Below are positions 1-64,000 of a DNA stretch of 64,000 nt, in pieces. This DNA comes from Branchiibius hedensis. GTDB lineage: Bacteria; Actinomycetota; Actinomycetes; Actinomycetales; Dermatophilaceae. The first letter of the stretch is position 1, and each line of letters begins with the position of its first letter. The notes beneath the pieces were generated by a model. The model searched no databases, was not told the origin of the DNA, and saw only the letters and a program-made list of their open reading frames with translations. Where the stretch lies: the NCBI RefSeq assembly GCF_900108585.1, contig NZ_UESZ01000001.1:744001-808000 (forward strand). The letters run 5' to 3'. The translations under genes and the position numbers were made by a program.

Positions 1-588
1 GTGCCCTCGCGGATGGCGTTCGCGACCTCGTCGTTGGCCGACTCACGGGTGGTGCTGGACCAGCCGGGCGCGGAGAAACTGATCGGCCAGGGCGATGCGC
101 TGTTCTTGCCGATGGGTGCTTCCAAACCGATCCGTGTGCAGGGTGCCTGGGTCACCGAGACCGAGGTCCACGAGGTCGTGGCCCACGTCAAGAGCCAGTT
201 GCAGGTGCACTACCGCGACGACGTCACCGTCGTGGCCCCGAAGAAGCAGATCGACGAAGAGGTCGGCGACGACCTCGACCTGATGCTGCAGGCGGCTGAG
301 CTGATCGTCACCACGCAGTTCGGCTCCACCTCGATGTTGCAACGCAAGCTGCGCGTCGGGTTCGCCAAGGCCGGCCGGCTGATGGACCTGCTCGAATCAC
401 GCGGGGTGGTGGGCCCCTCGGAGGGTTCGAAGGCACGAGATGTCCTGGTCAAGCCGGACGACCTGCCGACGACTCTGGCACTGTTGCGGGGTGAGGATGT
501 GCCGGCCGCCGATGACGTGTACGACGCCGAGGCATCCTCCGACGAGGGGTCCGAGGACGCATGGAGTCTGACCGAACACGGCCGGTGA
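1..588 (+). CDS. ftsK: DNA translocase FtsK, C-terminal part (runs off window start)
   Basis: This is the last 195 residues of a septal DNA translocase; the gene begins upstream of the window and base 1 is already in frame. The visible part starts in the final strand of the RecA-like motor ([18 protein letters not shown], then GDALFLPMG), which is typical of FtsK/SpoIIIE. Residues about 95–150 form the gamma winged-helix domain ([35 protein letters not shown]), which reads KOPS-type polar sequences and directs chromosome pumping toward dif. An acidic tail follows. It overlaps the next gene by 28 bp. Family assignment is secure; the membrane and linker regions cannot be seen here. Confidence 0.93.
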
Positions 589-1079
589 GCCGCTGGACCG
601 GCGCGATCGGCGTCGGGCTCAGCGCCGGCCTGTCGGGCGCCTTGTGCCTGGCCGCATCCAGCCTGCTCGGCTCGTTGCTGCAGCCCAACAGCCTGGGCTG
701 GTCGGGGTTGGTGCGGATGGCGACCCTGGTGATCTGGCCGTGGTCGGACGACGGCCACCCGCTGCCCAATTTCCTGGTGGCCCTGGCCATCGTCCTGGTG
801 GTCCCGGTGATCCTGGTGGCTCCCGCGGCCCGGGAGACCGCCGCTGGCCGTGGTGGTTACACGATGATGTGGGCTACGTGGGGTGCTGTTCTGGTCGCTG
901 GTGCGCTTGCGGGGGCCGCGGCCGTCGGTATCGCGGCCGCCGCTTCGCCGGGTAGTTCGGGCTTCGACGTGCTGCCTTCCGGATTGCAGGCCGGGGCCGG
1001 TTGGGCGTTGCTGGTCGGCTGGATCCCGGCGCTGATCGCGGCCGGCGTCCATGCCGGGCGACTGCGTCAGGTGGACTGA
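561..1079 (+). CDS. Small hydrophobic membrane protein of unknown function
   Basis: A 172-residue protein that I do not recognise. It has about four hydrophobic segments: roughly residues 13–40, 70–95, 105–130 and 145–165. The segments are rich in Ala, Gly, Val and Leu, so it is almost certainly an integral membrane protein. The ATG at 561 lies inside the end of ftsK in another frame, which suggests translational coupling to the translocase. The 3' end overlaps the convergent dipeptidase gene by 13 bp. No catalytic or ligand-binding motif is visible. A link with division or chromosome segregation would be inference from position only. Confidence 0.7.
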
Positions 1080-2218
1080 TAGCGCAGCAGGCTCGGCGGT
1101 TCGTTGCCCTGCAGCTCGGTCGCGACCGTCTCGGCGTCGCCCAGGACCCGCAGGAGGTTGCCGTTGGCCAGTTTGGCCAGGTCCGCTTCCGACCAACTCT
1201 TCTCCCGCAGCGCGGCCAGCAGACGGGGGTACCCGCTGACGTCCTCGAGACCATCGGGCAGGTGGTCGACACCGTCGTAATCCCCGCCGACCCCGACGTG
1301 ATCGACTCCCGCAACCTCCCGTAGGTGCTGCAGATGGGCGACCACGTCGTCGATCGTGGCGTGCGGTGCAGACCGGGTCTGGTCCCACTCGGCCTGGAAC
1401 GCCGCCACCGCCGCCGCGTCGTGCGAATCGATGCCGGCCGCCGCGGCCGCGTCCTGGCGCGCCTGCCGGTAGGCCATGACCGCAGGTGAGATGAACGCGG
1501 GGACGAACGTCGCCATGACGACGCCGCCGTTGCCTGGGACCCGTTGCAGTACGTCGTCCGGCACGTTGCGCACGTGATCGCAGACGGTCCGTGCGCTGGA
1601 GTGGGAGAAGATCACCGGCGCGCGGGTGGCGTCCAGAGCGGCGTGCATGGTGTTCGGGGCGACGTGCGACAGATCGACCAGCATGCCGATGCGATTCATC
1701 TCACGGACCACTTCGACGCCGAACGAGGTCAGGCCACCGGGCAGTTCGACGTCGGTCGCCGACCCGGCCCACGGCGTGTTGTCGTTGTGCGTCAGGGTCA
1801 TGTAGCGCACGCCGAGGACATAGAGCATCCGCAGCGCGGCCAGCGAGGAGTCGATCGACTGACCGCCCTCGGCGCCGAGGAGACTGGCGATGCGACCGTC
1901 TGCCATCGCAGTCCGCACCTGCTCGGCGCTGAGCGCCAACTGCAGGTCGTCGTACCGTGCGATCAGTTGATGGGCCGCATCGATCTGCTCGAGGGTCGCC
2001 GTGACGGCGGTGGCGCCGGGCAGGTTGGAGGGCACGTAGACCGACCAGAACTGTCCGCCCACGCCGCCGGCGCGCAACCGGGGGATGTCGGTGTGCGTGC
2101 GCCCCGTGGTGTCGCCACCCACATCGAGGCGTTCGAAGTCGTAGCCCACCTGATCGCGGGCCTCCCAGAGCAGGTCGTTGTGGCCGTCGATGATCAGCAG
2201 CGAGGAAGCGTCAGACAC
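1067..2218 (-). CDS. Membrane dipeptidase-type metallopeptidase (peptidase family M19)
   Basis: A 383-residue M19 (renal dipeptidase-like) zinc hydrolase, expected to cleave dipeptides, possibly with a D-residue. The N-terminal DGHNDLLW supplies the HxD metal pair (H13, D15). Further family signatures are LLGAEGG (bridging Glu), LTHNDN, DLSHV, FSHSSAR and GVGGDYDG near the C terminus. No signal peptide is seen, so it is probably cytoplasmic. The start is GTG at 2218 with no clear ribosome-binding site; [12 protein letters not shown] is the usual M19 N terminus. It is divergent from rimO and convergent with the membrane protein gene. Substrate is unknown. Confidence 0.9.
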
Positions 2219-2257
2219 GCTGCCATTCGATCACAGTGCGGGCGGGTGGTTCGGCGG

Positions 2258-2287
2258 TTCGGAACCTGTGCATCGGCGCCATAGACT
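2258..2287 (+). promoter_or_regulatory. Putative rimO promoter giving a leaderless mRNA
   Basis: TAGACT at 2282–2287 fits the actinobacterial -10 form TANNNT, with a weak -35 (TTCGGA, 2258–2263) 18 bp upstream. Seven bases separate the -10 from the GTG at 2295, so transcription would begin at or next to the start codon. No Shine–Dalgarno sequence precedes that GTG. Confidence 0.5.
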
Positions 2288-2294
2288 GGCGGGC

Positions 2295-3776
2295 GTGGTT
2301 TCCGGAGGCGTCGACGAAGTAGTGGGTCGCAGCGTGGCGCTGGTGACCCTGGGGTGTGCACGCAACGAGGTCGACTCCGAGGAACTGGCCGGACGCCTCA
2401 GTGCCGAGGGCTGGCAATTGGTCGAGGACGCCGCCCAGGCCGACGTCGCGGTGATCAACACCTGCGGTTTCGTCGAGCAGGCCAAGAAGGACTCCATCGA
2501 CGCGCTGCTGGAGGCCGGGGATCTCAAGGAAACCGGACGCACCCAAGCCGTCGTGGCCGTCGGCTGTCTGGCCGAGCGCTACGGCAAGAACCTCGCCGAG
2601 CAGTTGCCTGAAGCCGACGCCGTCCTGGGCTTCGACAGCTACCAGGACATGTCGGCGCATCTGCAGGCGATCCTCGCCGGGCACGCGCCGGCAGCGCACA
2701 CCCCCGGCGACCGCCGGAAACTGCTTCCCATCTCGCCAGCCGCACGCCAGGACAGCGGCGTGGCGCTGCCTGGTCACGGCGACGTCCGGGTCCCCGCGGC
2801 CGACGTGGCCATCGAGTCACCGGTCGCGGCGCCCCGGGTGATCCGTGCCCGACTCGACGGCCGCCCGTGGGCACCCCTGAAGATCGCCTCTGGCTGCGAC
2901 CGGCGGTGTGCGTTCTGTGCGATCCCGTCGTTCCGCGGTGCGTTCGTGTCGCGCCGTCCGGCGGACGTCCTGGCCGAAGCGCGCTGGCTCGGGCAGCACG
3001 ACGTGCGGGAGATCTTCCTGGTCAGCGAGAACTCCACGTCCTACGGCAAGGACCTCGGCGACCTGCGACTGCTTGACACGATGTTGCCGGAACTGACTGC
3101 GGTGGAAGGCATTTCGCGAGTTCGCGTCTCGTACTTGCAACCCGCGGAGATCCGGCCGGACCTGCTGGACGTGATGACCTCCACCCCGGGTGTCGTGCCC
3201 TACTTCGACATCTCCTTTCAGCACGCATCCGAGCCCTTATTGCGGCGGATGCGCCGGTTCGGTTCCCGCGAGGCGTTCCTGTCGCTCCTGGCCGACGTGC
3301 GGCGGCGCAGCCCGGAAGCGGGCATCCGCTCCAACGTCATCGTCGGCTTCCCGGGTGAGAGCGACGCCGATCTGCACGAACTCGAGCAGTTCCTCACCCA
3401 CGCCGACCTGGACGTCATCGGCGTCTTTGGTTACTCCGACGAGGACGGCACCGAGGCCGAAGGCTACGAGGGCAAACTGCCCGAGCACGAGATCGCGGCC
3501 CGGGTGGCGCATTTCCAGGCGTTGGCCGACGAACTCACCGCCCAACGGGCCGCTGACCGGGTGGGCCAGCAGATCGACGTACTCGTGGAGTCCCTGGGGG
3601 ACCCGGACGACCCGGAGGACCACGAGATCCGGGGCCGTGCCGGTCAGCAGGGACCCGACGTCGACGGCGAGACCATCCTCACCGGAGCCGTCGCGGACCT
3701 GGCCGTCGGCGACATCGTGCAGGCCACCGTGATCGACACGGTCGGGATCGACCTGGTTGCGGAGCGCCGGGCGTGA
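2295..3776 (+). CDS. rimO: Ribosomal protein S12 methylthiotransferase RimO
   Basis: A 493-residue radical-SAM enzyme that adds a methylthio group to the conserved aspartate of ribosomal protein S12. Domain order is the N-terminal MTTase domain ([11 protein letters not shown] with its Cys, INTCGF and VGCLAER), then the radical-SAM core ([15 protein letters not shown], CxxxCxxC), then a TRAM domain. It is longer than most RimO proteins because of a linker of about 70 residues between the first two domains ([13 protein letters not shown] onward). The GTG at 2295 is preferred over upstream codons because the promoter sits just before it and the conserved [11 protein letters not shown] starts 13 residues later. 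The gene ends in a GTGA overlap with pgsA. Confidence 0.93.
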
Positions 3777-4486
3777 ACGAGCATCGGTCGCGTCGCGATC
3801 CGCTCACCACTGATCAGATGCGTCAGCGGATCGAGGCCCACGCGCCGGCCCTTCAGCCGGACCCGGCCTCGGTGCCGCCGAACGACGTGAGCGTGTGGAA
3901 CATGGCCAACGGACTGACCGTCCTGCGGATCCTGCTCGTGCCGCTGTTCGGGTGGCTGTTGTTGCACGACGGCGGACACCAGACCTGGTGGCGGGTGGCG
4001 GCGTTCATTGTCTTCGCCGTCGCGTCGGCCACCGACCAGGTCGACGGCCACCTGGCGCGCTCGCGCAACCTGGTCACCGACTTCGGCAAGATGGCCGATC
4101 CGATCGCGGACAAAGCCCTGATGGGTACGGCGCTGGTCGGGTTGAGCATCATCGGTGCCCTGCCGTGGTGGTTGACCATCGTGATCCTGATCCGGGAGGT
4201 CGGCATCACCGTTCTGCGACTGGTGGTCCTCAAACACGGCGTCCTGCCCGCCAGTCGCGGTGGCAAGCTCAAGACCCTGCTGCAGGGGCTGGCCATCGGC
4301 TTGTTCGTGCTGCCGCTCAACGGATTCCTGCACTACGCGGCCTGGGTGATCATGATCGCCGCTCTCATCGTGACCGTGGTGACCGGGATCGACTACGTAT
4401 TCCGGGCGCTGGCATTGCGATCGGCGGACCGACCGTCCTCGACGTCCGGTGGATCCTCCGCCGACCACGGCAAGGCAGCGGCGTGA
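3773..4486 (+). CDS. pgsA: CDP-alcohol phosphatidyltransferase, PgsA type
   Basis: A 237-residue integral membrane enzyme of the CDP-alcohol phosphatidyltransferase family. It probably makes phosphatidylglycerol phosphate from CDP-diacylglycerol and glycerol-3-phosphate. The signature D-G-x2-A-R-x8-G-x3-D-x3-D is complete (D91, G92, A95, R96, G105, D109, D113). Several hydrophobic helices follow, and the first 40 residues are hydrophilic. The GTG at 3773 overlaps the rimO stop, and the stop codon overlaps the cinA GTG, so rimO–pgsA–cinA is a coupled operon. This matches the pgsA copy beside cinA and clgR in other actinobacteria. Substrate choice within the family is inferred. Confidence 0.9.
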
Positions 4487-4956
4487 GCACCGCTGCGCGG
4501 GCCATCAAGGAGTTGACGGCAGCCGGCCGGTCGGTGGCCGTCGCAGAATCGTTGACCGGCGGGCTGGTGAGCGCCGCGCTGACCAGCGTCCCGGGGGCCT
4601 CAGCCGTCGTTCGCGGAGGTGTCGTCAGCTACGCCACCGACACCAAACACACGGTGCTGGGAGTGGACGATTTCCTGCTGCGGGCCGGTGGTCCGGTGCA
4701 GGCCGAGGTGGCCCGGCAGATGGCGCACGGTGTCCGACGCGTGCTCGGCGCGGATCTGGGTATCGCGACGACCGGAGCGGCTGGACCGGATCCGCAGGGC
4801 AGCGCCCCGGTCGGGCGGGTGTTCATCGCCGTCGCCTGGGAGTCCGGTGACGACGTGCGGATCCTGTCCCTGACCGGATCCCGTGACGAGATCCGGTCGG
4901 CCACCGTCGAGGCGGCACTGAACCTGTTGATGGACGCGGCGCGCGGCACGGCGTAA
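4483..4956 (+). CDS. cinA: CinA C-terminal domain protein (nicotinamide-nucleotide amidase)
   Basis: A 157-residue stand-alone CinA C-terminal domain, which deamidates nicotinamide mononucleotide to nicotinate mononucleotide in NAD recycling. Motifs are VAVAESLTGGLVSAALTSVPGAS near the start, GGVVSYATDTK, and TTGAAGPDPQG. The N-terminal MoeA-like CinA domain is absent, as in the short PncC form. The frame stays open far upstream inside pgsA, but GTG 4483 is chosen because it forms a GTGA overlap with the pgsA stop and gives the normal family N terminus. The next gene, clgR, is 128 bp downstream. Confidence 0.9.
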   Translation: MSTAARAIKELTAAGRSVAVAESLTGGLVSAALTSVPGASAVVRGGVVSYATDTKHTVLGVDDFLLRAGGPVQAEVARQMAHGVRRVLGADLGIATTGAAGPDPQGSAPVGRVFIAVAWESGDDVRILSLTGSRDEIRSATVEAALNLLMDAARGTA

Positions 4957-5084
4957 CCCCCTCGGGAATGTCCGGGGCGGCGGCTACAGTTGATCCCATC
5001 GGGCCAGGTGGCCCGGTCAGCCGGGGTGACCACCTCGGTCGGCTCCGGTGACGGGGCCGCGTACCACGGGCAGGAGGTGACGCC

Positions 5085-5372
5085 ATGATCGTGCTTCGGC
5101 GTGAGTTGGGTGATGTGTTGCGTCGCCTGCGCCAGAGCCAGGGCCGCACCCTGCGTGACGTGTCCGCGGCGGCCAGTGTCTCGCTGGGCTACCTCAGCGA
5201 GATCGAGCGTGGCGAGAAGGAAGCCTCCTCCGAGGTGCTGGCCATGATCTGCGACGCGCTGGATGTGCCGATGTCCGAGGCGCTGTTGCTGGTCTCGGAC
5301 CGGGTTGCCAGCCTGGAGTCGCTGGTGCGCCTGCCGGTGCCGGCTGCGGCGCCGGTCGTCTCTGCCGCCTGA
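5085..5372 (+). CDS. clgR: XRE-family regulator, ClgR type
   Basis: A 95-residue helix-turn-helix activator matching ClgR, which controls clp protease genes in actinobacteria. Residues 5–65 form the [23 protein letters not shown], then [19 protein letters not shown] and [15 protein letters not shown] good Shine–Dalgarno (GGCAGGAGGTGAC) precedes the ATG. Position after pgsA–cinA is the conserved clgR locus. The protein ends in Ser-Ala-Ala; streptomycete ClgR is degraded by ClpP through a C-terminal Ala-Ala, so the same control is plausible here. A TACAGT box at 4985–4990 is a possible -10. It converges with nei2 across 10 bp. Confidence 0.88.
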
Positions 5373-5382
5373 CGGCGTACTC

Positions 5383-6231
5383 CTACCGAGTGTTGCGCGG
5401 ACCCGAGTTCAACGGGTTCTGCCGTTTGCCGTCGTCGGTCGGTCCAAGACCGCCTTGGCAGGTCGGGCAGTAGAACATCGTGCGGTCCTGAGGTGGCTCG
5501 CCGATCATGGCCACTCGCACCGTCCCTGCGCACCGCACACACGCTCGCCCGCTGCGCGCGTGGACCGCGGACTCCTCCAGCGTTGACACCCGTTCCATGA
5601 CGTCGCGGATCGGCTGCTGCATCGAGCGCTGCATCATCGCCCGGGCGCTGGCCACGATGGCTTCGACGTCGCTGTCGGCCGCGGGTTGCCAGGGCGGCGT
5701 GCGCGTGGCGAAGAGCGCCTCCGCGGCGAACATCGTGCCGATCCCGGCGACATTGCGTTGATCCAACAGAGCTGAACCGATCGTGCGATCGCCCGCGGAC
5801 TGCAGGTTGGCGACGGCCCGGCCCGCGTCAAAATCCTCGGACAGGATGTCCGGCCCCAGGTGACCGACGACCCGAGTCTCGTTGGCCGTGGGCAGCAACT
5901 CGAGCATGCCCAGCCGGTAGCCGATCGCCGCCCACTGTTCGCCCGCGACGATGGCCCGGATGTCTGCGCGCCGGGCCACTACCGGCGTGACCTCGCCGGT
6001 GGGTCGGATGCGCCAGGAGCCCTCCATCCGCAGATGCGTGTGCAGCGTGATCCCTCCGGCGATCCGATGCAACAGGTGCTTGCCGCGCGCGACCACCTCC
6101 AGGGTGTCCCGGCCGCGCAGCTCCACCTCGGGCAGGTTCGGCCAACGCAGCTCCACCCCGACCAACGGTCGGCCGGCTAACGCAGCGTGCAGGCGTGCCG
6201 CGGTTTTGTGGACGACATCTCCCTCGGGCAC
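5383..6231 (-). CDS. nei2: Fpg/Nei-family DNA glycosylase/AP lyase (endonuclease VIII-like)
   Basis: A 282-residue base-excision repair glycosylase that removes oxidised bases and nicks the abasic site. The mature N terminus is PEGD (Pro2 nucleophile, Glu3), the Nei-type form. The H2TH region is near QRNVAGIGTMFAAEALF. The C-terminal zinc finger is complete: C231, C234, C255 and C258. The start is GTG at 6231, four bases after the lhr stop, so the two genes are co-transcribed. The same lhr–nei pair occurs in mycobacteria, which suggests a shared repair function. The last 20 residues are hydrophilic and variable. Confidence 0.92.
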   Translation of the reverse strand: MPEGDVVHKTAARLHAALAGRPLVGVELRWPNLPEVELRGRDTLEVVARGKHLLHRIAGGITLHTHLRMEGSWRIRPTGEVTPVVARRADIRAIVAGEQWAAIGYRLGMLELLPTANETRVVGHLGPDILSEDFDAGRAVANLQSAGDRTIGSALLDQRNVAGIGTMFAAEALFATRTPPWQPAADSDVEAIVASARAMMQRSMQQPIRDVMERVSTLEESAVHARSGRACVRCAGTVRVAMIGEPPQDRTMFYCPTCQGGLGPTDDGKRQNPLNSGPRNTR

Positions 6232-6235
6232 GCGA

Positions 6236-9200
6236 TCAGGTCCGGATCCGAAGACCGCGGGGTGTCACATGAAAGCCCGCCTCCGCCAGCGCCGCCGCCA
6301 ATGGCTGGTCCGAGCCGAGTACCGGGTCACCGTCCGCTGACCGCACGGTCAGTGCCCCGAGGGCACCCTCTCGCACGGCGAGCGCCAGCGCGTCGGCGGC
6401 CGCTCGCAGATCGACCGGATCGGCCGAATAGGACAGCAGCGTGCGGCCACCCCGCTCGACGTACAGCACGAGGGCACCATCCACCAGCACCACCAACGCG
6501 CCGGCCTTGCGTCCCGGTTTGTGGCCGGACCGGGGCGTCTTGCCCAGATCGCCGACTGCCGGGTCGAGCTCCCGGTCCGGCCAGGGCAGCGCCGCGCCAT
6601 ACGGGTTGGCCGGATCGGCGGCCGCGAGCACCAGCGTGCGCCCCTGGTCGACCGGTGCCGGTCCGTCCCACGGATTGCGGGAGGTGCCGATGGGTTTGCT
6701 GGAGGCGCGGAGTCGATCGACCGCACCGCCGGAGGCGAACTGGGCGGCTCCGAGACCTTCGATGAAATAGCCGCGTCGGACCCGTCCGGCCTCCTCGGCC
6801 GCAGCCAGGACCCGATAGACGCCGGCGAATCCGCCGTCGACCCCTTCGGCCGTCACCGAACCCCGCGTCACCACGCCGTACCTGTCCAGCAAGACCTCGG
6901 CCCTCGCCAGCGCCCGGGCCGTGACATTCGAATCGGGCTGGGGCAGAAGGGTCCACCGTCCCGCAGCGTCCGCCGGCGTGGCGCCGCCGCCGGACAGCCC
7001 GGAGCCCAGTGAGATCCCGCCCGGTCGGCCGTACCGCGCCCGCCGCGGTCCTCGACTGCGCGAGCGGTGCGCAGGTCGACCGCCGCCCAGCCGGGCCCGC
7101 AGCGCGGCGATCGTGTCACCGCTGACCTCACCGGCCCACACCAGATCCCACAGCGCGGCAACCAGCTCCTTCTCGCTGACCTTCTCCTGGCCCGCTCGGC
7201 GTACCGCGTCCAGTAAGGGCCGGAAGAAGAACGCACCGCCACCGGTCAGTGCACCGCGGACGGCCTCGTGCAGTGGGCTGTCGGCCGCGCCCTCGCCGAC
7301 GAGCAAGGTCAGCGGCGCTGCATCGGCGAGATGTAACGAGACCCATCCGTCGTCCCCGGGCAGCGCTGCGTGCCCCTGCCAGAGCACCTCGCCGCTGGAC
7401 ATGGCCTCATCCAGCAGTGCCGGGGTGTATCCGGCGACCCGCGCCGGCAACACCAGGGTTTCCAGGGCGCTGGCCGGAAGTCGTGCACCAGCCAGCTGCT
7501 CGACCGCCCGGAACAAACCGTCCATCCCGCGCTGCCCGGAGCCGACGGCCTGCCAGGCGGGCAGGAAACGAGCAAAGTCCTGGGCCGGCACCGGTTCGAC
7601 CTCGGCGCGCAGGCTGGCCAGCGATCTGCGGCGCAGCAGCCGCAGCACCTGCGGGTCGCACAGGTCGAGGCCGCCCGTGGCCCCGTCGGGTCGCAACTCG
7701 CCTTCGACGAGACGTCCGTCGGTGACCAACCGTCGGCACCCGGTGGCGGCTACCGCGCGACCCAACCCGAAGTGCTGGGCGATGTCGTCGATCCCGAACG
7801 GCCCGTGGGTGCGCGCGTAGCGGGCCAGGAGGTCACCCAACGGGTCCGGGACGCTGTCGGTGAAGGCGGTCGCGATCCCGGGTGGTAGACCGACCCCGAG
7901 CGCATCGCGTAGCCGGCCGGCGTCCTCGATCGCGGCGAAGTGGTCGACGCCGCCCCACCGGGCTTGGAAGACCTGCCGCGTCTGCTCCAGGTGCGCCAGC
8001 CACTGCGGAACCTGGTCACGGGCGTCGATGACCGTCCGCACGGCAATCTGATCGGCTGGTAGCGGTCCCAGCGCACGTAGCAGGTCCACCACATCTTCGG
8101 CGTCGCGCGCCGCGCGCTCGGGGGTGAGACGCTGCAACTCCTGCTCGGTGGCGTCCACGACCTGCGGGTCGAGCAGGTCCCGCAGCGCGGCACCTTCACC
8201 GTGGCCGAGCAGATCGGCCAACAGGGACGGGTCCATGGCCAACGCCGCGGCCCTGCGCTCCGCCAGCGGTGAGTCGCCCTCGTAGAGGAACTGCGCGACG
8301 TACCCGAAGAGCAGACTGCGCGCGAACGGTGACGCGCTGGGGGTGTCGACCTGGACCACGCGCACCGTTCGCGACCCGATGTCGCGCATCAACCCGGTCA
8401 GGGCGGGCACGTCGAAGACGTCCTGCACGCACTCGCGCACCGCCTCCAGAATGATCGGGAAGGACGGGTAGCGGGCAGCGACCTCCAGCAGTTGTGCCGA
8501 CCGCTGTCGCTGCTGCCACAGCGCCTGGCGCCGCCCCGGCTGGCGGCGGGGGATCAGCAGCGCCCGCGCCGCGCACTCGCGGAAGCGGGAGGCGAACAGG
8601 GCCGAGCCGCCGATCTCCCGGGTGACCAGTTCGGCGACCTCGTCGGGGTCGAGGATGATCGCGTCCAGCAGCCGCTGCCCGACGGGTTGATCGCCGTCCT
8701 CGATCTCGAAGTCCAGCATTCGCAGGACGATTCCGTCGTCGCCGTGCATCGCCTGGACCTCCAGGCCGAACTGCTCGCGCAATCGGGCGGAGATGGCCAG
8801 CGCCCACGGCGCGTGGATCTGGGCACCGTACGGCGAGTGAATGACGATGCGCCAATCGCCCAGTTCGTCGCGGAAGCGTTCGACGACGATCTGCCGGTCG
8901 GTCGGCAACTGACCGGTGGCGTCCTGTTGCTCGCGCAGATAACCCAGCAGGTTGTCCGAAGCCCAGTCATCCAGACCTGCGACCCGCAACTCCTCCCGGG
9001 CGGTGGCATCCTCCTGGGCACCGACCGATCGGACGAACTCGCCGACGGCGCGGCCGAGTTCGGCGGGTCGGCCGAGGGTGTCACCTTTCCAGAACGGCAG
9101 CTTGCCCGGCTGCCCTGGTGCAGGGGAGACCAGCACCTGGTCGTGCGTGATGTCCTCGATGCGCCAGCTACTGGTCCCCAGGGTGAAGACGTCGCCGACC

Positions 9201-10906
9201 CGCGACTCGTAGACCATTTCCTCGTCCAGCTCACCCACCCGGCGTCCCGGGCCGGTGCCGGAGGCCAGGAACACGCCGTACAGGCCGCGGTCGGGGATGG
9301 TGCCACCACTGGTGACCGCCAACCGTTGCGCACCGCGACGGCCGGTGAGCGTGCCGGAGATGCGGTCCCACACCAATCGCGCTCGTAGCTCGGCGAATTC
9401 GTCGCTGGGGTACCGCCCGGACAACATGTCCAGCACCGACTCCAGCAACGGTCGGGCCAGTGTCGCGAACGACGCAGTGCGGCGGACCACTCGCTCGAGG
9501 TCATCGACGAGCCAGTCGTCCATCGCGCACATCGCCACGATCTGCTGGGCTAGGACATCCAGTGGATTGGCTGGGACGTGCAGTGCCTCGATCTGCCCGG
9601 TGCGCATGCGCTGGGCCACCACGGTGGTCTGCAGCAGGTCGCCGCGGAACTTGGGGAAGAGCACGCCGTGCGAGGTGGCACCGACCTGGTGACCGGCCCG
9701 GCCCACCCGTTGCAGACCGCTGGCCACGCTCGGTGGCGACTCGACCTGGATGACCAGGTCGACCGCGCCCATGTCGATACCGAGTTCGAGCGAACTCGTG
9801 GCGACCACGGCGGGCAGATCGCCGCGTTTGAGCGCGTCCTCGATCTCGCCGCGCTGCTCCTTGCTGACCGATCCGTGGTGGGCGCGCGCAAGCACCGGCG
9901 GTGCACCTTTGGTCGCGCCCGCCTGGGCCATGACCTGCGCAGGAGGGGCCGAAATCTCCTGCGTCGCAACGGGATCGAGTCGTTCGCTCCAGATCTCGTT
10001 GAGCCGCGCCGTCAACCGCTCGGCCAGTCGCCGGGAGTTGGCGAAGATCAAGGTGCTGCGATGCTCGGCCACCAGATCGACGATGCGTTCCTCGACGTGC
10101 GGCCAGATCGACGTACGCTCGACGGGCCCGGCGGCAGCACCGGACAGGTCGCCGGTGACCTGGCCCAACTCGGACATGTCGGGGACGGGGACGACGACCT
10201 CCAGGTCCCAGGACTTCTCGATCGGTGGTTGCACGATGCTGACCGGTCGGCCGCCGGCGAGGTAGCGCGCCACCTCCTCCACGGGTCGGACCGTCGCCGA
10301 CAGGCCGACCCGCTGCGCGGGGGTTTGCAGGAGCTCGTCGAGTCGCTCCAGGGACAAGGCCAGGTGGGCGCCGCGCTTGGTACCGGCGACGGCGTGGATC
10401 TCGTCGATGATCACGGTCTGGACCCCGCGCAACGACTCCCGGGCCGCCGACGTCAGCAGCAGGAAGAGCGACTCGGGGGTGGTGATGAGCACGTCGGCGG
10501 GGGCCTTGGCGAAGACCCGCCGATCCTGTGCGGTGGTGTCACCAGAACGGACGGCGACCGTGATGTCCGGCTCCGGCTCACCGAGGCGGGTGGCGGCGTG
10601 GGTGATCCCGACCAGGGGCGAGCGCAGGTTGCGCTCCACGTCGACGGCGAGGGCCTTCATCGGGGAGATGTAGAGGATCCGGCAGCGCTGCTGCGGATCT
10701 TCCGGGACACCCTCTGCGGCAAGCCGGTCCAGCGACCACAGGAACGCCGACAACGTCTTGCCCGACCCGGTCGGAGCCACCACCAGGGTGTGCTGGCCGC
10801 TGCTGATCGCCTCCCACGAACCGGCCTGGGCGGGGGTGGGCGCGCTGAAGGTGCCCTCGAACCATGCGCGGGTCGCGGGGGAGAAGCGGTCAAGGACATC
10901 GGCCAT
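6236..10906 (-). CDS. lhr: Large ATP-dependent helicase Lhr
   Basis: A 1556-residue superfamily 2 helicase, matching the size of actinobacterial Lhr. It is a 3'-to-5' translocase on single-stranded DNA that can unwind RNA:DNA hybrids. Motif I is APTGSGKT (K50), motif II is DEIH (168–171), motif III is LSAT, and motif VI is QRVGRAGHQ. After the two RecA domains come the winged-helix and Lhr core, then the long Lhr-specific C-terminal domain. ATG 10906 is used; a GTG codon lies directly before it and could also serve. It is upstream of nei2 by 4 bp, so helicase and glycosylase are probably made together. Confidence 0.95.
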   Translation of the reverse strand: MADVLDRFSPATRAWFEGTFSAPTPAQAGSWEAISSGQHTLVVAPTGSGKTLSAFLWSLDRLAAEGVPEDPQQRCRILYISPMKALAVDVERNLRSPLVGITHAATRLGEPEPDITVAVRSGDTTAQDRRVFAKAPADVLITTPESLFLLLTSAARESLRGVQTVIIDEIHAVAGTKRGAHLALSLERLDELLQTPAQRVGLSATVRPVEEVARYLAGGRPVSIVQPPIEKSWDLEVVVPVPDMSELGQVTGDLSGAAAGPVERTSIWPHVEERIVDLVAEHRSTLIFANSRRLAERLTARLNEIWSERLDPVATQEISAPPAQVMAQAGATKGAPPVLARAHHGSVSKEQRGEIEDALKRGDLPAVVATSSLELGIDMGAVDLVIQVESPPSVASGLQRVGRAGHQVGATSHGVLFPKFRGDLLQTTVVAQRMRTGQIEALHVPANPLDVLAQQIVAMCAMDDWLVDDLERVVRRTASFATLARPLLESVLDMLSGRYPSDEFAELRARLVWDRISGTLTGRRGAQRLAVTSGGTIPDRGLYGVFLASGTGPGRRVGELDEEMVYESRVGDVFTLGTSSWRIEDITHDQVLVSPAPGQPGKLPFWKGDTLGRPAELGRAVGEFVRSVGAQEDATAREELRVAGLDDWASDNLLGYLREQQDATGQLPTDRQIVVERFRDELGDWRIVIHSPYGAQIHAPWALAISARLREQFGLEVQAMHGDDGIVLRMLDFEIEDGDQPVGQRLLDAIILDPDEVAELVTREIGGSALFASRFRECAARALLIPRRQPGRRQALWQQRQRSAQLLEVAARYPSFPIILEAVRECVQDVFDVPALTGLMRDIGSRTVRVVQVDTPSASPFARSLLFGYVAQFLYEGDSPLAERRAAALAMDPSLLADLLGHGEGAALRDLLDPQVVDATEQELQRLTPERAARDAEDVVDLLRALGPLPADQIAVRTVIDARDQVPQWLAHLEQTRQVFQARWGGVDHFAAIEDAGRLRDALGVGLPPGIATAFTDSVPDPLGDLLARYARTHGPFGIDDIAQHFGLGRAVAATGCRRLVTDGRLVEGELRPDGATGGLDLCDPQVLRLLRRRSLASLRAEVEPVPAQDFARFLPAWQAVGSGQRGMDGLFRAVEQLAGARLPASALETLVLPARVAGYTPALLDEAMSSGEVLWQGHAALPGDDGWVSLHLADAAPLTLLVGEGAADSPLHEAVRGALTGGGAFFFRPLLDAVRRAGQEKVSEKELVAALWDLVWAGEVSGDTIAALRARLGGGRPAHRSRSRGPRRARYGRPGGISLGSGLSGGGATPADAAGRWTLLPQPDSNVTARALARAEVLLDRYGVVTRGSVTAEGVDGGFAGVYRVLAAAEEAGRVRRGYFIEGLGAAQFASGGAVDRLRASSKPIGTSRNPWDGPAPVDQGRTLVLAAADPANPYGAALPWPDRELDPAVGDLGKTPRSGHKPGRKAGALVVLVDGALVLYVERGGRTLLSYSADPVDLRAAADALALAVREGALGALTVRSADGDPVLGSDQPLAAALAEAGFHVTPRGLRIRT

Positions 10907-10975
10907 CACTGCTCAGGGTGTCACGGCCCACCGACAGGGACTTCCCGATGGGCGGTCGCTCGTGGGCGGCACCGC

Positions 10976-11998
10976 TCAGTGAGCGGCGGGTTCCTGCTGG
11001 GTGATGCAGTGGATGCCGCCACCGCGGGCGAACAATTCGCGCGCGTCGACGCCCATGACCTCGCGGCCGGGGTAGACCTCTTCCAGGATGTCCAGTGCCC
11101 GGTCGTCGTTCTCGTCGTCGAAGATGCACGCGACGACCCCGCCGTTGACCACCAGGTGGTTGACGTAGGACCAGTCGTTGGGGCCGTCCTCGTCGTACCC
11201 GTTGGCCGGCGCTGGGATCCTGACGATCTTCAGCGACCGACCTCGCGAATCCGTTGCGGCCGAGAGGGTTTCGATGACCTCTTGGGTGACCGCGTGATCC
11301 GGATGAGCAGGATCCTCCTGGTCGTGCACGAGCACAACGCCCGGGGAGGGGAAGGTCGCCACGATGTCCACGTGCCCGCGGGTGCCGAATTCGCCGTAAT
11401 CACGGGTCAGTCCGCGCGGTAGCCAGATGAAGGTGTCGACCCCGAGCACCCGGGTGAACTCCGCTTCGACATCTGCTTTGGTCAGCGACGGGTTACGACC
11501 CGGATCCAGTTGGACCGTCTCGGTGAGCAACACGGTGCCTTCCCCATCGACGTGGAACCCGCCGCCCTCGTTGACGATTCGCGACTCGATCCGCTGCGCG
11601 AAGGCCTGGGCCGCGACGGTGCCGGCGACCTCTGCGTCGTTGCCCCACGACGCCCAGGACTGCCCACCCCAACCGTTGAACACCCAGTCGACCGCCCCGA
11701 GCTGGCCGCCCGCACCCAGCACGAACGTCGGACCGATATCGCGCATCCAGGCGTCGTCGAGCTCGGTTTCGATCAGGTCGATACCGGCATCGAGCAGTTC
11801 CCGCGCCATCTCGGCGTCGTCGTGCGTGACCAGCATCGTCACCGGTTCGAAGACCGACACCGCATTGGCCACCGCCGCCCAGGTCGCCCGGGCGATGTCG
11901 GCGTCCTCCTGCGAGTCGCCCAACGTGTAACCGGTGGAGGGGAAAGCCATCCACGTCCGGCGGTGGGGCGCCGTCTCCGGAGGCATGAACCACGACAT
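10976..11998 (-). CDS. aguA: Agmatine deiminase
   Basis: A 340-residue enzyme of the peptidylarginine deiminase fold, expected to convert agmatine to N-carbamoylputrescine plus ammonia. Motifs are ETAPHRRTWMAFP, DDAWMRDIGPTF, NEGGGFHVDGEGT, a central GHVDIVATF, and the catalytic C331 in GGGIHCITQQEP. The ATG shares one base with the aguB stop (TGATG), so it is translated after aguB from the same mRNA. Together the two enzymes form the agmatine-to-putrescine route. It is followed by a 69-bp gap before lhr. Family and reaction are well supported. Confidence 0.93.
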   Translation of the reverse strand: MSWFMPPETAPHRRTWMAFPSTGYTLGDSQEDADIARATWAAVANAVSVFEPVTMLVTHDDAEMARELLDAGIDLIETELDDAWMRDIGPTFVLGAGGQLGAVDWVFNGWGGQSWASWGNDAEVAGTVAAQAFAQRIESRIVNEGGGFHVDGEGTVLLTETVQLDPGRNPSLTKADVEAEFTRVLGVDTFIWLPRGLTRDYGEFGTRGHVDIVATFPSPGVVLVHDQEDPAHPDHAVTQEVIETLSAATDSRGRSLKIVRIPAPANGYDEDGPNDWSYVNHLVVNGGVVACIFDDENDDRALDILEEVYPGREVMGVDARELFARGGGIHCITQQEPAAH

Positions 11999-12957
11999 CA
12001 GGAGTCCGTCCGTTGGTGCTCGGGGCGCACCGGAGCCGCCAGCTCGGCGTACGTGTCGGGTCGCCGGGTCGACAGGAACGGGAACAGATCCAGCCAGTCC
12101 GCGCGCTGGGCCAGGTCCAGGTCGGCAACCAGGACCGCCTGCTCATCGCGCGGCGCCTGCACCAGGATCCGCCCGTAGGGATCGGCGATGAACGAACTGC
12201 CGTAGAAGCTGATCAACCCCTCGGTGCCGGTGCGGTTCGGGACGATCACGAACAGCCCGTTGGCGATGGCGTGCCCGACGATCGTGGCCTGCCACAGTGG
12301 CTCGGTGTCGAACTCGGGGTGGTCCGGCTCGGAACCGATCGCGGTCGGGTAGACCAGGACATCAGCGCCGCCCAGCGCGTAACTGCGCGCCACTTCCGGG
12401 AACCATTCGTCCCAGCAGGTCGGCAACCCCAGGTTCATGGCCGAGTCGGGAAGCGCGACCACCGGGTAGGCGTCATCGGCCGGGCCAGGTCGGAAGTATT
12501 TGTCCTCGTAGTAGCCGGCCGTCACCGGAATGTGCGTCTTGCGGGTGCGAGCCAGCAGACTGCCGTCCGGGCCGACGAGGATCGCAGTGTTCAGGCCCAG
12601 CCCGTCGTCTGCGTCGGCTTTCTCGTAGAGCGAGGCATGCACGAAGATGCCCAGTTCCGTAGCGGCTTCGCGGGCGAAGGTGATTGTCGGGCCGTCGGTG
12701 AGGGACTCGGCGGTGGCGCTGGGCACGCCGGTGGGCAGCGTGTCGGCCGGGTAGCGCGACAGCGTGAGTTCGGGCAGGAAGACGTACGTCGCGCCCGCCC
12801 CTGCCGCTTGCTCGATCCCTTCGCGCAGGGTCGCCTTGAGCCGTTGGGGATCGGAATCCCACGCGTGCTGGACCAGTCCGACCCGCACCGTGGGCCGGCG
12901 GGGTTCGTGCACGCGGGACAAGGAGGGGAGGGGGCCGTCCGCCACGATCAACTGCAT
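11998..12957 (-). CDS. aguB: Carbon–nitrogen hydrolase, N-carbamoylputrescine amidase
   Basis: A 319-residue nitrilase-superfamily amidase with the Glu-Lys-Cys triad: E63 in FLPELTLSRYP, K140 in RKTHIP and C181 in TCWDEWFPE. The pairing with aguA points to N-carbamoylputrescine as substrate, giving putrescine, CO2 and ammonia. The reading frame is open much further upstream, but that part is antisense to the transglutaminase gene and unlikely to be real. ATG 12957 is chosen because TACATT lies seven bases before it and the family N terminus (RVGLVQHAW) follows at residue 25. Confidence 0.9.
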   Translation of the reverse strand: MQLIVADGPLPSLSRVHEPRRPTVRVGLVQHAWDSDPQRLKATLREGIEQAAGAGATYVFLPELTLSRYPADTLPTGVPSATAESLTDGPTITFAREAATELGIFVHASLYEKADADDGLGLNTAILVGPDGSLLARTRKTHIPVTAGYYEDKYFRPGPADDAYPVVALPDSAMNLGLPTCWDEWFPEVARSYALGGADVLVYPTAIGSEPDHPEFDTEPLWQATIVGHAIANGLFVIVPNRTGTEGLISFYGSSFIADPYGRILVQAPRDEQAVLVADLDLAQRADWLDLFPFLSTRRPDTYAELAAPVRPEHQRTDS

Positions 12958-12964
12958 GAGCAGC

Positions 12965-12970
12965 AATGTA
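12965..12970 (-). promoter_or_regulatory. Putative -10 of the aguB–aguA operon (leaderless)
   Basis: Read on the minus strand, TACATT fits TANNNT and is followed by seven bases and then the aguB ATG. No Shine–Dalgarno sequence is seen, so a leaderless transcript is likely. The -35 is weak. The divergent DUF3046 gene has GACAAT six bases before its own GTG. Confidence 0.45.
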
Positions 12971-13023
12971 CGGCGCCCGCCCCGTCGGGGGGAGCAGTTG
13001 GCTCCTGCTGAGACAATGTCCCG

Positions 13024-13254
13024 GTGCGTACCAGCGAGTTCTGGCGATTGATGAACGACGAGTTCGGCGACACCTACGCCCGGACCCTTGCGTCCGGGCA
13101 CCACCTGCACGCGCTGGGCGACCGCACCGTGATGACTGCCCTGGACGACGGCGTCCGCCCCAAGGATGTGTGGTCGGCGCTGTGTGACGACCTGGAGATC
13201 CCGCCGGAGCGCCGATTCGGGCGCGACCTTCCCCTTCGTGAAAGAGACGTCTAG
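13024..13254 (+). CDS. DUF3046 family protein
   Basis: A 76-residue soluble protein of the DUF3046 family, which is actinobacterial and commonly encoded just upstream of recA. Typical features are the start RTSEFWRLMNDEFGDTYA, the central LHALGDRTVMTALDDGV, and KDVWSALCDDLEIP. The function is not established. The start is GTG at 13024 with GACAAT six bases upstream and no ribosome-binding site, consistent with leaderless translation. The stop codon is immediately followed by the ATG of the transglutaminase gene, so the two are one transcription unit. Confidence 0.9.
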   Translation: MRTSEFWRLMNDEFGDTYARTLASGHHLHALGDRTVMTALDDGVRPKDVWSALCDDLEIPPERRFGRDLPLRERDV

Positions 13255-14058
13255 ATGCAACGCACTGTCACTGCTGACCTGTCCCTGCAGGCCACGGCCC
13301 CCGCCCGTCTCGTGCTGGCGGTCGCCGTAGCCCGATGCCCCGGGCTGGAGATCAACGAGCACCTGCAGATCTCGGCGGGCGACCAGACGCTGCAGGCGCA
13401 GGAGGTCGCCACGGCTCACCACGGCGTACGTCACGTGGTCGACCTGCCCGCGGGCGACGTCACGATCCACTACGACGCAACGGTCGAGGGCGTCGAGGAG
13501 TACGACGACGAGGGGGTCGCCGAGCAGCTGAACCATCTGGTGCCTTCCCGGTACGCCGAGTCCGACGCGCTGTTCGGCACCGCCGCCGAGTTGTTCGACG
13601 GACGCAGCGGGTCCGACCTGGTCATCGGGGTGGCCGACTGGGTGCGGGGACGTACGGCGTACATCAGCGGGTCGTCGCGGCCCACCGACGGCGCGATCAA
13701 CACCTTCCTGCAGCGCACCGGCGTCTGCCGCGACTTCGCTCACCTGACCGTTGCTGCGCTGCGCTCCCGCGATGTGCCGGCCCGCCTGGTGGCGGTATAC
13801 GCCCCCGGCCTGTCGCCGATGGACTTCCACGCGGTGGCCGAGGCGTACGTCGACGAGCAGTGGTGGTGCCTGGACGCTACCGGTCTGGCGCCCCGGCAAT
13901 CGCTGTTGCGTATCGCCACCGGACGGGACGCGGCGGACACGTCGTTCATGTCGGTGTACGGCGGGCAAGTCACCCTCGGCGGTATCGAGGTGACCGCGAC
14001 GATGCAGCCCGCGCTGCCGCTGGACAACCACACCGGGATGGTCCAACTCGGTCGCTGA
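13255..14058 (+). CDS. Transglutaminase-like cysteine protein
   Basis: A 267-residue protein with an N-terminal beta-rich region (about 1–105, the bacterial transglutaminase-like N-terminal domain) and a transglutaminase core. The triad is visible: C158 in TGVCRDFAH, H192 in DFHAVAEAYVD and D207 in CLDATG. Such proteins act as proteases or amidases more often than as cross-linkers; the substrate is unknown. No signal peptide or membrane segment is seen. It starts on the base after the DUF3046 stop. The 265-bp space to recA holds the recA promoter. Confidence 0.88.
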   Translation: MQRTVTADLSLQATAPARLVLAVAVARCPGLEINEHLQISAGDQTLQAQEVATAHHGVRHVVDLPAGDVTIHYDATVEGVEEYDDEGVAEQLNHLVPSRYAESDALFGTAAELFDGRSGSDLVIGVADWVRGRTAYISGSSRPTDGAINTFLQRTGVCRDFAHLTVAALRSRDVPARLVAVYAPGLSPMDFHAVAEAYVDEQWWCLDATGLAPRQSLLRIATGRDAADTSFMSVYGGQVTLGGIEVTATMQPALPLDNHTGMVQLGR

Positions 14059-14118
14059 CGGCGCGCGACACGCAGGAGGGGTGTCGGTTCGTACGGATGT
14101 CCGAACCGTCGGTTAAGT

Positions 14119-14154
14119 TGTGGACAGGTGCTCCACCACGGCCCGTTGTCCACA
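14119..14154. promoter_or_regulatory. Inverted pair of DnaA-box-like nonamers upstream of recA
   Basis: TTGTCCACA at 14146–14154 is the favoured actinobacterial DnaA box. TGTGGACAG at 14119–14127 is the same box on the other strand with one mismatch. Both lie just upstream of the recA damage promoter. DnaA binding here is inferred from sequence only. Confidence 0.4.
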
Positions 14155-14177
14155 CACGCAGGATCTTGTTCGCGTGG

Positions 14178-14200
14178 TTGTCGGTGGTCGCATCTAGCGT
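14178..14200 (+). promoter_or_regulatory. recA damage-inducible promoter of the RecA-independent (PafBC) type
   Basis: TTGTCGGTG (14178–14186), eight bases, then TAGCGT (14195–14200) matches the published RecA-NDp form tTGTCRGTG-N8-TAnnnT at every defined position. In mycobacteria this class is activated by PafB/PafC after DNA damage, independently of LexA. The mRNA would start near 14207 and carry a leader of about 117 nt. I see no clean GAAC-N4-GTTC LexA box in the 265-bp upstream region; GAACCGTCGGTTA at 14103–14115 has the wrong spacing. Confidence 0.75.
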
Positions 14201-14323
14201 CTGACCTATCGCGTCGTCGACGTCGTACTCCGGGTTGCTGGTCAGCTCGAAGGGGGCGGAGCGTGCCGATGCCGCAGGGTCGCCGGTGGACGCGTCCCGA
14301 TGAACCAGCCAAGGAGAAGGCCG

Positions 14324-16462
14324 ATGCCCGCGGACCCGCGTGACAACAAATTGAAATCCCTCGACGCCGTCATGGCGCAGATCGAGAAATCGCATGGCAA
14401 GGGCGCGGTCATGCGCCTGGGTGACGACATCCGTCCGCCCATCGAAGTCATCCCGACCGGTTCGATCGCCCTGGACGTGGCGCTCGGTATCGGCGGCCTG
14501 CCGCGTGGCCGGGTCATCGAGATCTACGGGCCGGAGTCCAGCGGTAAGACCACCGTCGCCCTGCACGCCGTTGCCAGCGCGCAGCGCAACGGCGGGATCG
14601 CGGCCTTTATCGACGCTGAGCACGCGCTCGACCCGGAGTACGCCAAGGCGCTCGGGGTGGACACCGACGCGTTGCTGGTCAGCCAGCCCGACACCGGTGA
14701 GCAGGCGCTGGAGATCGCCGACATGCTGATTCGCTCCGGATCGCTGGACATCATCGTGATCGACTCGGTCGCCGCGCTGGTGCCCCGCGCTGAGATCGAG
14801 GGCGAGATGGGTGACAGCCACGTGGGTCTGCAGGCCCGGTTGATGAGCCAGGCGCTGCGCAAGATCACCGGTGCGCTGAACAACTCCGGCACCACCGCGA
14901 TCTTCATCAACCAGTTGCGCGAGAAGATCGGTGTGATGTTTGGTTGCTTCTCCTATGGGACGCGGGTCACCCTCGCCGACGGGACGCAGGAGAAGATCGG
15001 CAAGATCGTCAATCAGAAGATGGCCGTCGAGGTGCGCACCTACGACCCGGCCACGAACAGCATTGTGAACCGGCCAATTACGAACTGGTTCAACAACGGA
15101 CCGGCCGAGCGCTTCCTGCAGTTCACCGTCGAGAAGTCCGGCGGCAATGGGAAGGCCCAGTTCGCGGCGACCGAGAATCACCTGATCCGCACGCCCGGTG
15201 GGTGGCGTGAAGCGGGCGAGATCATTGCCGGTGACCGAGTCATGGTGGGGGAGACCGCTCGCCTCAGCGATCAGCAATGGCAGACCATCCTCGGTGGCCT
15301 GATGGGCGACGGGCACTTGGCACCGAACACCCGGGGCCGCCGCGGCGTCCGCTACCGGATGGGTCACGGCGCTGCACAGGTCGAGTATCTCGACTGGAAG
15401 TCCGAACTGCTCGGCAACATCGGCCAGACACGTTCCGAGCGTCCGAACGGCGCGGTGCACGTTGATCTATCACCGCTTCCGGAATTGTCGGAGTTGCGCG
15501 AAGTCGTTTACTGGGGCGACGGCAAGAAGCATTTGAGCGAGGAGTACCTCAAAGCGCTGACGCCGCTGGCGCTGGCAGTCTGGTACATGGACGACGGCTC
15601 GCTGGCGGTGCGGTCCACGGGTCTGCAGCAGCGGACCGCTGGCGGCAGTGGCCGCGTCGAGTTCTGTGTCGAGGCCCTGAGCGAGGGTTCGCGGGTCCGA
15701 CTGGCGCAATACCTTCGCGACACCCACGGGGTGGAGTGCCGTGTGACGCTGCGCGGCACGCGCCAGAAGGCGGTACTCACGATGACTCGCGCCGGCACGG
15801 ACACGTTCCTGCAGATGGTTGCGCCGTACATCCATCCGTCGATGGCCTACAAGTTGCTGCCGTCGCTGCAGGGTCGGTTCGACATCACACCGCAGTTCAG
15901 CGACCCGCAGGAAGTGCTGGTCCCGGCCCGGGTCCTCGACGTGCACGTCAAACCGCAGACTCGGTCGATGAACCGGTTCGACATCGAAGTGGCTGGCACC
16001 CACAACTACTTCGTCGACGGCGTGATGGTGCACAACAGCCCTGAAACCACTACTGGTGGTAAGGCGCTGAAGTTCTACGCCTCCGTGCGGTTGGACGTGC
16101 GCCGGATCGAGACCTTGAAGGATGGCACCGACGCAGTCGGTAACCGCACCCGCGTCAAAGTGGTCAAGAACAAGGTGTCGCCGCCGTTCAAGCAGGCCGA
16201 GTTCGACATCCTCTACGGGCAGGGCATCTCCCGCGAGGGCGGCCTGATCGACATGGGTGTCGAGCACGGCTTCGTGCGCAAGTCGGGCGCTTGGTACACC
16301 TACGAAGGCGACCAGCTCGGGCAGGGCAAGGAGAACGCGCGCAACTTCCTGCGCGACAACCCCGACCTGGCCGATGAGTTGGAGAAGAAGATCAAGGAGA
16401 AGCTCGGCGTCGGACCGCGCATGGACGCTCCCGCTGAGGAAGACATCCCGGTCGAGTTCTGA
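14324..16462 (+). CDS. recA: Recombinase RecA precursor containing an intein
   Basis: A 712-residue precursor. After protein splicing it would give a 348-residue RecA (207 + 141 residues), the normal actinobacterial size. RecA forms the strand-exchange filament on single-stranded DNA and triggers LexA self-cleavage. Walker A is GPESSGKTT (K75); KIGVMFG is followed by the intein, and SPETTTGG resumes the extein. The C-terminal tail is acidic. ATG 14324 is preferred to the in-frame ATG 14300 because AAGGAGA sits at the right distance before it. The stop shares a base with the recX ATG (TGATG). Without splicing the protein would be inactive. Confidence 0.97.
14945..16036 (+). other. In-frame intein with LAGLIDADG homing endonuclease inside recA
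   Basis: A 364-residue intein splits RecA between KIGVMFG and SPETTTGG. It starts with Cys1 and ends with His363-Asn364, followed by Ser as the +1 nucleophile. Block B is FAATENH (T76 to H79), and the C-terminal splicing block is [15 protein letters not shown]. Two endonuclease motifs are visible, GGLMGDGHL (D122) and VWYMDDGSL (D216/D217), so the nuclease may still be active. From memory of the family, the sequence and site resemble the Mycobacterium leprae-type (RecA-b) intein rather than the M. tuberculosis insertion site further downstream. All residues needed for splicing appear intact. Confidence 0.95.
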
Positions 16463-17013
16463 TGGGCGACCCCGGATCTGCGGGGCGCAGGTCCCGGTCG
16501 GCGACACCCGAGCGTGCTGCCGACCGGGAGCCCGACCCGTACGACGTGGCCAGGACCATCGTGTTGCGTCAGTTGACGATGGCGCCCCGCAGCCGCAAGC
16601 AGCTCGAGGACAAGCTGCGCGCCAAGGGTTGCGCGGACGAGGTTGCCGAGACGGTGTTGGACCGGATGAGCGAGGTGGGTCTCATCGACGACCAGGCCTT
16701 CGCCGGGATGGTCGTCCGTTCCCAGCAGGCGACCCGGGGCCTCGGCCGACGGGGCATCGCCCAGGAGTTGCGCCGCAAGGGCGTCGACGATGAGCTGATC
16801 CGGGAGCAGTTGGACGGCATCGACGACGAGGCCGAGCGTGACCGGGCGATGGAACTCGCTCGCAAGAAGATGCGCACCCTGCAGGGTCTAGAGTACGTCG
16901 TTCAACAGCGCCGACTGGCGGGCATGCTTGCCCGCAAAGGCTATTCACCGTCGCTGGTGATGTCGGTGGTCCGCGAGGTGTTGCAGGAGGATCAGGTGCA
17001 GACCGATGACTGA
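16462..17013 (+). CDS. recX: Regulatory protein RecX
   Basis: A 183-residue all-helical modulator that binds RecA filaments and limits RecA activity. The three-helix repeats are recognisable: VLRQLTMAPRSRKQLEDKL, MSEVGLIDDQAFAGMVV and GLGRRGIAQELRRKGVDDEL. The first 25 residues are hydrophilic and variable. The ATG overlaps the recA stop by one base, so production is coupled to recA and follows the same damage promoter. The 3' end overlaps the next gene by 8 bp. Confidence 0.92.
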   Translation: MGDPGSAGRRSRSATPERAADREPDPYDVARTIVLRQLTMAPRSRKQLEDKLRAKGCADEVAETVLDRMSEVGLIDDQAFAGMVVRSQQATRGLGRRGIAQELRRKGVDDELIREQLDGIDDEAERDRAMELARKKMRTLQGLEYVVQQRRLAGMLARKGYSPSLVMSVVREVLQEDQVQTDD

Positions 17014-17320
17014 GATCCGGATCGAGTACTGCACCCAGTGCAACTGGTTGTTACGCGCCACCTGGTTGGCCGGTGAAGTGTTGTCCAGCTTCGGCACCGA
17101 TCTGACCTCGGTAACGCTGGTTCCGGGCGTCGGCGGAGTCTTCATCGTCACCGTCGATGACCAGGTGATCTGGGATCGTCGCGCGGACGGCGGCTTCCCG
17201 GACGCGGCCGAACTCAAACGGCGGGTCCGCGATGTTGCCTGGCCGGAGCGATCGCTCGGTCATGCCGACCGGCACCGGCCCGATGCGACGCCTGCAGAGT
17301 CGTCAACGGACGACACGTAG
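17006..17320 (+). CDS. SelT/SelW/SelH (Rdx) family thioredoxin-like protein
   Basis: A 104-residue protein. IEYCTQCNW contains the C9-x-x-C12 pair that takes the place of the selenocysteine motif of eukaryotic SelW proteins. FIVTVDDQVIWDRRADGGFPDAAELKRRV matches the C-terminal part of the Rdx fold. A redox role is inferred from the family; no partner is known. A disordered tail follows (HADRHRPDATPAESSTDDT). It overlaps recX by 8 bp and converges with the lipid kinase gene, overlapping it by 18 bp. Confidence 0.85.
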   Translation: MTEIRIEYCTQCNWLLRATWLAGEVLSSFGTDLTSVTLVPGVGGVFIVTVDDQVIWDRRADGGFPDAAELKRRVRDVAWPERSLGHADRHRPDATPAESSTDDT

Positions 17321-18175
17321 CGCACCGGGGAGGATCTCGACGGTGACCGGCAGTTCCGCGATGAACTCGCCATCGCCGTACGCGCTGACGCCGTTGCTGT
17401 CGATCCGCACCCGTCGGCCGCGCAGGACGGTGACCTCCGGCTGGCTGACGTGGGTGCCCCGATAGACGGTTGGCAGCAGGCGCAAAAACCTCGCTCGGTT
17501 GGGTGCGCCCAGGAGAACCACATCCAGCCAGCCGTCGTCGGGGACGGCGTCGGGTGCGATGTGCATCCCGTTGCCGTAGAAGCCACCGTTGGCGACGATG
17601 GCCGACACCCCGGCGTACTCGTGCACGACCCCGTCGACCTCGACCCGGTAGTCGCGTGGCGGGAAGGTCAGGATCGATGTGACGGCGGCCAGCGGATAGT
17701 GGACCGCGGCGGGCACGCGGCGGTACCCGTTCACCACCTGCGAGACCTGGGAGTCGATTCCGGCGTAGACGCTCGTCGCCGCGAAGTACTCCCCGGCGCC
17801 CGCCTGCACTCCTAAGGCGTCGACCGGCCGGACCGCACCGGTCGAGGCCAGGTGGATCGCTGCCTGCAGCGGGGTGGGTATCGCCAGTTCCCGGGCGAAG
17901 TCGTTGCCCCGGCCCGCGGGGAGGAGGGCAAAGTCGACCGAATGCCTGATCAGTGGCCCGACCATGGTGTGCAGGAAGCCGTCGCCGCCGACCAGGACGG
18001 CCCGCTCCTGGCGAGCGGCGGTGTCGGCGATGAGATCCTCGGCAGCAGCCACCGCACGACAGCGTGACACGCGTACGACGTGTCCGTCGGAGCGCAGCGT
18101 CGTTGCCACCCGCTGGACGAGGGCATCGTCGACACCTCGCGCCGCCGGGTTGCAGATGACGTGCAACCGGAGCAT
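17303..18175 (-). CDS. Diacylglycerol kinase-family lipid kinase
   Basis: A 290-residue cytosolic lipid kinase of the DgkB/YegS family. The nucleotide-binding loop is VGGDGFLHTM (G63–G66), followed by LLPAGRGNDFARELAI, the family's second signature. The C-terminal beta-sandwich includes SAIVANGGFYGNGMHIAPDA. The natural substrate may be diacylglycerol or a related lipid alcohol and cannot be told from sequence. It is divergent from miaB, with 65 bp between start codons, and its 3' end overlaps the SelW-like gene. Confidence 0.9.
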   Translation of the reverse strand: MLRLHVICNPAARGVDDALVQRVATTLRSDGHVVRVSRCRAVAAAEDLIADTAARQERAVLVGGDGFLHTMVGPLIRHSVDFALLPAGRGNDFARELAIPTPLQAAIHLASTGAVRPVDALGVQAGAGEYFAATSVYAGIDSQVSQVVNGYRRVPAAVHYPLAAVTSILTFPPRDYRVEVDGVVHEYAGVSAIVANGGFYGNGMHIAPDAVPDDGWLDVVLLGAPNRARFLRLLPTVYRGTHVSQPEVTVLRGRRVRIDSNGVSAYGDGEFIAELPVTVEILPGALRVVR

Positions 18176-18240
18176 CGCCTGATCGTAGGGCCACGCGCGC
18201 GGCGAGGCCTCTGGTTCCGCGCGGCTACCATTGACGGGTT

Positions 18241-19770
18241 ATGTCGACATCGCAGGACACCCGCCGTACCTATGACGTGCGCACGCACGGCTGCCAGATG
18301 AACGTCCACGATTCCGAGCGGATCGCCGGGTTGTTGGAGACCGCGGGATACGTAGACATCGCCGCCCTCCCCGCGCACGCCCGGCCGGAGACCGCCGACG
18401 TCGTGGTCTTCAACACCTGCGCGGTCCGGGAGAACGCCGCCGGCAAGCTGTACGGCCAACTGGGGCATCTGCGTCCGGCCAAGGACGCCAACCCTGATCT
18501 GCAGATCGCCGTCGGCGGCTGTCTGGCGCAGAAGGACCGCGCCACGATCGTGGATCGGGCCCCATGGGTGGACGTGGTGTTCGGCACCCACAACGTCGGC
18601 GCGCTACCGGTGTTGTTGGAGCGGGCGCGGCACAACCGTGAGGCCCAGGTCGAGATCCTGGAGTCGCTGGAGACGTTCCCCTCGACGCTGCCGACCCGCC
18701 GGGACTCGGCGTACAGCGGCTGGGTGTCCATCTCGGTGGGATGCAACAACACCTGCACCTTCTGCATCGTTCCCGCGTTGCGTGGCAAGGAACGCGACCG
18801 CCGGCCGGGCGAGATCCTGGCCGAGATCAAGGCCCTCGTGGACCAGGGCGTCGTCGAGGTGACGCTGCTCGGCCAGAACGTGAACACCTACGGGGTGGAG
18901 TTCGGCGACCGTCATGCGTTCGGCAAGTTGCTGCGGGCCTGCGGTCAGATCGAGGGTTTGGAGCGGGTGCGATTCACCTCCCCGCACCCAGCGGCGTTCA
19001 CCCAGGACGTCATCGACGCCATGGCGCAGACCCCGAACGTCATGCCCTCCCTGCACATGCCGTTGCAGTCCGGCTCCGATCGAGTACTCAAGGCGATGCG
19101 GCGCTCCTACCGCTCGGAGAAGTTCCTGCGGATCCTGGACGACGTGCGCGCCTCGATCCCCGATGCGGCGATCACCACAGACATCATCGTGGGCTTCCCG
19201 GGTGAGACCGACGCAGACTTCGAGGACACGTTGCGCGTGGTCGAGGCCGCCCGGTTCTCCTCGGCGTTCACTTTCCAGTACTCGCCACGGCCGGGCACCC
19301 CGGCTGCCACCCTCGAGGGGCAGTTGGCCAAGGAAGTTGTCCAGGAGCGGTTCGATCGGCTACTGGCGCTGCAGGAAGCCGTGTCCTGGGCCGAGAACAA
19401 GGCTCTCCTCGGTCGGGAGATCGAGGTCCTGGTGGCCGCCGGCGGCCGCAAGGACGAGGCCACTCACCGGATGTCGGGCCGAGCGCGCGACAACCGATTG
19501 GTGCACTTCACCGTGCCCGAGGACCAGGAGCGTCCGCGTCCGGGTGATCTGGTCAGCGTTGCCGTGACGTACGCCGCGCCGCACCATCTGGTGGCCGACT
19601 CAGGTGCCGCCGGGGGCCGATTCGAGGTGCGTCGCACCCGCGGTGGCGACGCGTGGGCAGCGCTGCAGCAGAACACCGACGGCGGTGTTCGCAAACCCGC
19701 GGTGTCGCTCGGCCTGCCGACCGTCGGCCGCCCCGAAGAGCCGGTGGCCCCGGCGTGCTCGGCCTGCTGA
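18241..19770 (+). CDS. miaB: tRNA-2-methylthio-N6-dimethylallyladenosine synthase MiaB
   Basis: A 509-residue radical-SAM methylthiotransferase that adds a methylthio group to i6A37 in tRNAs reading UNN codons. The MTTase-domain cysteines are C18 (THGCQMN), C60 (FNTCAVRE) and C94 (GGCLAQK). The radical-SAM cysteines are C168, C172 and C175 in [14 protein letters not shown] domain occupies about 385–460, and a variable tail follows. TACCAT at 18226–18231 is a likely -10 nine bases before the ATG, giving at most a very short leader. The enzyme that makes its substrate, miaA, lies 5 kb downstream. Confidence 0.95.
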
Positions 19771-19797
19771 TCACCACGTCCTGCTAATCGTCGCTTT

Positions 19798-19932
19798 CTA
19801 GGCGTCGGTCTCTTCGCTGTCTTCCTCAGCGGGCGACAGCGGCATGCCTTCCTCCGTCGCGACCTGCTCCTCTTGGATCGTCTCGGCGTCGTCGGTCTGC
19901 GGGTCGTACCCATCGCTCATCGAGATGTTCAT
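19798..19932 (-). CDS. Small acidic protein, unknown
   Basis: A 44-residue open frame between miaB and the lipid operon. It starts MNISMSDGYDPQTDDAE and ends GMPLSPAEEDSEETDA. About a third of the residues are Asp or Glu and there is only trace hydrophobic content, so it is probably disordered. Two in-frame ATG codons exist (19932 and 19920). GACAAT lies six bases before the first, which would fit a leaderless transcript. Codon choice is strongly third-position GC. I do not recognise a family; it is reported because it fills an otherwise empty interval and looks coding. Confidence 0.5.
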   Translation of the reverse strand: MNISMSDGYDPQTDDAETIQEEQVATEEGMPLSPAEEDSEETDA

Positions 19933-19974
19933 GGCCCGATTGTCCCGCATCGGCCCGCCGAACGGGGCGCAGCA

Positions 19975-21255
19975 TCAACGTGGGGTGCGCGTGGGAGTCG
20001 TCGCACCGCGGCGTACGGCGAGGATCTGGTCCACGCCCATCCGGCCCTGCTCGAAGGCCAACTGACCACCAGCCAGATACAGCTCCCAGACCCGCACCTG
20101 CTCATCGCCGACGAGTTCGCGCAGTTTGTCCTTCTGCGCCTCGAACCGGGTCGTCCAAGCCCGAGCAGTCCAGGCGTAGTGCTCGCGCAGCGCTTGCACG
20201 TCACGGACCTCGAGGCCGCCGCGCTCCAGCAGCGCGACGGTGTCGCCCACCGGCCGCATGGTCATGTCCGGGGTGATGAATGACTCGATGAACGGACCCC
20301 CGCCGGGGTGTTTGCCCTGTCGGCTCATCTGCTGGACGAGAACCCGCCCGTGCGCAGACACGTTGCGGCGCAACGTCTCGACGAAGTCGGGATAGCCCTT
20401 GTCCCCGGCGTGTTCACCCATTTCGAGGGAGGCCACCGCGTCGTACGGGCCGGAATCGACGTCCCGGTAATCCTGCAACCGGATGGTGACCAGGCGCTCC
20501 AGCCCCTCCAGGGCGACACGACGGTCGATGAACGCCTTCTGCTCCGCGGCGATCGTCACGCCGGTCACCCGGACGCCGTAGGTGCGCGCGGCGTACAACG
20601 ACAACGACCCCCAGCCGCAGCCCACATCCAGCAAGGTTTGCCCGGGGCGCTGGTCCAGGCCAAGCTTGCGACAGACCAGGTCCAGCTTGTCGCGCTGCGC
20701 GTCCTCCAACCGGTAGGTCTGCGTCTCTTCGCCGTTGACGTCGGCGCCGGTGACGTACGCGCAGGAGTAGGCCATGTGCTCATCCAGCACCGCCTCGTAG
20801 AACGCACTGGTGATGTCGTAGTGGTGGGCGATGACCTGCTCGTCGCGCGCCTTGGAGTGCAAACGGCCGCGCACCACGACCTGGCTGTCCGGCACCGGCG
20901 GGCGCGGACCGATGACGCCGGCGTCCTTGGCCAGTGCCGCGACCGAGGCCAACAGCCGTGGCGTGATGCGCACCCCGGACAGCTCGCGTTCTGTCACGAC
21001 CGACCACGCGTGCCGCAGCGCGGTCACCAGGTCGCCCTCGACGTCCAACTCGCCGGTCACGTATGCCTGCGCAGCACCCAGTTCGCCTGGCGCCCAGAGC
21101 AATCGACGTAGGACGTTAGGAGAGTTCAGTCGGATGTGAGGGGCGTCGGAGGGGCCGGCCTGGCTGCCGTCCCACGCGGTGAGGTGCACCGGCAGCTCAC
21201 CGCCCACAACGGGAGAAAGGGTGCGGGCGATCCGCCCGGCGATGCCGTCGGTCAC
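19975..21255 (-). CDS. Cyclopropane-fatty-acyl-phospholipid synthase-like methyltransferase (second copy)
   Basis: A 426-residue SAM-dependent methyltransferase of the CFA synthase family, expected to modify unsaturated acyl chains in membrane lipids. Family features are VIAHHYDITSAFYE, the SAM loop LLDVGCGWGSLSLYA, and SLEMGEHAGDKGYPDF. It lacks the KYIFPGG segment of its neighbour and has FIESFITPDMTMRPV instead, so the two copies are not interchangeable paralogs. The GTG at 21255 overlaps the stop of the preceding gene (GTGA), although the frame is open further upstream. It is the last gene of the four-gene operon. Exact product (cyclopropane or methyl branch) is not decided by sequence. 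Confidence 0.85.
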   Translation of the reverse strand: MTDGIAGRIARTLSPVVGGELPVHLTAWDGSQAGPSDAPHIRLNSPNVLRRLLWAPGELGAAQAYVTGELDVEGDLVTALRHAWSVVTERELSGVRITPRLLASVAALAKDAGVIGPRPPVPDSQVVVRGRLHSKARDEQVIAHHYDITSAFYEAVLDEHMAYSCAYVTGADVNGEETQTYRLEDAQRDKLDLVCRKLGLDQRPGQTLLDVGCGWGSLSLYAARTYGVRVTGVTIAAEQKAFIDRRVALEGLERLVTIRLQDYRDVDSGPYDAVASLEMGEHAGDKGYPDFVETLRRNVSAHGRVLVQQMSRQGKHPGGGPFIESFITPDMTMRPVGDTVALLERGGLEVRDVQALREHYAWTARAWTTRFEAQKDKLRELVGDEQVRVWELYLAGGQLAFEQGRMGVDQILAVRRGATTPTRTPR

Positions 21256-22520
21256 GGCGCGTCGTAGGTCAGTTGGTGCACATCCAGATACCCCGATCGG
21301 AAGCCGCCCTCGGAGTAGCGCAAGTAGAACACCCACATCCGTCGGAACACCTCATCGAAACCGAGCGACTCGAGCCGGTCGGTGGCCGCCGCAAAGCGCT
21401 CCGCCCAGGCGTCCAGCGTGCGTGCGTAGCTCTGACCCATCGACAAGGTGCTACCAGTGCGCAATCCGCTTGCGACAGCGGTGGATTCCAAGATCTCCAA
21501 GCTCGGCAGAGCGCCCCCGGGGAAGATGTACTTGTGGATCCACGTGTAGGTGTTGCGGGTCTCCAACATCCGGTGGTGCGGCATCGTGATCGCCTGCACG
21601 ACGGCGCGACCACCGGGCCGCAATGCGGACCGCAGCGTGCTGAAGTAGGTCGGCAGGAACTCCAACCCCACTGCTTCGATCATCTCCACGGACAACACGG
21701 CGTCGTAGGTGCCGCGAACTGTGCGGTAGTCGGCCAACTCGATGTCCACCCGGTCGCCGACACCGGCCGCCTGCGCCTTGGCCCGCGCCCACGCCAGCTG
21801 TTCGCGCGACAGCGTGATGCTGTGCACGCGGGCGCCGCGCTGGGCCGCCCGCAACGCGAGTTCGCCCCAACCCGTGCCGATTTCGAGGACCCGCGTGTCC
21901 GGTCCGACCCGACCCTCATCGAGCATCCGGTCGATCTTGGCGTGCTGCGCCGCGACCAGTTCGGCGGGGTCAGCCGGACCCTCATCCGGAGAATCGAACA
22001 GCGCCGAGGAATACGTCATCGACTCGTCCAGGAACGTCGCGAACATGTCGTTGGACAGGTCGTAGTGCTTCTCGACATTGCTACGCGAGTTCTCGGTGCT
22101 CGGCCGGGTCGCGGTCGGCTGGCGACGGAGGTACGCCGATCGCAACCGTTTGAGCGGTGCCGGCACCAGATCGTCGACGCCCTGAGCGAAGGCGGCGATG
22201 AGGTCCGCCAGTCGGCTGCTGTCCCATTCGCCGGCGAGATAGGACTCTCCGAAGCCGATCAGGCCGCTATCGCCGATGCGGCGTACGAACGGACGCAGTT
22301 GGTGCACGGTCATCTCCGGCGCGTGCGGATCGTGCGCCGCGCCGCCGATCACCCTGCCGGCGGGAAGATGCACCCTGATCGGCAGTCGCTGGACGGCACG
22401 AAAGAACAACGACTGAGCAACCCGTTGCGCGGCAACGGCTTTCACGCTGCCAGGGATGTAGGCCACGTCCGGCCAGCGGATCGGATCGATTGTCACCGAC
22501 GTGTTTGCGAGGGTCGTCAT
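21252..22520 (-). CDS. Cyclopropane-fatty-acyl-phospholipid synthase-like methyltransferase (first copy, UfaA1 type)
   Basis: A 422-residue SAM methyltransferase. Signatures are NVEKHYDLSNDMFATFLDESMTYSSALF, the SAM loop LEIGTGWGELALRAA, the acidic EMIEAVG, and YTWIHKYIFPGGALPS, all as in mycobacterial UfaA1 proteins. The ATG at 22520 has an AGGAGG sequence seven bases upstream and overlaps the DUF1365 stop (ATGA). The 47 residues that could be read upstream lie inside the DUF1365 gene and are discarded. Genomic company with a DUF1365 protein and a flavin oxidoreductase matches the mycobacterial ufaA1 cluster (Rv0447c–Rv0449c). Confidence 0.88.
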   Translation of the reverse strand: MTTLANTSVTIDPIRWPDVAYIPGSVKAVAAQRVAQSLFFRAVQRLPIRVHLPAGRVIGGAAHDPHAPEMTVHQLRPFVRRIGDSGLIGFGESYLAGEWDSSRLADLIAAFAQGVDDLVPAPLKRLRSAYLRRQPTATRPSTENSRSNVEKHYDLSNDMFATFLDESMTYSSALFDSPDEGPADPAELVAAQHAKIDRMLDEGRVGPDTRVLEIGTGWGELALRAAQRGARVHSITLSREQLAWARAKAQAAGVGDRVDIELADYRTVRGTYDAVLSVEMIEAVGLEFLPTYFSTLRSALRPGGRAVVQAITMPHHRMLETRNTYTWIHKYIFPGGALPSLEILESTAVASGLRTGSTLSMGQSYARTLDAWAERFAAATDRLESLGFDEVFRRMWVFYLRYSEGGFRSGYLDVHQLTYDAP

Positions 22521-23239
22521 ACCGCCTCCTGTGGGTGGTGTCGCGGCCGAACGACGACGGGTAGTCGGCGCAGCCAGAGTTTCACGCCCTGCCAGTGGAT
22601 GCGGGCAGTGACGAGTTGAGCGGACAGCGGTGCTCGCACCATCGCGAGCGCCAGTTGGCACATCGAACGCGCCGGTGTCCCGGCCCAGGTCGTGACGAAC
22701 GGTGGGTGTCCGGAACGGTGCAGCACGATCCGCACGTCGAGTTCCGGTGCCGGCGGCGGCACGTGCAGTTGGTAGTAACCGCTGACGTCGTTGAAGGGGG
22801 ACACGTACATCGCTTTATCGGTGCGCGCGGCAGATCGCTCGTCCGGCCGGACGAGATAGACGTGCCGGTCGCGGTAGGTGTTGCGCACCTCGGCGATGAC
22901 GCAGGTGAGCGAGCCACTGGCGTCGTGACACCAATAGAGCGTGATCGGGTCGAAGGCATAGCCCAGCGTGCGGGCACCGCTCATCGCCTGGATCGGGCCG
23001 TCGCCGATCGTGACTCCCTGGCTCGCGGCGAACGTGATGAGATTGTCCCGCCACGTCGCACGGGGATCACCCAGGTGGTCCCCGGCCCGGAAGCCGACGA
23101 ACGCAGACAGCCATCGTGGGAGCGGATCGGTGCCGTCCAGATCGACCAGCCACGCAACGCCGGCGTACCGAAAGTCGTTGGCGACGCGGCCGGTTCGGAT
23201 GTGACGAACGGAGGTGAGGTAGGGCCGGGCACTCACCAT
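22517..23239 (-). CDS. DUF1365 family protein
   Basis: A 240-residue protein of family DUF1365. Recognisable stretches are SARPYLTSVRHIRTGRVANDF near the start, LGYAFDPITLYWCHD, and SPFNDVSGYYQLHV. No biochemical role is firmly established. Its constant association with CFA-type methyltransferases and an FAD oxidoreductase implies a part in acyl-chain modification. Both ends overlap neighbours (7 bp with the oxidoreductase, 4 bp with the methyltransferase), so translation of the operon is tightly coupled. No transmembrane segment is obvious. Confidence 0.88.
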   Translation of the reverse strand: MVSARPYLTSVRHIRTGRVANDFRYAGVAWLVDLDGTDPLPRWLSAFVGFRAGDHLGDPRATWRDNLITFAASQGVTIGDGPIQAMSGARTLGYAFDPITLYWCHDASGSLTCVIAEVRNTYRDRHVYLVRPDERSAARTDKAMYVSPFNDVSGYYQLHVPPPAPELDVRIVLHRSGHPPFVTTWAGTPARSMCQLALAMVRAPLSAQLVTARIHWQGVKLWLRRLPVVVRPRHHPQEAV

Positions 23240-24486
23240 GCCCCGCCGATCCGCTCGGCCGCCCGCAGCCCGGACAGCGCGCCGTCCTCGTGGAAGCCCC
23301 AGCCGTGGTAGGCGCCGGCGAACGCGATGGTGTCATCGCTGCAGGCCGCCAGCGACGACTGCGCGGCCACTGCCGAGGAGTCGTAGAGCGGGTGCTCGTA
23401 GGTCATCTCCGCGATCACCGTCGCCTTGTCGATGCGGTCGGAGCCGTTCAGCGTGACCAGGATGCGCTCACCCGCCGGCGCCGGCAGGCGCATCAGCCGG
23501 GTCAGGTCGTAGGTCACGAGCACACCGGCCTCTCCGTCCAACCGGTAGTTCCAGGCTGCCCGTGCCGCTGGGGCGGTCGGGAGCACGGACGGATCTCGAT
23601 GCAGCACAGCCTGGTTGACGCTGTATTCGATTGCACCGAGCACTTGCCGCTGTGTGTCGGTGGGCTCGCGCAGCATCGCCAGCGCCTGCTGCGGATGGCT
23701 GGCGATCACGACGGCGTCGAAGTCGTCGGTCCCGCCGGAGGCATCGCTGACCCGCACACCGCCTGCAGCCCGTCGGGCGACGTCGATGACCGGGGTCGCC
23801 AACCGGACATCGGCCAGGCCGGCGACCACCTGGTCGACGTAGGCGCGGGAACCACCGACAACCGTGCGCCACGCCGGGGAGCCCTTGACGCTGAGCATCC
23901 CGTGGTGTTCCAGAAAGGTGAACAGGGACCGTGCCGGGTAGTCCAAGGCATCGTCGTCGTCGCACGACCAGACGGCGGCGACCAACGGCGTCATGAAGTA
24001 CCGGTGGAAGCTGTCGCTGAAGGACCGCGCCCCCAGCCAATCGCGCAGCGGGAGCTCGGGATCGGCGCCAGCCAGGAAGCTGCGAGCCTGTTGATGGAAC
24101 CGGCGCACCTCCAGCAGCATCCGCAGGAAGGCGGGGCGGCTGCTGGTCCGCGGATCGGCGAAGATACCCCGCAGACCCTGGCCCCCGGCGTACTGCCATT
24201 GATCGGTCGGGGAGAAGACGGACATGCTCATGTCCGTCGGCTGCGTCGCCACGCCCAGCTCGGCGAACAGGCGGCCAAGGGTGGGGTAGGTGCGGTCGTT
24301 GTGCACGATGAATCCGGAGTCGACGCGGACCACTGTGCCGTCGGCCAGGGCGACGTCGTGGGTGTGGGCGTGTCCGCCGGCGCGATCATCGGCCTCATAC
24401 AGCGTGACGTGCGTGGAACGGCTCAGCACGTGTGCCGCGATCAGGCCCGAGACCCCCGATCCGATGACGGCGGTCCGGCGGCTCAC
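23233..24486 (-). CDS. FAD-dependent amine-oxidase-type oxidoreductase
   Basis: A 417-residue flavoprotein. The dinucleotide-binding motif is AVIGSGVSGLIAAHVL, followed by YEADDRAGGHAHTHDV, the family's second FAD contact. The C terminus reads IAFAGAYHGWGFHEDGALSGLRAAERI, closing the FAD site. It is the first gene of the lipid operon and resembles Rv0449c-type proteins next to ufaA1. GTG 24486 is chosen because GGAGCAGCC lies just before it and the flavin motif begins six residues later. The oxidation it performs (perhaps on an acyl double bond) is inference. Confidence 0.87.
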   Translation of the reverse strand: MSRRTAVIGSGVSGLIAAHVLSRSTHVTLYEADDRAGGHAHTHDVALADGTVVRVDSGFIVHNDRTYPTLGRLFAELGVATQPTDMSMSVFSPTDQWQYAGGQGLRGIFADPRTSSRPAFLRMLLEVRRFHQQARSFLAGADPELPLRDWLGARSFSDSFHRYFMTPLVAAVWSCDDDDALDYPARSLFTFLEHHGMLSVKGSPAWRTVVGGSRAYVDQVVAGLADVRLATPVIDVARRAAGGVRVSDASGGTDDFDAVVIASHPQQALAMLREPTDTQRQVLGAIEYSVNQAVLHRDPSVLPTAPAARAAWNYRLDGEAGVLVTYDLTRLMRLPAPAGERILVTLNGSDRIDKATVIAEMTYEHPLYDSSAVAAQSSLAACSDDTIAFAGAYHGWGFHEDGALSGLRAAERIGGAW

Positions 24487-24587
24487 GGCTGCTCCAGAAG
24501 TCGCACGCTCGTGGTTCGGCGCCGTCGTACTTCCGGATGGTGGCACTCGGTGCTCCTGCTGTTGCGCTTCTTGGGACGATAGGGCTG

Positions 24588-25553
24588 ATGCAGGATCACG
24601 ATAACGAAACGAGTGCCGCGCAGTCCGCCCGTCCGGACCCCGTCGTGGCCATCGTCGGTGCCACCGCTACCGGCAAATCCAGCCTCGCCATCGCGCTGTC
24701 GACCCGCTTGGGTGGCGAGGTCGTCAATGCCGACGCCTCCCAGTTGTACGCGGGCATGGACATCGGTACGGCCAAGGTGCCGCCGGAGCAGCGGCGAGAC
24801 GTCCGCCATCACCAGATCGACGTGCTGAGCGTGCGGGACGAAGCCTCGGTGGCGGCCTATCAACGGGCCGCGCGGCTGGACATGGCGCGCATCCGGACCC
24901 GCGGGAACCTGCCGGTCCTGGCCGGCGGATCGGGGCTGTACGTGCGGGCGGTGCTTGACCGTTTCGAGATCCCGCCCACCGATCCGCAGGTGCGCGGCAG
25001 GTACGACGCGCGGCTGGCCAGCGAAGGCCCGGCGCGCCTGCATCTGGAGTTGGCCGCGTCGGATCCGGTGGCCGCTGCCCAGATCCTGCCGACCAACGGC
25101 CGGCGCATCGTGCGTGCCCTGGAAGTGATCGAACTCACCGGGCGGTTGTTCAGCGCGACCCTGCCACGCCGGGAGTTCCACGAACCGGCGGTGCTGATCG
25201 GGCTGCGCGCCGAGCGACCCGTGCTGGACCAGCGGATCGCCCAGCGCACCGAGCAGATGTGGCGCGACGGGCTGCTGGAGGAAGTGCAGTTGCTCCTGGG
25301 CGACGGTCTGCGGGAGGGGCGTACGGCGTCCCGGGCCATCGGGTACGCCCAGGCGCTCCAGCAGATCGACGGCCGACTGTCACAACAGGAAGCGATCGAG
25401 GCGACGATCACCGCCACCCGGCGACTGGCTCGGCGGCAGGGTTCCTGGTTCGCACCCGATCCGCGCGTTCACTGGCTGGAACACGACGACCCTGACCTGC
25501 TCGATCGGGCGATGGACGTCGTACGCGCGGCGAGCGTGCCTGCGGCAGACTGA
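24588..25553 (+). CDS. miaA: tRNA dimethylallyltransferase MiaA
   Basis: A 321-residue transferase that adds a dimethylallyl group to A37 of tRNAs, the step before MiaB. The P-loop is VGATATGKSSLAIAL; the catalytic region follows with VNADASQLYAGMDIGTAK, VRHHQIDVL and GGSGLYVRAVLD. RTASRAIGYAQAL marks the C-terminal part. ATG 24588 is preferred; an in-frame ATG at 24537 would add 17 hydrophobic residues that the family lacks. The stop is followed four bases later by the dapF start, so miaA–dapF–methyltransferase form an operon. Confidence 0.94.
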   Translation: MQDHDNETSAAQSARPDPVVAIVGATATGKSSLAIALSTRLGGEVVNADASQLYAGMDIGTAKVPPEQRRDVRHHQIDVLSVRDEASVAAYQRAARLDMARIRTRGNLPVLAGGSGLYVRAVLDRFEIPPTDPQVRGRYDARLASEGPARLHLELAASDPVAAAQILPTNGRRIVRALEVIELTGRLFSATLPRREFHEPAVLIGLRAERPVLDQRIAQRTEQMWRDGLLEEVQLLLGDGLREGRTASRAIGYAQALQQIDGRLSQQEAIEATITATRRLARRQGSWFAPDPRVHWLEHDDPDLLDRAMDVVRAASVPAAD

Positions 25554-25557
25554 CCGC

Positions 25558-26421
25558 GTGCGCACCATCGACTTCGCCAAGGGACACGGCACGCTGAACG
25601 ACTTCGTGCTGGTCCCGGACCTGGACGGTTCGCTGGACCTGTCGGAGACCGACGTGCGTTTCCTGGCCGATCGACACGCCGGGATCGGCGGTGACGGCGT
25701 CATTCGGGTCGCACCGTTGTCCGCCGCGCCCGCCGATGTCCGCGAGGCGGCCCCCGACGCGCAGTGGTTCATGGACTACCGCAACGCCGACGGCTCCGAG
25801 GCGGAGATGTGCGGCAACGGCACCCGGGTCTTCGCCCAGTTCCTGGCCGACCGTGCGCTGGTGGACGCGGTCGTCTTCCCGATCGCGACGCGCGCCGGTC
25901 GCAAGGTGATCAGCCGGGTCGAGCACGGTTTCCGCACCGATCTGGGGCCGTGGCTGCTGTCGCGGGCCGACGAGGCGCGGGGTCGGGGCATGGACAGCGT
26001 GGTGCAGGTGGTCGGCGCACCGGACCCGCTGCCGGCTCTCAGCCTGGACCTGGGCAACCCGCACACGGTCGTGGCGTTGCCGCCGTCGATCTCGCTGGAG
26101 CACCTGGACCTGTCCGTGGCGCCCCGGGTGGACCCCGAGCCGCCGCACGGCAGCAACGTCGAATTCGTTCGCGCGATCGGCGCCCGCCACATCTCGATGC
26201 GAGTGCACGAGCGGGGCGTCGGTGAGACGTTGTCCTGCGGCACCGGAGCCGCCGCCGCCGCCTTGGCGACCTGGTGGTGGGCAGGTACGCCGAGTGATGA
26301 GTTGACGTGGCGGGTGGACGTGCGCGGTGGCACCCTCATGGTCGACATCGACGGTGGCAGTGTGGGATTGGCCGGTCCGGCGCAGATCGTCGCAGCAGGT
26401 CAGGTCAGCCTGCCGGACTGA
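25558..26421 (+). CDS. dapF: Diaminopimelate epimerase DapF
   Basis: A 287-residue enzyme converting LL- to meso-diaminopimelate for lysine and peptidoglycan synthesis. It uses two cysteines as acid and base: one in AEMCGNGTRVFAQF, the other in LSCGTGAAAAALA. GHGTLNDFVLVPD is the family's N-terminal signature. The start is GTG at 25558, with CAGACT six bases upstream, which may allow extra leaderless transcription besides read-through from miaA. The stop shares a base with the next ATG (TGATG). Confidence 0.95.
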   Translation: MRTIDFAKGHGTLNDFVLVPDLDGSLDLSETDVRFLADRHAGIGGDGVIRVAPLSAAPADVREAAPDAQWFMDYRNADGSEAEMCGNGTRVFAQFLADRALVDAVVFPIATRAGRKVISRVEHGFRTDLGPWLLSRADEARGRGMDSVVQVVGAPDPLPALSLDLGNPHTVVALPPSISLEHLDLSVAPRVDPEPPHGSNVEFVRAIGARHISMRVHERGVGETLSCGTGAAAAALATWWWAGTPSDELTWRVDVRGGTLMVDIDGGSVGLAGPAQIVAAGQVSLPD

Positions 26422-27020
26422 TGAGCGAGCACTACTTCACTGCCGAACCGGCGAGCGCGGAAGAGCGCCGGGAGATCCGGGTACCGCTGGCCGGTCAGAC
26501 GCGGGCGGTGCAGGTCGCCGGCGGGGTGTTCTCCCCGGACCGACTGGACCAGGGCACGACGGTCCTGCTCAACCACGTGCCGCCGCCACCCCAGGACGGA
26601 ACGTTCCTGGATCTGGGCTGCGGCTGGGGGCCGATCGCGCTGACCCTCGGGTTGCTGCGGCCGGCGGCGACGGTCTGGGCGGTGGACGTCAACGCCCGCG
26701 CGCGGGATCTGACTGCTGGCAACGCGGCCGCTCACGGGCTCACCGGCATCCAGGTGGCAGCGCCCGAGGACGTGCCGGCCGATGTGCGGTTCGACGTGAT
26801 CTGGTCCAACCCGCCGATCCGGGTCGGCAAGGGCGTCCTGCACCAGATGCTGCACACCTGGCTGCCGCGGCTGGAACCCGGCGGATCGGCGTACCTGGTG
26901 GTGGCCAAGAACCTCGGCTCGGACTCCCTGCAACGCTGGCTGGTCGAGCAGTTCCCCACCCTCGCTGTCACCCGGCTGACCAGCGTCCGGGGCTTCCGGA
27001 TTCTGCAGGTGCAGGCATAA
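26421..27020 (+). CDS. Class I SAM-dependent methyltransferase, RsmC-like
   Basis: A 199-residue methyltransferase. Motif I is FLDLGCGWGPIALTL and the catalytic motif is SNPPIRVGK, the NPP[FY]-type signature of N-methyltransferases that act on RNA or proteins. FTAEPASAEERREIRV is typical of the short RsmC-like group often annotated as 16S rRNA guanine methyltransferase. Whether it modifies rRNA here is inferred. ATG 26421 is taken because it overlaps the dapF stop; the open frame upstream lies within dapF. A gap of 34 bp separates it from hflX. Confidence 0.87.
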   Translation: MSEHYFTAEPASAEERREIRVPLAGQTRAVQVAGGVFSPDRLDQGTTVLLNHVPPPPQDGTFLDLGCGWGPIALTLGLLRPAATVWAVDVNARARDLTAGNAAAHGLTGIQVAAPEDVPADVRFDVIWSNPPIRVGKGVLHQMLHTWLPRLEPGGSAYLVVAKNLGSDSLQRWLVEQFPTLAVTRLTSVRGFRILQVQA

Positions 27021-27054
27021 AGGGGTCGCGTCAGGCGTTCCCGCTTGCAACCAT

Positions 27055-28533
27055 ATGAACAACATGACTGCTGAACACACCATTCTGAACCGTCGCGCCG
27101 AGGCCCTCGCGGACTCCGGCGAGGACGAACGCTACGACGAGTACGGCTTCCTGATCGAGGACGAGGGCACCGACGGTGACCAGTTCGACCGGGAGGCCCG
27201 ATCCGCGCTGCGCCGGGTCGGCGGCCTGTCCACCGAGCTCGAAGACGTCACCGAGGTCGAATACCGACAGCTGCGCCTGGAGCACGTCGTACTGGTCGGC
27301 GTCTGGACCGAGGGCACCGTCGAGGACGCCGAGGCGAACCTGCGCGAGCTGGCTGCGCTGGCCGAGACGGCCGGATCCGAGGTGCTCGCGGGGGTCCTGC
27401 AGCGGCGCACCAAACCCGACCCGGGGACCTGGCTCGGCTCCGGTAAGGCCAAGGAACTGCGCGACATCGTGGTCGCCGAAGGCGCCGACACCGTGATCGC
27501 CGACGGCGAGCTCGCGCCCAGCCAGCGCCGTGCGCTGGAGGACGTCGTCAAGGTCAAGGTCATCGACCGGACCGCGCTGATCCTGGACATCTTCGCCCAG
27601 CACGCCAAGTCCAAGGAGGGCAAGGCGCAGGTCGAGTTGGCCCAGTTGCAGTACCTGCTGCCGCGACTGCGTGGTTGGGGTGAGTCGATGTCCCGGCAGG
27701 CCGGTGGTCAGGCCGCTGGTGGTCAGGGCATGGGCTCGCGCGGACCCGGTGAGACCAAGATCGAGTTGGACCGCCGCCGGATCAACTCCCGCATCTCGAA
27801 GCTGAAGCGGGAACTGTCCGGGATGAAGACCGTGCGTGACACCAAGCGGCACTCCCGGAAGGCGGGTCACGTCCCGTCCGTGGCGATCGCGGGTTACACC
27901 AACGCTGGCAAGTCCTCGATCCTGAACCGGCTGACCGGCGCGGGCGTGCTGGTCGAGAACCAGTTGTTCGCGACCCTGGATCCCACGGTCCGCCGATCGC
28001 AGACCCCGGACGGCCGGCCCTACACCCTGACGGACACCGTCGGATTCGTGCGCGAACTGCCGCACCAGTTGGTCGAGGCGTTCCGCTCCACGCTGGAAGA
28101 GGTCGGCGAGTCCGATCTGCTGCTGCACGTGGTCGACGGCTCGCACCCCGACCCCGAGTCGCAGATCACCGCCGTGCGCGGCGTGCTCTCGGACGTCGGA
28201 GCGACCGACGTCAAAGAGGTCATCGTGATCAACAAGGCCGACGTCGCCGATCCCGAGGTCATCGACCGGTTGACCCGCGCCGAGAAGCACTCGGTCGTCG
28301 TATCCGCCCGCACGGGAGCGGGATTCGAGGAACTGCTCGACCTGATCGCTGACGAGTTGCCCAAGCCGGACATCCGGGTCGACGTGCTGCTGCCCTACGA
28401 CCGCGGAGACCTGGTGTCCCGCGTCCACTCCGAGGGTGAGGTGCTGGCCAGCGAGCACACGGCCGACGGCACCCGGGTCCAGGCCAAGGTGACCCCGACG
28501 CTGGAAGGTGAGCTCGCGGCGTACGCCGTGTGA
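27055..28533 (+). CDS. hflX: GTPase HflX
   Basis: A 492-residue ribosome-associated GTPase that helps split or rescue stalled ribosomes. Domain order is an N-terminal variable region, the HflX domain (GSGKAKELRDIV, SRGPGETKIELDRRRIN), then the G domain with G1 GYTNAGKSS, G3 DTVGFVRELPH and G4 NKAD. The N terminus is longer and more acidic than in E. coli. Two ATG codons nine bases apart (27055 and 27064) are both possible starts. The stop abuts the selO stop with no gap. Confidence 0.95.
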   Translation: MNNMTAEHTILNRRAEALADSGEDERYDEYGFLIEDEGTDGDQFDREARSALRRVGGLSTELEDVTEVEYRQLRLEHVVLVGVWTEGTVEDAEANLRELAALAETAGSEVLAGVLQRRTKPDPGTWLGSGKAKELRDIVVAEGADTVIADGELAPSQRRALEDVVKVKVIDRTALILDIFAQHAKSKEGKAQVELAQLQYLLPRLRGWGESMSRQAGGQAAGGQGMGSRGPGETKIELDRRRINSRISKLKRELSGMKTVRDTKRHSRKAGHVPSVAIAGYTNAGKSSILNRLTGAGVLVENQLFATLDPTVRRSQTPDGRPYTLTDTVGFVRELPHQLVEAFRSTLEEVGESDLLLHVVDGSHPDPESQITAVRGVLSDVGATDVKEVIVINKADVADPEVIDRLTRAEKHSVVVSARTGAGFEELLDLIADELPKPDIRVDVLLPYDRGDLVSRVHSEGEVLASEHTADGTRVQAKVTPTLEGELAAYAV

Positions 28534-29979
28534 TCAGGTCCCGCAGAAGGTGACGTAGTCGCCGAAGTCCTGCGGCGCTGGTTTCGTGTAGTCCTCGAAT
28601 CCGACACGCGCCGTGAAGGGTTCGCGGACAACCTGCAGCATTCGGTTGAACGGTTCGAGGTCGCCCGTGATCGCCGCGTCCAGGGCTTCCTGCACCAGGT
28701 GGTTGCGTGGGATGTAGACCGGGTTCGCGGCGGCCATGACGCAGGGGTCCGGGTGGTGCGCGAGCCACCTACCCAGCCACTGCGTGTACGCCGGTCGGTC
28801 GGCGAACCTGCCCACCTCGCCCCCTGCCACCCGGGTGAGGTCGCCGAACAGCAGCGTGATGTCGGCCGTTTCTGCCTGCATCAGCTCGATCAGGTCCTTG
28901 ACCAACGGTCGGTCCACCGCGTCCAGGCCCAGCTTCCTGGCCAGGTGGCCTGCGTACGCATCGTCGTAGGTCGCGGGGAAGGTGTTGATGACCTCACTGG
29001 CCAATTCCACTGCGGTGTCGATATTTTCATCGACCGACGGCAGCAGGGCTTCGGCGAACCGGGCCAGGTTCCACTGGGTGATCCCCGGCTGGTGGCCGAA
29101 CGCGTAGCGGCCACCCTCATCGATGGAGGAGAAGACCGACGACGGGTCGAAGGTGTCGGTGAAGGCGCACGGTCCGTAGTCGATGGTCTCCCCGCTGATC
29201 AGCACGTTGTCGGTGTTGAGCACTCCGTGCACGAAGCCAAGGCTCATCCACTGCGCCACCAACCGGGCCTGCGCGTCGCAGACGGCCTGCAGGAGGGCGA
29301 GCGCAGGACGGTCCGCCTCCGCCAATTGCGGGTAGTGCCGGTCGATCGCGTGCCGGGTCAGTCGGCCCAGCAGGTCGGCAGGGGCGTGCTCCCCGGCGAC
29401 CAGGGCCGCGGCGTACTGGAAGGTCCCGATGCGCAGGTGACTGCTGGCCATCCGGGTGAGCACCGCGCCCGCCAGGAGGCTCTCGCGGGCCACCTGCTGT
29501 CCGGTGCCGGTCACCGCGAGCGATCGGGTCGTCGGCACCCCGAGGGCGAACATGGCTGTGGCCATGAGGTGTTCGCGCAGCATCGGCCCGGCCGTCGCCC
29601 AGCCGTCGCCACCGCGGGAGAACGGGGTCCGACCTGACCCCTTCAGGTGCACATCGCGCAGCGTGCCGTCCGGCGCGGCGATCTCGCCCAGCAGCAGCGC
29701 CCGACCGTCGCCCAGCCGGGGTGAGTAGCCGCCGAACTGATGCCCGGCGTACCCCTGCGCGACCGGCCTCGCGCCGTCGGGCAGTTCGTTGCCCACCAGG
29801 AAGCGCAACCCGGCGGGGGAGCGCAGCCAGTCCGGATCGAGCCCCAGTTCGGCTGCGAGGTCCTCGTCCAGCGCGAGCGCCGTGGGCGCGGACACCGTCG
29901 CCGCCTGCCAATCCAGGGACAACTCCGGCAGGGTGTCGGCGAAGCGGTGCTCGAGCAGCGCGGGTGCGGTCACGGTCAC
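28534..29979 (-). CDS. selO: SelO/YdiU family protein adenylyltransferase
   Basis: A 481-residue pseudokinase-fold enzyme. SelO proteins transfer AMP from ATP to Ser, Thr or Tyr residues of proteins, including redox enzymes. Signatures are YAGHQFGGYSPRLGDGRA, LKGSGRTPFSRGGDG and VHGVLNTDNVLISGETIDYGP. The C-terminal position that is selenocysteine in vertebrate SelO is Cys here (C479 in FCGT). The start is GTG at 29979. TACCGT (minus strand, 29991–29986) followed by six bases suggests a leaderless mRNA. It converges on hflX and is divergent from dinG. Confidence 0.93.
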   Translation of the reverse strand: MTVTAPALLEHRFADTLPELSLDWQAATVSAPTALALDEDLAAELGLDPDWLRSPAGLRFLVGNELPDGARPVAQGYAGHQFGGYSPRLGDGRALLLGEIAAPDGTLRDVHLKGSGRTPFSRGGDGWATAGPMLREHLMATAMFALGVPTTRSLAVTGTGQQVARESLLAGAVLTRMASSHLRIGTFQYAAALVAGEHAPADLLGRLTRHAIDRHYPQLAEADRPALALLQAVCDAQARLVAQWMSLGFVHGVLNTDNVLISGETIDYGPCAFTDTFDPSSVFSSIDEGGRYAFGHQPGITQWNLARFAEALLPSVDENIDTAVELASEVINTFPATYDDAYAGHLARKLGLDAVDRPLVKDLIELMQAETADITLLFGDLTRVAGGEVGRFADRPAYTQWLGRWLAHHPDPCVMAAANPVYIPRNHLVQEALDAAITGDLEPFNRMLQVVREPFTARVGFEDYTKPAPQDFGDYVTFCGT

Positions 29980-29985
29980 TGCTCC

Positions 29986-29991
29986 ACGGTA
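29986..29991 (-). promoter_or_regulatory. Putative selO -10 box (leaderless)
   Basis: TACCGT on the minus strand fits TANNNT and lies six bases before the selO GTG. The matching -35 region, 17 bp further upstream, falls at about 30009–30014, touching the left edge of the inverted repeat at 30012–30060. Confidence 0.45.
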
Positions 29992-30011
29992 GGCGGCTTC
30001 CCGCCCACTTT

Positions 30012-30060
30012 TGCAGCGCTACTCACCCGAAGTGGCCGGCGGCAGGTGAGTAGCGCTGCA
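30012..30060. repeat. Perfect 16-bp inverted repeat between divergent selO and dinG promoters
   Basis: TGCAGCGCTACTCACC (30012–30027) and its exact reverse complement GGTGAGTAGCGCTGCA (30045–30060) are separated by 17 bases. The element lies between the two back-to-back promoters. It has no U-tract and points away from gene ends, so it is not a terminator. It could be an operator for a dimeric regulator, a cruciform, or a copy of a dispersed palindromic repeat. Confidence 0.85.
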
Positions 30061-30087
30061 GAAATCGGAGGTGAAGGCCGCGGCAAC

Positions 30088-30093
30088 TAGGCT
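30088..30093 (+). promoter_or_regulatory. Putative dinG -10 box (leaderless)
   Basis: TAGGCT is followed by six bases and then the dinG GTG at 30100, with no Shine–Dalgarno sequence. The -35 region would fall near 30065–30070, directly after the right arm of the inverted repeat. Confidence 0.45.
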
Positions 30094-30099
30094 GGCTCG

Positions 30100-32040
30100 G
30101 TGCCCGGCGATCTTGATGACCTGCTCGACGCCGCAGTCGCAGGGGTCGGCGGCAGCGATCGTCCGGGTCAACGTCAGATGGCGCACGCGGTCGCCGAGGC
30201 GATCGAGAACGACGAGCACCTGCTCGTCCAGGCGGGGACCGGCACCGGCAAGTCACTTGCCTATCTGGTTCCAGCCGTGCAGCACGCCCTCGCTGTCGGT
30301 AAACCGGCCGTCGTCGCCACGGCAACCATCGCGCTGCAGCACCAGATCGTGCACCGGGACCTGCCGCGTCTGGCCACGGCGTTGGAGGGCGAACTGCCCC
30401 GCGAACCCACGTTCGAGCTGGTCAAAGGTCGGCGCAACTACGTGTGCGTGCACAAACTCGAGGGCGGCTATCCCGACGACGACGAGGGCTCCCTGCTGGA
30501 GGTGGGTCAGGTCGACGCCAACGTCGGCCGACTCGGCGCAGAGGTCAAGCGGCTGCGTGAGTGGGCCGACGAAACGCAGACCGGTGACCGGGACGACCTG
30601 GTGCCGGGCGTCAGCGAGCGTGCCTGGCGTCAGGTGTCGGTGTCGGCTGACGAGTGCCTGGGCGGCAAGTGTCCGCAATTCTCCGACTGCTTCGTGGAGC
30701 GGTCCCGGGCTCGCGCCCGCGAGGTGGACGTCGTGGTCACCAACCACTCGTTCATGGCGATCGACGCCGCCGAGGGCCGCCAGATGCTGCCCGAGCACGA
30801 CGTGCTGATCGTCGACGAGGGCCATGAACTCGTCGACCGCGTGACCTCCGGCAACACCCGTGAGATCACCGGTTCGATGGTGATCGCTACGGCGAAGCGA
30901 TCAGCGAAACTGGCTGATACCGAAGCGCTTTCGGACGCAGGCGATTACCTGACCCAGATCCTCGATGCCGCGCCCACGGGACGGCTTCGCGGCGTACCCG
31001 ATCAGTTGGCGCTGGCTCTGGAGCGAGTCAGGGACACCTCCCGCTCGGTCCTGACCGCGTTGCGCAGCGACGAGCCCGATCCCTCCTGCCAGGTCGCACG
31101 GGCAGCCGTCGACGATGTCTTCGACACCTGCGCCCGGGTGCTGGAGGACCGGCCCGGGGATGTGCCGTGGATCGACCAGGACACCCGCCGCGGGGGAGTG
31201 CTACGGGTGGCGCCGATGGATGTCGCGATGACCTTGCGCGACACCGTCTTCAGCGACCGCACGGTCATCGTCACCTCCGCGACCCTCGAGCTCGGCGGCG
31301 GGTTTGACCCGGTCGCCGGGCGGATGGGGCTACTCGGGGACGGCGCGCCACGGTGGTCCGGTCTGGATGTCGGCTCGCCGTTCGACTACAGCAAACAGGG
31401 CATCGCGTACGTCGCGGCGCACCTGCCCGCCCCCGGCCGGGACGGTCTGGCGCCGGCCACGCTGGATGAGATCGAGGCCCTGGTCACCGCCGCGGGTGGC
31501 CGGACGCTGGGGCTGTTCTCCTCGATGCGGGCCGCCAAGCAGGCGGCTGAAGCGATGCGTGAGCGCCTCGACTTCGACGTGTTGTGCCAGGGCGATGATC
31601 AGATCGGGACGCTGGTGCGCCAGTTCGCCGGCTCCGCGGAAACCTGCCTGTTCGGCACTCTCACCCTGTGGCAGGGCGTCGACGTACCCGGCCCGGCCTG
31701 CCAGTTGGTGATCATCGACCGGATCCCGTTCCCGCGACCGGACGACCCGCTGGCCTCCGCGCGCTCGGAAGACGTTGCGGCGCATGGCGGCAACGGGTTC
31801 ATGGCGGTGTCAGCCACGCATGCAGCGCTGCGTCTGGCGCAGGGTGCCGGCCGGTTGATCCGGCGCGGCGACGACCGAGGGGTCGTGGCCTTCCTGGACT
31901 CACGGATGATGACCGCGCGCTACGCCGGCTTCCTGCAGCGCTCGCTGCCGCCGTTCTTCCCGACGACGGACAAGGCGATGGTGCTGGCCGGGCTGAAACG
32001 CTTGGCTGCGGTGGCCGGGCCGGTGTTACCTCAGGACTGA
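30100..32040 (+). CDS. dinG: DinG/XPD-family ATP-dependent DNA helicase
   Basis: A 646-residue iron–sulphur superfamily 2 helicase that unwinds DNA 5' to 3' and resolves R-loops and D-loops. Walker A is QAGTGTGKS (K51). The four cluster cysteines are C116, C186, C191 and C197 (YVCVH, then ECLGGKCPQFSDC). Walker B is DEGH (239–242), and motif VI is QGAGRLIRRGDDRG. The GTG start has a leaderless-type -10. No LexA box is visible upstream despite the damage-inducible name used in E. coli. The 3' end overlaps the convergent DHFR-like gene by 10 bp. Confidence 0.93.
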   Translation: MPGDLDDLLDAAVAGVGGSDRPGQRQMAHAVAEAIENDEHLLVQAGTGTGKSLAYLVPAVQHALAVGKPAVVATATIALQHQIVHRDLPRLATALEGELPREPTFELVKGRRNYVCVHKLEGGYPDDDEGSLLEVGQVDANVGRLGAEVKRLREWADETQTGDRDDLVPGVSERAWRQVSVSADECLGGKCPQFSDCFVERSRARAREVDVVVTNHSFMAIDAAEGRQMLPEHDVLIVDEGHELVDRVTSGNTREITGSMVIATAKRSAKLADTEALSDAGDYLTQILDAAPTGRLRGVPDQLALALERVRDTSRSVLTALRSDEPDPSCQVARAAVDDVFDTCARVLEDRPGDVPWIDQDTRRGGVLRVAPMDVAMTLRDTVFSDRTVIVTSATLELGGGFDPVAGRMGLLGDGAPRWSGLDVGSPFDYSKQGIAYVAAHLPAPGRDGLAPATLDEIEALVTAAGGRTLGLFSSMRAAKQAAEAMRERLDFDVLCQGDDQIGTLVRQFAGSAETCLFGTLTLWQGVDVPGPACQLVIIDRIPFPRPDDPLASARSEDVAAHGGNGFMAVSATHAALRLAQGAGRLIRRGDDRGVVAFLDSRMMTARYAGFLQRSLPPFFPTTDKAMVLAGLKRLAAVAGPVLPQD

Positions 32041-32687
32041 GCGGACTGAGCGCGGCGGTTCCACAACTGGTGGGTCAGCCCGGTGGCTGAGGTCACCGTC
32101 TCGATGTCGTAACCGTCGGAGATTCCCTCGCAGCCCTCCAGCAACCGCACACCCCGTCCGAGGGTGATCGGCACGACCACCAGGTGCAGGAAGTCGACCA
32201 GACCCGCCTGCAGGAACTGCCGCACGCTGGAGGGTCCGCCACCCAGGCGCACGTCCAACCCACCGGCCGCCTCCTTCGCCTGCCGCAGCGCCTCCTGCGG
32301 AGTGGCGTCGATGAAGTGGAAGGTGGTGCCGTTGGCGAATTCCAACGGCGGCCGGGGGTAATGCGTCAGCACGAACACCGGTGTCGCAAAAGGCGGTTCG
32401 TCACCCCACCAGCCCTGCCAGCCGTCGTCGGGCCATTGCCCGGTCTGCGGGCCGAACTTCTTGCGGCCCATGATCTCGGCGCCGATGCCCTGTCCCCACA
32501 ACGCGAACAGTGATCGGTCCACCGTGATCGGGACCTCCGCTTTGTCGACCCCGTGGATCACCCGTCCGTCGAAGAAGCTGAACAGCCGCTGCGCGTCACC
32601 GATCGGCTGCTCGAGCGTCACGTATTCGCCGGCAGAGAAACCGTCCAACGAGACGATCAGGTTGTGGACACGGGCGCGGGCGGTCAC
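32031..32687 (-). CDS. Dihydrofolate reductase-like protein (RibD C-terminal family)
   Basis: A 218-residue protein of the RibD C-terminal/DHFR-like superfamily common in actinobacteria. Features are VHNLIVSLDGFSAGEYVTLE at the start, AEIMGRKKFGP, PVFVLTHYPRPPLE, and DVRLGGGPSSVRQFLQAGLVDFLHLVVVP. It is predicted to bind NADPH and reduce a small molecule, but the substrate is unknown. It probably does not replace folate DHFR. It overlaps the end of dinG and lies 90 bp from the divergent holA. Confidence 0.87.
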   Translation of the reverse strand: MTARARVHNLIVSLDGFSAGEYVTLEQPIGDAQRLFSFFDGRVIHGVDKAEVPITVDRSLFALWGQGIGAEIMGRKKFGPQTGQWPDDGWQGWWGDEPPFATPVFVLTHYPRPPLEFANGTTFHFIDATPQEALRQAKEAAGGLDVRLGGGPSSVRQFLQAGLVDFLHLVVVPITLGRGVRLLEGCEGISDGYDIETVTSATGLTHQLWNRRAQSAQS

Positions 32688-32777
32688 GACTACTCCTTCG
32701 TCGGGCGATGACTGATGCGTTCACGCTAGTCGGCGGCACCGACACCGATGTCGTAGCGGCGTGGCAGGCTGAGCCGC

Positions 32778-33740
32778 GTGACGCCGTACGTTCTGATCAA
32801 GGGGCCCGAGCAGGTGCTCGCCGACCGCGCGCTGAGTGCCACGCTCGAGGACGTACGCCGAGTGGATACCGAGGTCATCCGGCTCACCGCCGAGACGTAT
32901 CAGCGGGGCGACCTGCAGATCCACGCCTCGCCCAGTCTCTTCGGCGGCCACAAGGTCCTGGTGGTCCACGACCTGGACGAGGGCGGTGACGACCTGATCG
33001 ACGACCTGACCTCGCTGGTCAAGGAAGGCGTCGACGACCTCACCGTGATCGTGCTGCACAAGAGCGGCAACCGCGGCAAACGGGCGCTGGATGCGTTGAA
33101 GGCGGCCAAGGCCCGGGTCATCGAGGCACCCGAGATCAAGACCGACCGGGCGAAGTCGGACTTCGTCACCAACGAGTTCCGGGTCGCCGGCCGCAAGGCG
33201 ACGCCCGATGCGGTGCGGGCGCTGGTCGAGGCGGTCGGCAAGGACGTGCGCGAACTAGCGGCGGCCTGTCAGCAACTGGTCGATGACACCAGCGGACTGA
33301 TCGACGCCGACGTCGTGGAGACCTACCACGGCGGTCGCGTCGAGGCGACCGGGTTCCGGGTCGCCGACGCCGCGATCGCGGGGGATGCCGGGGCCGCACT
33401 GACGCTGCTGCGCCACGCGGTCGCCGCCGGGGTCGACCCGGTGCCGATCGTCGCCGTACTCGCCAGTCAATTGCGCCAAGTGGCACGGGTCGCCACGGCC
33501 GGTGGCGGCAACTCCCAAGCGCTCGCCGGGAAATTGGGCATGGCACCGTGGCAGATCGATCGCGCGCGCAAGGCGGCGGCCGGCTGGGACGGGGTCCGGC
33601 TCGGGCGGGCGATCCAGGCGGTCGCCGCCGCGGACTTCGACGTCAAGGGCGGAGGTCGTGACCCGGTCTTCGCGGTGGAGCGGGCGGTCCGGGTGATCGC
33701 CGCCGAGCGAAACGGGCGGGCTGCCTTAGGAGTCGGGTAG
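32778..33740 (+). CDS. holA: DNA polymerase III delta subunit
   Basis: A 320-residue clamp-loader subunit that opens the sliding clamp. Features are VLIKGPEQVLADRALSATLEDV, SLFGGHKVLVVHDLDEG, and the C-terminal collar region ALTLLRHAVAAGVDPVPIVAVLASQLRQVARV. The start is GTG at 32778. CAGGCT lies seven bases before it, so it may be leaderless. In related genomes holA usually follows comEC; here it sits about 10 kb away from comEC and before it. The 3' end overlaps the LysR gene by 15 bp. Confidence 0.93.
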   Translation: MTPYVLIKGPEQVLADRALSATLEDVRRVDTEVIRLTAETYQRGDLQIHASPSLFGGHKVLVVHDLDEGGDDLIDDLTSLVKEGVDDLTVIVLHKSGNRGKRALDALKAAKARVIEAPEIKTDRAKSDFVTNEFRVAGRKATPDAVRALVEAVGKDVRELAAACQQLVDDTSGLIDADVVETYHGGRVEATGFRVADAAIAGDAGAALTLLRHAVAAGVDPVPIVAVLASQLRQVARVATAGGGNSQALAGKLGMAPWQIDRARKAAAGWDGVRLGRAIQAVAAADFDVKGGGRDPVFAVERAVRVIAAERNGRAALGVG

Positions 33741-34595
33741 TTGGGCGAGCAGCGCCCGTACCGCCGGGCTTGGGCTCGTGCCGCGCCACGCCACCCCCAG
33801 GCTGGATCGCGCCGCAGGATCCGCTAACGGAACTATCGCAACCTCGCTCCACCCGGTCGCTGTCGTTGCACTCACGACGCCCACGCCAACTCCGCGCGCG
33901 GCCAACCGGCGCACGAACGACGGTGTCGAGACTTCCCACCGAACGTCGAACTCCACAGCGTCCCGGGCAGCGACGGAGTCGAGGGCGCTGCGAGCACCGG
34001 TGCCGGGCGGCAGGCAGATCAGCGACGTCCGTCGCAGTTCCCGCGGCTGGACCCGAGCCCGCCGCGCCCAGGGGTGGCCGGGCGCCACGACCACGACGAG
34101 GGGATCCTCGACGACCATGCGGATCGACACGTCCTCCGGTGTGCGGCCCGCCCAGGCGGCGACGATGAGGTCGAGACCCCCGTCGCGTAGCTGAGCAAAC
34201 AGGTCTTGGGAGGTGCCTTCCACCAACCGCAGGTCAACTCCGGGGTGAGCCTGATGGATGGCGGCGACTGCGTCGAAGAGGGGATCCCATCCCAGGCCCG
34301 TGACGGTGCCGACCCGCAATTCGCCGATCACCAGGCCACGCGCGGCGGCCGCCGTTTCTCCGACCGCGTCCACCGCGGACAGGGCCTCGCGCGCTCTGGT
34401 GAGGATCCGTTCTCCGACTGGTGTCAGGCGGACGTGACGGGTACTGCGCTCGAACAGCGTCAGGCCCAGTTCGCGCTCTAGCTTGCGGACCTGGGCACTC
34501 ACGCCCGACTGCGCCACGAGCAGGTGCTCAGCTGCAGCGGTGAAGGAGCCGGTGTCAGCGACCGCGACGGCGTACCGCAGCTGGTGAAGTTCCAT
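33726..34595 (-). CDS. LysR-family transcriptional regulator
   Basis: A 289-residue LysR-type regulator. The N-terminal winged HTH is MELHQLRYAVAVADTGSFTAAAEHLLVAQSGVSAQVRKLERELG, followed by the usual ERSTRHVRLTPVGERIL. The effector-binding domain covers about 90–289. It is divergent from the AhpD-like and SnoaL-like genes, the classic arrangement for a LysR regulator and its targets, so those two are the likely regulon. The inducer is unknown. Its end overlaps holA. Confidence 0.92.
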   Translation of the reverse strand: MELHQLRYAVAVADTGSFTAAAEHLLVAQSGVSAQVRKLERELGLTLFERSTRHVRLTPVGERILTRAREALSAVDAVGETAAAARGLVIGELRVGTVTGLGWDPLFDAVAAIHQAHPGVDLRLVEGTSQDLFAQLRDGGLDLIVAAWAGRTPEDVSIRMVVEDPLVVVVAPGHPWARRARVQPRELRRTSLICLPPGTGARSALDSVAARDAVEFDVRWEVSTPSFVRRLAARGVGVGVVSATTATGWSEVAIVPLADPAARSSLGVAWRGTSPSPAVRALLAQLPDS

Positions 34596-34682
34596 AACTG
34601 CAAATGCTAGATCGGATCAGATATAGATGTTGGACTTCGGAGTGCTCGCGCCCGCAGAGTGGAGACGCGAAAGGAGAACGAG

Positions 34683-35179
34683 ATGACAACCTCCAGTAAC
34701 ACCGTCGGCGTCAAGACAGTCGACGTACCAATCCGGCTCGACATCGATTCCATGGCGCCGCAGTTCTCGCGGGCCTTGAGCGGCCTCGATAAGGCAGCGG
34801 GCCGCGAAGCCGATGCAGCGGGAATTCCCACGGGCCTGCGGGAACTGATCCGGTTGCGGGCATCGCAGATCAACGGTTGCGCTACTGCGTGGATCAGCAC
34901 ACGAGAGCTGCCGACGCGGCCGGCGAGAGTACAACGCGGATTGCGGCCACCGCGGTGTGGCGGGAGTCGGGGTTGTTCACCGCCACTGAACGCGCCGCCT
35001 TGTCGCTCACCGAGTCGATCACCACCGTCGCACAGACCCACGTTCCCGACGAAGCGTGGCGCGAGGCCGCGGTCGTCCTCACCGCCAGCGAGTTGAGCGC
35101 CGTCATCGCTCTCGCGGTCACGATCAACGCCTGGAACGCGGTCGGGGCGTCGACCCGCGCCTGGCCGGTCGAACCGTAA
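34683..35179 (+). pseudogene. AhpD/carboxymuconolactone decarboxylase-like gene broken by a one-base deletion
   Basis: Two overlapping frames together encode a complete protein of about 165 residues. The first reads MTTSSNTVG… LIRLRASQINGCA. The second continues YCVDQHTRAADAAGESTTRI and ends WPVEP. The join falls at 34881–34883, where GCTAC replaces the expected GCNTAC, so one base is missing inside the CxxC (C-A-Y-C) redox motif. AhpD-like proteins use that motif as the peroxidase-linked thiol pair. A good Shine–Dalgarno (AAAGGAGAACGAG) precedes ATG 34683. Reading after the break looks fully coding, so the lesion is recent or a sequencing error. Confidence 0.85.
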
Positions 35180-35207
35180 CCGCTCACAAATCACCAAGGA
35201 GATTGCT

Positions 35208-35567
35208 ATGACTACCGACACCGAGACCACCCGCCAATTGGTCACCACCTACTTCGAGTCGTGGCGGGACCACGACTGGGACACGCTGCGGACCACGCTG
35301 GCTGACGACGTCGACTTCGTTGGCGTCATGGGCACAACCCGCGGCGTCGATGAGGCCATCGCCGGTCTGACGGGAATGGCCGAACACGTGATGAAAGGCC
35401 TGGTGCTGAAGGCCCGGGTCGTCGAGGGTGCCGACGCGGTCACCTGGTTCCACTTGGTCACCGACGACGCCGAACTGCCCACGGCGAATTGGAGTCACGT
35501 CGAGGACGGGAAGATCAGCCGGATCCGGGTGACCTTCGATCCCACGCCACTCAACGCCGGAGCATGA
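35208..35567 (+). CDS. SnoaL-like/NTF2-fold protein
   Basis: A 119-residue small alpha+beta protein. The start TRQLVTTYFESWRDHDWDTLRTTLADDVDFVG is typical of SnoaL-like and limonene-epoxide-hydrolase-like NTF2 folds, and the end has WSHVEDGKISRIRVTFDPTPL. These proteins are small enzymes or ligand binders; the specific reaction is unknown. It follows the AhpD-like gene by 28 bp with AAGGAGATTGCT before the ATG, so the two form a unit probably under the divergent LysR regulator. Confidence 0.83.
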   Translation: MTTDTETTRQLVTTYFESWRDHDWDTLRTTLADDVDFVGVMGTTRGVDEAIAGLTGMAEHVMKGLVLKARVVEGADAVTWFHLVTDDAELPTANWSHVEDGKISRIRVTFDPTPLNAGA

Positions 35568-35575
35568 CGCCTGAT

Positions 35576-35605
35576 TTGGGTGGAATCCCGGGGCGCTGGT
35601 AACTT
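35576..35605 (+). promoter_or_regulatory. Putative rpsT promoter with long leader
   Basis: TTGGGT (35576–35581), 18 bases, then TAACTT (35600–35605) fits a vegetative actinobacterial promoter. Transcription from about 35612 would give rpsT a leader of about 160 nt. A leader this long would allow translational autocontrol by S20, known in E. coli; here that is only a possibility. Confidence 0.4.
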
Positions 35606-35772
35606 TGGCTCTTGGCGTGCGGACTCTGGTCGTGTGCGCACGTAGCAGTAAAACCGAGGCTCATTCGCCGGGTGTCCCCACGCCCCATCCGTGAGTCCCG
35701 GGTGTCGCCCTCAACGACAACCGCCAAGGCCCTGCGGCCGTGGCACCAGACCGACAGACCAAGGAATACGTA

Positions 35773-36033
35773 GTGGCAAACATCAAGTCCCAGCTCAAGC
35801 GGATCAAGACCAACCAGGTCCGCACGGAGCGCAACAAGGCCTACAAGTCCGAGTTGCGCACCTGGATCCGCAAGACCCGCGAAGCGGTCGAGGCCGGCAA
35901 CAAGGACGAGGCGCAGCAGTCGCTGGCCCTCGCGTCCAAGAAGCTGGACAAGGCCGTCTCCAAGGGCGTGATCCACAAGAACCAGGCCGCGAACAAGAAG
36001 TCCGCGCTGGCCAAGCAGGTCAACGCGCTCTGA
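35773..36033 (+). CDS. rpsT: 30S ribosomal protein S20
   Basis: An 86-residue basic protein of the small ribosomal subunit. The sequence [15 protein letters not shown], the helical middle and [22 protein letters not shown] are unmistakable. GTG 35773 is chosen over the upstream ATG 35740 because AAGGAA lies six bases before it and S20 proteins begin with ANIKSQ. A strong intrinsic terminator follows 13 bp downstream. Confidence 0.96.
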
Positions 36034-36045
36034 TCGCGCATCCGC

Positions 36046-36080
36046 AAAGCCGCCGCTCCTGCTTCGGGACGGCGGCTTTT
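36046..36080 (+). terminator. Intrinsic terminator after rpsT
   Basis: AAAGCCGCCG (36046–36055) pairs perfectly with CGGCGGCTTT (36070–36079) across a 14-base loop, and the right arm ends in a run of four T. The outer bases CGC and GCG can extend the stem with one bulge. It separates rpsT from the leuS leader. Confidence 0.85.
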
Positions 36081-36097
36081 GCGTTGCCCTCGTGCGA

Positions 36098-36103
36098 TAA
36101 CCT
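36098..36103 (+). promoter_or_regulatory. Putative -10 of the leuS leader transcript
   Basis: TAACCT fits TANNNT and lies six bases before the ATG of the 14-residue leader peptide at 36110. The transcript would begin at or beside that ATG. The -35 region overlaps the right arm of the rpsT terminator and is weak. Confidence 0.5.
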
Positions 36104-36109
36104 GGGTGC

Positions 36110-36154
36110 ATGCAGCGCGTGCTTGGCCTTAGCACGCCGCGGCGGTCACGCTGA
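36110..36154 (+). CDS. Probable leader peptide of the leuS attenuator
   Basis: A 14-codon frame encoding MQRVLGLSTPRRSR. Two of its codons are CTT, a leucine codon that is rare in this window, and they bracket one glycine (CTT GGC CTT). The ATG lies six bases after a TANNNT box, so the mRNA is probably leaderless and translated at once. The codons fall in the loop of a hairpin (GCGTGCT 36117–36123 with AGCACGC 36131–36137). An 8-bp stem (36135–36142 with 36166–36173) and then a terminator follow before leuS. This is the layout of ribosome-stalling attenuation sensing leucyl-tRNA. Coding status is inferred. Confidence 0.55.
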   Translation: MQRVLGLSTPRRSR

Positions 36155-36173
36155 GTGAGCAGACCCCGCGGCG

Positions 36174-36200
36174 AACCCCTCGATGCCCGAGGGGTTTTTT
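36174..36200 (+). terminator. leuS leader: Intrinsic terminator in the leuS leader (attenuator)
   Basis: AACCCCTCG (36174–36182) pairs perfectly with CGAGGGGTT (36188–36196) across a five-base loop, followed by TTTT. It lies 38 bp before the leuS ATG, so it would stop transcription before the gene unless prevented. It directly abuts the 8-bp stem CGCCGCGG/CCGCGGCG whose left arm a ribosome stalled on the CTT codons would cover. Confidence 0.8.
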
Positions 36201-36238
36201 GATGCACCGGCACGGAACCACCTTCAAGAGAGCAGCAG

Positions 36239-39124
36239 ATGACTGAGGTAACCAGCCCGACCGTCGCAAGCGAGACCGGCGACCAGCCGCCGCACCGGTA
36301 CACCGCGGCCCTGGCCGGGCAGATCGAACGCACCTGGCAGGACTTCTGGGACGAGCACGGCACCTTCGAGGCGCCCAACCCGACTGGCCCCTGGGCGGAC
36401 CCCGCTGCGCTCCGCGACCGGCCCAAGTTCATGCTGCAGGACATGTTCCCCTACCCCTCCGGGGCCGGGCTGCACGTCGGGCACCCGCTGGGGTTCATCG
36501 CCACCGACGTCTATGCGCGCTACCAGCGGATGACCGGGCACAACGTGCTCTACATGATGGGCTTCGACGCGTTCGGCCTGCCCGCCGAGCAGTACGCCGT
36601 CCAGACCGGTCAGCACCCCCGCAAGACGACCGAGGACAACATCGGCACCTACAACCGGCAACTGCGGCAGTTGGGCCTGTCGCACGACAAGCGCCGCGCG
36701 TTCGCCACGATCGACCCGGACTACTACCGCTGGACGCAGTGGATCTTCCTGCGCATCTACAACGCGTGGTACGACGAGCGCCTGGGCAAGGCGCGACCGA
36801 TCGAGGACCTGGTGGCCGGGTTGGCCGACGGATCCATCCCCACGCCGACCGGTGCGGCCTGGGGCTCGTTGAGCGATGAGCAGCAGCGGGCGATCATCGA
36901 CGACCGGCGGCTGGCCTACAAGTCCTCCTCGCCGGTGAACTGGGCGCCGGGTCTGGGCACGGTGGTCTCCAACGAGGAGGTCACCAACGAGGGTCTGACC
37001 GAGCGCGGGGACTTCCCGGTCTTCAAGCGCAACCTGCCGCAGTGGATGATGCGGATCACCGCGTACGCCGACCGGCTGATCGACGACCTGGACCACCTGG
37101 ACTGGCCCGAACCGGTCAAAGCGATGCAGCGCAACTGGATCGGCCGTTCCACGGGCGCTTCGATCCGGTTCCCGGTGACCGGTTCGCAGACGCCGATCGA
37201 GGTGTTCACGACGCGTCCGGACACCATCTTCGGGGCCACCTTCATGGTGCTGGCGCCGGAGCATCCGTTGGTGGATGAGATCGTGCCCGACGCCTGGCCG
37301 CAAGGATCGCTACCCGCGTGGACGGGACAGGCGAGTTCGCCCGCGGAGGCGGTGTCGGCGTACCGTCTGGCGGCCTCTCGCAAGTCGGATCTGGAACGGC
37401 AGATCGACGACAAGGCCAAGACCGGTGTCTTCACCGGCGCCTTCGCGACCAACCCGGTCTCGGGCGCGATGGTTCCGGTCTTCATCGCCGACTACGTGCT
37501 GATGGGGTACGGCACCGGCGCGATCATGGCCGTCCCCGCGCAGGACGCCCGTGACTGGGACTACGCCACCGCCTACGACCTGCCGATCATCCGCACGGTG
37601 CAGCCCACCGACGGTCACCCGGAGGACCAGGCGTTCACCGGTGAGGGGCCGGCGATCAATTCCGCCAACGAGCGAATCTCGTTGAACGGCATGGGAATTG
37701 CTCAGGCCAAGGCCGCGATCATCGACTACCTGCAGGCGGAGGGGATCGGCGAGGGGACTGTCACCTACAAGCTGCGTGACTGGCTGTTCAGCCGGCAGCG
37801 CTACTGGGGCGAGCCGTTCCCGATCGTCTACGACGAGGACGGTGTCGCGCACGCGTTGCCGGAGTCGATGCTGCCGGTGGAACTGCCGGAGGTCGCGGAC
37901 TACTCGCCGAAGACCTACGACCCGCTGGACGCCGACTCCGAGCCGGAGTCGCCGCTGTCGCGCGCCACGGACTGGGTCGAGGTCGAGCTGGATCTGGGCG
38001 ATGGTGTGAAGAAGTACCGCCGCGAGACCAACACGATGCCCAACTGGGCCGGATCCTGTTGGTACGAGATCCGATACACCGATCCGGCCAACCACGACCG
38101 GTTCGTCGACCGGGGCTGCGAGGAGTACTGGATGGGCCCGGGCCGGGGCACCGGTCTGGGCGTCGCAGGTGACCCCGGCGGCGTGGACCTGTACGTCGGT
38201 GGGGTCGAGCACGCCGTACTGCACCTGCTGTACTCCCGGTTCTGGCAGAAGGTCCTTTTCGACCTGGGGGAGGTCAGCGCCAGCGAGCCGTTCCGCCGGT
38301 TGATCAACCAGGGTTACGTGCAGGCGTATCACTACCGCGACGCCCGCGGTCAGGTCGTGCCCGCAGCCGAGGTGGTGGAGCAGGCCGACGGCAGCTACAC
38401 CTGGAACGACCAGCCGGTGACCCGCGAGTACGGGAAGATGGGCAAGTCGCTGAAGAACGTCGTCACGCCCGATGAGATGTGCGAGCAGTACGGCGCGGAC
38501 ACGTTCCGCGTCTATGAGATGTCGATGGGACCGCTGGAGATGTCCCGGCCGTGGGAGACCCGGGCGGTCGTCGGCGCGCAGCGTTTCCTGCAGCGGCTGT
38601 GGCGCAACGCGGTCGATGAGCACAGCGGCCAGGTCCGCGTCGTCGACCAGGCGCCCTCGGCCGACCTCGAGCGGTTGCTGCACAAGACCATCGACGGGGT
38701 GCGCGCCGACTACGGCAACCTGCACTTCAACACCGCCATCGCGAAGCTGATCGAGCTGAACAACGCTGTCACCAAAGAGGATTCGCCGTCCAGAGAGGTG
38801 GTTGAAGCGCTGGTGCTGATGACGGCCCCCGTGGCGCCGCACGTCGCCGAGGAACTGTGGCAGCGGCTTGGTCACGGGGATTCGCTGGCGCATGCCGCGT
38901 TCCCGCAGGCCGACCCTGCCCTGCTGGTCGAGGACACCGTCACCTGCGTCGTGCAGATCGCCGGGAAGGTCCGCGACCGGTTGGAGGTGGCGCCGGATGT
39001 GAGTGAGGCGGACCTGCAGGCTCTGGCGTTGTCCAGCGCGAAGGTGCAGGCAGCGATTGACGGTAAGACGGTGCGCAAGGTGATTGTGCGCGCACCGAAA
39101 CTGGTCAACATCGTCGCGAACTGA
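36239..39124 (+). CDS. leuS: Leucyl-tRNA synthetase
   Basis: A 961-residue class I synthetase charging tRNA-Leu. The HIGH-type motif is [15 protein letters not shown] near residue 80, and the KMSKS motif is [12 protein letters not shown] near residue 728. The editing (CP1) domain lies between them, with [21 protein letters not shown] and [16 protein letters not shown], the site that hydrolyses mischarged tRNA. An anticodon-binding helical domain and C-terminal extension complete the protein. The ATG follows AGAGAGCAGCAG, a weak ribosome-binding site. The upstream leader suggests control by leucine supply. Confidence 0.97.
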
Positions 39125-39134
39125 CCACGCGCTC

Positions 39135-40019
39135 ATGCGTGTAGCGGTCGTCACCGACAGCACGGCGTACCTGCCGCCGGATCTGCAGTCCGCGCTGCGG
39201 ATCTTCACCGTGCCGGTGCACGTCATCGTCGATGGTGTGTCGTACGACGAGGGCGCTGACTACCTGCCCGCCGATCTGACGGCCGATCTGCTCGCCGGCA
39301 AGCGCGTCACGACGTCCCGGCCGTCGCCGGGAGTCTTCCTGCAGGCGTACGAGCAGATCGCCCAGGAGGGGTACGACCAGATCGTCTCCATCCACCTGTC
39401 GTCGGCGGTCTCGGCCACCGTGTCCTCGGCCGACATCGCGGCGCGATCGGCCCCGATCCCCGTACACACCGTGGACAGCGAGACGCTCGGCATGGCCATG
39501 GGCTATGCCGTTGCCTCGGCCGCGCAGGCCGCGCAGGCGGACGAATCGCCGGACGTGGTGAGCAAGGTGGCACTGGATCGGGCGAGGTCCGCGTGCACGT
39601 ACTTCTACGTCGACACCCTTGAGTACCTGCGCCGCGGCGGCCGGATCGGTCGGGCGTCGCAGTACTTCGGATCCGCCCTCGCCATCAAACCGCTGCTAGA
39701 AGTGCGCGATGGCCAGGTCGAACCACTGGCCCGAGTACGAACCTCCACCAAGGCGATTGCGCGGCTGGAAGAGCTAACCCACCAGGGCATTTCGGGGATG
39801 GATTACTCGGCCGGCGTCGACGTCGCGGTGATGCATCTGGCTGCCCAGGACCGCGCCGAAGACGTTGCCCAGCGGTTGGCTGAGAACGGTCCGGACATCG
39901 CCCGGATCATCGTGGTGGAGGTGGGTGCGGTCGTTGGCGCGCATGTCGGCCCGGGCATGATCGCGGTCGCTGCGTCACCTCGGCTGGCGGGATACCCCGG
40001 TGTGCCTTCCACGGACTGA
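39135..40019 (+). CDS. DegV family fatty-acid-binding protein
   Basis: A 294-residue DegV protein; family members bind a fatty acid and in Firmicutes deliver it to a fatty-acid kinase. Features are MRVAVVTDSTAYLPPDL, VTTSRPSPGVFLQAYEQIAQEGYDQIVSIHLSSAVSATVSSA, the central TVDSETLGMAMGYAV and YLRRGGRIGRASQYFGSALAIKPLL. ATG 39135 is chosen because the DegV fold starts exactly there; the frame is open back into leuS. DegV beside leuS and comEA is a conserved actinobacterial neighbourhood. The partner kinase is not in this window. Confidence 0.92.
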   Translation: MRVAVVTDSTAYLPPDLQSALRIFTVPVHVIVDGVSYDEGADYLPADLTADLLAGKRVTTSRPSPGVFLQAYEQIAQEGYDQIVSIHLSSAVSATVSSADIAARSAPIPVHTVDSETLGMAMGYAVASAAQAAQADESPDVVSKVALDRARSACTYFYVDTLEYLRRGGRIGRASQYFGSALAIKPLLEVRDGQVEPLARVRTSTKAIARLEELTHQGISGMDYSAGVDVAVMHLAAQDRAEDVAQRLAENGPDIARIIVVEVGAVVGAHVGPGMIAVAASPRLAGYPGVPSTD

Positions 40020-40061
40020 ACGGGCTCACCGATAGCCCTCCCGCCAGCCCAGCGGCTCGGC

Positions 40062-40145
40062 TAGATTCAGGACAGGAGGCCCGGTGGATCAAGGAGGATC
40101 CACACCGCCGGAGGCGGTGCGCGGTGGGTCCCGAAGGAGCCAGCA
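40062..40145 (+). promoter_or_regulatory. Possible promoter and structured leader of dhaKLM
   Basis: TAGATT (40062–40067) fits a -10 box; transcription would start near 40074. The following 72 nt contain two adjoining perfect hairpins: GTGGATC/GATCCAC (40084–40090 with 40097–40103) with AAGGAG in its loop, and CACCGCC/GGCGGTG (40103–40109 with 40113–40119). They share base 40103. The true Shine–Dalgarno (GAAGGAG) follows before GTG 40146. The stems could be an operator or an RNA switch; neither is shown. Confidence 0.4.
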
Positions 40146-41144
40146 GTGAAGAAGATCATCAACGACCCGTCCGAAGTCGTCGCCGAGGCCCTCCAGGGAA
40201 TGGCGTTGTCGCATCCCGAACTCACCGTTGCGACCGACCCCGATTACATCCGGCGTGCGGATGCCCCGGTCAAAGGCAAGGTAGCGCTGGTCTCGGGAGG
40301 CGGCTCCGGTCACGAGCCGCTGCACGGGGGGTTCGTGGGCTACGGCATGCTCGATGCCGCTGTACCCGGGCCGGTGTTCACCTCGCCCACCCCCGACCCG
40401 ATCGTCGATGCCACCAAGGCGGTTGACGGTGGAGCCGGCGTCCTGCACATCGTGAAGAACTACACCGGCGACGTCCTGAACTTCGAGACTGCCGCCGATC
40501 TCGCGCTCGCCGACGGTATCGAGGTGCGAGCGGTCGTCACGAATGACGACGTGGCTGTGAAGGATTCGCTCTACACCGCTGGGCGTCGTGGTGTCGCGGG
40601 CACTGTGTTGGTGGAGAAGATCGCCGGCGCGTCGGCGCAGCGCGGCGATGACCTGGACACGGTCGCCGGGATCGCGGAGAAGGTCAACGCCCAGGTGCGC
40701 ACGATGGGTATGGCGCTCACGCCCTGCACCGTGCCGCACGCGGGTGAGCCGAGTTTCGAACTGGCCGAGGACGAGTACGAACTCGGCATCGGCATCCACG
40801 GGGAGCCCGGCCGGGAGAAGCGGGCGATGGAACCGGCTGACGCCATCGTGGACCGCATGATGACTGCGGTAGTGGAGGACCTGCCCTTCGAATCGGGTGA
40901 CAACGTGTTGCTGCTGGTCAACGGGATGGGCGGCACTCCACTGGTCGAGCTCTACATCGCGTTCCGGCGGGCCCACGCGTTCCTGGCCGAGCGCGGGATC
41001 ACGGTCACCCGTAGTCTGGTCGGTAACTACACGACCAGCCTTGAGATGCAGGGGTTTTCGGTGAGCGTATTGCGATTGGACGACGAACTGACCCAACTAT
41101 GGGATGCGCCGGTGCAGACCGCCGCCCTCCGCTGGGGGCGATGA
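40146..41144 (+). CDS. dhaK: Dihydroxyacetone kinase subunit DhaK
   Basis: A 332-residue subunit that binds dihydroxyacetone covalently for phosphorylation. Features are [23 protein letters not shown] near residue 50, [20 protein letters not shown], and [12 protein letters not shown], in which the His forms the hemiaminal with the substrate. It depends on a PTS phosphodonor rather than ATP, as shown by the dhaL and dhaM genes that follow. GTG 40146 has GAAGGAG seven bases upstream. It is the first gene of a three-gene operon with stop/start gaps of 3 bp or less. Confidence 0.95.
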
Positions 41145-41147
41145 GCA

Positions 41148-41780
41148 GTGGCTCTGAGTTCCCAGTGGGTCCGTGACTGGGTGGCACGTAGCGCCCAGCA
41201 CATCTCGGACAACCGCACGGAGTTGATCCGGCTCGATCGCGAGATCGGGGACGGCGACCACGGCGAGAACATGGACCGCGGCTTCAAGGCGGTCTCTGCG
41301 AAAGTCGGCGAGCTGCCTGCTGACGCGTCGCCGTCCGATGTGCTGAAAACCGTTGCGACCACACTCATCTCGACTGTCGGAGGTGCGTCCGGGCCGCTGT
41401 ACGGAACCGCGTTCCTGAAGGCGTCGCAAGCGGTGAAGGATCATGCCGAGCTCGACAGCGCGGCGGTCGTCGACATGCTTCGAGCAGCGCGCGACGGGAT
41501 CGTCTCTCGCGGCAAGGCCGAGGTCGGTGACAAGACCATGGTCGACGCGTGGAGCCCGGCGGTCCAGGCCGCAGAGGACGCACTGGCGCAGGAAGCCACC
41601 GAGCAGCAGGTGCTCGCGGCCGCCGCTGACGCTGCGAAAGCGGGTTCGGAGAAGACCGATCCGCTCATCGCCCGGAAGGGCCGGGCGTCCTATCTGGGAG
41701 AACGGGCGATCGGGCACCGTGACCCGGGTTCGGTGTCCTCGGCGCTGCTGTTGATGGCCGCCGCGGAGGTGTCTGCGTGA
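41148..41780 (+). CDS. dhaL: Dihydroxyacetone kinase subunit DhaL
   Basis: A 210-residue ADP-binding subunit that passes phosphate from DhaM to the DhaK-bound substrate. The metal and nucleotide site is DREIGDGDHGENMDRGF near residue 30, with the conserved aspartates. GGASGPLYGTAFLKAS and DAWSPAVQAAEDAL follow. The end ASYLGERAIGHRDPGSVSSALLLMA is the family C terminus. The GTG start is 3 bp after dhaK and the stop overlaps dhaM (GTGA). Confidence 0.94.
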   Translation: MALSSQWVRDWVARSAQHISDNRTELIRLDREIGDGDHGENMDRGFKAVSAKVGELPADASPSDVLKTVATTLISTVGGASGPLYGTAFLKASQAVKDHAELDSAAVVDMLRAARDGIVSRGKAEVGDKTMVDAWSPAVQAAEDALAQEATEQQVLAAAADAAKAGSEKTDPLIARKGRASYLGERAIGHRDPGSVSSALLLMAAAEVSA

Positions 41781-42478
41781 CTGTCGGTCTGGTCGTGGTG
41801 TCGCACAGCGCCAAGATCGCGCAGGGCGTGGTCGACCTGGCCGCCCAGATGGCTGCCGACGTCCGCATCGTCGCCGCGGGTGGCACCGACGACGGTGGCA
41901 TCGGCACCAGCTTCGAGAAGGTCCAGCAGGGTCTGACCGAAGCCGAGAGCGGCGATGGCGTTCTGGTGCTGTGTGATCTGGGCTCTGCGGTCATGACCGC
42001 AGAGACTGCCGTGGAATTCGTCGACGACCCGTCGGCGGTCGCGATTGCCGACGCGCCCCTGGTCGAAGGCACCATCGCGGCCGCCGTGCGTGCCCAGGGC
42101 GGCAGTGACCTTCACGCCGTTCGCGCTGCCGCCGAAGAGGCGGCGGCTGCGTCTTCGCCCTCAGCCGCACCCGATGCCTCGGCCGATCCTGATCCCTCGG
42201 CTGCTCCTGATTCGTCTGGCGGCGAGGTCTCGCGGTCGGTCACCGTGGTCAACGAGGTTGGCCTGCATGCTCGACCTGCTGCACTGTTCGTGCAGACGGC
42301 GGGGCAGTTCGATGCCGAACTCACCGTCAACGGGGCCGACGCCAGCAGCCTGTTGGAGGTCATGAGTCTCGGCGCTCGGAAGGGCACCGAGTTGCAGTTG
42401 ACGGGTACCGGACCGCAGGCCCGCGAAGGCGTCGACGCTCTGGCGGAGCTCGTCGAATCCGGTTTCGGCGAGGACTGA
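41777..42478 (+). CDS. dhaM: PTS-dependent DHA kinase phosphodonor DhaM fused to HPr
   Basis: A 233-residue two-domain protein. The N-terminal EIIA-like domain has the phospho-His H10 (VVVSHSAKIAQG) plus DGGIGTSFEKV and LCDLGSAVMTAE. A 35-residue Ala/Ser/Pro/Asp linker follows. The C-terminal domain is HPr, with H164 in EVGLHARPAALFV. The third domain present in E. coli DhaM, an enzyme I fragment, is absent, so general enzyme I must supply phosphate. The product dihydroxyacetone phosphate enters glycolysis. Confidence 0.92.
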   Translation: MTVGLVVVSHSAKIAQGVVDLAAQMAADVRIVAAGGTDDGGIGTSFEKVQQGLTEAESGDGVLVLCDLGSAVMTAETAVEFVDDPSAVAIADAPLVEGTIAAAVRAQGGSDLHAVRAAAEEAAAASSPSAAPDASADPDPSAAPDSSGGEVSRSVTVVNEVGLHARPAALFVQTAGQFDAELTVNGADASSLLEVMSLGARKGTELQLTGTGPQAREGVDALAELVESGFGED

Positions 42479-42479
42479 G

Positions 42480-42529
42480 TTCTCCACAGGGTCACCGGTT
42501 TTCAGGTCGCACCCGGCAGGTTGTCCACA
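42480..42529 (+). promoter_or_regulatory. Two DnaA-box-like nonamers between dhaM and comEA
   Basis: TTCTCCACA (42480–42488) has one mismatch to TTGTCCACA, and a perfect TTGTCCACA follows at 42521–42529 on the same strand. They lie upstream of the comEA promoter box. Function is inferred from the match only. Confidence 0.35.
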
Positions 42530-42569
42530 CCGGCTCGTCCGACGGCTGACCCGGCGGGTAGCTCGACCG

Positions 42570-42575
42570 TAGCGT
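42570..42575 (+). promoter_or_regulatory. Putative comEA -10 box (leaderless)
   Basis: TAGCGT fits TANNNT and is followed by seven bases and the ATG of comEA. There is no Shine–Dalgarno sequence. The same hexamer serves as the -10 of the recA promoter. Confidence 0.45.
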
Positions 42576-42582
42576 CGCAGCT

Positions 42583-43566
42583 ATGTCTGCGCGCGACCCC
42601 GAACCCGACCGGCTGGCGGCTGCGTTGGCGGAGTTGGAGGCGGTCCGGCGAGTGCCCGGCTGGCTACCGGAGCCACCCGAGCGCGAGCCTGCCCGCCGGG
42701 CGGTTCGGAGCGCCCGGCGCCGCGGACCGCGTCCTGACCTACCACCTCCGGACCAATGGCGGTACGCCGATCCAGCCGCCCCCGAGCCCTCACCACCCCT
42801 CACTCGCTCGACGCTGCCCGTCAGCCGCGCCGCGCGCCGGGCGGCGGCCTCGGCCGAGTCTCCACCGCTGATCAGAATCCCGGTTGCGTTTCGGCAGGCG
42901 CGGGTCGGCCCCGGTCGGTGGGCAGTGTTGGGTGTTGTCGTAGTGGCGTTGGTGGCGATGTCGTTGTTCGCGACGCGCGCATTGCTGGCGCGGGCCCACA
43001 GCCAGCCGCAGACCTTCAGCGCGCCGGTGGCGACGTCAGGTCGTTCCGCCCAGCCGATGGTGACCGGTGAAACCTCCTCGCGGGCAACGTCATCGGGAGG
43101 TGGTCTGGCGACCAGCAGTGTCGCTGCCCGGATCGAGGTGCATGTGCTCGGCCAGGTCGGCAGGCCGGGCGTGGTCACGGTGTCTGCAGGTGCTCGAGTG
43201 CAGGACGTGGTGCGCGCCGCCGGCGGCTTGCTGGCCAGCGCCGACCTGACCCGGGTCAATCTCGCGCGGCACGTGCAGGACGGCGAGCAGATCGTGGTTC
43301 CCCGCCCGGGGCAGGAGGTGACGACGGCTCCCGGGCCCGCTGCCTCGACGGCCACCGGTGCTTCGGCGTCGGCCAGTCCGGTGGATCTGAACGCCGCGGA
43401 CGCAACGGCGCTGGACACCCTGCCCGGGGTGGGTCCGGTGCTCGCGGCCCGGATCGTGGCGTACCGCGAGGCCAATGGTCCGTTCCGTAGTGTCGACCAA
43501 TTGGATGAGGTCAGCGGCATCGGCGCCAAGTTGATGGAGCAGCTGCGGCCGCTGGTCCACGTGTGA
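42583..43566 (+). CDS. comEA: ComEA-like DNA-binding protein (SLBB plus helix-hairpin-helix)
   Basis: A 327-residue membrane-anchored DNA-uptake protein. A hydrophilic Pro/Arg-rich N terminus of about 105 residues precedes one membrane helix (WAVLGVVVVALVAMSLFATRALLA). An SLBB domain follows (IEVHVLGQVGRPGVVTVSAGARVQDVVRAAGG). Two helix-hairpin-helix motifs close the protein: VDLNAADATALDTLPGVG and FRSVDQLDEVSGIGAK. It would hold incoming double-stranded DNA outside the membrane for ComEC. It overlaps comEC by 4 bp (GTGA). Confidence 0.91.
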   Translation: MSARDPEPDRLAAALAELEAVRRVPGWLPEPPEREPARRAVRSARRRGPRPDLPPPDQWRYADPAAPEPSPPLTRSTLPVSRAARRAAASAESPPLIRIPVAFRQARVGPGRWAVLGVVVVALVAMSLFATRALLARAHSQPQTFSAPVATSGRSAQPMVTGETSSRATSSGGGLATSSVAARIEVHVLGQVGRPGVVTVSAGARVQDVVRAAGGLLASADLTRVNLARHVQDGEQIVVPRPGQEVTTAPGPAASTATGASASASPVDLNAADATALDTLPGVGPVLAARIVAYREANGPFRSVDQLDEVSGIGAKLMEQLRPLVHV

Positions 43567-45977
43567 GCAGGCAGGCCGAGCACCGGCAGACGTCACACGA
43601 CCTACGGCTGCTGCTGGCGGCTGGGGTCGGGTGGGTCAGCGTTCTCGTCGCGCTGCGGTTGCCGTCCCTCGGGGTCGTCGCCCTGGCCGGCGGGGGAGTG
43701 CTTGCGGTGGCGATCGGCGCGTGGCGGGTCAGGTGCGGCGGACGTGAGGAGGTCATGACCAGAGAGTCACGCGCCTCGGTGGTCCGCCGGTGGCAGGCGC
43801 TGATGCTGGTCGGGTCCGTGGTCACGTGCCTCGTGTTCGTCACCGGATGCCAACGGATCACCAGGAGTGCGGGCCCGATTCCCGCTGCCGCCCAGTCACA
43901 TCGGGTGGTCAGCGTGGACGGTGTCGTGCAAAGCGATCCGCGACCCATCGCCGGGGCCGCCGGTCGCACCCTGCTGCTGGTGCGCGTCGAGTGCACGCAG
44001 GTGACTCTCGATGGGCGACGCAGCGAGGTGAGGTCACCGGTGCTCGTCTTCGCCGATGACAGGTGGAGTGGCGTCACCTGGCACGAGACGCTGCGATTTC
44101 GCATGCGGCTGAAGCCACCTGACAGTACCGCCGACGATGTGGTCGCACTCGGCTCCGCCAGCGGTGCCCCGCAGGTTCTGGCCCGGCCGGGTCCGCTGAC
44201 GCAGGCTGTGGAGCAGCTGCGGTCCGATCTTCGCGAGGTGACCGCCCGGTTACCGGGTGATGCTGCCGGGCTGGTCCCTGCGATGGTCATCGGAGACACC
44301 AGCAGGATCAGTCCGCAGCTGTCGGCCGACATGCGCGCGACCGGGATGACCCATCTCAATGCTGTGTCCGGGTCGAACGTGGTGTTCGTGATGATGGCCA
44401 TCACCTGGGTTGCGGGATGGCTGCGGGTCCGCGCCCGGTGCCGGATGCCTTGTGTACTGCTCGGACTGGGACTGTTCGTCCTGCTGTGTCGTCCGGAGCC
44501 GAGTGTGCTGCGAGCAGGCGTCATGGGAGCGATCGCCGGGCTGGCAATGACCTGGAGTGGTCGGCGCGCGGGCCCGGCGGCGCTGGGGGCCGCAGTCGTC
44601 GTACTGCTGGTCTTCGATCCCTGGCTGGCCGGCTCGTTCGGTTTCGCGCTGTCCGTCCTGGCTACTGCGGGGTTGATCTTCTTCGCCCGGCCGTGGGGTG
44701 CCGCCCTGGCGGACCGACTGCCGGCGCGGCTGCATCCAGTGGCCGACGCCGTCGCGATCCCGCTGGCGGCACAAGCGGTGTGCGGCCCGGTGATCGTCCT
44801 GCTGCAGTCCTCGGTGAGCATCGTCGGCGTACCGGCAAACCTCCTGGCCGCGCCGTTGGTCGCGCCGACCACCCTGGCTGGGGTTGCGACGGTGGTGTGT
44901 GCTCCCTTCGGGTCGGTCGCGGCATGGCTACCCGCGCACGCGGCGGCAATTCCGGCTGAGGCGATCGCGTGGATCGCGCACACGTTCGCTCGGGTCCCCG
45001 GCGGTTCACTACCGTGGCCGGCCGGCGCACCGGGCGCCCTTCTGCTGGCGGCGCTGACGCTGGCCGCACTGCTCAGCGGGCCGTGGGTCATCGAGAGATG
45101 TCGCCGTCATCCGGGCGCCCCCGCTGCGGCGGTCGTTGTCGTCCTCGCGCTGCTGGTGCCGGTCCCCGGATCGAATGACGTTCCACCGCAATGGGTTTAC
45201 GTGGCCTGTGATGTCGGTCAAGGAGATGGCGGTGTCATCAACCTCGGGGACGGGCGGGCCGTGGTGATCGATACCGGACCTGATCCGGACGCGATTGACG
45301 GCTGCCTACGACGGTTGGCAGTGAGCAGGGTCGAGACCGTGGTGTTGACCCACTTCCATGCCGACCACGTGGACGGACTCGCCGGTGTGCTCCGCGGCCG
45401 AGCGGTCCGCGAGATCGTCACGACTCCCGTCGATACGGCTGGCGGGGCGGGCACGGAGGAGGAGCCTAGTCGGGAGCCACAGGTGCGCTCAGTGGCTGCT
45501 GCGGCCGGGGTTGCGATCCGCACGGTGCGTACCGGAGACGTCCTGACGTGGGCGCCAGATGTGGTCGCCAGCGTGCTGTGGCCGGCGCGCACGATCGATG
45601 CTGGATCGGTTCAGAACAACGCGAGCGTGACGTTGGATCTGCGCGCTCACGGGCTGCGGCTGCTGATGACCGGAGACCTTGAACGAGAAGCGGACACAGC
45701 GGTTCTCGGGGAGTTGAGCGCAGAAGGTCAGCCCCAGTTCGACGTACTCAAAGTGGCCCATCACGGTTCGAGGAATCAGTTGCCAGCCCTGGTCGATGCG
45801 GTGCGCCCCAGCGTCTCGGTCATCAGTGTCGGAGCGGGCAACGATTACGGGCACCCAGCGCCGGCGACGCTGGATCTGCTTCGGTCGGTCGGCTCGGCGG
45901 TGTTCCGCACGGACCTGGGCGGTGATGTGATCGTGTCGGGTACGTCGGGTGCGGTGCAGGTGCGCACCAGCCGGTGA
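43563..45977 (+). CDS. comEC: ComEC/Rec2 DNA-uptake channel
   Basis: An 804-residue polytopic membrane protein. It has an N-terminal hydrophobic pair, an external OB-like domain (VVSVDGVVQSDPRP), and the competence domain of many membrane helices beginning near ATGMTHLNAVSGSNVVFV. The C terminus is a metallo-beta-lactamase domain with LTHFHADHVDGLAGVL and VAHHGSRNQLP, thought to degrade the non-transforming strand. The last five codons and stop lie within copy 1 of the 25-bp repeat. Presence of comEA and comEC suggests competence, but no pilus genes are in view. Confidence 0.93.
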   Translation: MSRQAEHRQTSHDLRLLLAAGVGWVSVLVALRLPSLGVVALAGGGVLAVAIGAWRVRCGGREEVMTRESRASVVRRWQALMLVGSVVTCLVFVTGCQRITRSAGPIPAAAQSHRVVSVDGVVQSDPRPIAGAAGRTLLLVRVECTQVTLDGRRSEVRSPVLVFADDRWSGVTWHETLRFRMRLKPPDSTADDVVALGSASGAPQVLARPGPLTQAVEQLRSDLREVTARLPGDAAGLVPAMVIGDTSRISPQLSADMRATGMTHLNAVSGSNVVFVMMAITWVAGWLRVRARCRMPCVLLGLGLFVLLCRPEPSVLRAGVMGAIAGLAMTWSGRRAGPAALGAAVVVLLVFDPWLAGSFGFALSVLATAGLIFFARPWGAALADRLPARLHPVADAVAIPLAAQAVCGPVIVLLQSSVSIVGVPANLLAAPLVAPTTLAGVATVVCAPFGSVAAWLPAHAAAIPAEAIAWIAHTFARVPGGSLPWPAGAPGALLLAALTLAALLSGPWVIERCRRHPGAPAAAVVVVLALLVPVPGSNDVPPQWVYVACDVGQGDGGVINLGDGRAVVIDTGPDPDAIDGCLRRLAVSRVETVVLTHFHADHVDGLAGVLRGRAVREIVTTPVDTAGGAGTEEEPSREPQVRSVAAAAGVAIRTVRTGDVLTWAPDVVASVLWPARTIDAGSVQNNASVTLDLRAHGLRLLMTGDLEREADTAVLGELSAEGQPQFDVLKVAHHGSRNQLPALVDAVRPSVSVISVGAGNDYGHPAPATLDLLRSVGSAVFRTDLGGDVIVSGTSGAVQVRTSR

Positions 45978-45985
45978 GTGCTCAC
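45961..45985 (+). repeat. 25-bp direct repeat, copy 1 (end of comEC)
   Basis: The 25 bases starting GTGCGCACCAG and ending GTGAGTGCTCA occur identically at 51461–51485, exactly 5500 bp away in the same orientation. This copy contains the last five comEC codons plus the TGA. Identity stops at both edges. The two copies enclose the whole ABC operon. Confidence 0.95.
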
Positions 45986-45989
45986 GAGG

Positions 45990-46802
45990 TCAGCCGTCGA
46001 GGGGTAGGACCTCGGGCAGTCGGCCCAGCCCGTCGGCGACCGGGATCGCGGCCAGCAGTCGGCGGGTATAGGGCTGCGCGGGATGGTTCCACACCTGCTC
46101 GGTAGGTCCAGATTCGACGACCTTGCCCTGGTACATCACCAGAACCCGGTCCGCGATGAGGCGAACGACAGCCAGGTCATGGCTGATGAAGAGCAGAGAC
46201 GAGCCGGTCTCGCGGGCGACCGTCTGCATGAGGGTCGCGATCCTGGCTTGCAGTGAAGCGTCAAGAGAGGCGATGGGTTCATCACCGATGAGCAGGTCGG
46301 GACCGGTGGCGACGGCCCGGGCGATCGCCACCCGCTGACGTTGGCCGCCGGAGAATTCATGCGGATACCGATCGGCAGCGGACGCCGGCAGATCGACTTG
46401 GTCCAGCAACTGGGCGACCGTCGGGGCGGAGCCGGGGTGGATACGACGACTGTCCTCCAGTTGCGCACGAACCGTCCGGCGCGGATTGAGCGAGGCGTAC
46501 GGGTTCTGGAAGACCATCTGGATCCGAAGTAGCGGCCGCGGGCGTCGCGCGAATCCAAGACGAGTGACCGGTTCGCCGCCGAAGTCGATGGCTCCGCCGC
46601 TCAGCGGCTCCAGACCGCAGATCGCCCGGGCGAGGGTGGACTTGCCGCACCCGGACTCGCCCACCAGGCCCACGACTGCGCCTGGCTCGACATCGAAGGA
46701 GACCCCGTCGACGGCGGTCAGTCGTTTGCCCATGCCGAGCTTGTAGGTCACCGAGACGTCTCGCGCATGCAGGGTTGGCCGTTGTGCCACGCCGTCAACC
46801 AT
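45990..46802 (-). CDS. Peptide-type ABC transporter ATPase (DppF/OppF type)
   Basis: A 270-residue ATPase. Walker A is GLVGESGCGKSTLARAI, the signature is HEFSGGQRQRVAIARA, and Walker B is LLIGDEPIASLD. It has the C-terminal oligopeptide-importer extension (NHPAQPYTRRLLAAIPVADG). It pairs with the next ATPase to drive uptake. ATG 46802 is supported by GGGAGGG just upstream and an 8-bp overlap with the neighbour. It is the last gene of the operon, and its stop lies five bases inside copy 1 of the direct repeat. Confidence 0.9.
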   Translation of the reverse strand: MVDGVAQRPTLHARDVSVTYKLGMGKRLTAVDGVSFDVEPGAVVGLVGESGCGKSTLARAICGLEPLSGGAIDFGGEPVTRLGFARRPRPLLRIQMVFQNPYASLNPRRTVRAQLEDSRRIHPGSAPTVAQLLDQVDLPASAADRYPHEFSGGQRQRVAIARAVATGPDLLIGDEPIASLDASLQARIATLMQTVARETGSSLLFISHDLAVVRLIADRVLVMYQGKVVESGPTEQVWNHPAQPYTRRLLAAIPVADGLGRLPEVLPLDG

Positions 46803-47619
46803 TCTGACCCTCCCCGGCGGTATCCTGGTTCGCCGCTTCGATCCGGTCCGGCAGGGCATCGATCAGGGACCGGGTGTAGTCATCCTGCGGATCGGTGATC
46901 ACCTGTTGACGGGTGCCGTGCTCCACCACCGAACCATTACGCATGACCGTGATGGTGTCGGCCAGGGCTGACATGACTCCCAGGTCGTGGGTGATCAGGA
47001 CGATCCCGATCTTGAGGTCGTCGCAAACCTGGCGCAGGAGACGCAGAATTCCCGCTTGAACCGTGACGTCGAGCGCCGTCGTGGGTTCGTCGGCGATGAG
47101 CATCCGGGGGTCGCAGGCCAGGGCGCTAGCGATGCAGATCCGCTGGAGTTGACCGCCGGAGAACTGGTGGACGTACTTGTCCAGTGCTGCTTCGGGATCC
47201 GGAACCTGCACCCGCTGCAGGAGGTCGCCGGCGCGCGACAACGCCTCTCGTTTACTTACGCCTAGGTGGTAGCGCTGATGGTCCGTCAGCTGCTGTCCGA
47301 TCGACAGCATGGGATGCAGCGATGCGGTCGGGTCCTGGAAAATCATGCTGATCCGGTGACCACGCAGCCGGTTGAGGTCTTTCGAGCGGAGTCCGAGCAA
47401 CTGCTGGCCCTCGAAACGGATCGAGCCCGAGGTCGAGGCCCGCGAGGGTTGCAGACCGAGAACGGTCATCCCTGTCATCGTCTTGCCCGACCCGGATTCG
47501 CCGGCAAGGCCGGTGACGGTTGCAGGTGGTGCGATCAGGTCGACGTTCTTCAAGATCGGTACGCCGTCGATCGACAGGCTCAGCGCTTCGATCTGCAGAC
47601 CCTCAGAACTGTCGGTCAC
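46795..47619 (-). CDS. Peptide-type ABC transporter ATPase (DppD/OppD type)
   Basis: A 274-residue ATPase with Walker A GLAGESGSGKTMTGMTVLG, signature HQFSGGQLQRICIASA, Walker B MLIADEPTTALDVTVQ, and the His-loop VLITHDLGVMSALADTI. These are typical of the D subunit of dipeptide or oligopeptide importers. GTG 47619 is chosen because it overlaps the permease stop (GTGA). The C-terminal oligopeptide-type extension is shorter than usual. Confidence 0.9.
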   Translation of the reverse strand: MTDSSEGLQIEALSLSIDGVPILKNVDLIAPPATVTGLAGESGSGKTMTGMTVLGLQPSRASTSGSIRFEGQQLLGLRSKDLNRLRGHRISMIFQDPTASLHPMLSIGQQLTDHQRYHLGVSKREALSRAGDLLQRVQVPDPEAALDKYVHQFSGGQLQRICIASALACDPRMLIADEPTTALDVTVQAGILRLLRQVCDDLKIGIVLITHDLGVMSALADTITVMRNGSVVEHGTRQQVITDPQDDYTRSLIDALPDRIEAANQDTAGEGQNG

Positions 47620-48545
47620 ACCGCCCGCCCCCCAACGTTGCGCCGGGTGCGCGGGTCCAGAGCATCCCGCAACGCGTCGCCGAGGAAGTTGAAGGCGATC
47701 ACGATCGAGAAGATCGCGAGGCCCGGGAAGGTGGCCAACCACCACTGCTGGAAGTTCTGGACGCCGTCGCTGACCATCGCGCCCCACTCGGGCGTCGGCG
47801 GGACGCTGCCGAGACCGAGGAAGGACAAACCGGACAGGAGCAGGACGGCTGTGCCGAAGTCCATCGTCGCCAGGACACCGATCGGCGCGACGATGTTCGG
47901 CAGGATGTCCCGCGTCAGCGATCGAAGGGAACTGGTCCCAAGGAGTCGACTAGCGACGACGTACTCGTTGTTCTTGGCTCCGAGCACCATTGATCGGGTG
48001 ATGCGGGCGTACATCGGCCAGCTCACCACCAGCACGGCGAGGACGGCGTTACGCAACCCCGGTCCGAGCGCGGCAGTGACCACCATTGCCAGGATGATCG
48101 TCGGAAACGCGAACACCAGGTCGGCGATCCGCATGATGACCTCGTCGACCACCTTTCCGAAGTAGCCGGCGATGGCACCGAGCGTCCCACCCAGCACCAT
48201 GGACAGCAGGACCAGCAGCACGGACAGGGGCAGGGTCACGCGCGCGCCTGCAATCAGCCGCGAGAGGACGTCACGGCCAAGGGCGTCGGTACCCATCCAG
48301 TGCTCGGCCGACGGTGCCTGCAGTACGTCGGCGCTGGGCGCCAGCGGGTCGAAAGGTTCCAGCCACGGACCGAAGATGACCACGACGAGCCAGAAGAGGA
48401 CGATCGCCGCCCCGACGATAGTCAATGGTTGGCGCAGGGTTCGGGGCACCCGCGGCCGACGCCGGACAGCCCGCCGTGCGACGTCGTCGGGTGACTCGTT
48501 GCCCGCGCTGCCCTGCGCCGGGCTGGGGTTCGCGGAGACGGTCAT
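47616..48545 (-). CDS. Peptide-type ABC transporter permease (DppC type)
   Basis: A 309-residue inner-membrane permease with a cytoplasmic N terminus of about 40 residues, a first helix (LTIVGAAIVLFWLVVVIFG) and the C-subunit signature HWMGTDALGRDVLSRLIAGARVTL. The EAA-type coupling loop is EYVVASRLLGTSSLRSLTRDILPNI. It forms the channel with the B-type permease. ATG 48545 overlaps the upstream stop (ATGA). Confidence 0.92.
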   Translation of the reverse strand: MTVSANPSPAQGSAGNESPDDVARRAVRRRPRVPRTLRQPLTIVGAAIVLFWLVVVIFGPWLEPFDPLAPSADVLQAPSAEHWMGTDALGRDVLSRLIAGARVTLPLSVLLVLLSMVLGGTLGAIAGYFGKVVDEVIMRIADLVFAFPTIILAMVVTAALGPGLRNAVLAVLVVSWPMYARITRSMVLGAKNNEYVVASRLLGTSSLRSLTRDILPNIVAPIGVLATMDFGTAVLLLSGLSFLGLGSVPPTPEWGAMVSDGVQNFQQWWLATFPGLAIFSIVIAFNFLGDALRDALDPRTRRNVGGRAV

Positions 48546-49690
48546 TGCGTCCTCACCCGCGGATCGATGAAACCGTACAGAAGGTCCACCACCAGGTTGA
48601 TGAGTACGTAGAAGACGCCGACGACGACCCCTACTCCCATCACCGCGTTCAGATCGAGAGTGGTGGCCGATTTGTAGGCGTACTGCCCGAGGCCGTTCCA
48701 TGCGAACACCGTCTCGGTCAGGACCGAACCGGACAGCAGAGAACCGAAGGTGAGACCCACCATCGTGAGAATGGGCAGCAATGCAGCGCGCAGCACGTAA
48801 CGTCGCGTGACCGTACGGGAGGGAAGTCCTTTGGCCCGGGCGGCGGTGATGTAGTCATTGCCCAACACGTCCAGAATGGCCGTCCGGCAGAAGCGGGTCA
48901 ACAACCCCATGCAGTAAAGGATCAGGACGGTGGCGGGCATGATGAGATGCGCGAGGGCCGAGCCCAGGACCGCCCACTGCCCGGCGAGCGTTGCGTCGAC
49001 CGTGTAGAGCCCGGTGACGTGCGGCGGCGGGTTGTACTGATTGTCCAGCCGTCCAGAACCCGGCAGCCAGTCCAGTTTGACGAAGAACAAGTAATACATC
49101 ACCAGGGCCAGCCAGAAGGTGGGGATGGAGATTCCTACGAGGGACAGGGTGCGGGCGACCTGGTCGAAGAATCCTCGGTGGCGCATCGCGGCGTACAGCG
49201 CGACGATCAGCGCGAGAATCGTCGAGACGACGAGCGCCGACATCGCCAGTTCGACCGTCGCGGGGATCGCATTACCCAAGTCGGTGGCCACCGCGTTGTG
49301 GGTCTGGGAAGAGACGCCGAAGTTGAAGTGGGCCAGCCGTTGCAGGTACATCAGGTACTGCTTGGGCAGCGGCTGGTCCAGGCCGTAGGTGTGTTTGAAC
49401 TCGGCAACCACTTTCGGGTCGGATGCCGCCATCTCACCAAGTGCGGCAGCGGCTGGGTCGGCAGGCACCAGATTGGTCAGCACGAACGTCACGAGGGTCA
49501 CCCCGAGGATCAGTACCGCACTGATCACGAGACGGAGGGCGATGTATCTGCCGAGAGGGTGCCGCCCGAGAAACGCTCGCCAGCCGGAGACTCGGACCCG
49601 CTGCGCGGCCTGATCGGGCAGCGGGTCCGGCCCCTGCGGTGAGAGTTCGTCGTCTCTCAGTGCGGTGAGAGGCTCAGGAGATTCCGGCAA
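48542..49690 (-). CDS. Peptide-type ABC transporter permease (DppB type)
   Basis: A 382-residue permease with a hydrophilic N-terminal extension of about 45 residues and then YIALRLVISAVLILGVTLVTFVL. The B-subunit features are FNFGVSSQT, the coupling loop DYITAARAKGLPSRTVTRRYVLRAALLP, and the end DLLYGFIDPRVR. It is longer than E. coli DppB (about 340 residues) because of the N-terminal extension and a loop near residue 220. It overlaps the binding-protein gene by 17 bp. Confidence 0.92.
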   Translation of the reverse strand: MPESPEPLTALRDDELSPQGPDPLPDQAAQRVRVSGWRAFLGRHPLGRYIALRLVISAVLILGVTLVTFVLTNLVPADPAAAALGEMAASDPKVVAEFKHTYGLDQPLPKQYLMYLQRLAHFNFGVSSQTHNAVATDLGNAIPATVELAMSALVVSTILALIVALYAAMRHRGFFDQVARTLSLVGISIPTFWLALVMYYLFFVKLDWLPGSGRLDNQYNPPPHVTGLYTVDATLAGQWAVLGSALAHLIMPATVLILYCMGLLTRFCRTAILDVLGNDYITAARAKGLPSRTVTRRYVLRAALLPILTMVGLTFGSLLSGSVLTETVFAWNGLGQYAYKSATTLDLNAVMGVGVVVGVFYVLINLVVDLLYGFIDPRVRTQ

Positions 49691-51245
49691 GGTCGATCCC
49701 GGTGACCGGGTTGTCGGCCACGTTCTTCAGGCTGGAGGACACCACCAACAGGTTGGGCGGCAGGAACAGCGGGACGAACGGACCGTCGATATTCATCTGC
49801 TTCCACAGCGCCTGGTAGGCCGCATCCCGGGCCGAGTCACCGACGGCTGATTCCGCTGCCGTGGCCAACTTCGCGTCGTCAGGTGCTTGGGCTGAGGTCC
49901 ACTGGGCACGCTTGGCCAGACTCTGGCCAGGGGTGAAGACCAGGTAGTCCGCGGGATCGGGGTAGTCCGCGCCCCAGTAGGCGATGCCGGCCTGTTGCTT
50001 ACCGGAGCGGAAAGCGGTTAATGCCGTTGCGCTCGGCTGGGGATTGAGCTTCACGTTGATGCCGGCTGCTTGGAGGTTGGACTGCACCACCTGCGCGACG
50101 TTGGCCAGGTTGTAGCCAACATCCGAGGGGTACAACATGTTGATCTGCTGGCCGGAGTACCCGGAGTCCTTGAGCAAGGTCTTTGCCTGGTTGAGGTCGA
50201 ACGAATTCGCACTGTCGGACTTGAGAGCACCCAGGAAACTGTTCGGAACCAAGCTGCCCGGCTGTACCGCGCCCGAGCCGGCGACCTTGAGCACCGCGTC
50301 GTAGTCAATGGCGTGCCGGACCGCCTGAATGAACTTCACGTTGCTGACCGGGCCGCCCACCGACGGGTTCATGTTGAACCAGGAGAAGATCGTGATCGTC
50401 GATTCCCCCTGCTGCACCTTCGTCTTTCCCGAGTCCATCCCCGACGCCTGGGTCGGATCGAGCGACGTGGCGATCTGTGCCGCACCGGCTTGCAGGTTCG
50501 CCTTCGCTGTCGCGGGCTGCACGTTCTCGATGACGACCCGGGAGTAGTGCGGCTTGGTGCCTGTGTAATGCGGGTTAGCGGTAAGCACCACCTTCGAGGT
50601 CACGTCGTAACTGGAGAGCATGTACGGGCCTGAGCCTGCGGAGGTCTTGTTCAGGTAGGCCTCGGCCTTGTCATTGGTGTCGGTCGTGCCGCCGTTTTGC
50701 TTGACGATCTTGCTGTCCACGATGCCCAAGGACGGGTTGGGCAGGATGTAGGGCAGTTGCGGGTTCGGGCTCGCCGACGTCAGCGTGATGGTGTTGTCGT
50801 CAACCTTCTTCACGGTGACCCCGTCCAGCAGGAAGGACGGGTTGCCTTCGATGCCCTGGACCCGCTGGTAGGAGTAGACGATGTCGTCCGCGGTGACCGG
50901 ATCCCCGTTGGAGAACACGTGCTTGCCGTTCATCTTCAGGGTGAGGACTTTGTTGTCGTCAGACACGCTGTAGGTGCACAACACCGGCACGATCTTCTTG
51001 ACGCTCGCACCGTCGAATCCGATTGCGGTCTGGTAGATCTGGTGATCGACCAGGCTGCCGGTCAGCTCGAAGGCCCGCGCCGGGTCGGAGGTCTTCAGGT
51101 CGAAGGAGTTGTCAACCACCAGGGTGCTGGCGCTGTTGTTGCTGTCGCCCGTGCTTCCGCCTCCGGCGGTGCCGTCGCTGCACGCCGCGAGCGTGAGCCC
51201 GAAAACAACGGTTGCCACAACCCCGATTGCCCTGGGAGTTCCCAT
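49674..51245 (-). CDS. ABC transporter substrate-binding lipoprotein, family 5
   Basis: A 523-residue extracytoplasmic solute-binding protein of the peptide/nickel family. It has a lipoprotein signal (VVFGLTLAAC, C22 as lipid anchor) and a Gly/Ser/Asn linker. FSNGDPVTADDIVYSYQRV is the family signature. It would capture a peptide or similar ligand for the two permeases; the ligand cannot be told. GGAGAGGG precedes the ATG. As first gene of the operon it sets expression level. The operon looks slightly less GC-rich than its flanks. Confidence 0.91.
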   Translation of the reverse strand: MGTPRAIGVVATVVFGLTLAACSDGTAGGGSTGDSNNSASTLVVDNSFDLKTSDPARAFELTGSLVDHQIYQTAIGFDGASVKKIVPVLCTYSVSDDNKVLTLKMNGKHVFSNGDPVTADDIVYSYQRVQGIEGNPSFLLDGVTVKKVDDNTITLTSASPNPQLPYILPNPSLGIVDSKIVKQNGGTTDTNDKAEAYLNKTSAGSGPYMLSSYDVTSKVVLTANPHYTGTKPHYSRVVIENVQPATAKANLQAGAAQIATSLDPTQASGMDSGKTKVQQGESTITIFSWFNMNPSVGGPVSNVKFIQAVRHAIDYDAVLKVAGSGAVQPGSLVPNSFLGALKSDSANSFDLNQAKTLLKDSGYSGQQINMLYPSDVGYNLANVAQVVQSNLQAAGINVKLNPQPSATALTAFRSGKQQAGIAYWGADYPDPADYLVFTPGQSLAKRAQWTSAQAPDDAKLATAAESAVGDSARDAAYQALWKQMNIDGPFVPLFLPPNLLVVSSSLKNVADNPVTGIDLAGIS

Positions 51246-51460
51246 GGTTGACCCTCTCCATCACGGCGGGCGCGACCCGTCGTCGTCGCCGCAGTTGCCA
51301 GTGGAGACGAGCTTAGGGGTGGGCTTGGATCGCGTACGGATCCACATGTGTAGTTTGTGTAAACATTCTCTGGGCGTGGCCGACGGCGAGTACTGAGGTG
51401 CGCCGTTGTAGCGCGAATACCCCTGCGCCACGACGGGTTTGGTTGCTCTGCCCGCGCGTC
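51246..51460. other. Non-coding region upstream of the ABC operon
   Basis: No gene is supported in this stretch. It must hold the promoter of the ABC operon (minus strand). TAAGCT on the minus strand (51315–51310) is one possible -10. A short dyad, GTTTACACAAAC on the minus strand near 51352–51363, lies in the most AT-rich part and could be an operator. The region ends directly at copy 2 of the 25-bp repeat. Confidence 0.4.
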
Positions 51461-51485
51461 GTGCGCACCAGCCGGTGAGTGCTCA
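51461..51485 (+). repeat. 25-bp direct repeat, copy 2 (end of the LysR gene)
   Basis: Identical to 45961–45985. This copy supplies the stop codon of the minus-strand LysR gene (TCA at 51483–51485). If the segment between the copies is removed, comEC and the LysR gene become directly convergent around a single copy, which is a plausible ancestral order. Confidence 0.95.
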
Positions 51486-52412
51486 GCCCGCCTGGGGAAC
51501 GAGGGCGACGGACTGGGCGGCCTCCGTCAGCGCATTGAGCGTGGCGGCCACGGCGGGCACCCGCTGCAGATCGGGGGTGGTGACGGCATAGACCGCGCGA
51601 CGGGAGGACTGCGCGATCGGAACGGTGACGATCCCGGGGTTGCTGATGGAGTGGGAGATCAGGTCCGGCATCAGGGCGACGCCCAGACCTTCGGCGATCA
51701 GACCGGACACCGCGACGTTGTCCTCGGTCTGGAAGGCGACGTCCGGGCTGAATCCTGCGGTGGCGGCCAGCGCCAGGAGGTGACCACGACATCGTGGGCA
51801 ACCGGCGATCCACGGTTCGTCCGCCAGGTCGGCCAGGTTGACTTCGGCTGCGGAGGCGAACCGGTGATCTCGGGGCAGCGCGATTTTCACCTGCTCATCC
51901 AGGAGCTTGATGACCTCGAACGGCTCCATATCGTCCTCACCGCGGCCCAGATCGGTGCCTTCGTAGGCGAACGCCACGGCGACGTCGCACTCACCGGCCC
52001 GTAGGGCGGCCAAGGATTCCGGTGGCTCGGCCTCGGCAAAGGTCACCTGGATGTCCGGGAAGCGCTGCTTCACCAGGGCAAGTGCGCGGGGGACCATCGT
52101 GGAGGACGCCGAGGGGAACGCCATCAGGCGCACCCGCCCCGCCCGCAGTCCGGCGATCGCTGCGACCTCCGACTCGGCCGCCTCGAGGGCAGCCAGCACG
52201 GGACCGGCGTGCCGGGCCAGAACGGCGCCGGCCTCGGTCAATCGGACATTGCGACCCAGCCGCTCCACCAGCACCGTCCCGGTGCGCTCCTCGAGGCGGC
52301 GCACCATCTGCGAGATGGCGGGCTGGGAGTAGCCCAGGGACGCGGCGGCAGCGGTGAAACTGCCTTCTTCGGAGATGGCGCGGATCACCCGCAGGCCGGC
52401 GGCATCGATCAT
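51483..52412 (-). CDS. LysR-family transcriptional regulator
   Basis: A 309-residue LysR-type regulator with the N-terminal HTH AAGLRVIRAISEEGSFTAAAASLGYSQPAISQMVRRLEERTG and an effector domain from about residue 90. A CPRCRGH segment near residue 205 is unusual, with two Cys close together, and could be redox- or metal-sensitive. ATG 52412 is preceded by GGAG. It is divergent from sir2 by 119 bp. Its last codon and stop fall in copy 2 of the direct repeat, so its original neighbour was probably comEC rather than the ABC operon. Targets are unknown. Confidence 0.91.
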   Translation of the reverse strand: MIDAAGLRVIRAISEEGSFTAAAASLGYSQPAISQMVRRLEERTGTVLVERLGRNVRLTEAGAVLARHAGPVLAALEAAESEVAAIAGLRAGRVRLMAFPSASSTMVPRALALVKQRFPDIQVTFAEAEPPESLAALRAGECDVAVAFAYEGTDLGRGEDDMEPFEVIKLLDEQVKIALPRDHRFASAAEVNLADLADEPWIAGCPRCRGHLLALAATAGFSPDVAFQTEDNVAVSGLIAEGLGVALMPDLISHSISNPGIVTVPIAQSSRRAVYAVTTPDLQRVPAVAATLNALTEAAQSVALVPQAG

Positions 52413-52421
52413 GGCTCCATG

Positions 52422-52448
52422 ATAACGCAACTCATAAGTCTTGGTTAT
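52422..52448. promoter_or_regulatory. Dyad in the lysR–sir2 divergent region
   Basis: ATAAC (52422–52426) and GTTAT (52444–52448) flank an AT-rich core containing CTCATAAGTCTTGG. An interrupted palindrome just upstream of a LysR gene is the usual site for LysR autoregulation. Binding is inferred. Confidence 0.35.
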
Positions 52449-52531
52449 GTCGATCGCGATGGTTCGCGATTTCGGTAATGACCGGCTCCGGTGGTGGCGA
52501 ACGGCTGCGGGAGAGGTGTGACACTGGAGAG

Positions 52532-53380
52532 GTGACCGATCCATCCGTCGCCAGGGAAGCGATTGCGAGCGCGGTAGCGGCCGGCGGGGTGACCGTCCTG
52601 TCGGGTGCGGGCCTGTCGACCGAGTCCGGAATCCCGGACTACCGCACGGCAGCGGGGGAACGACGCATCCAGCCGATGACAGCGGCTGAGTTGTTGGCGA
52701 CTCCGCAGGCGCGGCAACGGTATTGGGCCCGCTCCTACGTGGGGTGGCCACGCTTCGCCGCAGCGCGACCGAACGTCGGACATGAAGCGGTCACCCAACT
52801 GCAACGCGCGGGCCTGGTCGGCACGGTCATCACCCAGAATGTCGATGGCCTGCACCAACGAGCAGGCGCCCGCGATGTCGTCGAGTTGCACGGAAACCTC
52901 GACCGGGTCGTGTGTATGGCCTGCGGTCAGCGCTTCCCGCGGGAACTCATCGACGCCTGTTTCGAGGTCCTGAACCCGGGTTTCGACCGATCCGCCGACG
53001 CCGCCTTGCGACCCGACGGTGATGTGGCACTGGATGACGAGGAGGTGCGCGCCTTCAAGGTCGCGCATTGCGCTGCGTGTGGTTCGGACCTGCTCAAACC
53101 CGACGTGGTGATGTTCGGCGAGTCGGTGCCGCGCCCGCTGGTGCAGGACTGCTTCGAGGCCGTCGAAAACTCCCGTTCCCTCCTGGTTCTTGGCTCCTCA
53201 CTTGCCGTGATGTCCGGGTACCGCTTCGTCCGGCGGGCCGCCGCCCTGGGTATCCCGGTGCTGGCGATCACGCATGGTTGGACCCGCGGCGACGCCGAAC
53301 TCACCGCCAAACTCGACGCACCGTTGGGCCCTTCGCTGGTCGAGTTGGTGAAGGCCGTTGGCGACCCGATCAACGCCTGA
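52532..53380 (+). CDS. Sir2-family NAD-dependent protein deacylase
   Basis: A 282-residue sirtuin. The NAD site is [17 protein letters not shown], with [12 protein letters not shown] and the catalytic His in [12 protein letters not shown]. The zinc-binding cysteines are CMAC and CAAC, separated by a longer insert than usual. [14 protein letters not shown] and [14 protein letters not shown] complete the Rossmann fold. It should remove acyl groups from lysines in cytoplasmic proteins. GTG 52532 is preferred because GACACT lies six bases upstream and the fold starts soon after. It is convergent with lexA, 3 bp apart. Confidence 0.92.
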
Positions 53381-53383
53381 GCG

Positions 53384-54124
53384 TCAGATCCGCCGCAGGA
53401 CCGCCGTCACCTTGCCCAGGATCGTCGCGTCCGTGCCGTCGATCGGCGAGTACTGCTCGTTGTGTGGCAGCAACCACACCTTGTCGGCGGTGCGCTTGAA
53501 CGTCTTGACCGTGGCTTCGCTGTCCAGCATCGCTGCCACGATGTCACCGTTGTCGGCGGTCTGCTGTTGACGGACCACGACCCAGTCCCCGTCGCAGATC
53601 GCGGCGTCGACCATGGAGTCGCCGACGACCTTCAGCAGGAACAAGTCCCCTTCGCCGACCAACTGCTTGGGCAGCGGGAAGACGTCTTCGACAAGCTGCT
53701 CGGCGAGGATCGGGCCACCAGCAGCGATCCGGCCCACCACGGGGACGTACGACGCGGCGGGGCGTTCGTCGCCGACTCCCGTCTCGTCGTACGCAGTGCC
53801 GTCTGTTGTGTCGTCTGAGGCGGTCCGTGCGCCGTCCGCCGCCGCCTTGCGCCGCCGTTTGCCCGGGGCGTCATCGAGCGGAAGAACCTCGATGGCGCGG
53901 GGCAGATTCGGGTCCCGGCGGATGTAGCCGAGTCGCTCGAGCATGGACAACTGGTGGGCCACTGAACTAGGGCTGGTCAAGCCGACCGCCTCACCGATCT
54001 CCCGCAGACTCGGCGGATACCCGCGCCGCTGGACCGAACTGCGGATCACTTCAAGCACCTTGCGCTGCCGCGTCGTCAGCCCGCGGCCGTCGCGTCGCTC
54101 CGGCATCTCGTGGATCTTGCCCAT
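53384..54124 (-). CDS. lexA: SOS repressor LexA
   Basis: A 246-residue repressor that self-cleaves when RecA filaments form. The N-terminal winged HTH is [44 protein letters not shown]. The C-terminal S24-type domain has the Ala135-Gly136 cleavage bond (GRIAAGGPI), Ser170 (VVGDSM) and Lys207 (ATVK). The linker between domains is long, about 40 residues, Asp/Thr/Ala-rich with a basic KRRRK stretch. ATG 54124 has GGGAG upstream; the frame is open 30 codons further but without family similarity. The intergenic LexA box probably gives autoregulation. Confidence 0.95.
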
Positions 54125-54175
54125 CAGGTCCGTCTCCCTATCTGCGAAACCCGCCGAATGACGCGGCGAGCGATG

Positions 54176-54184
54176 TTGTCGGTG
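54176..54184 (+). promoter_or_regulatory. Second TTGTCGGTG element near lexA
   Basis: TTGTCGGTG here continues with GTCGC exactly as in the recA promoter (14 identical bases). However, the hexamer eight bases further on is TGTGCT rather than TANNNT. No gene start that I trust follows on this strand within 250 bp. It may be a weak damage promoter toward the LysM gene or a chance match. Confidence 0.3.
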
Positions 54185-54333
54185 GTCGCTGGTGTGCTGT
54201 GTCCATGAAGACAACGGCCGTGGGATTCAGGCTAGGGCGTTCGCACACGAGTTCCAAACATGTGTACGACGCGTGTCGCCGGGACAGTGGTGCCGAAATG
54301 GTCAACGAACCCACGATCGAACCTTGCCTGTCT

Positions 54334-54385
54334 TCGAACAAGCGTGCTATACATCGTATCGAAGTGAAATCGAACGCCTGTTCGA
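54334..54385. promoter_or_regulatory. LexA boxes between lexA and the LysM gene
   Basis: TCGAACGCCTGTTCGA (54370–54385) is a perfect palindromic match to the actinobacterial LexA box cGAAC-N4-GTTCg. A second site, TCGAACAAGCGTGCTA (54334–54349), differs by one base in the right half (GTGC). TTGCCT (54324–54329) and TATACA (54348–54353), 18 bp apart, make a plus-strand promoter overlapped by the second site. TACGAT on the minus strand could serve lexA. Repression of both genes by LexA is expected. Confidence 0.8.
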
Positions 54386-54444
54386 TTTCCACAGGTGTCA
54401 CTGGTTCACCCGCAGGTCGAACCGCACCGTGTCAGGAGGAAGCC

Positions 54445-54828
54445 ATGAGCGCAGTCCCCGTTCTCGTCCCCGTCGCCCGTCCCGCGCGCCGTCCCGACCT
54501 TCGACTGGTTCCGGATCTGCCGGCGTCGCCGACCGGCGTCGCGCGGCCCGCCGCTCACCTGCGGCTGACCCGGCGCGGCTACCTGGCCATCGGCGTGATT
54601 GTCGTGGCCGTGACCGTTGCCTGCGGCATGCTCATCGCGCACGCCGTTGCCCCCGCCCCCACGGGGCCCAGCTCGGTGGTCGTGCAGTCGGGTCAGACAC
54701 TGTCTGAGGTTGCGCACCACGCGCTGCCGCAGTTGCCGGTGCAGGAGGCGGTCGTGCGCGTCCAGCTGGCCAACGACCTCAACTCGCTCCAGGTCAGCGC
54801 GGGTCAGACGTTGCTGATCCCGCGCTGA
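54445..54828 (+). CDS. LysM-domain membrane protein (ChiZ/YneA position)
   Basis: A 127-residue protein with a hydrophilic N terminus, one membrane helix (GYLAIGVIVVAVTVACGMLI) and a C-terminal LysM domain for peptidoglycan binding (VVVQSGQTLSEVAHHAL, ending GQTLLIPR). In mycobacteria the gene between lexA and nrdR encodes ChiZ, a damage-induced division inhibitor with the same layout. The LexA boxes upstream support an SOS-induced cell-division checkpoint role here. CAGGAGGAAGCC before ATG 54445 fixes the start; longer frames upstream run through the boxes and are rejected. Confidence 0.85.
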   Translation: MSAVPVLVPVARPARRPDLRLVPDLPASPTGVARPAAHLRLTRRGYLAIGVIVVAVTVACGMLIAHAVAPAPTGPSSVVVQSGQTLSEVAHHALPQLPVQEAVVRVQLANDLNSLQVSAGQTLLIPR

Positions 54829-54845
54829 CCTGCGAGTCGGTCCGG

Positions 54846-57008
54846 TCAGGCGTTCGCCGCCTTGAACTCGCGTCGCCGGGCGTGCAGCAGCGGTTCGGTG
54901 TACCCCGAGGGCTGCTGGGCGCCGAGCAGGATCAAGTCGCGAGCGGCCAACCACGCGATGTTGGTCTCGAAATCCGGCGCCATCGGCCGATAGTCGCGAT
55001 CCGCGGCGTTCTGCTGGTCCACCACGACGGCCATCCGCTTGAGCGAGTCGATGACCTGGTCCTCGCTGATCACGCCGTGCTGCAGCCAGTTCGCCAGCAA
55101 CTGGCTAGAAATCCGCAGCGTCGCACGGTCCTCCATGAGTGCGACGTCGTGGATGTCGGGGACCTTGGAGCAGCCGACGCCGTGGTCGATCCAGCGGACC
55201 ACGTAGCCCAGGATCGACTGGCAGTTGTTGTCGATCTCCTCCTGCCGCTCCTGCTGGCTCCAGGTGGGATCGCTCGCCAATGGAACGGTGAGAATCTCCT
55301 CGACGGTAGCCCGCGTCTGCCCGGCCAGATCCTCCTGGACGGCGAACACGTCGACCTGGTGGTAGTGCAGCGCGTGCAGGGTCGCCGCGGTGGGGGAGGG
55401 CACCCAGGCGGTCGTGGCACCGGACTTGGGATGGGCGATCTTCTGCTGGAGCATGTCGTGCATCAGATCCGGCATCGCCCACATACCCTTGCCGATCTGC
55501 GCCTTGTGCGGCAGGCCCGCTGCCAGGCCGGTGTCGACGTTGAAGTCCTCGTACGCCGTGATCCAGGTCTGACTCTTCATCTCGCCCTTGCGCACCATCG
55601 GTCCGGCGAGCATCGAGGTGTGGATCTCATCGCCGGTCCGGTCCAGGAAGCCGGTGTTGATGAAGACCACCCGGTCTGCGGCGGCATTGATACACGCCTT
55701 GAGGTTGACCGTGGTACGGCGCTCCTCATCCATGATGCCAACCTTCAGCGTCCGCGGTGGGAGGCCGAGCACCTGCTCGACCCGCTCGAACAACTCAACC
55801 GCGAAGGCGACCTCGTCCGGACCGTGCATCTTGGGCTTGACGATGTAGATCGAGCCGGTCCGGGAGTTCTGCAGGCCATCGGCCGACAGTCCGTGGATGC
55901 CGATCAACGAGGTGAACAGCGCGTCCAGGATGCCCTCGGGCACTTCGTTGCCGTCGGCGTCCAGCACCGCGTCATTGGTCATCAGGTGCCCGACGTTGCG
56001 CACGAAGAGCAGCGACCGGCCGTGCAGATCGAAGGTGGAGCCGTCGGGCGCGGTGTACTCGCGGTTGGGATTCAGGACGCGGGTGAAGGTCTTGCCGTTC
56101 TTCTCGATCCGCTCAGCGAGGTCGCCCTTGTTCAGGCCAAGCCAGTTGCGGTAGCCCAGCACCTTGTCCTCGGCGTCGACCGCAGCCACGGAGTCCTCGA
56201 AGTCCATGATCGTGGTGATCGCGGACTCCACGACGACGTCCTTGATTCCGGCCGGGTCCGTGGCACCGATCGGCGATGTCGGGTCGATCTCGATGTCCAG
56301 GTGAAGGCCGTTGTGCCGCAACAGAATCGAGGTCGGCGCGGCCGCGTCGCCGGTGTACCCGGCGAACTCCGAGGGGTCAGCCAGTCCGGTCGTGCCCGAG
56401 GTGGTCGTGACCTGCAATGCGCCATCGACGACGGCGAATGCGGTGACGTCGGTGTACGAGGCATCCTTCAGCGGGACAGCGCGGTCCAAGAAGTCCTTGG
56501 CGAAGGCGATGACCTTCGCGCCGCGGACCGTGTTGTAGGAGGACCCTTTCTGCGCCCCGTCGGTCTCGGGGATGGCGTCGGTGCCGTACAGGGCGTCGTA
56601 CAGCGAGCCCCACCGGGCGTTGGCAGCGTTGATGGCGAAGCGGGCGTTGAGCACGGGCACCACCAGTTGCGGACCCGCGGTGTCGGCGATCTCGGAGTCG
56701 ACGCCGGTCGTGGTGACCTGGAAGTCCTCCGGCGTCGGCACCAGGTAGCCGATGCGGGTCAGGAACTCCTGGTAGTCAGCGGCGTCCAACGTGGGGTGCT
56801 GGCGGTGATATTCGTCGATCTGCTGCTGCAAGGTGTCGCGGATGGCGAGCAGTTCGCGGTTGCGCGGCGCGAGGTCGCTGATGACCTTCGCGGCGCCCGA
56901 CCAGAAAGCATCCGGCGCGATCCCGGTTCCAGGCAGCGCCTCGTCGTTGATGAAGTCGTAGAGCACCGTCTCGATCTGCAGACCGTCGACGTTCACTCGG
57001 TCGGACAT
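54846..57008 (-). CDS. glcB: Malate synthase G
   Basis: A 720-residue enzyme condensing glyoxylate with acetyl-CoA to malate, the second glyoxylate-shunt step. The length is that of the G isoform. Motifs are [61 protein letters not shown] and [15 protein letters not shown]. The active-site region [15 protein letters not shown] follows. ATG 57008 is preferred because GAGGTGA lies eight bases before it; GTG 57017 in the same frame overlaps that sequence. Isocitrate lyase is not in this window. It is convergent with the LysM gene. Confidence 0.95.
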
Positions 57009-57183
57009 GAATTTCACCTCGTGTGATGCGTTAGTGGCTGGCCCCGTGCTGTCCCTAGGTTACCGACTGGTCCGGGGCCCACCGATCCTGCTCCTGCGCC
57101 GGTGCCGGCGCCCGCCGGCAGGAGGTATCTGCGCTGCTCAGCGACGGGTCCTCGCGGCAGCTGCGCGGCAGGCCGGCGAGGTA

Positions 57184-57212
57184 TTGCGCGCTCGGCCTCA
57201 GCGTCGTACGAT
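57184..57212 (+). promoter_or_regulatory. Putative nrdR–nrdJ promoter
   Basis: TTGCGC (57184–57189), 17 bases, then TACGAT (57207–57212). Transcription would begin near 57219, inside the first NrdR box, giving a leader of about 175 nt before nrdR. Confidence 0.5.
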
Positions 57213-57214
57213 CC

Positions 57215-57259
57215 CTACATCTAGTAGTTACACCGATGTCATTCATCCACATGTAGTTC
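57215..57259. promoter_or_regulatory. Tandem NrdR boxes upstream of nrdR
   Basis: CTACATCTAGTAG (57215–57227) and CCACATGTAGTTC (57247–57259) share the core CNACATNTAGT and are centred 32 bp apart, about three helical turns. NrdR binds such paired boxes to repress ribonucleotide reductase genes. The first box covers the predicted transcription start, so bound repressor would block initiation. Confidence 0.65.
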
Positions 57260-57296
57260 ACACCCGACCGTCGGTAGTCCACCGGTTACCCACCGC

Positions 57297-57317
57297 AGAT
57301 CCACAAGGTTTTCCACA
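57297..57317 (+). promoter_or_regulatory. DnaA-box-like nonamers in the nrdR leader
   Basis: AGATCCACA (57297–57305, two mismatches) and TTTTCCACA (57309–57317, one mismatch to TTATCCACA) lie in the same orientation. A third, TCATCCACA at 57243–57251, overlaps the second NrdR box. DnaA regulates reductase genes in E. coli; here this is inference. The remainder of 57009–57393 shows no gene. Confidence 0.35.
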
Positions 57318-57393
57318 GCGGCGGGCATGCGGGGGCGCCGTGCGGTGTTGAACAACGTGTGACCAGGACCGGGAAAGGAGCCGCTGAGCAGCC

Positions 57394-57948
57394 ATGTATT
57401 GCCCGTTCTGTCGGCACGAGGACTCCCGCGTCGTGGACAGCCGCACCAGTGACGACGGCACCTCTATCCGCCGTCGTCGCCAGTGCCCGGATTGCGGCCG
57501 ACGCTTCAGCACCGTGGAGACCGCCAGCCTCACGGTGATCAAACGATCCGGCGCGAGCGAGCCGTTCAGCCGCGACAAGGTGACCTCCGGGGTCCGAAAA
57601 GCCTGTCAGGGACGCCCGGTGACCGAGGACCAGTTGGCGCTGTTGGCCCAGCAGGTCGAAGAAGGTATCCGCTCGCAGGGTTTGGCCGAGATCGATGCTC
57701 ACGACGTGGGTCTGGAGATTCTCGCGCCGCTGCGCTCGCTGGACGAGGTCGCCTACCTGCGGTTCGCCTCGGTCTACCAGGCGTTCGAGGATCTGCAGGA
57801 CTTCGAGGACGCGATCGTGCTGCTGCGCGCCGAGCGGGAGCAGACCGATCAACCAGTCGGTGAACCCGGGCCCGATGAGGTTGTCGGTGCCGCGCGAGAC
57901 GCTGGCAACGACCCCGCACCCTCACCGCGCGCTCCATCACCCCGATAG
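57394..57948 (+). CDS. nrdR: Transcriptional repressor NrdR
   Basis: A 184-residue ATP/dATP-sensing repressor of ribonucleotide reductase genes. The zinc ribbon is C3, C6, C31 and C34 (YCPFC, QCPDC). The ATP-cone domain covers about 46–136 ([24 protein letters not shown], then [14 protein letters not shown]). A disordered Pro-rich tail of about 35 residues is longer than usual. GAAAGGAGCC precedes the ATG. Tandem NrdR boxes upstream imply autoregulation together with nrdJ, 71 bp downstream. Confidence 0.95.
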
Positions 57949-58019
57949 ACACCAGACATCCGCACCACCCCGCACCACCCGTTCTGTCCAGTTCAGTCAC
58001 CCCACGGAGGACAAGGTCC

Positions 58020-60947
58020 ATGTCACAGACCACCAACGCCCGCTCGGGTCAGCGCCGCAAGAACGCCGGTCTGACCATCGAGCGCATCTACACCACCCCC
58101 GGTGTGCACCCCTATGACGAGGTGACCTGGGAGCGGCGCGATGTCGTCCAGACCAACTGGAAGAGCGGGGAGACGATCTTCGAGCAGCGCGGGGTGGAGT
58201 TCCCGGACTTCTGGTCGGTCAACGCGTCGACCATCGTCACGACCAAGTACTTCCGCGGCGCCCTTGGCACTGCGGAGCGCGAGTCCAGCCTCAAGCAGCT
58301 CATCGACCGCGTGGTGCTGACCTACGCCAAGGCGGGCAAGGACAACGGCTACTTCGCGACCGACGAGGACGCGGAGATCTTCGAGCACGAATTGACCTGG
58401 ACCCTGTTGCACCAGGTGTTCAGCTTCAACTCGCCGGTGTGGTTCAACGTGGGAACCAAAGCGCCGCAGCAGGTTTCGGCGTGCTTCATCCTGTCGGTGG
58501 ACGACTCGATGGACTCGATCCTGAACTGGTACCGCGAGGAAGGTTTCATCTTCAAGGGCGGCTCCGGGGCCGGCCTGAACCTCTCGCGGATCCGCTCCTC
58601 CAAGGAGTTGTTGTCCAGCGGCGGTACGGCCAGTGGTCCGGTCTCCTTCATGCGCGGCGCCGACGCGTCCGCAGGCACGATCAAGTCCGGTGGCGCCACC
58701 CGCCGCGCGGCCAAGATGGTCGTGCTCGATGTGGACCACCCCGACATCGAGGAGTTCATCGAGACCAAGGCGCGCGAAGAGGACAAGATCCGTGCGTTGC
58801 GGGACGCCGGGTTCGACATGGACCTCGGTGGCAAAGACATCACTTCTGTCCAATACCAGAACGCCAACAACAGCGTCCGGGTCAGCGATGAGTTCATGCG
58901 CGCCGTCGAGGAGGGCAAGCCGTTCGGCCTGCGCGCCCGCGGCACCGGCGAGATCATCGAAGAGGTCGACGCCCGTGAGTTGTTCGACAAGATCAACAAG
59001 GCGGCGTGGGAGTGCGCCGACCCGGGCGTCCAGTACGACGACACCATCAACGCCTGGCACACCAACCCCGAAAGCGGCCGGATCACCGCATCCAACCCGT
59101 GCTCGGAGTACATGTCGCTGGACAACTCCTCGTGCAACCTGGCGTCGCTGAACCTGCTGAAGTTCCTGCGCGATGACGACACCTTCGACGTTGCCGCCTT
59201 CCAGAAGGTCGCCGAGTTGGTCATCACCGCGATGGACATCTCGATCTGCTTCGCCGACTTCCCGACCGAGGCGATCGGCCAGACGACCCGTGACTACCGT
59301 CAGCTGGGAATCGGCTACGCCAACCTGGGCGCGCTGCTGATGGCCACCGGCCACGGCTACGACTCCGACGGCGGCCGGGCGCTGGCCGCGGCGATCACCT
59401 CGCTGCTGACCGGTGCCGCCTACAAGCGCTCCGCGGAGCTGGCCGGCATCGTCGGGCCGTACAACGGCTACGCCCGCAACGCCGAGGCCCACCAGCGGGT
59501 GATGCGCAAGCACCAGGCCGCCAACGACGAGGTGCGCACCCTCGACACGATGGACACCGAGATCCACCGCTACGCCACCAAGGCGTGGAAGGACGTCGTG
59601 GAGGTCGGAGCCAAGAACGGCTACCGCAACGCGCAGGCCTCCGTACTCGCACCGACCGGGACCATCGGCTTCATGATGGACTGCGACACCACCGGCATCG
59701 AGCCGGACTTCTCCCTGGTGAAGTTCAAGAAGCTGGTCGGCGGCGGCTCGATGCAGATCGTCAACCAGACGATCCCGCGGGCGCTGAAGAAGCTGGGCTA
59801 CCAGGACGAGCAGATCGAAGCGATCGTCGCCCACATCGCCGAGAAGGGTCACGTCATCGACGCGCCCGGCCTCAAGCCGGAGCACTACGAGATCTTCGAC
59901 ACCGCCATGGGTGCCCGCTCGATCAGCCCGCTGGGTCACGTGCGGATGATGGCGGCCTGCCAGCCGTTCCTGTCCGGTGCGATCTCCAAGACGGTGAACC
60001 TGCCGGAGACGGCGACGGTCGAGGACATCGCCGACGTGCACCTGCAGGGTTGGAAGCTCGGGTTGAAGGCGCTGGCGGTCTACCGCGACAACTGCAAGGT
60101 CGGCCAGCCGCTGTCGGATGGCGGGTCGACCGCGAAGGACGCGGCCAAGGACGCGGCAGCTGCTGCTGAGCCGGTCGTGGAGAAGGTCATCGAGTACCGG
60201 CCGGTGCGGCGGCGTCTGCCCAAGCGTCGCCCCTCGCAGACCACCTCGTTCGCGGTCGGTGGCGCCGAGGGCTACCTCACCGCCAGCGCGTACGACGACG
60301 GCCAGCTCGGGGAGATCTTCCTGAAGTTCGGCAAGCAGGGTTCGACCCTGGCCGGCGTGATGGACGCCTTCTCGATCGCGGTGTCGATCGGTTTGCAGTA
60401 CGGCGTGCCGCTGGAGACCTACGTGGAGAAGTTCACCAACCTGCGCTTCGAGCCGGCCGGAATGACCGACGACCCGGACGTGCGGATGGCGCAGTCGATC
60501 ATGGACTACGTCTTCCGGCGCCTGGCCCTTGATCACCTGGACTTCGACACCCGCTCCTTCATGGGCATCCACACCGCGGCCGAGCGGGCCCGGCAGTTGG
60601 AGACCGGTTCCTACACCGAGCAGGACGACGACGTGGCCGAGGAGTTGGAGTCCTACTCTCAGTCCCCGGCGCAGGTCCCGGCCAAGGCCGAGGAGAAGAC
60701 CGAGGAGAAGGCTGAGGACACGTCAGCCGCCAGCGAAACGGTGGGGGCCGTGCAGATCACCTCCGGTTCCGGCGCGGCGGATGTGCGACCCGCCGACGTC
60801 GAGGTGCATTCCTCCGCGGAGTTGATGGAGAAGTTCCAGGGCAAGGCTGCTGACGCACCGATCTGCATGACCTGCGGGACCAAGATGCGTCCCGCCGGTT
60901 CCTGCTACGTCTGCGAAGGCTGCGGCAGCACCTCCGGCTGCAGCTGA
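58020..60947 (+). CDS. nrdJ: Class II (adenosylcobalamin-dependent) ribonucleotide reductase
   Basis: A 975-residue B12-dependent reductase making deoxyribonucleotides. N-terminal features are GVEFPDFWSVNASTIVTTKYFRG, FNSPVWFNVG and FKGGSGAGLNLSRIRSS; the barrel carries NPCSEYMSLDNSSCNLASLN with the conserved cysteine and PTGTIGFMMDCDTTGIEPDFSL. A linker of about 100 residues rich in Glu, Lys and Ala leads to a Cys-rich C terminus (CMTCGTKM, CYVCEGCG) that reduces the active site. GGAGGA lies before ATG 58020. No cobalamin riboswitch is seen between nrdR and nrdJ, so control is probably through NrdR. Confidence 0.96.
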   Translation: MSQTTNARSGQRRKNAGLTIERIYTTPGVHPYDEVTWERRDVVQTNWKSGETIFEQRGVEFPDFWSVNASTIVTTKYFRGALGTAERESSLKQLIDRVVLTYAKAGKDNGYFATDEDAEIFEHELTWTLLHQVFSFNSPVWFNVGTKAPQQVSACFILSVDDSMDSILNWYREEGFIFKGGSGAGLNLSRIRSSKELLSSGGTASGPVSFMRGADASAGTIKSGGATRRAAKMVVLDVDHPDIEEFIETKAREEDKIRALRDAGFDMDLGGKDITSVQYQNANNSVRVSDEFMRAVEEGKPFGLRARGTGEIIEEVDARELFDKINKAAWECADPGVQYDDTINAWHTNPESGRITASNPCSEYMSLDNSSCNLASLNLLKFLRDDDTFDVAAFQKVAELVITAMDISICFADFPTEAIGQTTRDYRQLGIGYANLGALLMATGHGYDSDGGRALAAAITSLLTGAAYKRSAELAGIVGPYNGYARNAEAHQRVMRKHQAANDEVRTLDTMDTEIHRYATKAWKDVVEVGAKNGYRNAQASVLAPTGTIGFMMDCDTTGIEPDFSLVKFKKLVGGGSMQIVNQTIPRALKKLGYQDEQIEAIVAHIAEKGHVIDAPGLKPEHYEIFDTAMGARSISPLGHVRMMAACQPFLSGAISKTVNLPETATVEDIADVHLQGWKLGLKALAVYRDNCKVGQPLSDGGSTAKDAAKDAAAAAEPVVEKVIEYRPVRRRLPKRRPSQTTSFAVGGAEGYLTASAYDDGQLGEIFLKFGKQGSTLAGVMDAFSIAVSIGLQYGVPLETYVEKFTNLRFEPAGMTDDPDVRMAQSIMDYVFRRLALDHLDFDTRSFMGIHTAAERARQLETGSYTEQDDDVAEELESYSQSPAQVPAKAEEKTEEKAEDTSAASETVGAVQITSGSGAADVRPADVEVHSSAELMEKFQGKAADAPICMTCGTKMRPAGSCYVCEGCGSTSGCS

Positions 60948-60964
60948 GGCTGCACCACCCGAAC

Positions 60965-61008
60965 AAGGGCGGGCCTCGTGGCGAATCGTCGCTGCGGGGC
61001 CCGTTCTT
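60965..61008 (+). terminator. Intrinsic terminator after nrdJ
   Basis: AAGGGCGGGCCTCG (60965–60978) pairs with CGGGGCCCGTTCTT (60995–61008) with three G·T wobbles. An inner GCGA/TCGC stem (60981–60984 with 60989–60992) closes the hairpin. The T-tract is short. It lies between convergent genes and may act on both strands. Confidence 0.7.
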
Positions 61009-61027
61009 CGTGATCCGGGAGCGCGGG

Positions 61028-62011
61028 TCAGCCCGCCCAGTCCGGATCGCTGGGCCACAGGCTCGCGGCCGGTGGCGGCGACTGGTCCGGGGGAGCGGGA
61101 GTGATGGCCCGCCGTACCGCTTCGCGATACGGGATGGGTCCACCGGGGGGTGCCCCGAGCCGCTCGAGCAGGTCGGTCTCCTGACAGACGACGTCGTGGA
61201 CGAGGCTACCGATCAGCGGTTTGGCGACGCCCGTCGGCACCGGCGTGACCAGACCGATCCAGTGACTGGCCAACCCCGGGGTCAGGAACGGCATCACGAA
61301 GATCAGCCGCTGATGATGGCCGGAGACCTTCGCGTAGCCCTGCATCATCTGCAGGTAGGTCAACACGTCCGGGCCGCCGATGTCGAAGGTCCGGTTGACC
61401 TCCGGCGGCAGGGTTGCCGCACCCACCAGGTAGTACAACGCGTCGTCGATGCCGATGGGCTGGATGCGGCTGTTGACCCAGCGTGGCGTGATCATCGCCG
61501 GCAGCCGATCGGTCAGGTGCCGCATCATCTCGAACGACGCCGACGCGGCACCGATCAGGATCGCCGCCTGCAGCACGGCGGCCGGTACGGGGGAGTCCAG
61601 GAAGACCTTGCCGACATCCACCCGCGAGGCCAGGTGCTCGGACAGTTCCTCGTCGTCGGGGTGCAACCCGCCGAGGTAGACGATCCGCCCGACCTCCTGA
61701 TCCGCGGCCGCATCGGCGAAAGTCTGTGCCATCTCGTGGTCGCGCTGCGACAGGTCGCCGCCACCGTCCATCGAGTGCAGCAGGTAGTACGCCACATCGA
61801 TGTCCGCCAATGCCGCCCGGCAGGTGTCGGGATCGTTCGCGTCGCCTTCGCTCACCTCGACCTGCCCGGCCCACGGCAGACCGTCGAGTTTGCTGCCGTC
61901 GCGGGTCAGGACGCGCACCCGATGGCCCGCCTCGAGCAGCGGCACCACCAGTCGCGAACCGAGGTAGCCGGTCACTCCCGTGACCAGGACGTTCAGTGGT
62001 TCTGTGCTCAT
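61028..62011 (-). CDS. NAD(P)-binding atypical short-chain dehydrogenase/epimerase-like protein
   Basis: A 327-residue Rossmann-fold protein. LVTGVTGYLGSRLVVPLLEAGHRVRVLTRD is the nucleotide-binding start, followed by VSEGDANDPDT and DVAYYLLHSMDGGGD. This matches the atypical NmrA/complex-I-like SDR group, which often lacks the catalytic Tyr-x3-Lys. Function is unknown. It may sense or use NADPH. ATG 62011 overlaps the stop of the CPBP gene (ATGA), so the two are coupled. The open frame upstream lies in the CPBP gene and is discarded. Confidence 0.85.
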   Translation of the reverse strand: MSTEPLNVLVTGVTGYLGSRLVVPLLEAGHRVRVLTRDGSKLDGLPWAGQVEVSEGDANDPDTCRAALADIDVAYYLLHSMDGGGDLSQRDHEMAQTFADAAADQEVGRIVYLGGLHPDDEELSEHLASRVDVGKVFLDSPVPAAVLQAAILIGAASASFEMMRHLTDRLPAMITPRWVNSRIQPIGIDDALYYLVGAATLPPEVNRTFDIGGPDVLTYLQMMQGYAKVSGHHQRLIFVMPFLTPGLASHWIGLVTPVPTGVAKPLIGSLVHDVVCQETDLLERLGAPPGGPIPYREAVRRAITPAPPDQSPPPAASLWPSDPDWAG

Positions 62012-62646
62012 GACGTCATCTCCAGTACGTGGGGCAGGATCAGGACCATTCCCAGCGACCACAGGCCGTGGGTCAGGATGGGCGCCAGCACCGTGCCGGT
62101 GATCTGGCGTTGGCGGGCGGTCAGGCCCCCGAGCAGTGCGGCCGCGAAGACCAACATCACGTTCCCGGTGGCGCACGTGACCAGGGTGTAGATCGCCGTC
62201 GTGGCGACGACGGGCTGCCGCCCTTCCAGCAGGGAGAAGAGTGCTCCGCGGAAGAACAACTCCTCGCAGGCGCCGGTGCCGATCGCAATGACCAGCACGG
62301 CGAGGAACGATCCGCGAGCGGAGTACGCCAGCACGTCCCGGATCGCGGCGTTGATGGCCGGGACGAGTCCGACGACGAAACCGCCGAGGGTGAAGATCGC
62401 GACCAGTCCCGCGCCCAGGGCGAGGCCGGGCACCCAGGCCGGGCGATCGGCGTACGTCGATAGGTCACGGGGCATGCCACCGGCCAGGAACGCGCCGCCG
62501 GCCCACGTGACGGCCAACGCGACAGACGCCGGGTAGAAGCCGCCACGGCCCGGCTCGCTGGTCAACGACTCATGCAGCAGCACGGTGCCGAGAACCAGGG
62601 CGGCCAGACACACCGCAGCGGCACGCGTGTGCAAGGGATGCGACAA
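62008..62646 (-). CDS. CPBP-family intramembrane glutamic protease
   Basis: A 212-residue membrane protein with about six helices. The CPBP (Abi/Rce1-like) motif is GACEELFFRGALFSLLEG, with the catalytic Glu pair and Arg, and the His motif is PILTHGLWSLG near the C terminus. Members cleave within membranes, often processing peptides or bacteriocins; the target here is unknown. The start is TTG at 62646, supported by AGGAGGTT eight bases upstream and absence of a better codon. It is followed by the coupled SDR-like gene. Confidence 0.85.
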   Translation of the reverse strand: MSHPLHTRAAAVCLAALVLGTVLLHESLTSEPGRGGFYPASVALAVTWAGGAFLAGGMPRDLSTYADRPAWVPGLALGAGLVAIFTLGGFVVGLVPAINAAIRDVLAYSARGSFLAVLVIAIGTGACEELFFRGALFSLLEGRQPVVATTAIYTLVTCATGNVMLVFAAALLGGLTARQRQITGTVLAPILTHGLWSLGMVLILPHVLEMTS

Positions 62647-62715
62647 CAGGAAGAACCTCCTGTGCGGAGACTAGGTGACATCGACCGACGGGCGGCACGC
62701 TCCGACGGATGAGAC

Positions 62716-62736
62716 CCACGCCACAACCCGGCGTGG
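62716..62736. repeat. 7-bp perfect inverted repeat between CPBP and pit genes
   Basis: CCACGCC (62716–62722) and GGCGTGG (62730–62736) are separated by seven bases. There is no T-run on either side, and the site lies upstream of both divergent genes, so an operator is more likely than a terminator. Confidence 0.4.
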
Positions 62737-62744
62737 CGCGCGCC

Positions 62745-62766
62745 CGGTGAACAATCGGTGAACATT
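62745..62766. promoter_or_regulatory. PHO-box-like 11-bp direct repeat upstream of the phosphate transporter
   Basis: CGGTGAACAAT (62745–62755) is followed directly by CGGTGAACATT (62756–62766). On the minus strand this reads as two GTTCACCG units spaced 11 bp, the form of the streptomycete PhoP box and of RegX3 sites. TATTTG (62779–62784) is a possible -10 placed so that the second unit overlaps the -35. Activation under phosphate limitation is inferred from the downstream gene. Confidence 0.65.
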
Positions 62767-62856
62767 CCGGGGGACCGGTATTTGCGCTGGTCAGAGGCCT
62801 ATGAATCGCGCAGTTCAGGTGGACGTAATCACTCACGACACCGCACACTTAGTCGC

Positions 62857-64000
62857 GTGAGCGCAGAATTCTTCATTCTCCTGCTGGTCGTTGTGACGGC
62901 ACTGGCGTTCGACTTCACCAACGGCTTCCACGACACCGGCAACGCGATGGCGACCTCCATCGCGACCGGGGCGCTCAAACCCAAGGTGGCCGTGGCGATT
63001 TCGGCGGTGTTGAACCTCGTCGGTGCGTTTCTGTCGGTCGAAGTGGCCGCCACGATCACCAAGGACGTGCTGAAAATCCAGACCAAGAGCGGGGCTCTGA
63101 TCGAAGGGCTCAGCGCAGAGAAGGCGATGATCATCATCTTCGCCGGGCTGGTCGGCGGAATCCTGTGGAATCTGACGACCTGGCTGCTGGGTCTGCCCTC
63201 CAGTTCCTCGCACGCGCTGTTCGGTGGTCTCATCGGGTCCGGCTTGGCCGCGATCGGCACCGCCGGGATCAACTGGAACGGTCTGGTGGCCAAGGTCATC
63301 ATCCCGGCGTTCCTGTCGCCGTTCATCGCCGGAGCGGTTGCCGCGATCGGCACCTGGATCATCTACCGGATCACCAACTGCGTGCGAACAGACCGCAAGG
63401 ACAAGGGTTTCCGCTACGGGCAGATCGGTAGCGCCTCGTTGGTGTCGCTGGCGCACGGCACCGGCGACGCACAGAAGACGATGGGTGTCATCGCCCTGGC
63501 GCTGATCGCCCACGGCAGCCTGACGACCCAGTCGATCGAGGACAACGGGCTGCCGGTCTGGATCATCTTCGCCTGCGGGCTGGCTATCGCGATCGGCACC
63601 TACCTGGGTGGTTGGCGGATCATCCGCACGCTGGGCAAGGGTCTGGTCGAGATCGAATCCCCGCAGGGTATGGCGGCCGAGGCTTCGTCGGCCGCGATCA
63701 TCCTCACCTCCAGCCACTTCGGCATGGCGCTGTCGACCACCCAGGTCGCGACGGGGTCGATCCTCGGTAGCGGTGTGGGAAAGCCGGCGCCACCGTCCGT
63801 TGGGGTGTCGCCGGCCGCATGGTCGCCGCGTGGCTGACCACCATCCCCGCCGCCGCTGTCGTCGGCGCGATCACCTACTTCATTGCCCACCTGATCGGCG
63901 GCGTCGCCGGTGCGATCACCGTCTTCGTCATTCTGATCGCGGCCGCGGGGTACATCTACCGCCGCAGCCAGCAGCAGAAGGTGGACGCATCCAACGTCAA
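62857..64000 (+). CDS. PiT-family inorganic phosphate transporter, frameshifted and running off the window
   Basis: A low-affinity phosphate permease of the PiT family. The start VSAEFFILLLVVVTALAFDFTNGFHDTGNAMATS and the duplicated signature GLPSSSSHALFGGLIGSG are diagnostic. The main frame stops at 63837 after unrelated residues (PAPPSVGVSPAAWSPRG). From about 63787 the normal family sequence continues in another frame, ATVRWGVAGRMVAAWLTTIP, with two more membrane helices to the end of the window. A single missing G at CCGG/CGCC (expected CCGGGCGCC) explains it. GTG 62857 is chosen as start because the family N terminus begins there. Confidence 0.87.

Follow-up and report, generated by a model that had tools for sequence, protein, structure and literature searches.

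A leaderless leader before leuS in Branchiibius hedensis: a predicted leucine attenuator of a conserved actinobacterial family with fixed codon and stem spacings

What is encoded between rpsT and leuS in Branchiibius hedensis, and could it match synthesis of leucyl-tRNA synthetase to the supply of charged leucine tRNA? The window analyzed here is a stretch of 64,000 nt (contig NZ_UESZ01000001.1, positions 744,001 to 808,000 of the forward strand). A first-pass annotation of it had described a leaderless 14-codon peptide with the codons CTT GGC CTT, the CTT codons lying in the loop of a 7-bp hairpin, followed by an 8-bp stem and a U-tailed terminator ahead of leuS. All of these parts are present where it had placed them (Table 1), CTT GGC CTT holding both CTT codons of the leader open reading frame (ORF). 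CTT is also as rare as had been claimed, making up 3.5% of the leucine codons (51/1476) in the window's long ORFs, from which, rather than from the whole genome, codon usage was taken; CTG accounts for 58% and CTC for 21%. With this usage as background, two CTT codons among 13 have a probability of about 8e-4. Folding of the 129 nt that begin with the leader ORF and end at leuS gave a z of -3.3, which none of 200 shuffles equaled. Hairpin 1 and the middle stem overlap by CGC (36135-36137), and the linker between middle stem and terminator is 0 nt.

Table 1. Elements of the leuS leader and its surroundings in the B. hedensis window
Feature	Position	Strand	Basis
rpsT (ribosomal protein S20), upstream gene	35773..36033	+	sequence/ORF
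rpsT own terminator (GCAAAGCCGCCG...CGGCGGCTTTTGC)	36044..36082	+	sequence; terminator-scan site 36059-36075 inside
Predicted -10 element TAACCT, 6 nt ahead of leader start codon	36098..36103	+	TANNNT spacing in relatives
Leaderless (predicted) 14-codon leader ORF, MQRVLGLSTPRRSR and stop	36110..36154	+	ATG 36110, TGA 36152-36154; aligned with 22 relatives
First CTT (Leu) codon of leader	36122..36124	+	sequence
Second CTT (Leu) codon, position-locked sensor codon	36128..36130	+	5 nt before conserved stem start 36136
Hairpin 1, 7 bp GCGTGCT/AGCACGC, CTT codons in loop	36117-36123/36131-36137	+	weakly conserved in family
Middle stem (2:3), 8 bp CGCCGCGG/CCGCGGCG, candidate antiterminator	36135-36142/36166-36173	+	covariation, cross-pairing
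Intrinsic terminator AACCCCTCG/CGAGGGGTT	36174-36182/36188-36196, U tract 36195-36200 (element 36174..36200)	+	directly abuts middle stem
leuS, leucyl-tRNA synthetase	36239..39124	+	ATG 36239; same direction as leader

The predicted terminator of rpsT separates leuS from rpsT transcription; it was found by a terminator scan that missed the terminator of leuS. A generic promoter scan under a strict E. coli rule gave no sigma-70 site. TANNNT occurs at 69 sites in both strands of the window (128 kb), 11 of which have ATG or GTG 5-8 nt downstream, and the leuS leader is the only one of these 11 that then carries an ORF of 7-25 codons. No TANNNT was seen by eye between the terminator and the leuS ATG. 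The 6-nt spacing from the -10 element, together with the mapped transcripts of S. lividans (PMC8079986), suggests that the leader is translated from the first nucleotides of its transcript. Farther upstream, a carboxymuconolactone decarboxylase/AhpD-like frame at 34659-35179 is apparently broken into two ORFs, one at 34659-35096 and one at 34877-35179, the likely cause being either a frameshift or an error of sequencing.

The leader recurs among relatives. LeuS homologs are encoded in 58/58 related genomes, and the DNA upstream of the 30 closest leuS loci among those listed, one of them the window's own, was read after minus-strand loci had been turned. In 23 of the 30, the same unit precedes leuS: TANNNT, a leaderless [A/G]TG ORF, a run of leucine codons, 5 nt, GCCGCG..., its covarying complement and a U-tailed terminator. 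The run ends in CTT, at a locked position, in 22 of these 23 leaders. The outcome that the first-pass annotation had named as refuting its reading, a peptide or CTT codons without counterparts in relatives, was looked for in these loci and did not occur. A stop codon stands ahead of the stem in 6/23 and the GCCGCG sequence is still kept, indicating that it is conserved as RNA and not as peptide. The other 7/30 of these nearest leuS loci lack the unit, and leuS therefore does not need it. A covariance model (R1) built from the window and its relatives matches 115/297 genomes of the order (E <= 0.01) and 183/395 genomes of the class (E <= 0.001), with 62.7 bits for the window itself. A pattern scan of named genomes found hosts in Streptomyces, Amycolatopsis, Saccharomonospora, Actinophytocola, Jiangella, Nakamurella, Blastococcus, Nocardioides, Georgenia, Ornithinimicrobium, Intrasporangium and others, and a few presumably chance matches outside the class (Kluyvera, Methanosaeta, Salipiger). 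The leuS start was located downstream of 117 leaders, mostly 35-90 nt past the terminator. No family of the Rfam release searched corresponds to the window's leuS leader; the window gave no match at gathering score and none that was relevant at a relaxed threshold, and no T-box covariance model matched it at either setting. A motif, (C)ATG(T/C)CCGG or GTGCCCGG, recurs just 3′ of the U tract in many leuS leaders (L031-L188).

The middle stem and the terminator both vary as base-paired RNA. The two-helix structure shows 100 two-sided changes against 24.6 in shuffles, a count that retains 2 reverse-strand partial matches among the 102 model matches of set A3 (these two are excluded from the counts over 163 leaders given below). 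Two-sided changes occur in 7 of the 9 pairs of the middle stem, and cognate arms pair far better than swapped ones, with z of -21.5 for the middle stem and -25.1 for the terminator. The amino-acid attenuation proposed in the first-pass annotation is supported by this covariation and by the conservation of the leader among leuS loci. Hairpin 1 is another matter, its conservation being weak (22/500 in the leuS-anchored subset; cross-pairing z -2.9); as a conserved anti-antiterminator it was rejected (-8.17 versus -7.95 +/- 0.13 kcal/mol). A pseudoknot between the loop and the sequence past the terminator, convincing by eye in several loci, gave no signal either (loop:post z -0.2).

The spacings of the element are nearly invariant. 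Among 163 non-redundant leaders, a set derived with a model that already favors CTT and this spacing, the last leucine codon is CTT in 153, CTC in 8 and CTG in 2; the 23 leuS-anchored loci alone are free of this bias. From the end of TANNNT to the start codon the distance is 6 nt in 122/163 leaders and 7 nt in 33 more (155/163 together). The conserved stem begins 5 nt after the last leucine codon, so when the A site (+4 to +6) holds that codon, the first base of the stem is at +12. A stem at that distance lies at the mouth of the mRNA tunnel of a bacterial ribosome and remains folded there (PMC8861025). The earlier proposal that a ribosome stalled on CTT would cover the left arm of the middle stem is thus probably wrong, with the stem starting at +12 from the P-site codon. 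The stop codon mostly stands at one of two places, at +15, within the 5′ arm, in 110 of the 163 leaders and at +6, just before the arm, in 36; in the window it comes later, at +24. A ribosome that finishes at +15 or +6 would therefore sit on the 5′ arm of the stem, and the fixed codon and stop spacings imply that "waiting on leucine" means a folded stem and "finished" an opened one.

The identity of the last codon may also be informative. Standard wobble rules assign CTC and CTT to tRNA-Leu(GAG), and the genome has a gene for this tRNA besides leucine tRNAs with the anticodons CAG, CAA and TAG. The codon bias suggests that, in much of the class, a single isoacceptor, tRNA-Leu(GAG), is what the leuS leader senses.

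Our preferred reading, to which we give a probability of roughly 0.7, is transcription attenuation of leuS by a leaderless leader peptide; the element would respond to charged tRNA-Leu(GAG) through a stem that hinders the abutting terminator. Transcription would start at 36110, the leader ATG. When Leu-tRNA is sufficient, the ribosome would clear both CTT codons, reach the stop codon and open the outer middle stem; the terminator could then form freely, and transcription would end before leuS. With Leu-tRNA scarce, the ribosome would wait with CTT in its A site while the middle stem stayed folded at the mRNA entrance. The folded stem ends where the terminator begins and would make it harder for the terminator hairpin to close fully while transcription pauses briefly at the U tract, a helix at the terminator base impeding its last base pairs within RNA polymerase, and the polymerase would read through into leuS. 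The direction of the switch comes from physiology: the gene of a synthetase is expected to rise when its charged tRNA is scarce, and for this reason the folded stem must counteract the terminator.

That direction bears on the opposite assignment, in which the middle stem aids termination, for instance as a hairpin that makes RNA polymerase pause, and any effect of stalled ribosomes comes about in another way. The tight spatial coupling of stem and terminator would suit it. However, a ribosome on the last leucine codon leaves the stem intact and one on the stop codon opens it, so a stem that aided termination would shut leuS down just when leucine is short, the opposite of what a synthetase gene needs; we consider this arrangement very improbable. 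The first-pass annotation had found no definite antiterminator pairing. The middle stem itself, adjacent to the terminator and with no strand clearly common to both, is most likely the antiterminator, a candidate role that draws on physiology and on analogy with tested systems.

How, then, could a stem that leaves the terminator its strands counteract it? In a classical trp-type switch, the 5′ arm of the terminator would lose bases to a longer antiterminator. Antiterminator and terminator hairpins have been drawn for Streptomyces leuS (Seliverstov et al., 2005; PMC1262725), and the two hairpins of C. glutamicum ilvBNC do have GCC in common (PMC11857589). Folding of the window also allows G36173 to pair with either C36135 of the middle stem or, through a weak G-U pair, U36197 of the terminator. 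Yet the cross-pairing scan detected no covariation of the terminator 5′ arm with upstream segments (six:T5 z +3.6, R2:T5 z -0.5, loop:T5 z +3.8), the first of these values being also that for a middle stem extended into the terminator arm, which was rejected. A middle stem followed by the terminator after 0-2 nt without overlap is the rule (148/163 leaders). When a ribosome was masked at five positions in folds of the window, the terminator kept a probability of 0.98-0.99. Since the terminator forms in every simulated ribosome state, equilibrium strand exclusion is not the switch, which must be kinetic or steric; a trp-type exchange is accordingly unlikely. Ribosome stalling, the antagonism between stem and terminator and its steric or kinetic nature are what we infer.

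Control might instead be mainly translational, with the run of leucine codons paired to the leuS 5′ UTR past the terminator, a stalled ribosome freeing that 5′ UTR and the terminator acting as a secondary layer. Over a diverse set of 77 leaders, pairing of the leader codons with the stretch from 18 to 40 nt upstream of the leuS start was stronger than pairing with swapped partners (z -7.2), while controls with the promoter region and with leuS codons gave z of about 0. The complementarity is long and striking in L123, L045, L041 and L016, and the LEU element of leuA offers a precedent, its leucine codons pairing with the Shine-Dalgarno box (PMC1262725). Still, the signal excludes the ribosome-binding site (-20..+2, z +2.7), it is individually significant in only 13/77 leaders with the window at chance (p = 0.5), and such control would make the strong terminator superfluous. 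As the main mechanism this is improbable, but in some lineages leader pairing with the leuS 5′ UTR may supply a further level of control, on translation, of the kind seen in the LEU element of leuA. L131 and L063 also have long complementarity between the leader and the leuS 5′ UTR just past the terminator.

Attenuation through an abutting stem, as preferred here for leuS, may extend to related pathways. Weak matches of the model pointed to leaders ahead of cimA, which encodes citramalate synthase of the isoleucine pathway; these leaders carry ATT/ATC codons and a GCGCG stem that the terminator abuts. One of them (L209) lies in the window's own genome (G000:C1, about 629,250-629,400), with ATT ATC, a TAG stop, a GCGCGTCGGA/TCCGACGCGC stem and an abutting terminator, before a cimA gene that scores 633.8 bits with TIGR00977. 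Comparable leaders were aligned from 14 loci of other genomes (A4), each ahead of a cimA-like gene; cimA in these sister loci was named from its conserved N-terminus. This architecture suggests that the cimA leader is an isoleucine version of the leuS attenuator. No published mention of it was found in open-access text. In the cimA leaders, GCCGGG follows the U tract and resembles the motif at that place in leuS leaders. Parts of the leuS-leader design also occur in a leader before a probable acetolactate synthase gene (ilvB; L193) and in leuA leaders (L199, L202 and L204). L193 reads GTG GCC CGA ATT CTC GTA CTT CCC TAG, then a GC-rich stem and a terminator; its sensor codons are mostly rare and A/T-ending.

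Overall, the comparisons support a predicted leucine attenuator that is real and conserved as an element; its kind is known, but its structural rules are new. A prediction for two Streptomyces species becomes a class-wide element with a precise geometric rule, testable by one-nucleotide changes of spacing. New are the last leucine codon, CTT or CTC in 161/163 of the model-derived leaders, with the stem at the mRNA entrance of the ribosome (+12); the stem that abuts the terminator with no clearly common strand; and the same architecture with ATT/ATC before cimA, in the window's genome too. A broader generalization is tentative and rather doubtful: for their genes of branched-chain amino acids (leuS with CTC/CTT, cimA with ATT/ATC, perhaps ilvB), actinobacteria may use a distinct type of attenuator, in which a fixed last sensor codon would place the stem at the mRNA entrance of the stalled ribosome and the stem would sterically block the abutting terminator in the exit channel of RNA polymerase without any exchange of strands, and to which pairing of leader codons with the leuS 5′ UTR would add a second layer in many lineages.

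Among the closest known systems is that of Streptomyces. Classical attenuators were predicted before leuS of S. avermitilis and S. coelicolor (Seliverstov et al., 2005; PMC1262725), and RNA-seq of S. lividans TK24 revealed a leaderless peptide, LeuL2 (MRAVRLLLSEPR), followed by a hairpin and a U stretch before leuS (PMC8079986). The model R1 retrieves a leader (L162) that encodes the LeuL2 peptide unchanged. Judged by sequence, the window's leader is a new member of this family, with which it shares a leaderless peptide with leucine codons before leuS, a hairpin and a U-tailed terminator. It differs in its CTT GGC CTT and later stop codon, where LeuL2 has three adjacent leucine codons, and its middle stem has an extra inner helix (GGUC/GACC) relative to the LeuL2 type.

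The LEU element of leuA is similar in its run of leucine codons ending CTT AGC and its CCGCG stem (L199, L202 and L204). However, it is a pseudoknot with no obvious terminator (PMC1262725), whereas the window has a terminator and shows leader pairing with the 5′ UTR at chance level (p 0.5). Leader mutants of ilvB and leuA in S. coelicolor, as cited in that paper, did not behave as those of classical attenuators. With the E. coli trp type, the leuS leader has in common a leader peptide and a ribosome position that is read as termination or read-through; it differs in its leaderless start and in that no strand common to middle stem and terminator was found. The closest tested case for the proposed mechanism is the "fast" attenuator of C. 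glutamicum ilvBNC, which has adjacent antiterminator and terminator hairpins and the control codons CUU and GUA and was confirmed by mutation (PMC11857589). There too, translation starts one nucleotide from the transcript start, CUU is among the control codons and the hairpins are adjacent at their bases (PMC11857589), although gene and amino-acid set differ; the ilvBNC hairpins overlap by GCC, while those of leuS abut (0 nt) and could share only G36173, through its weak G-U pair.
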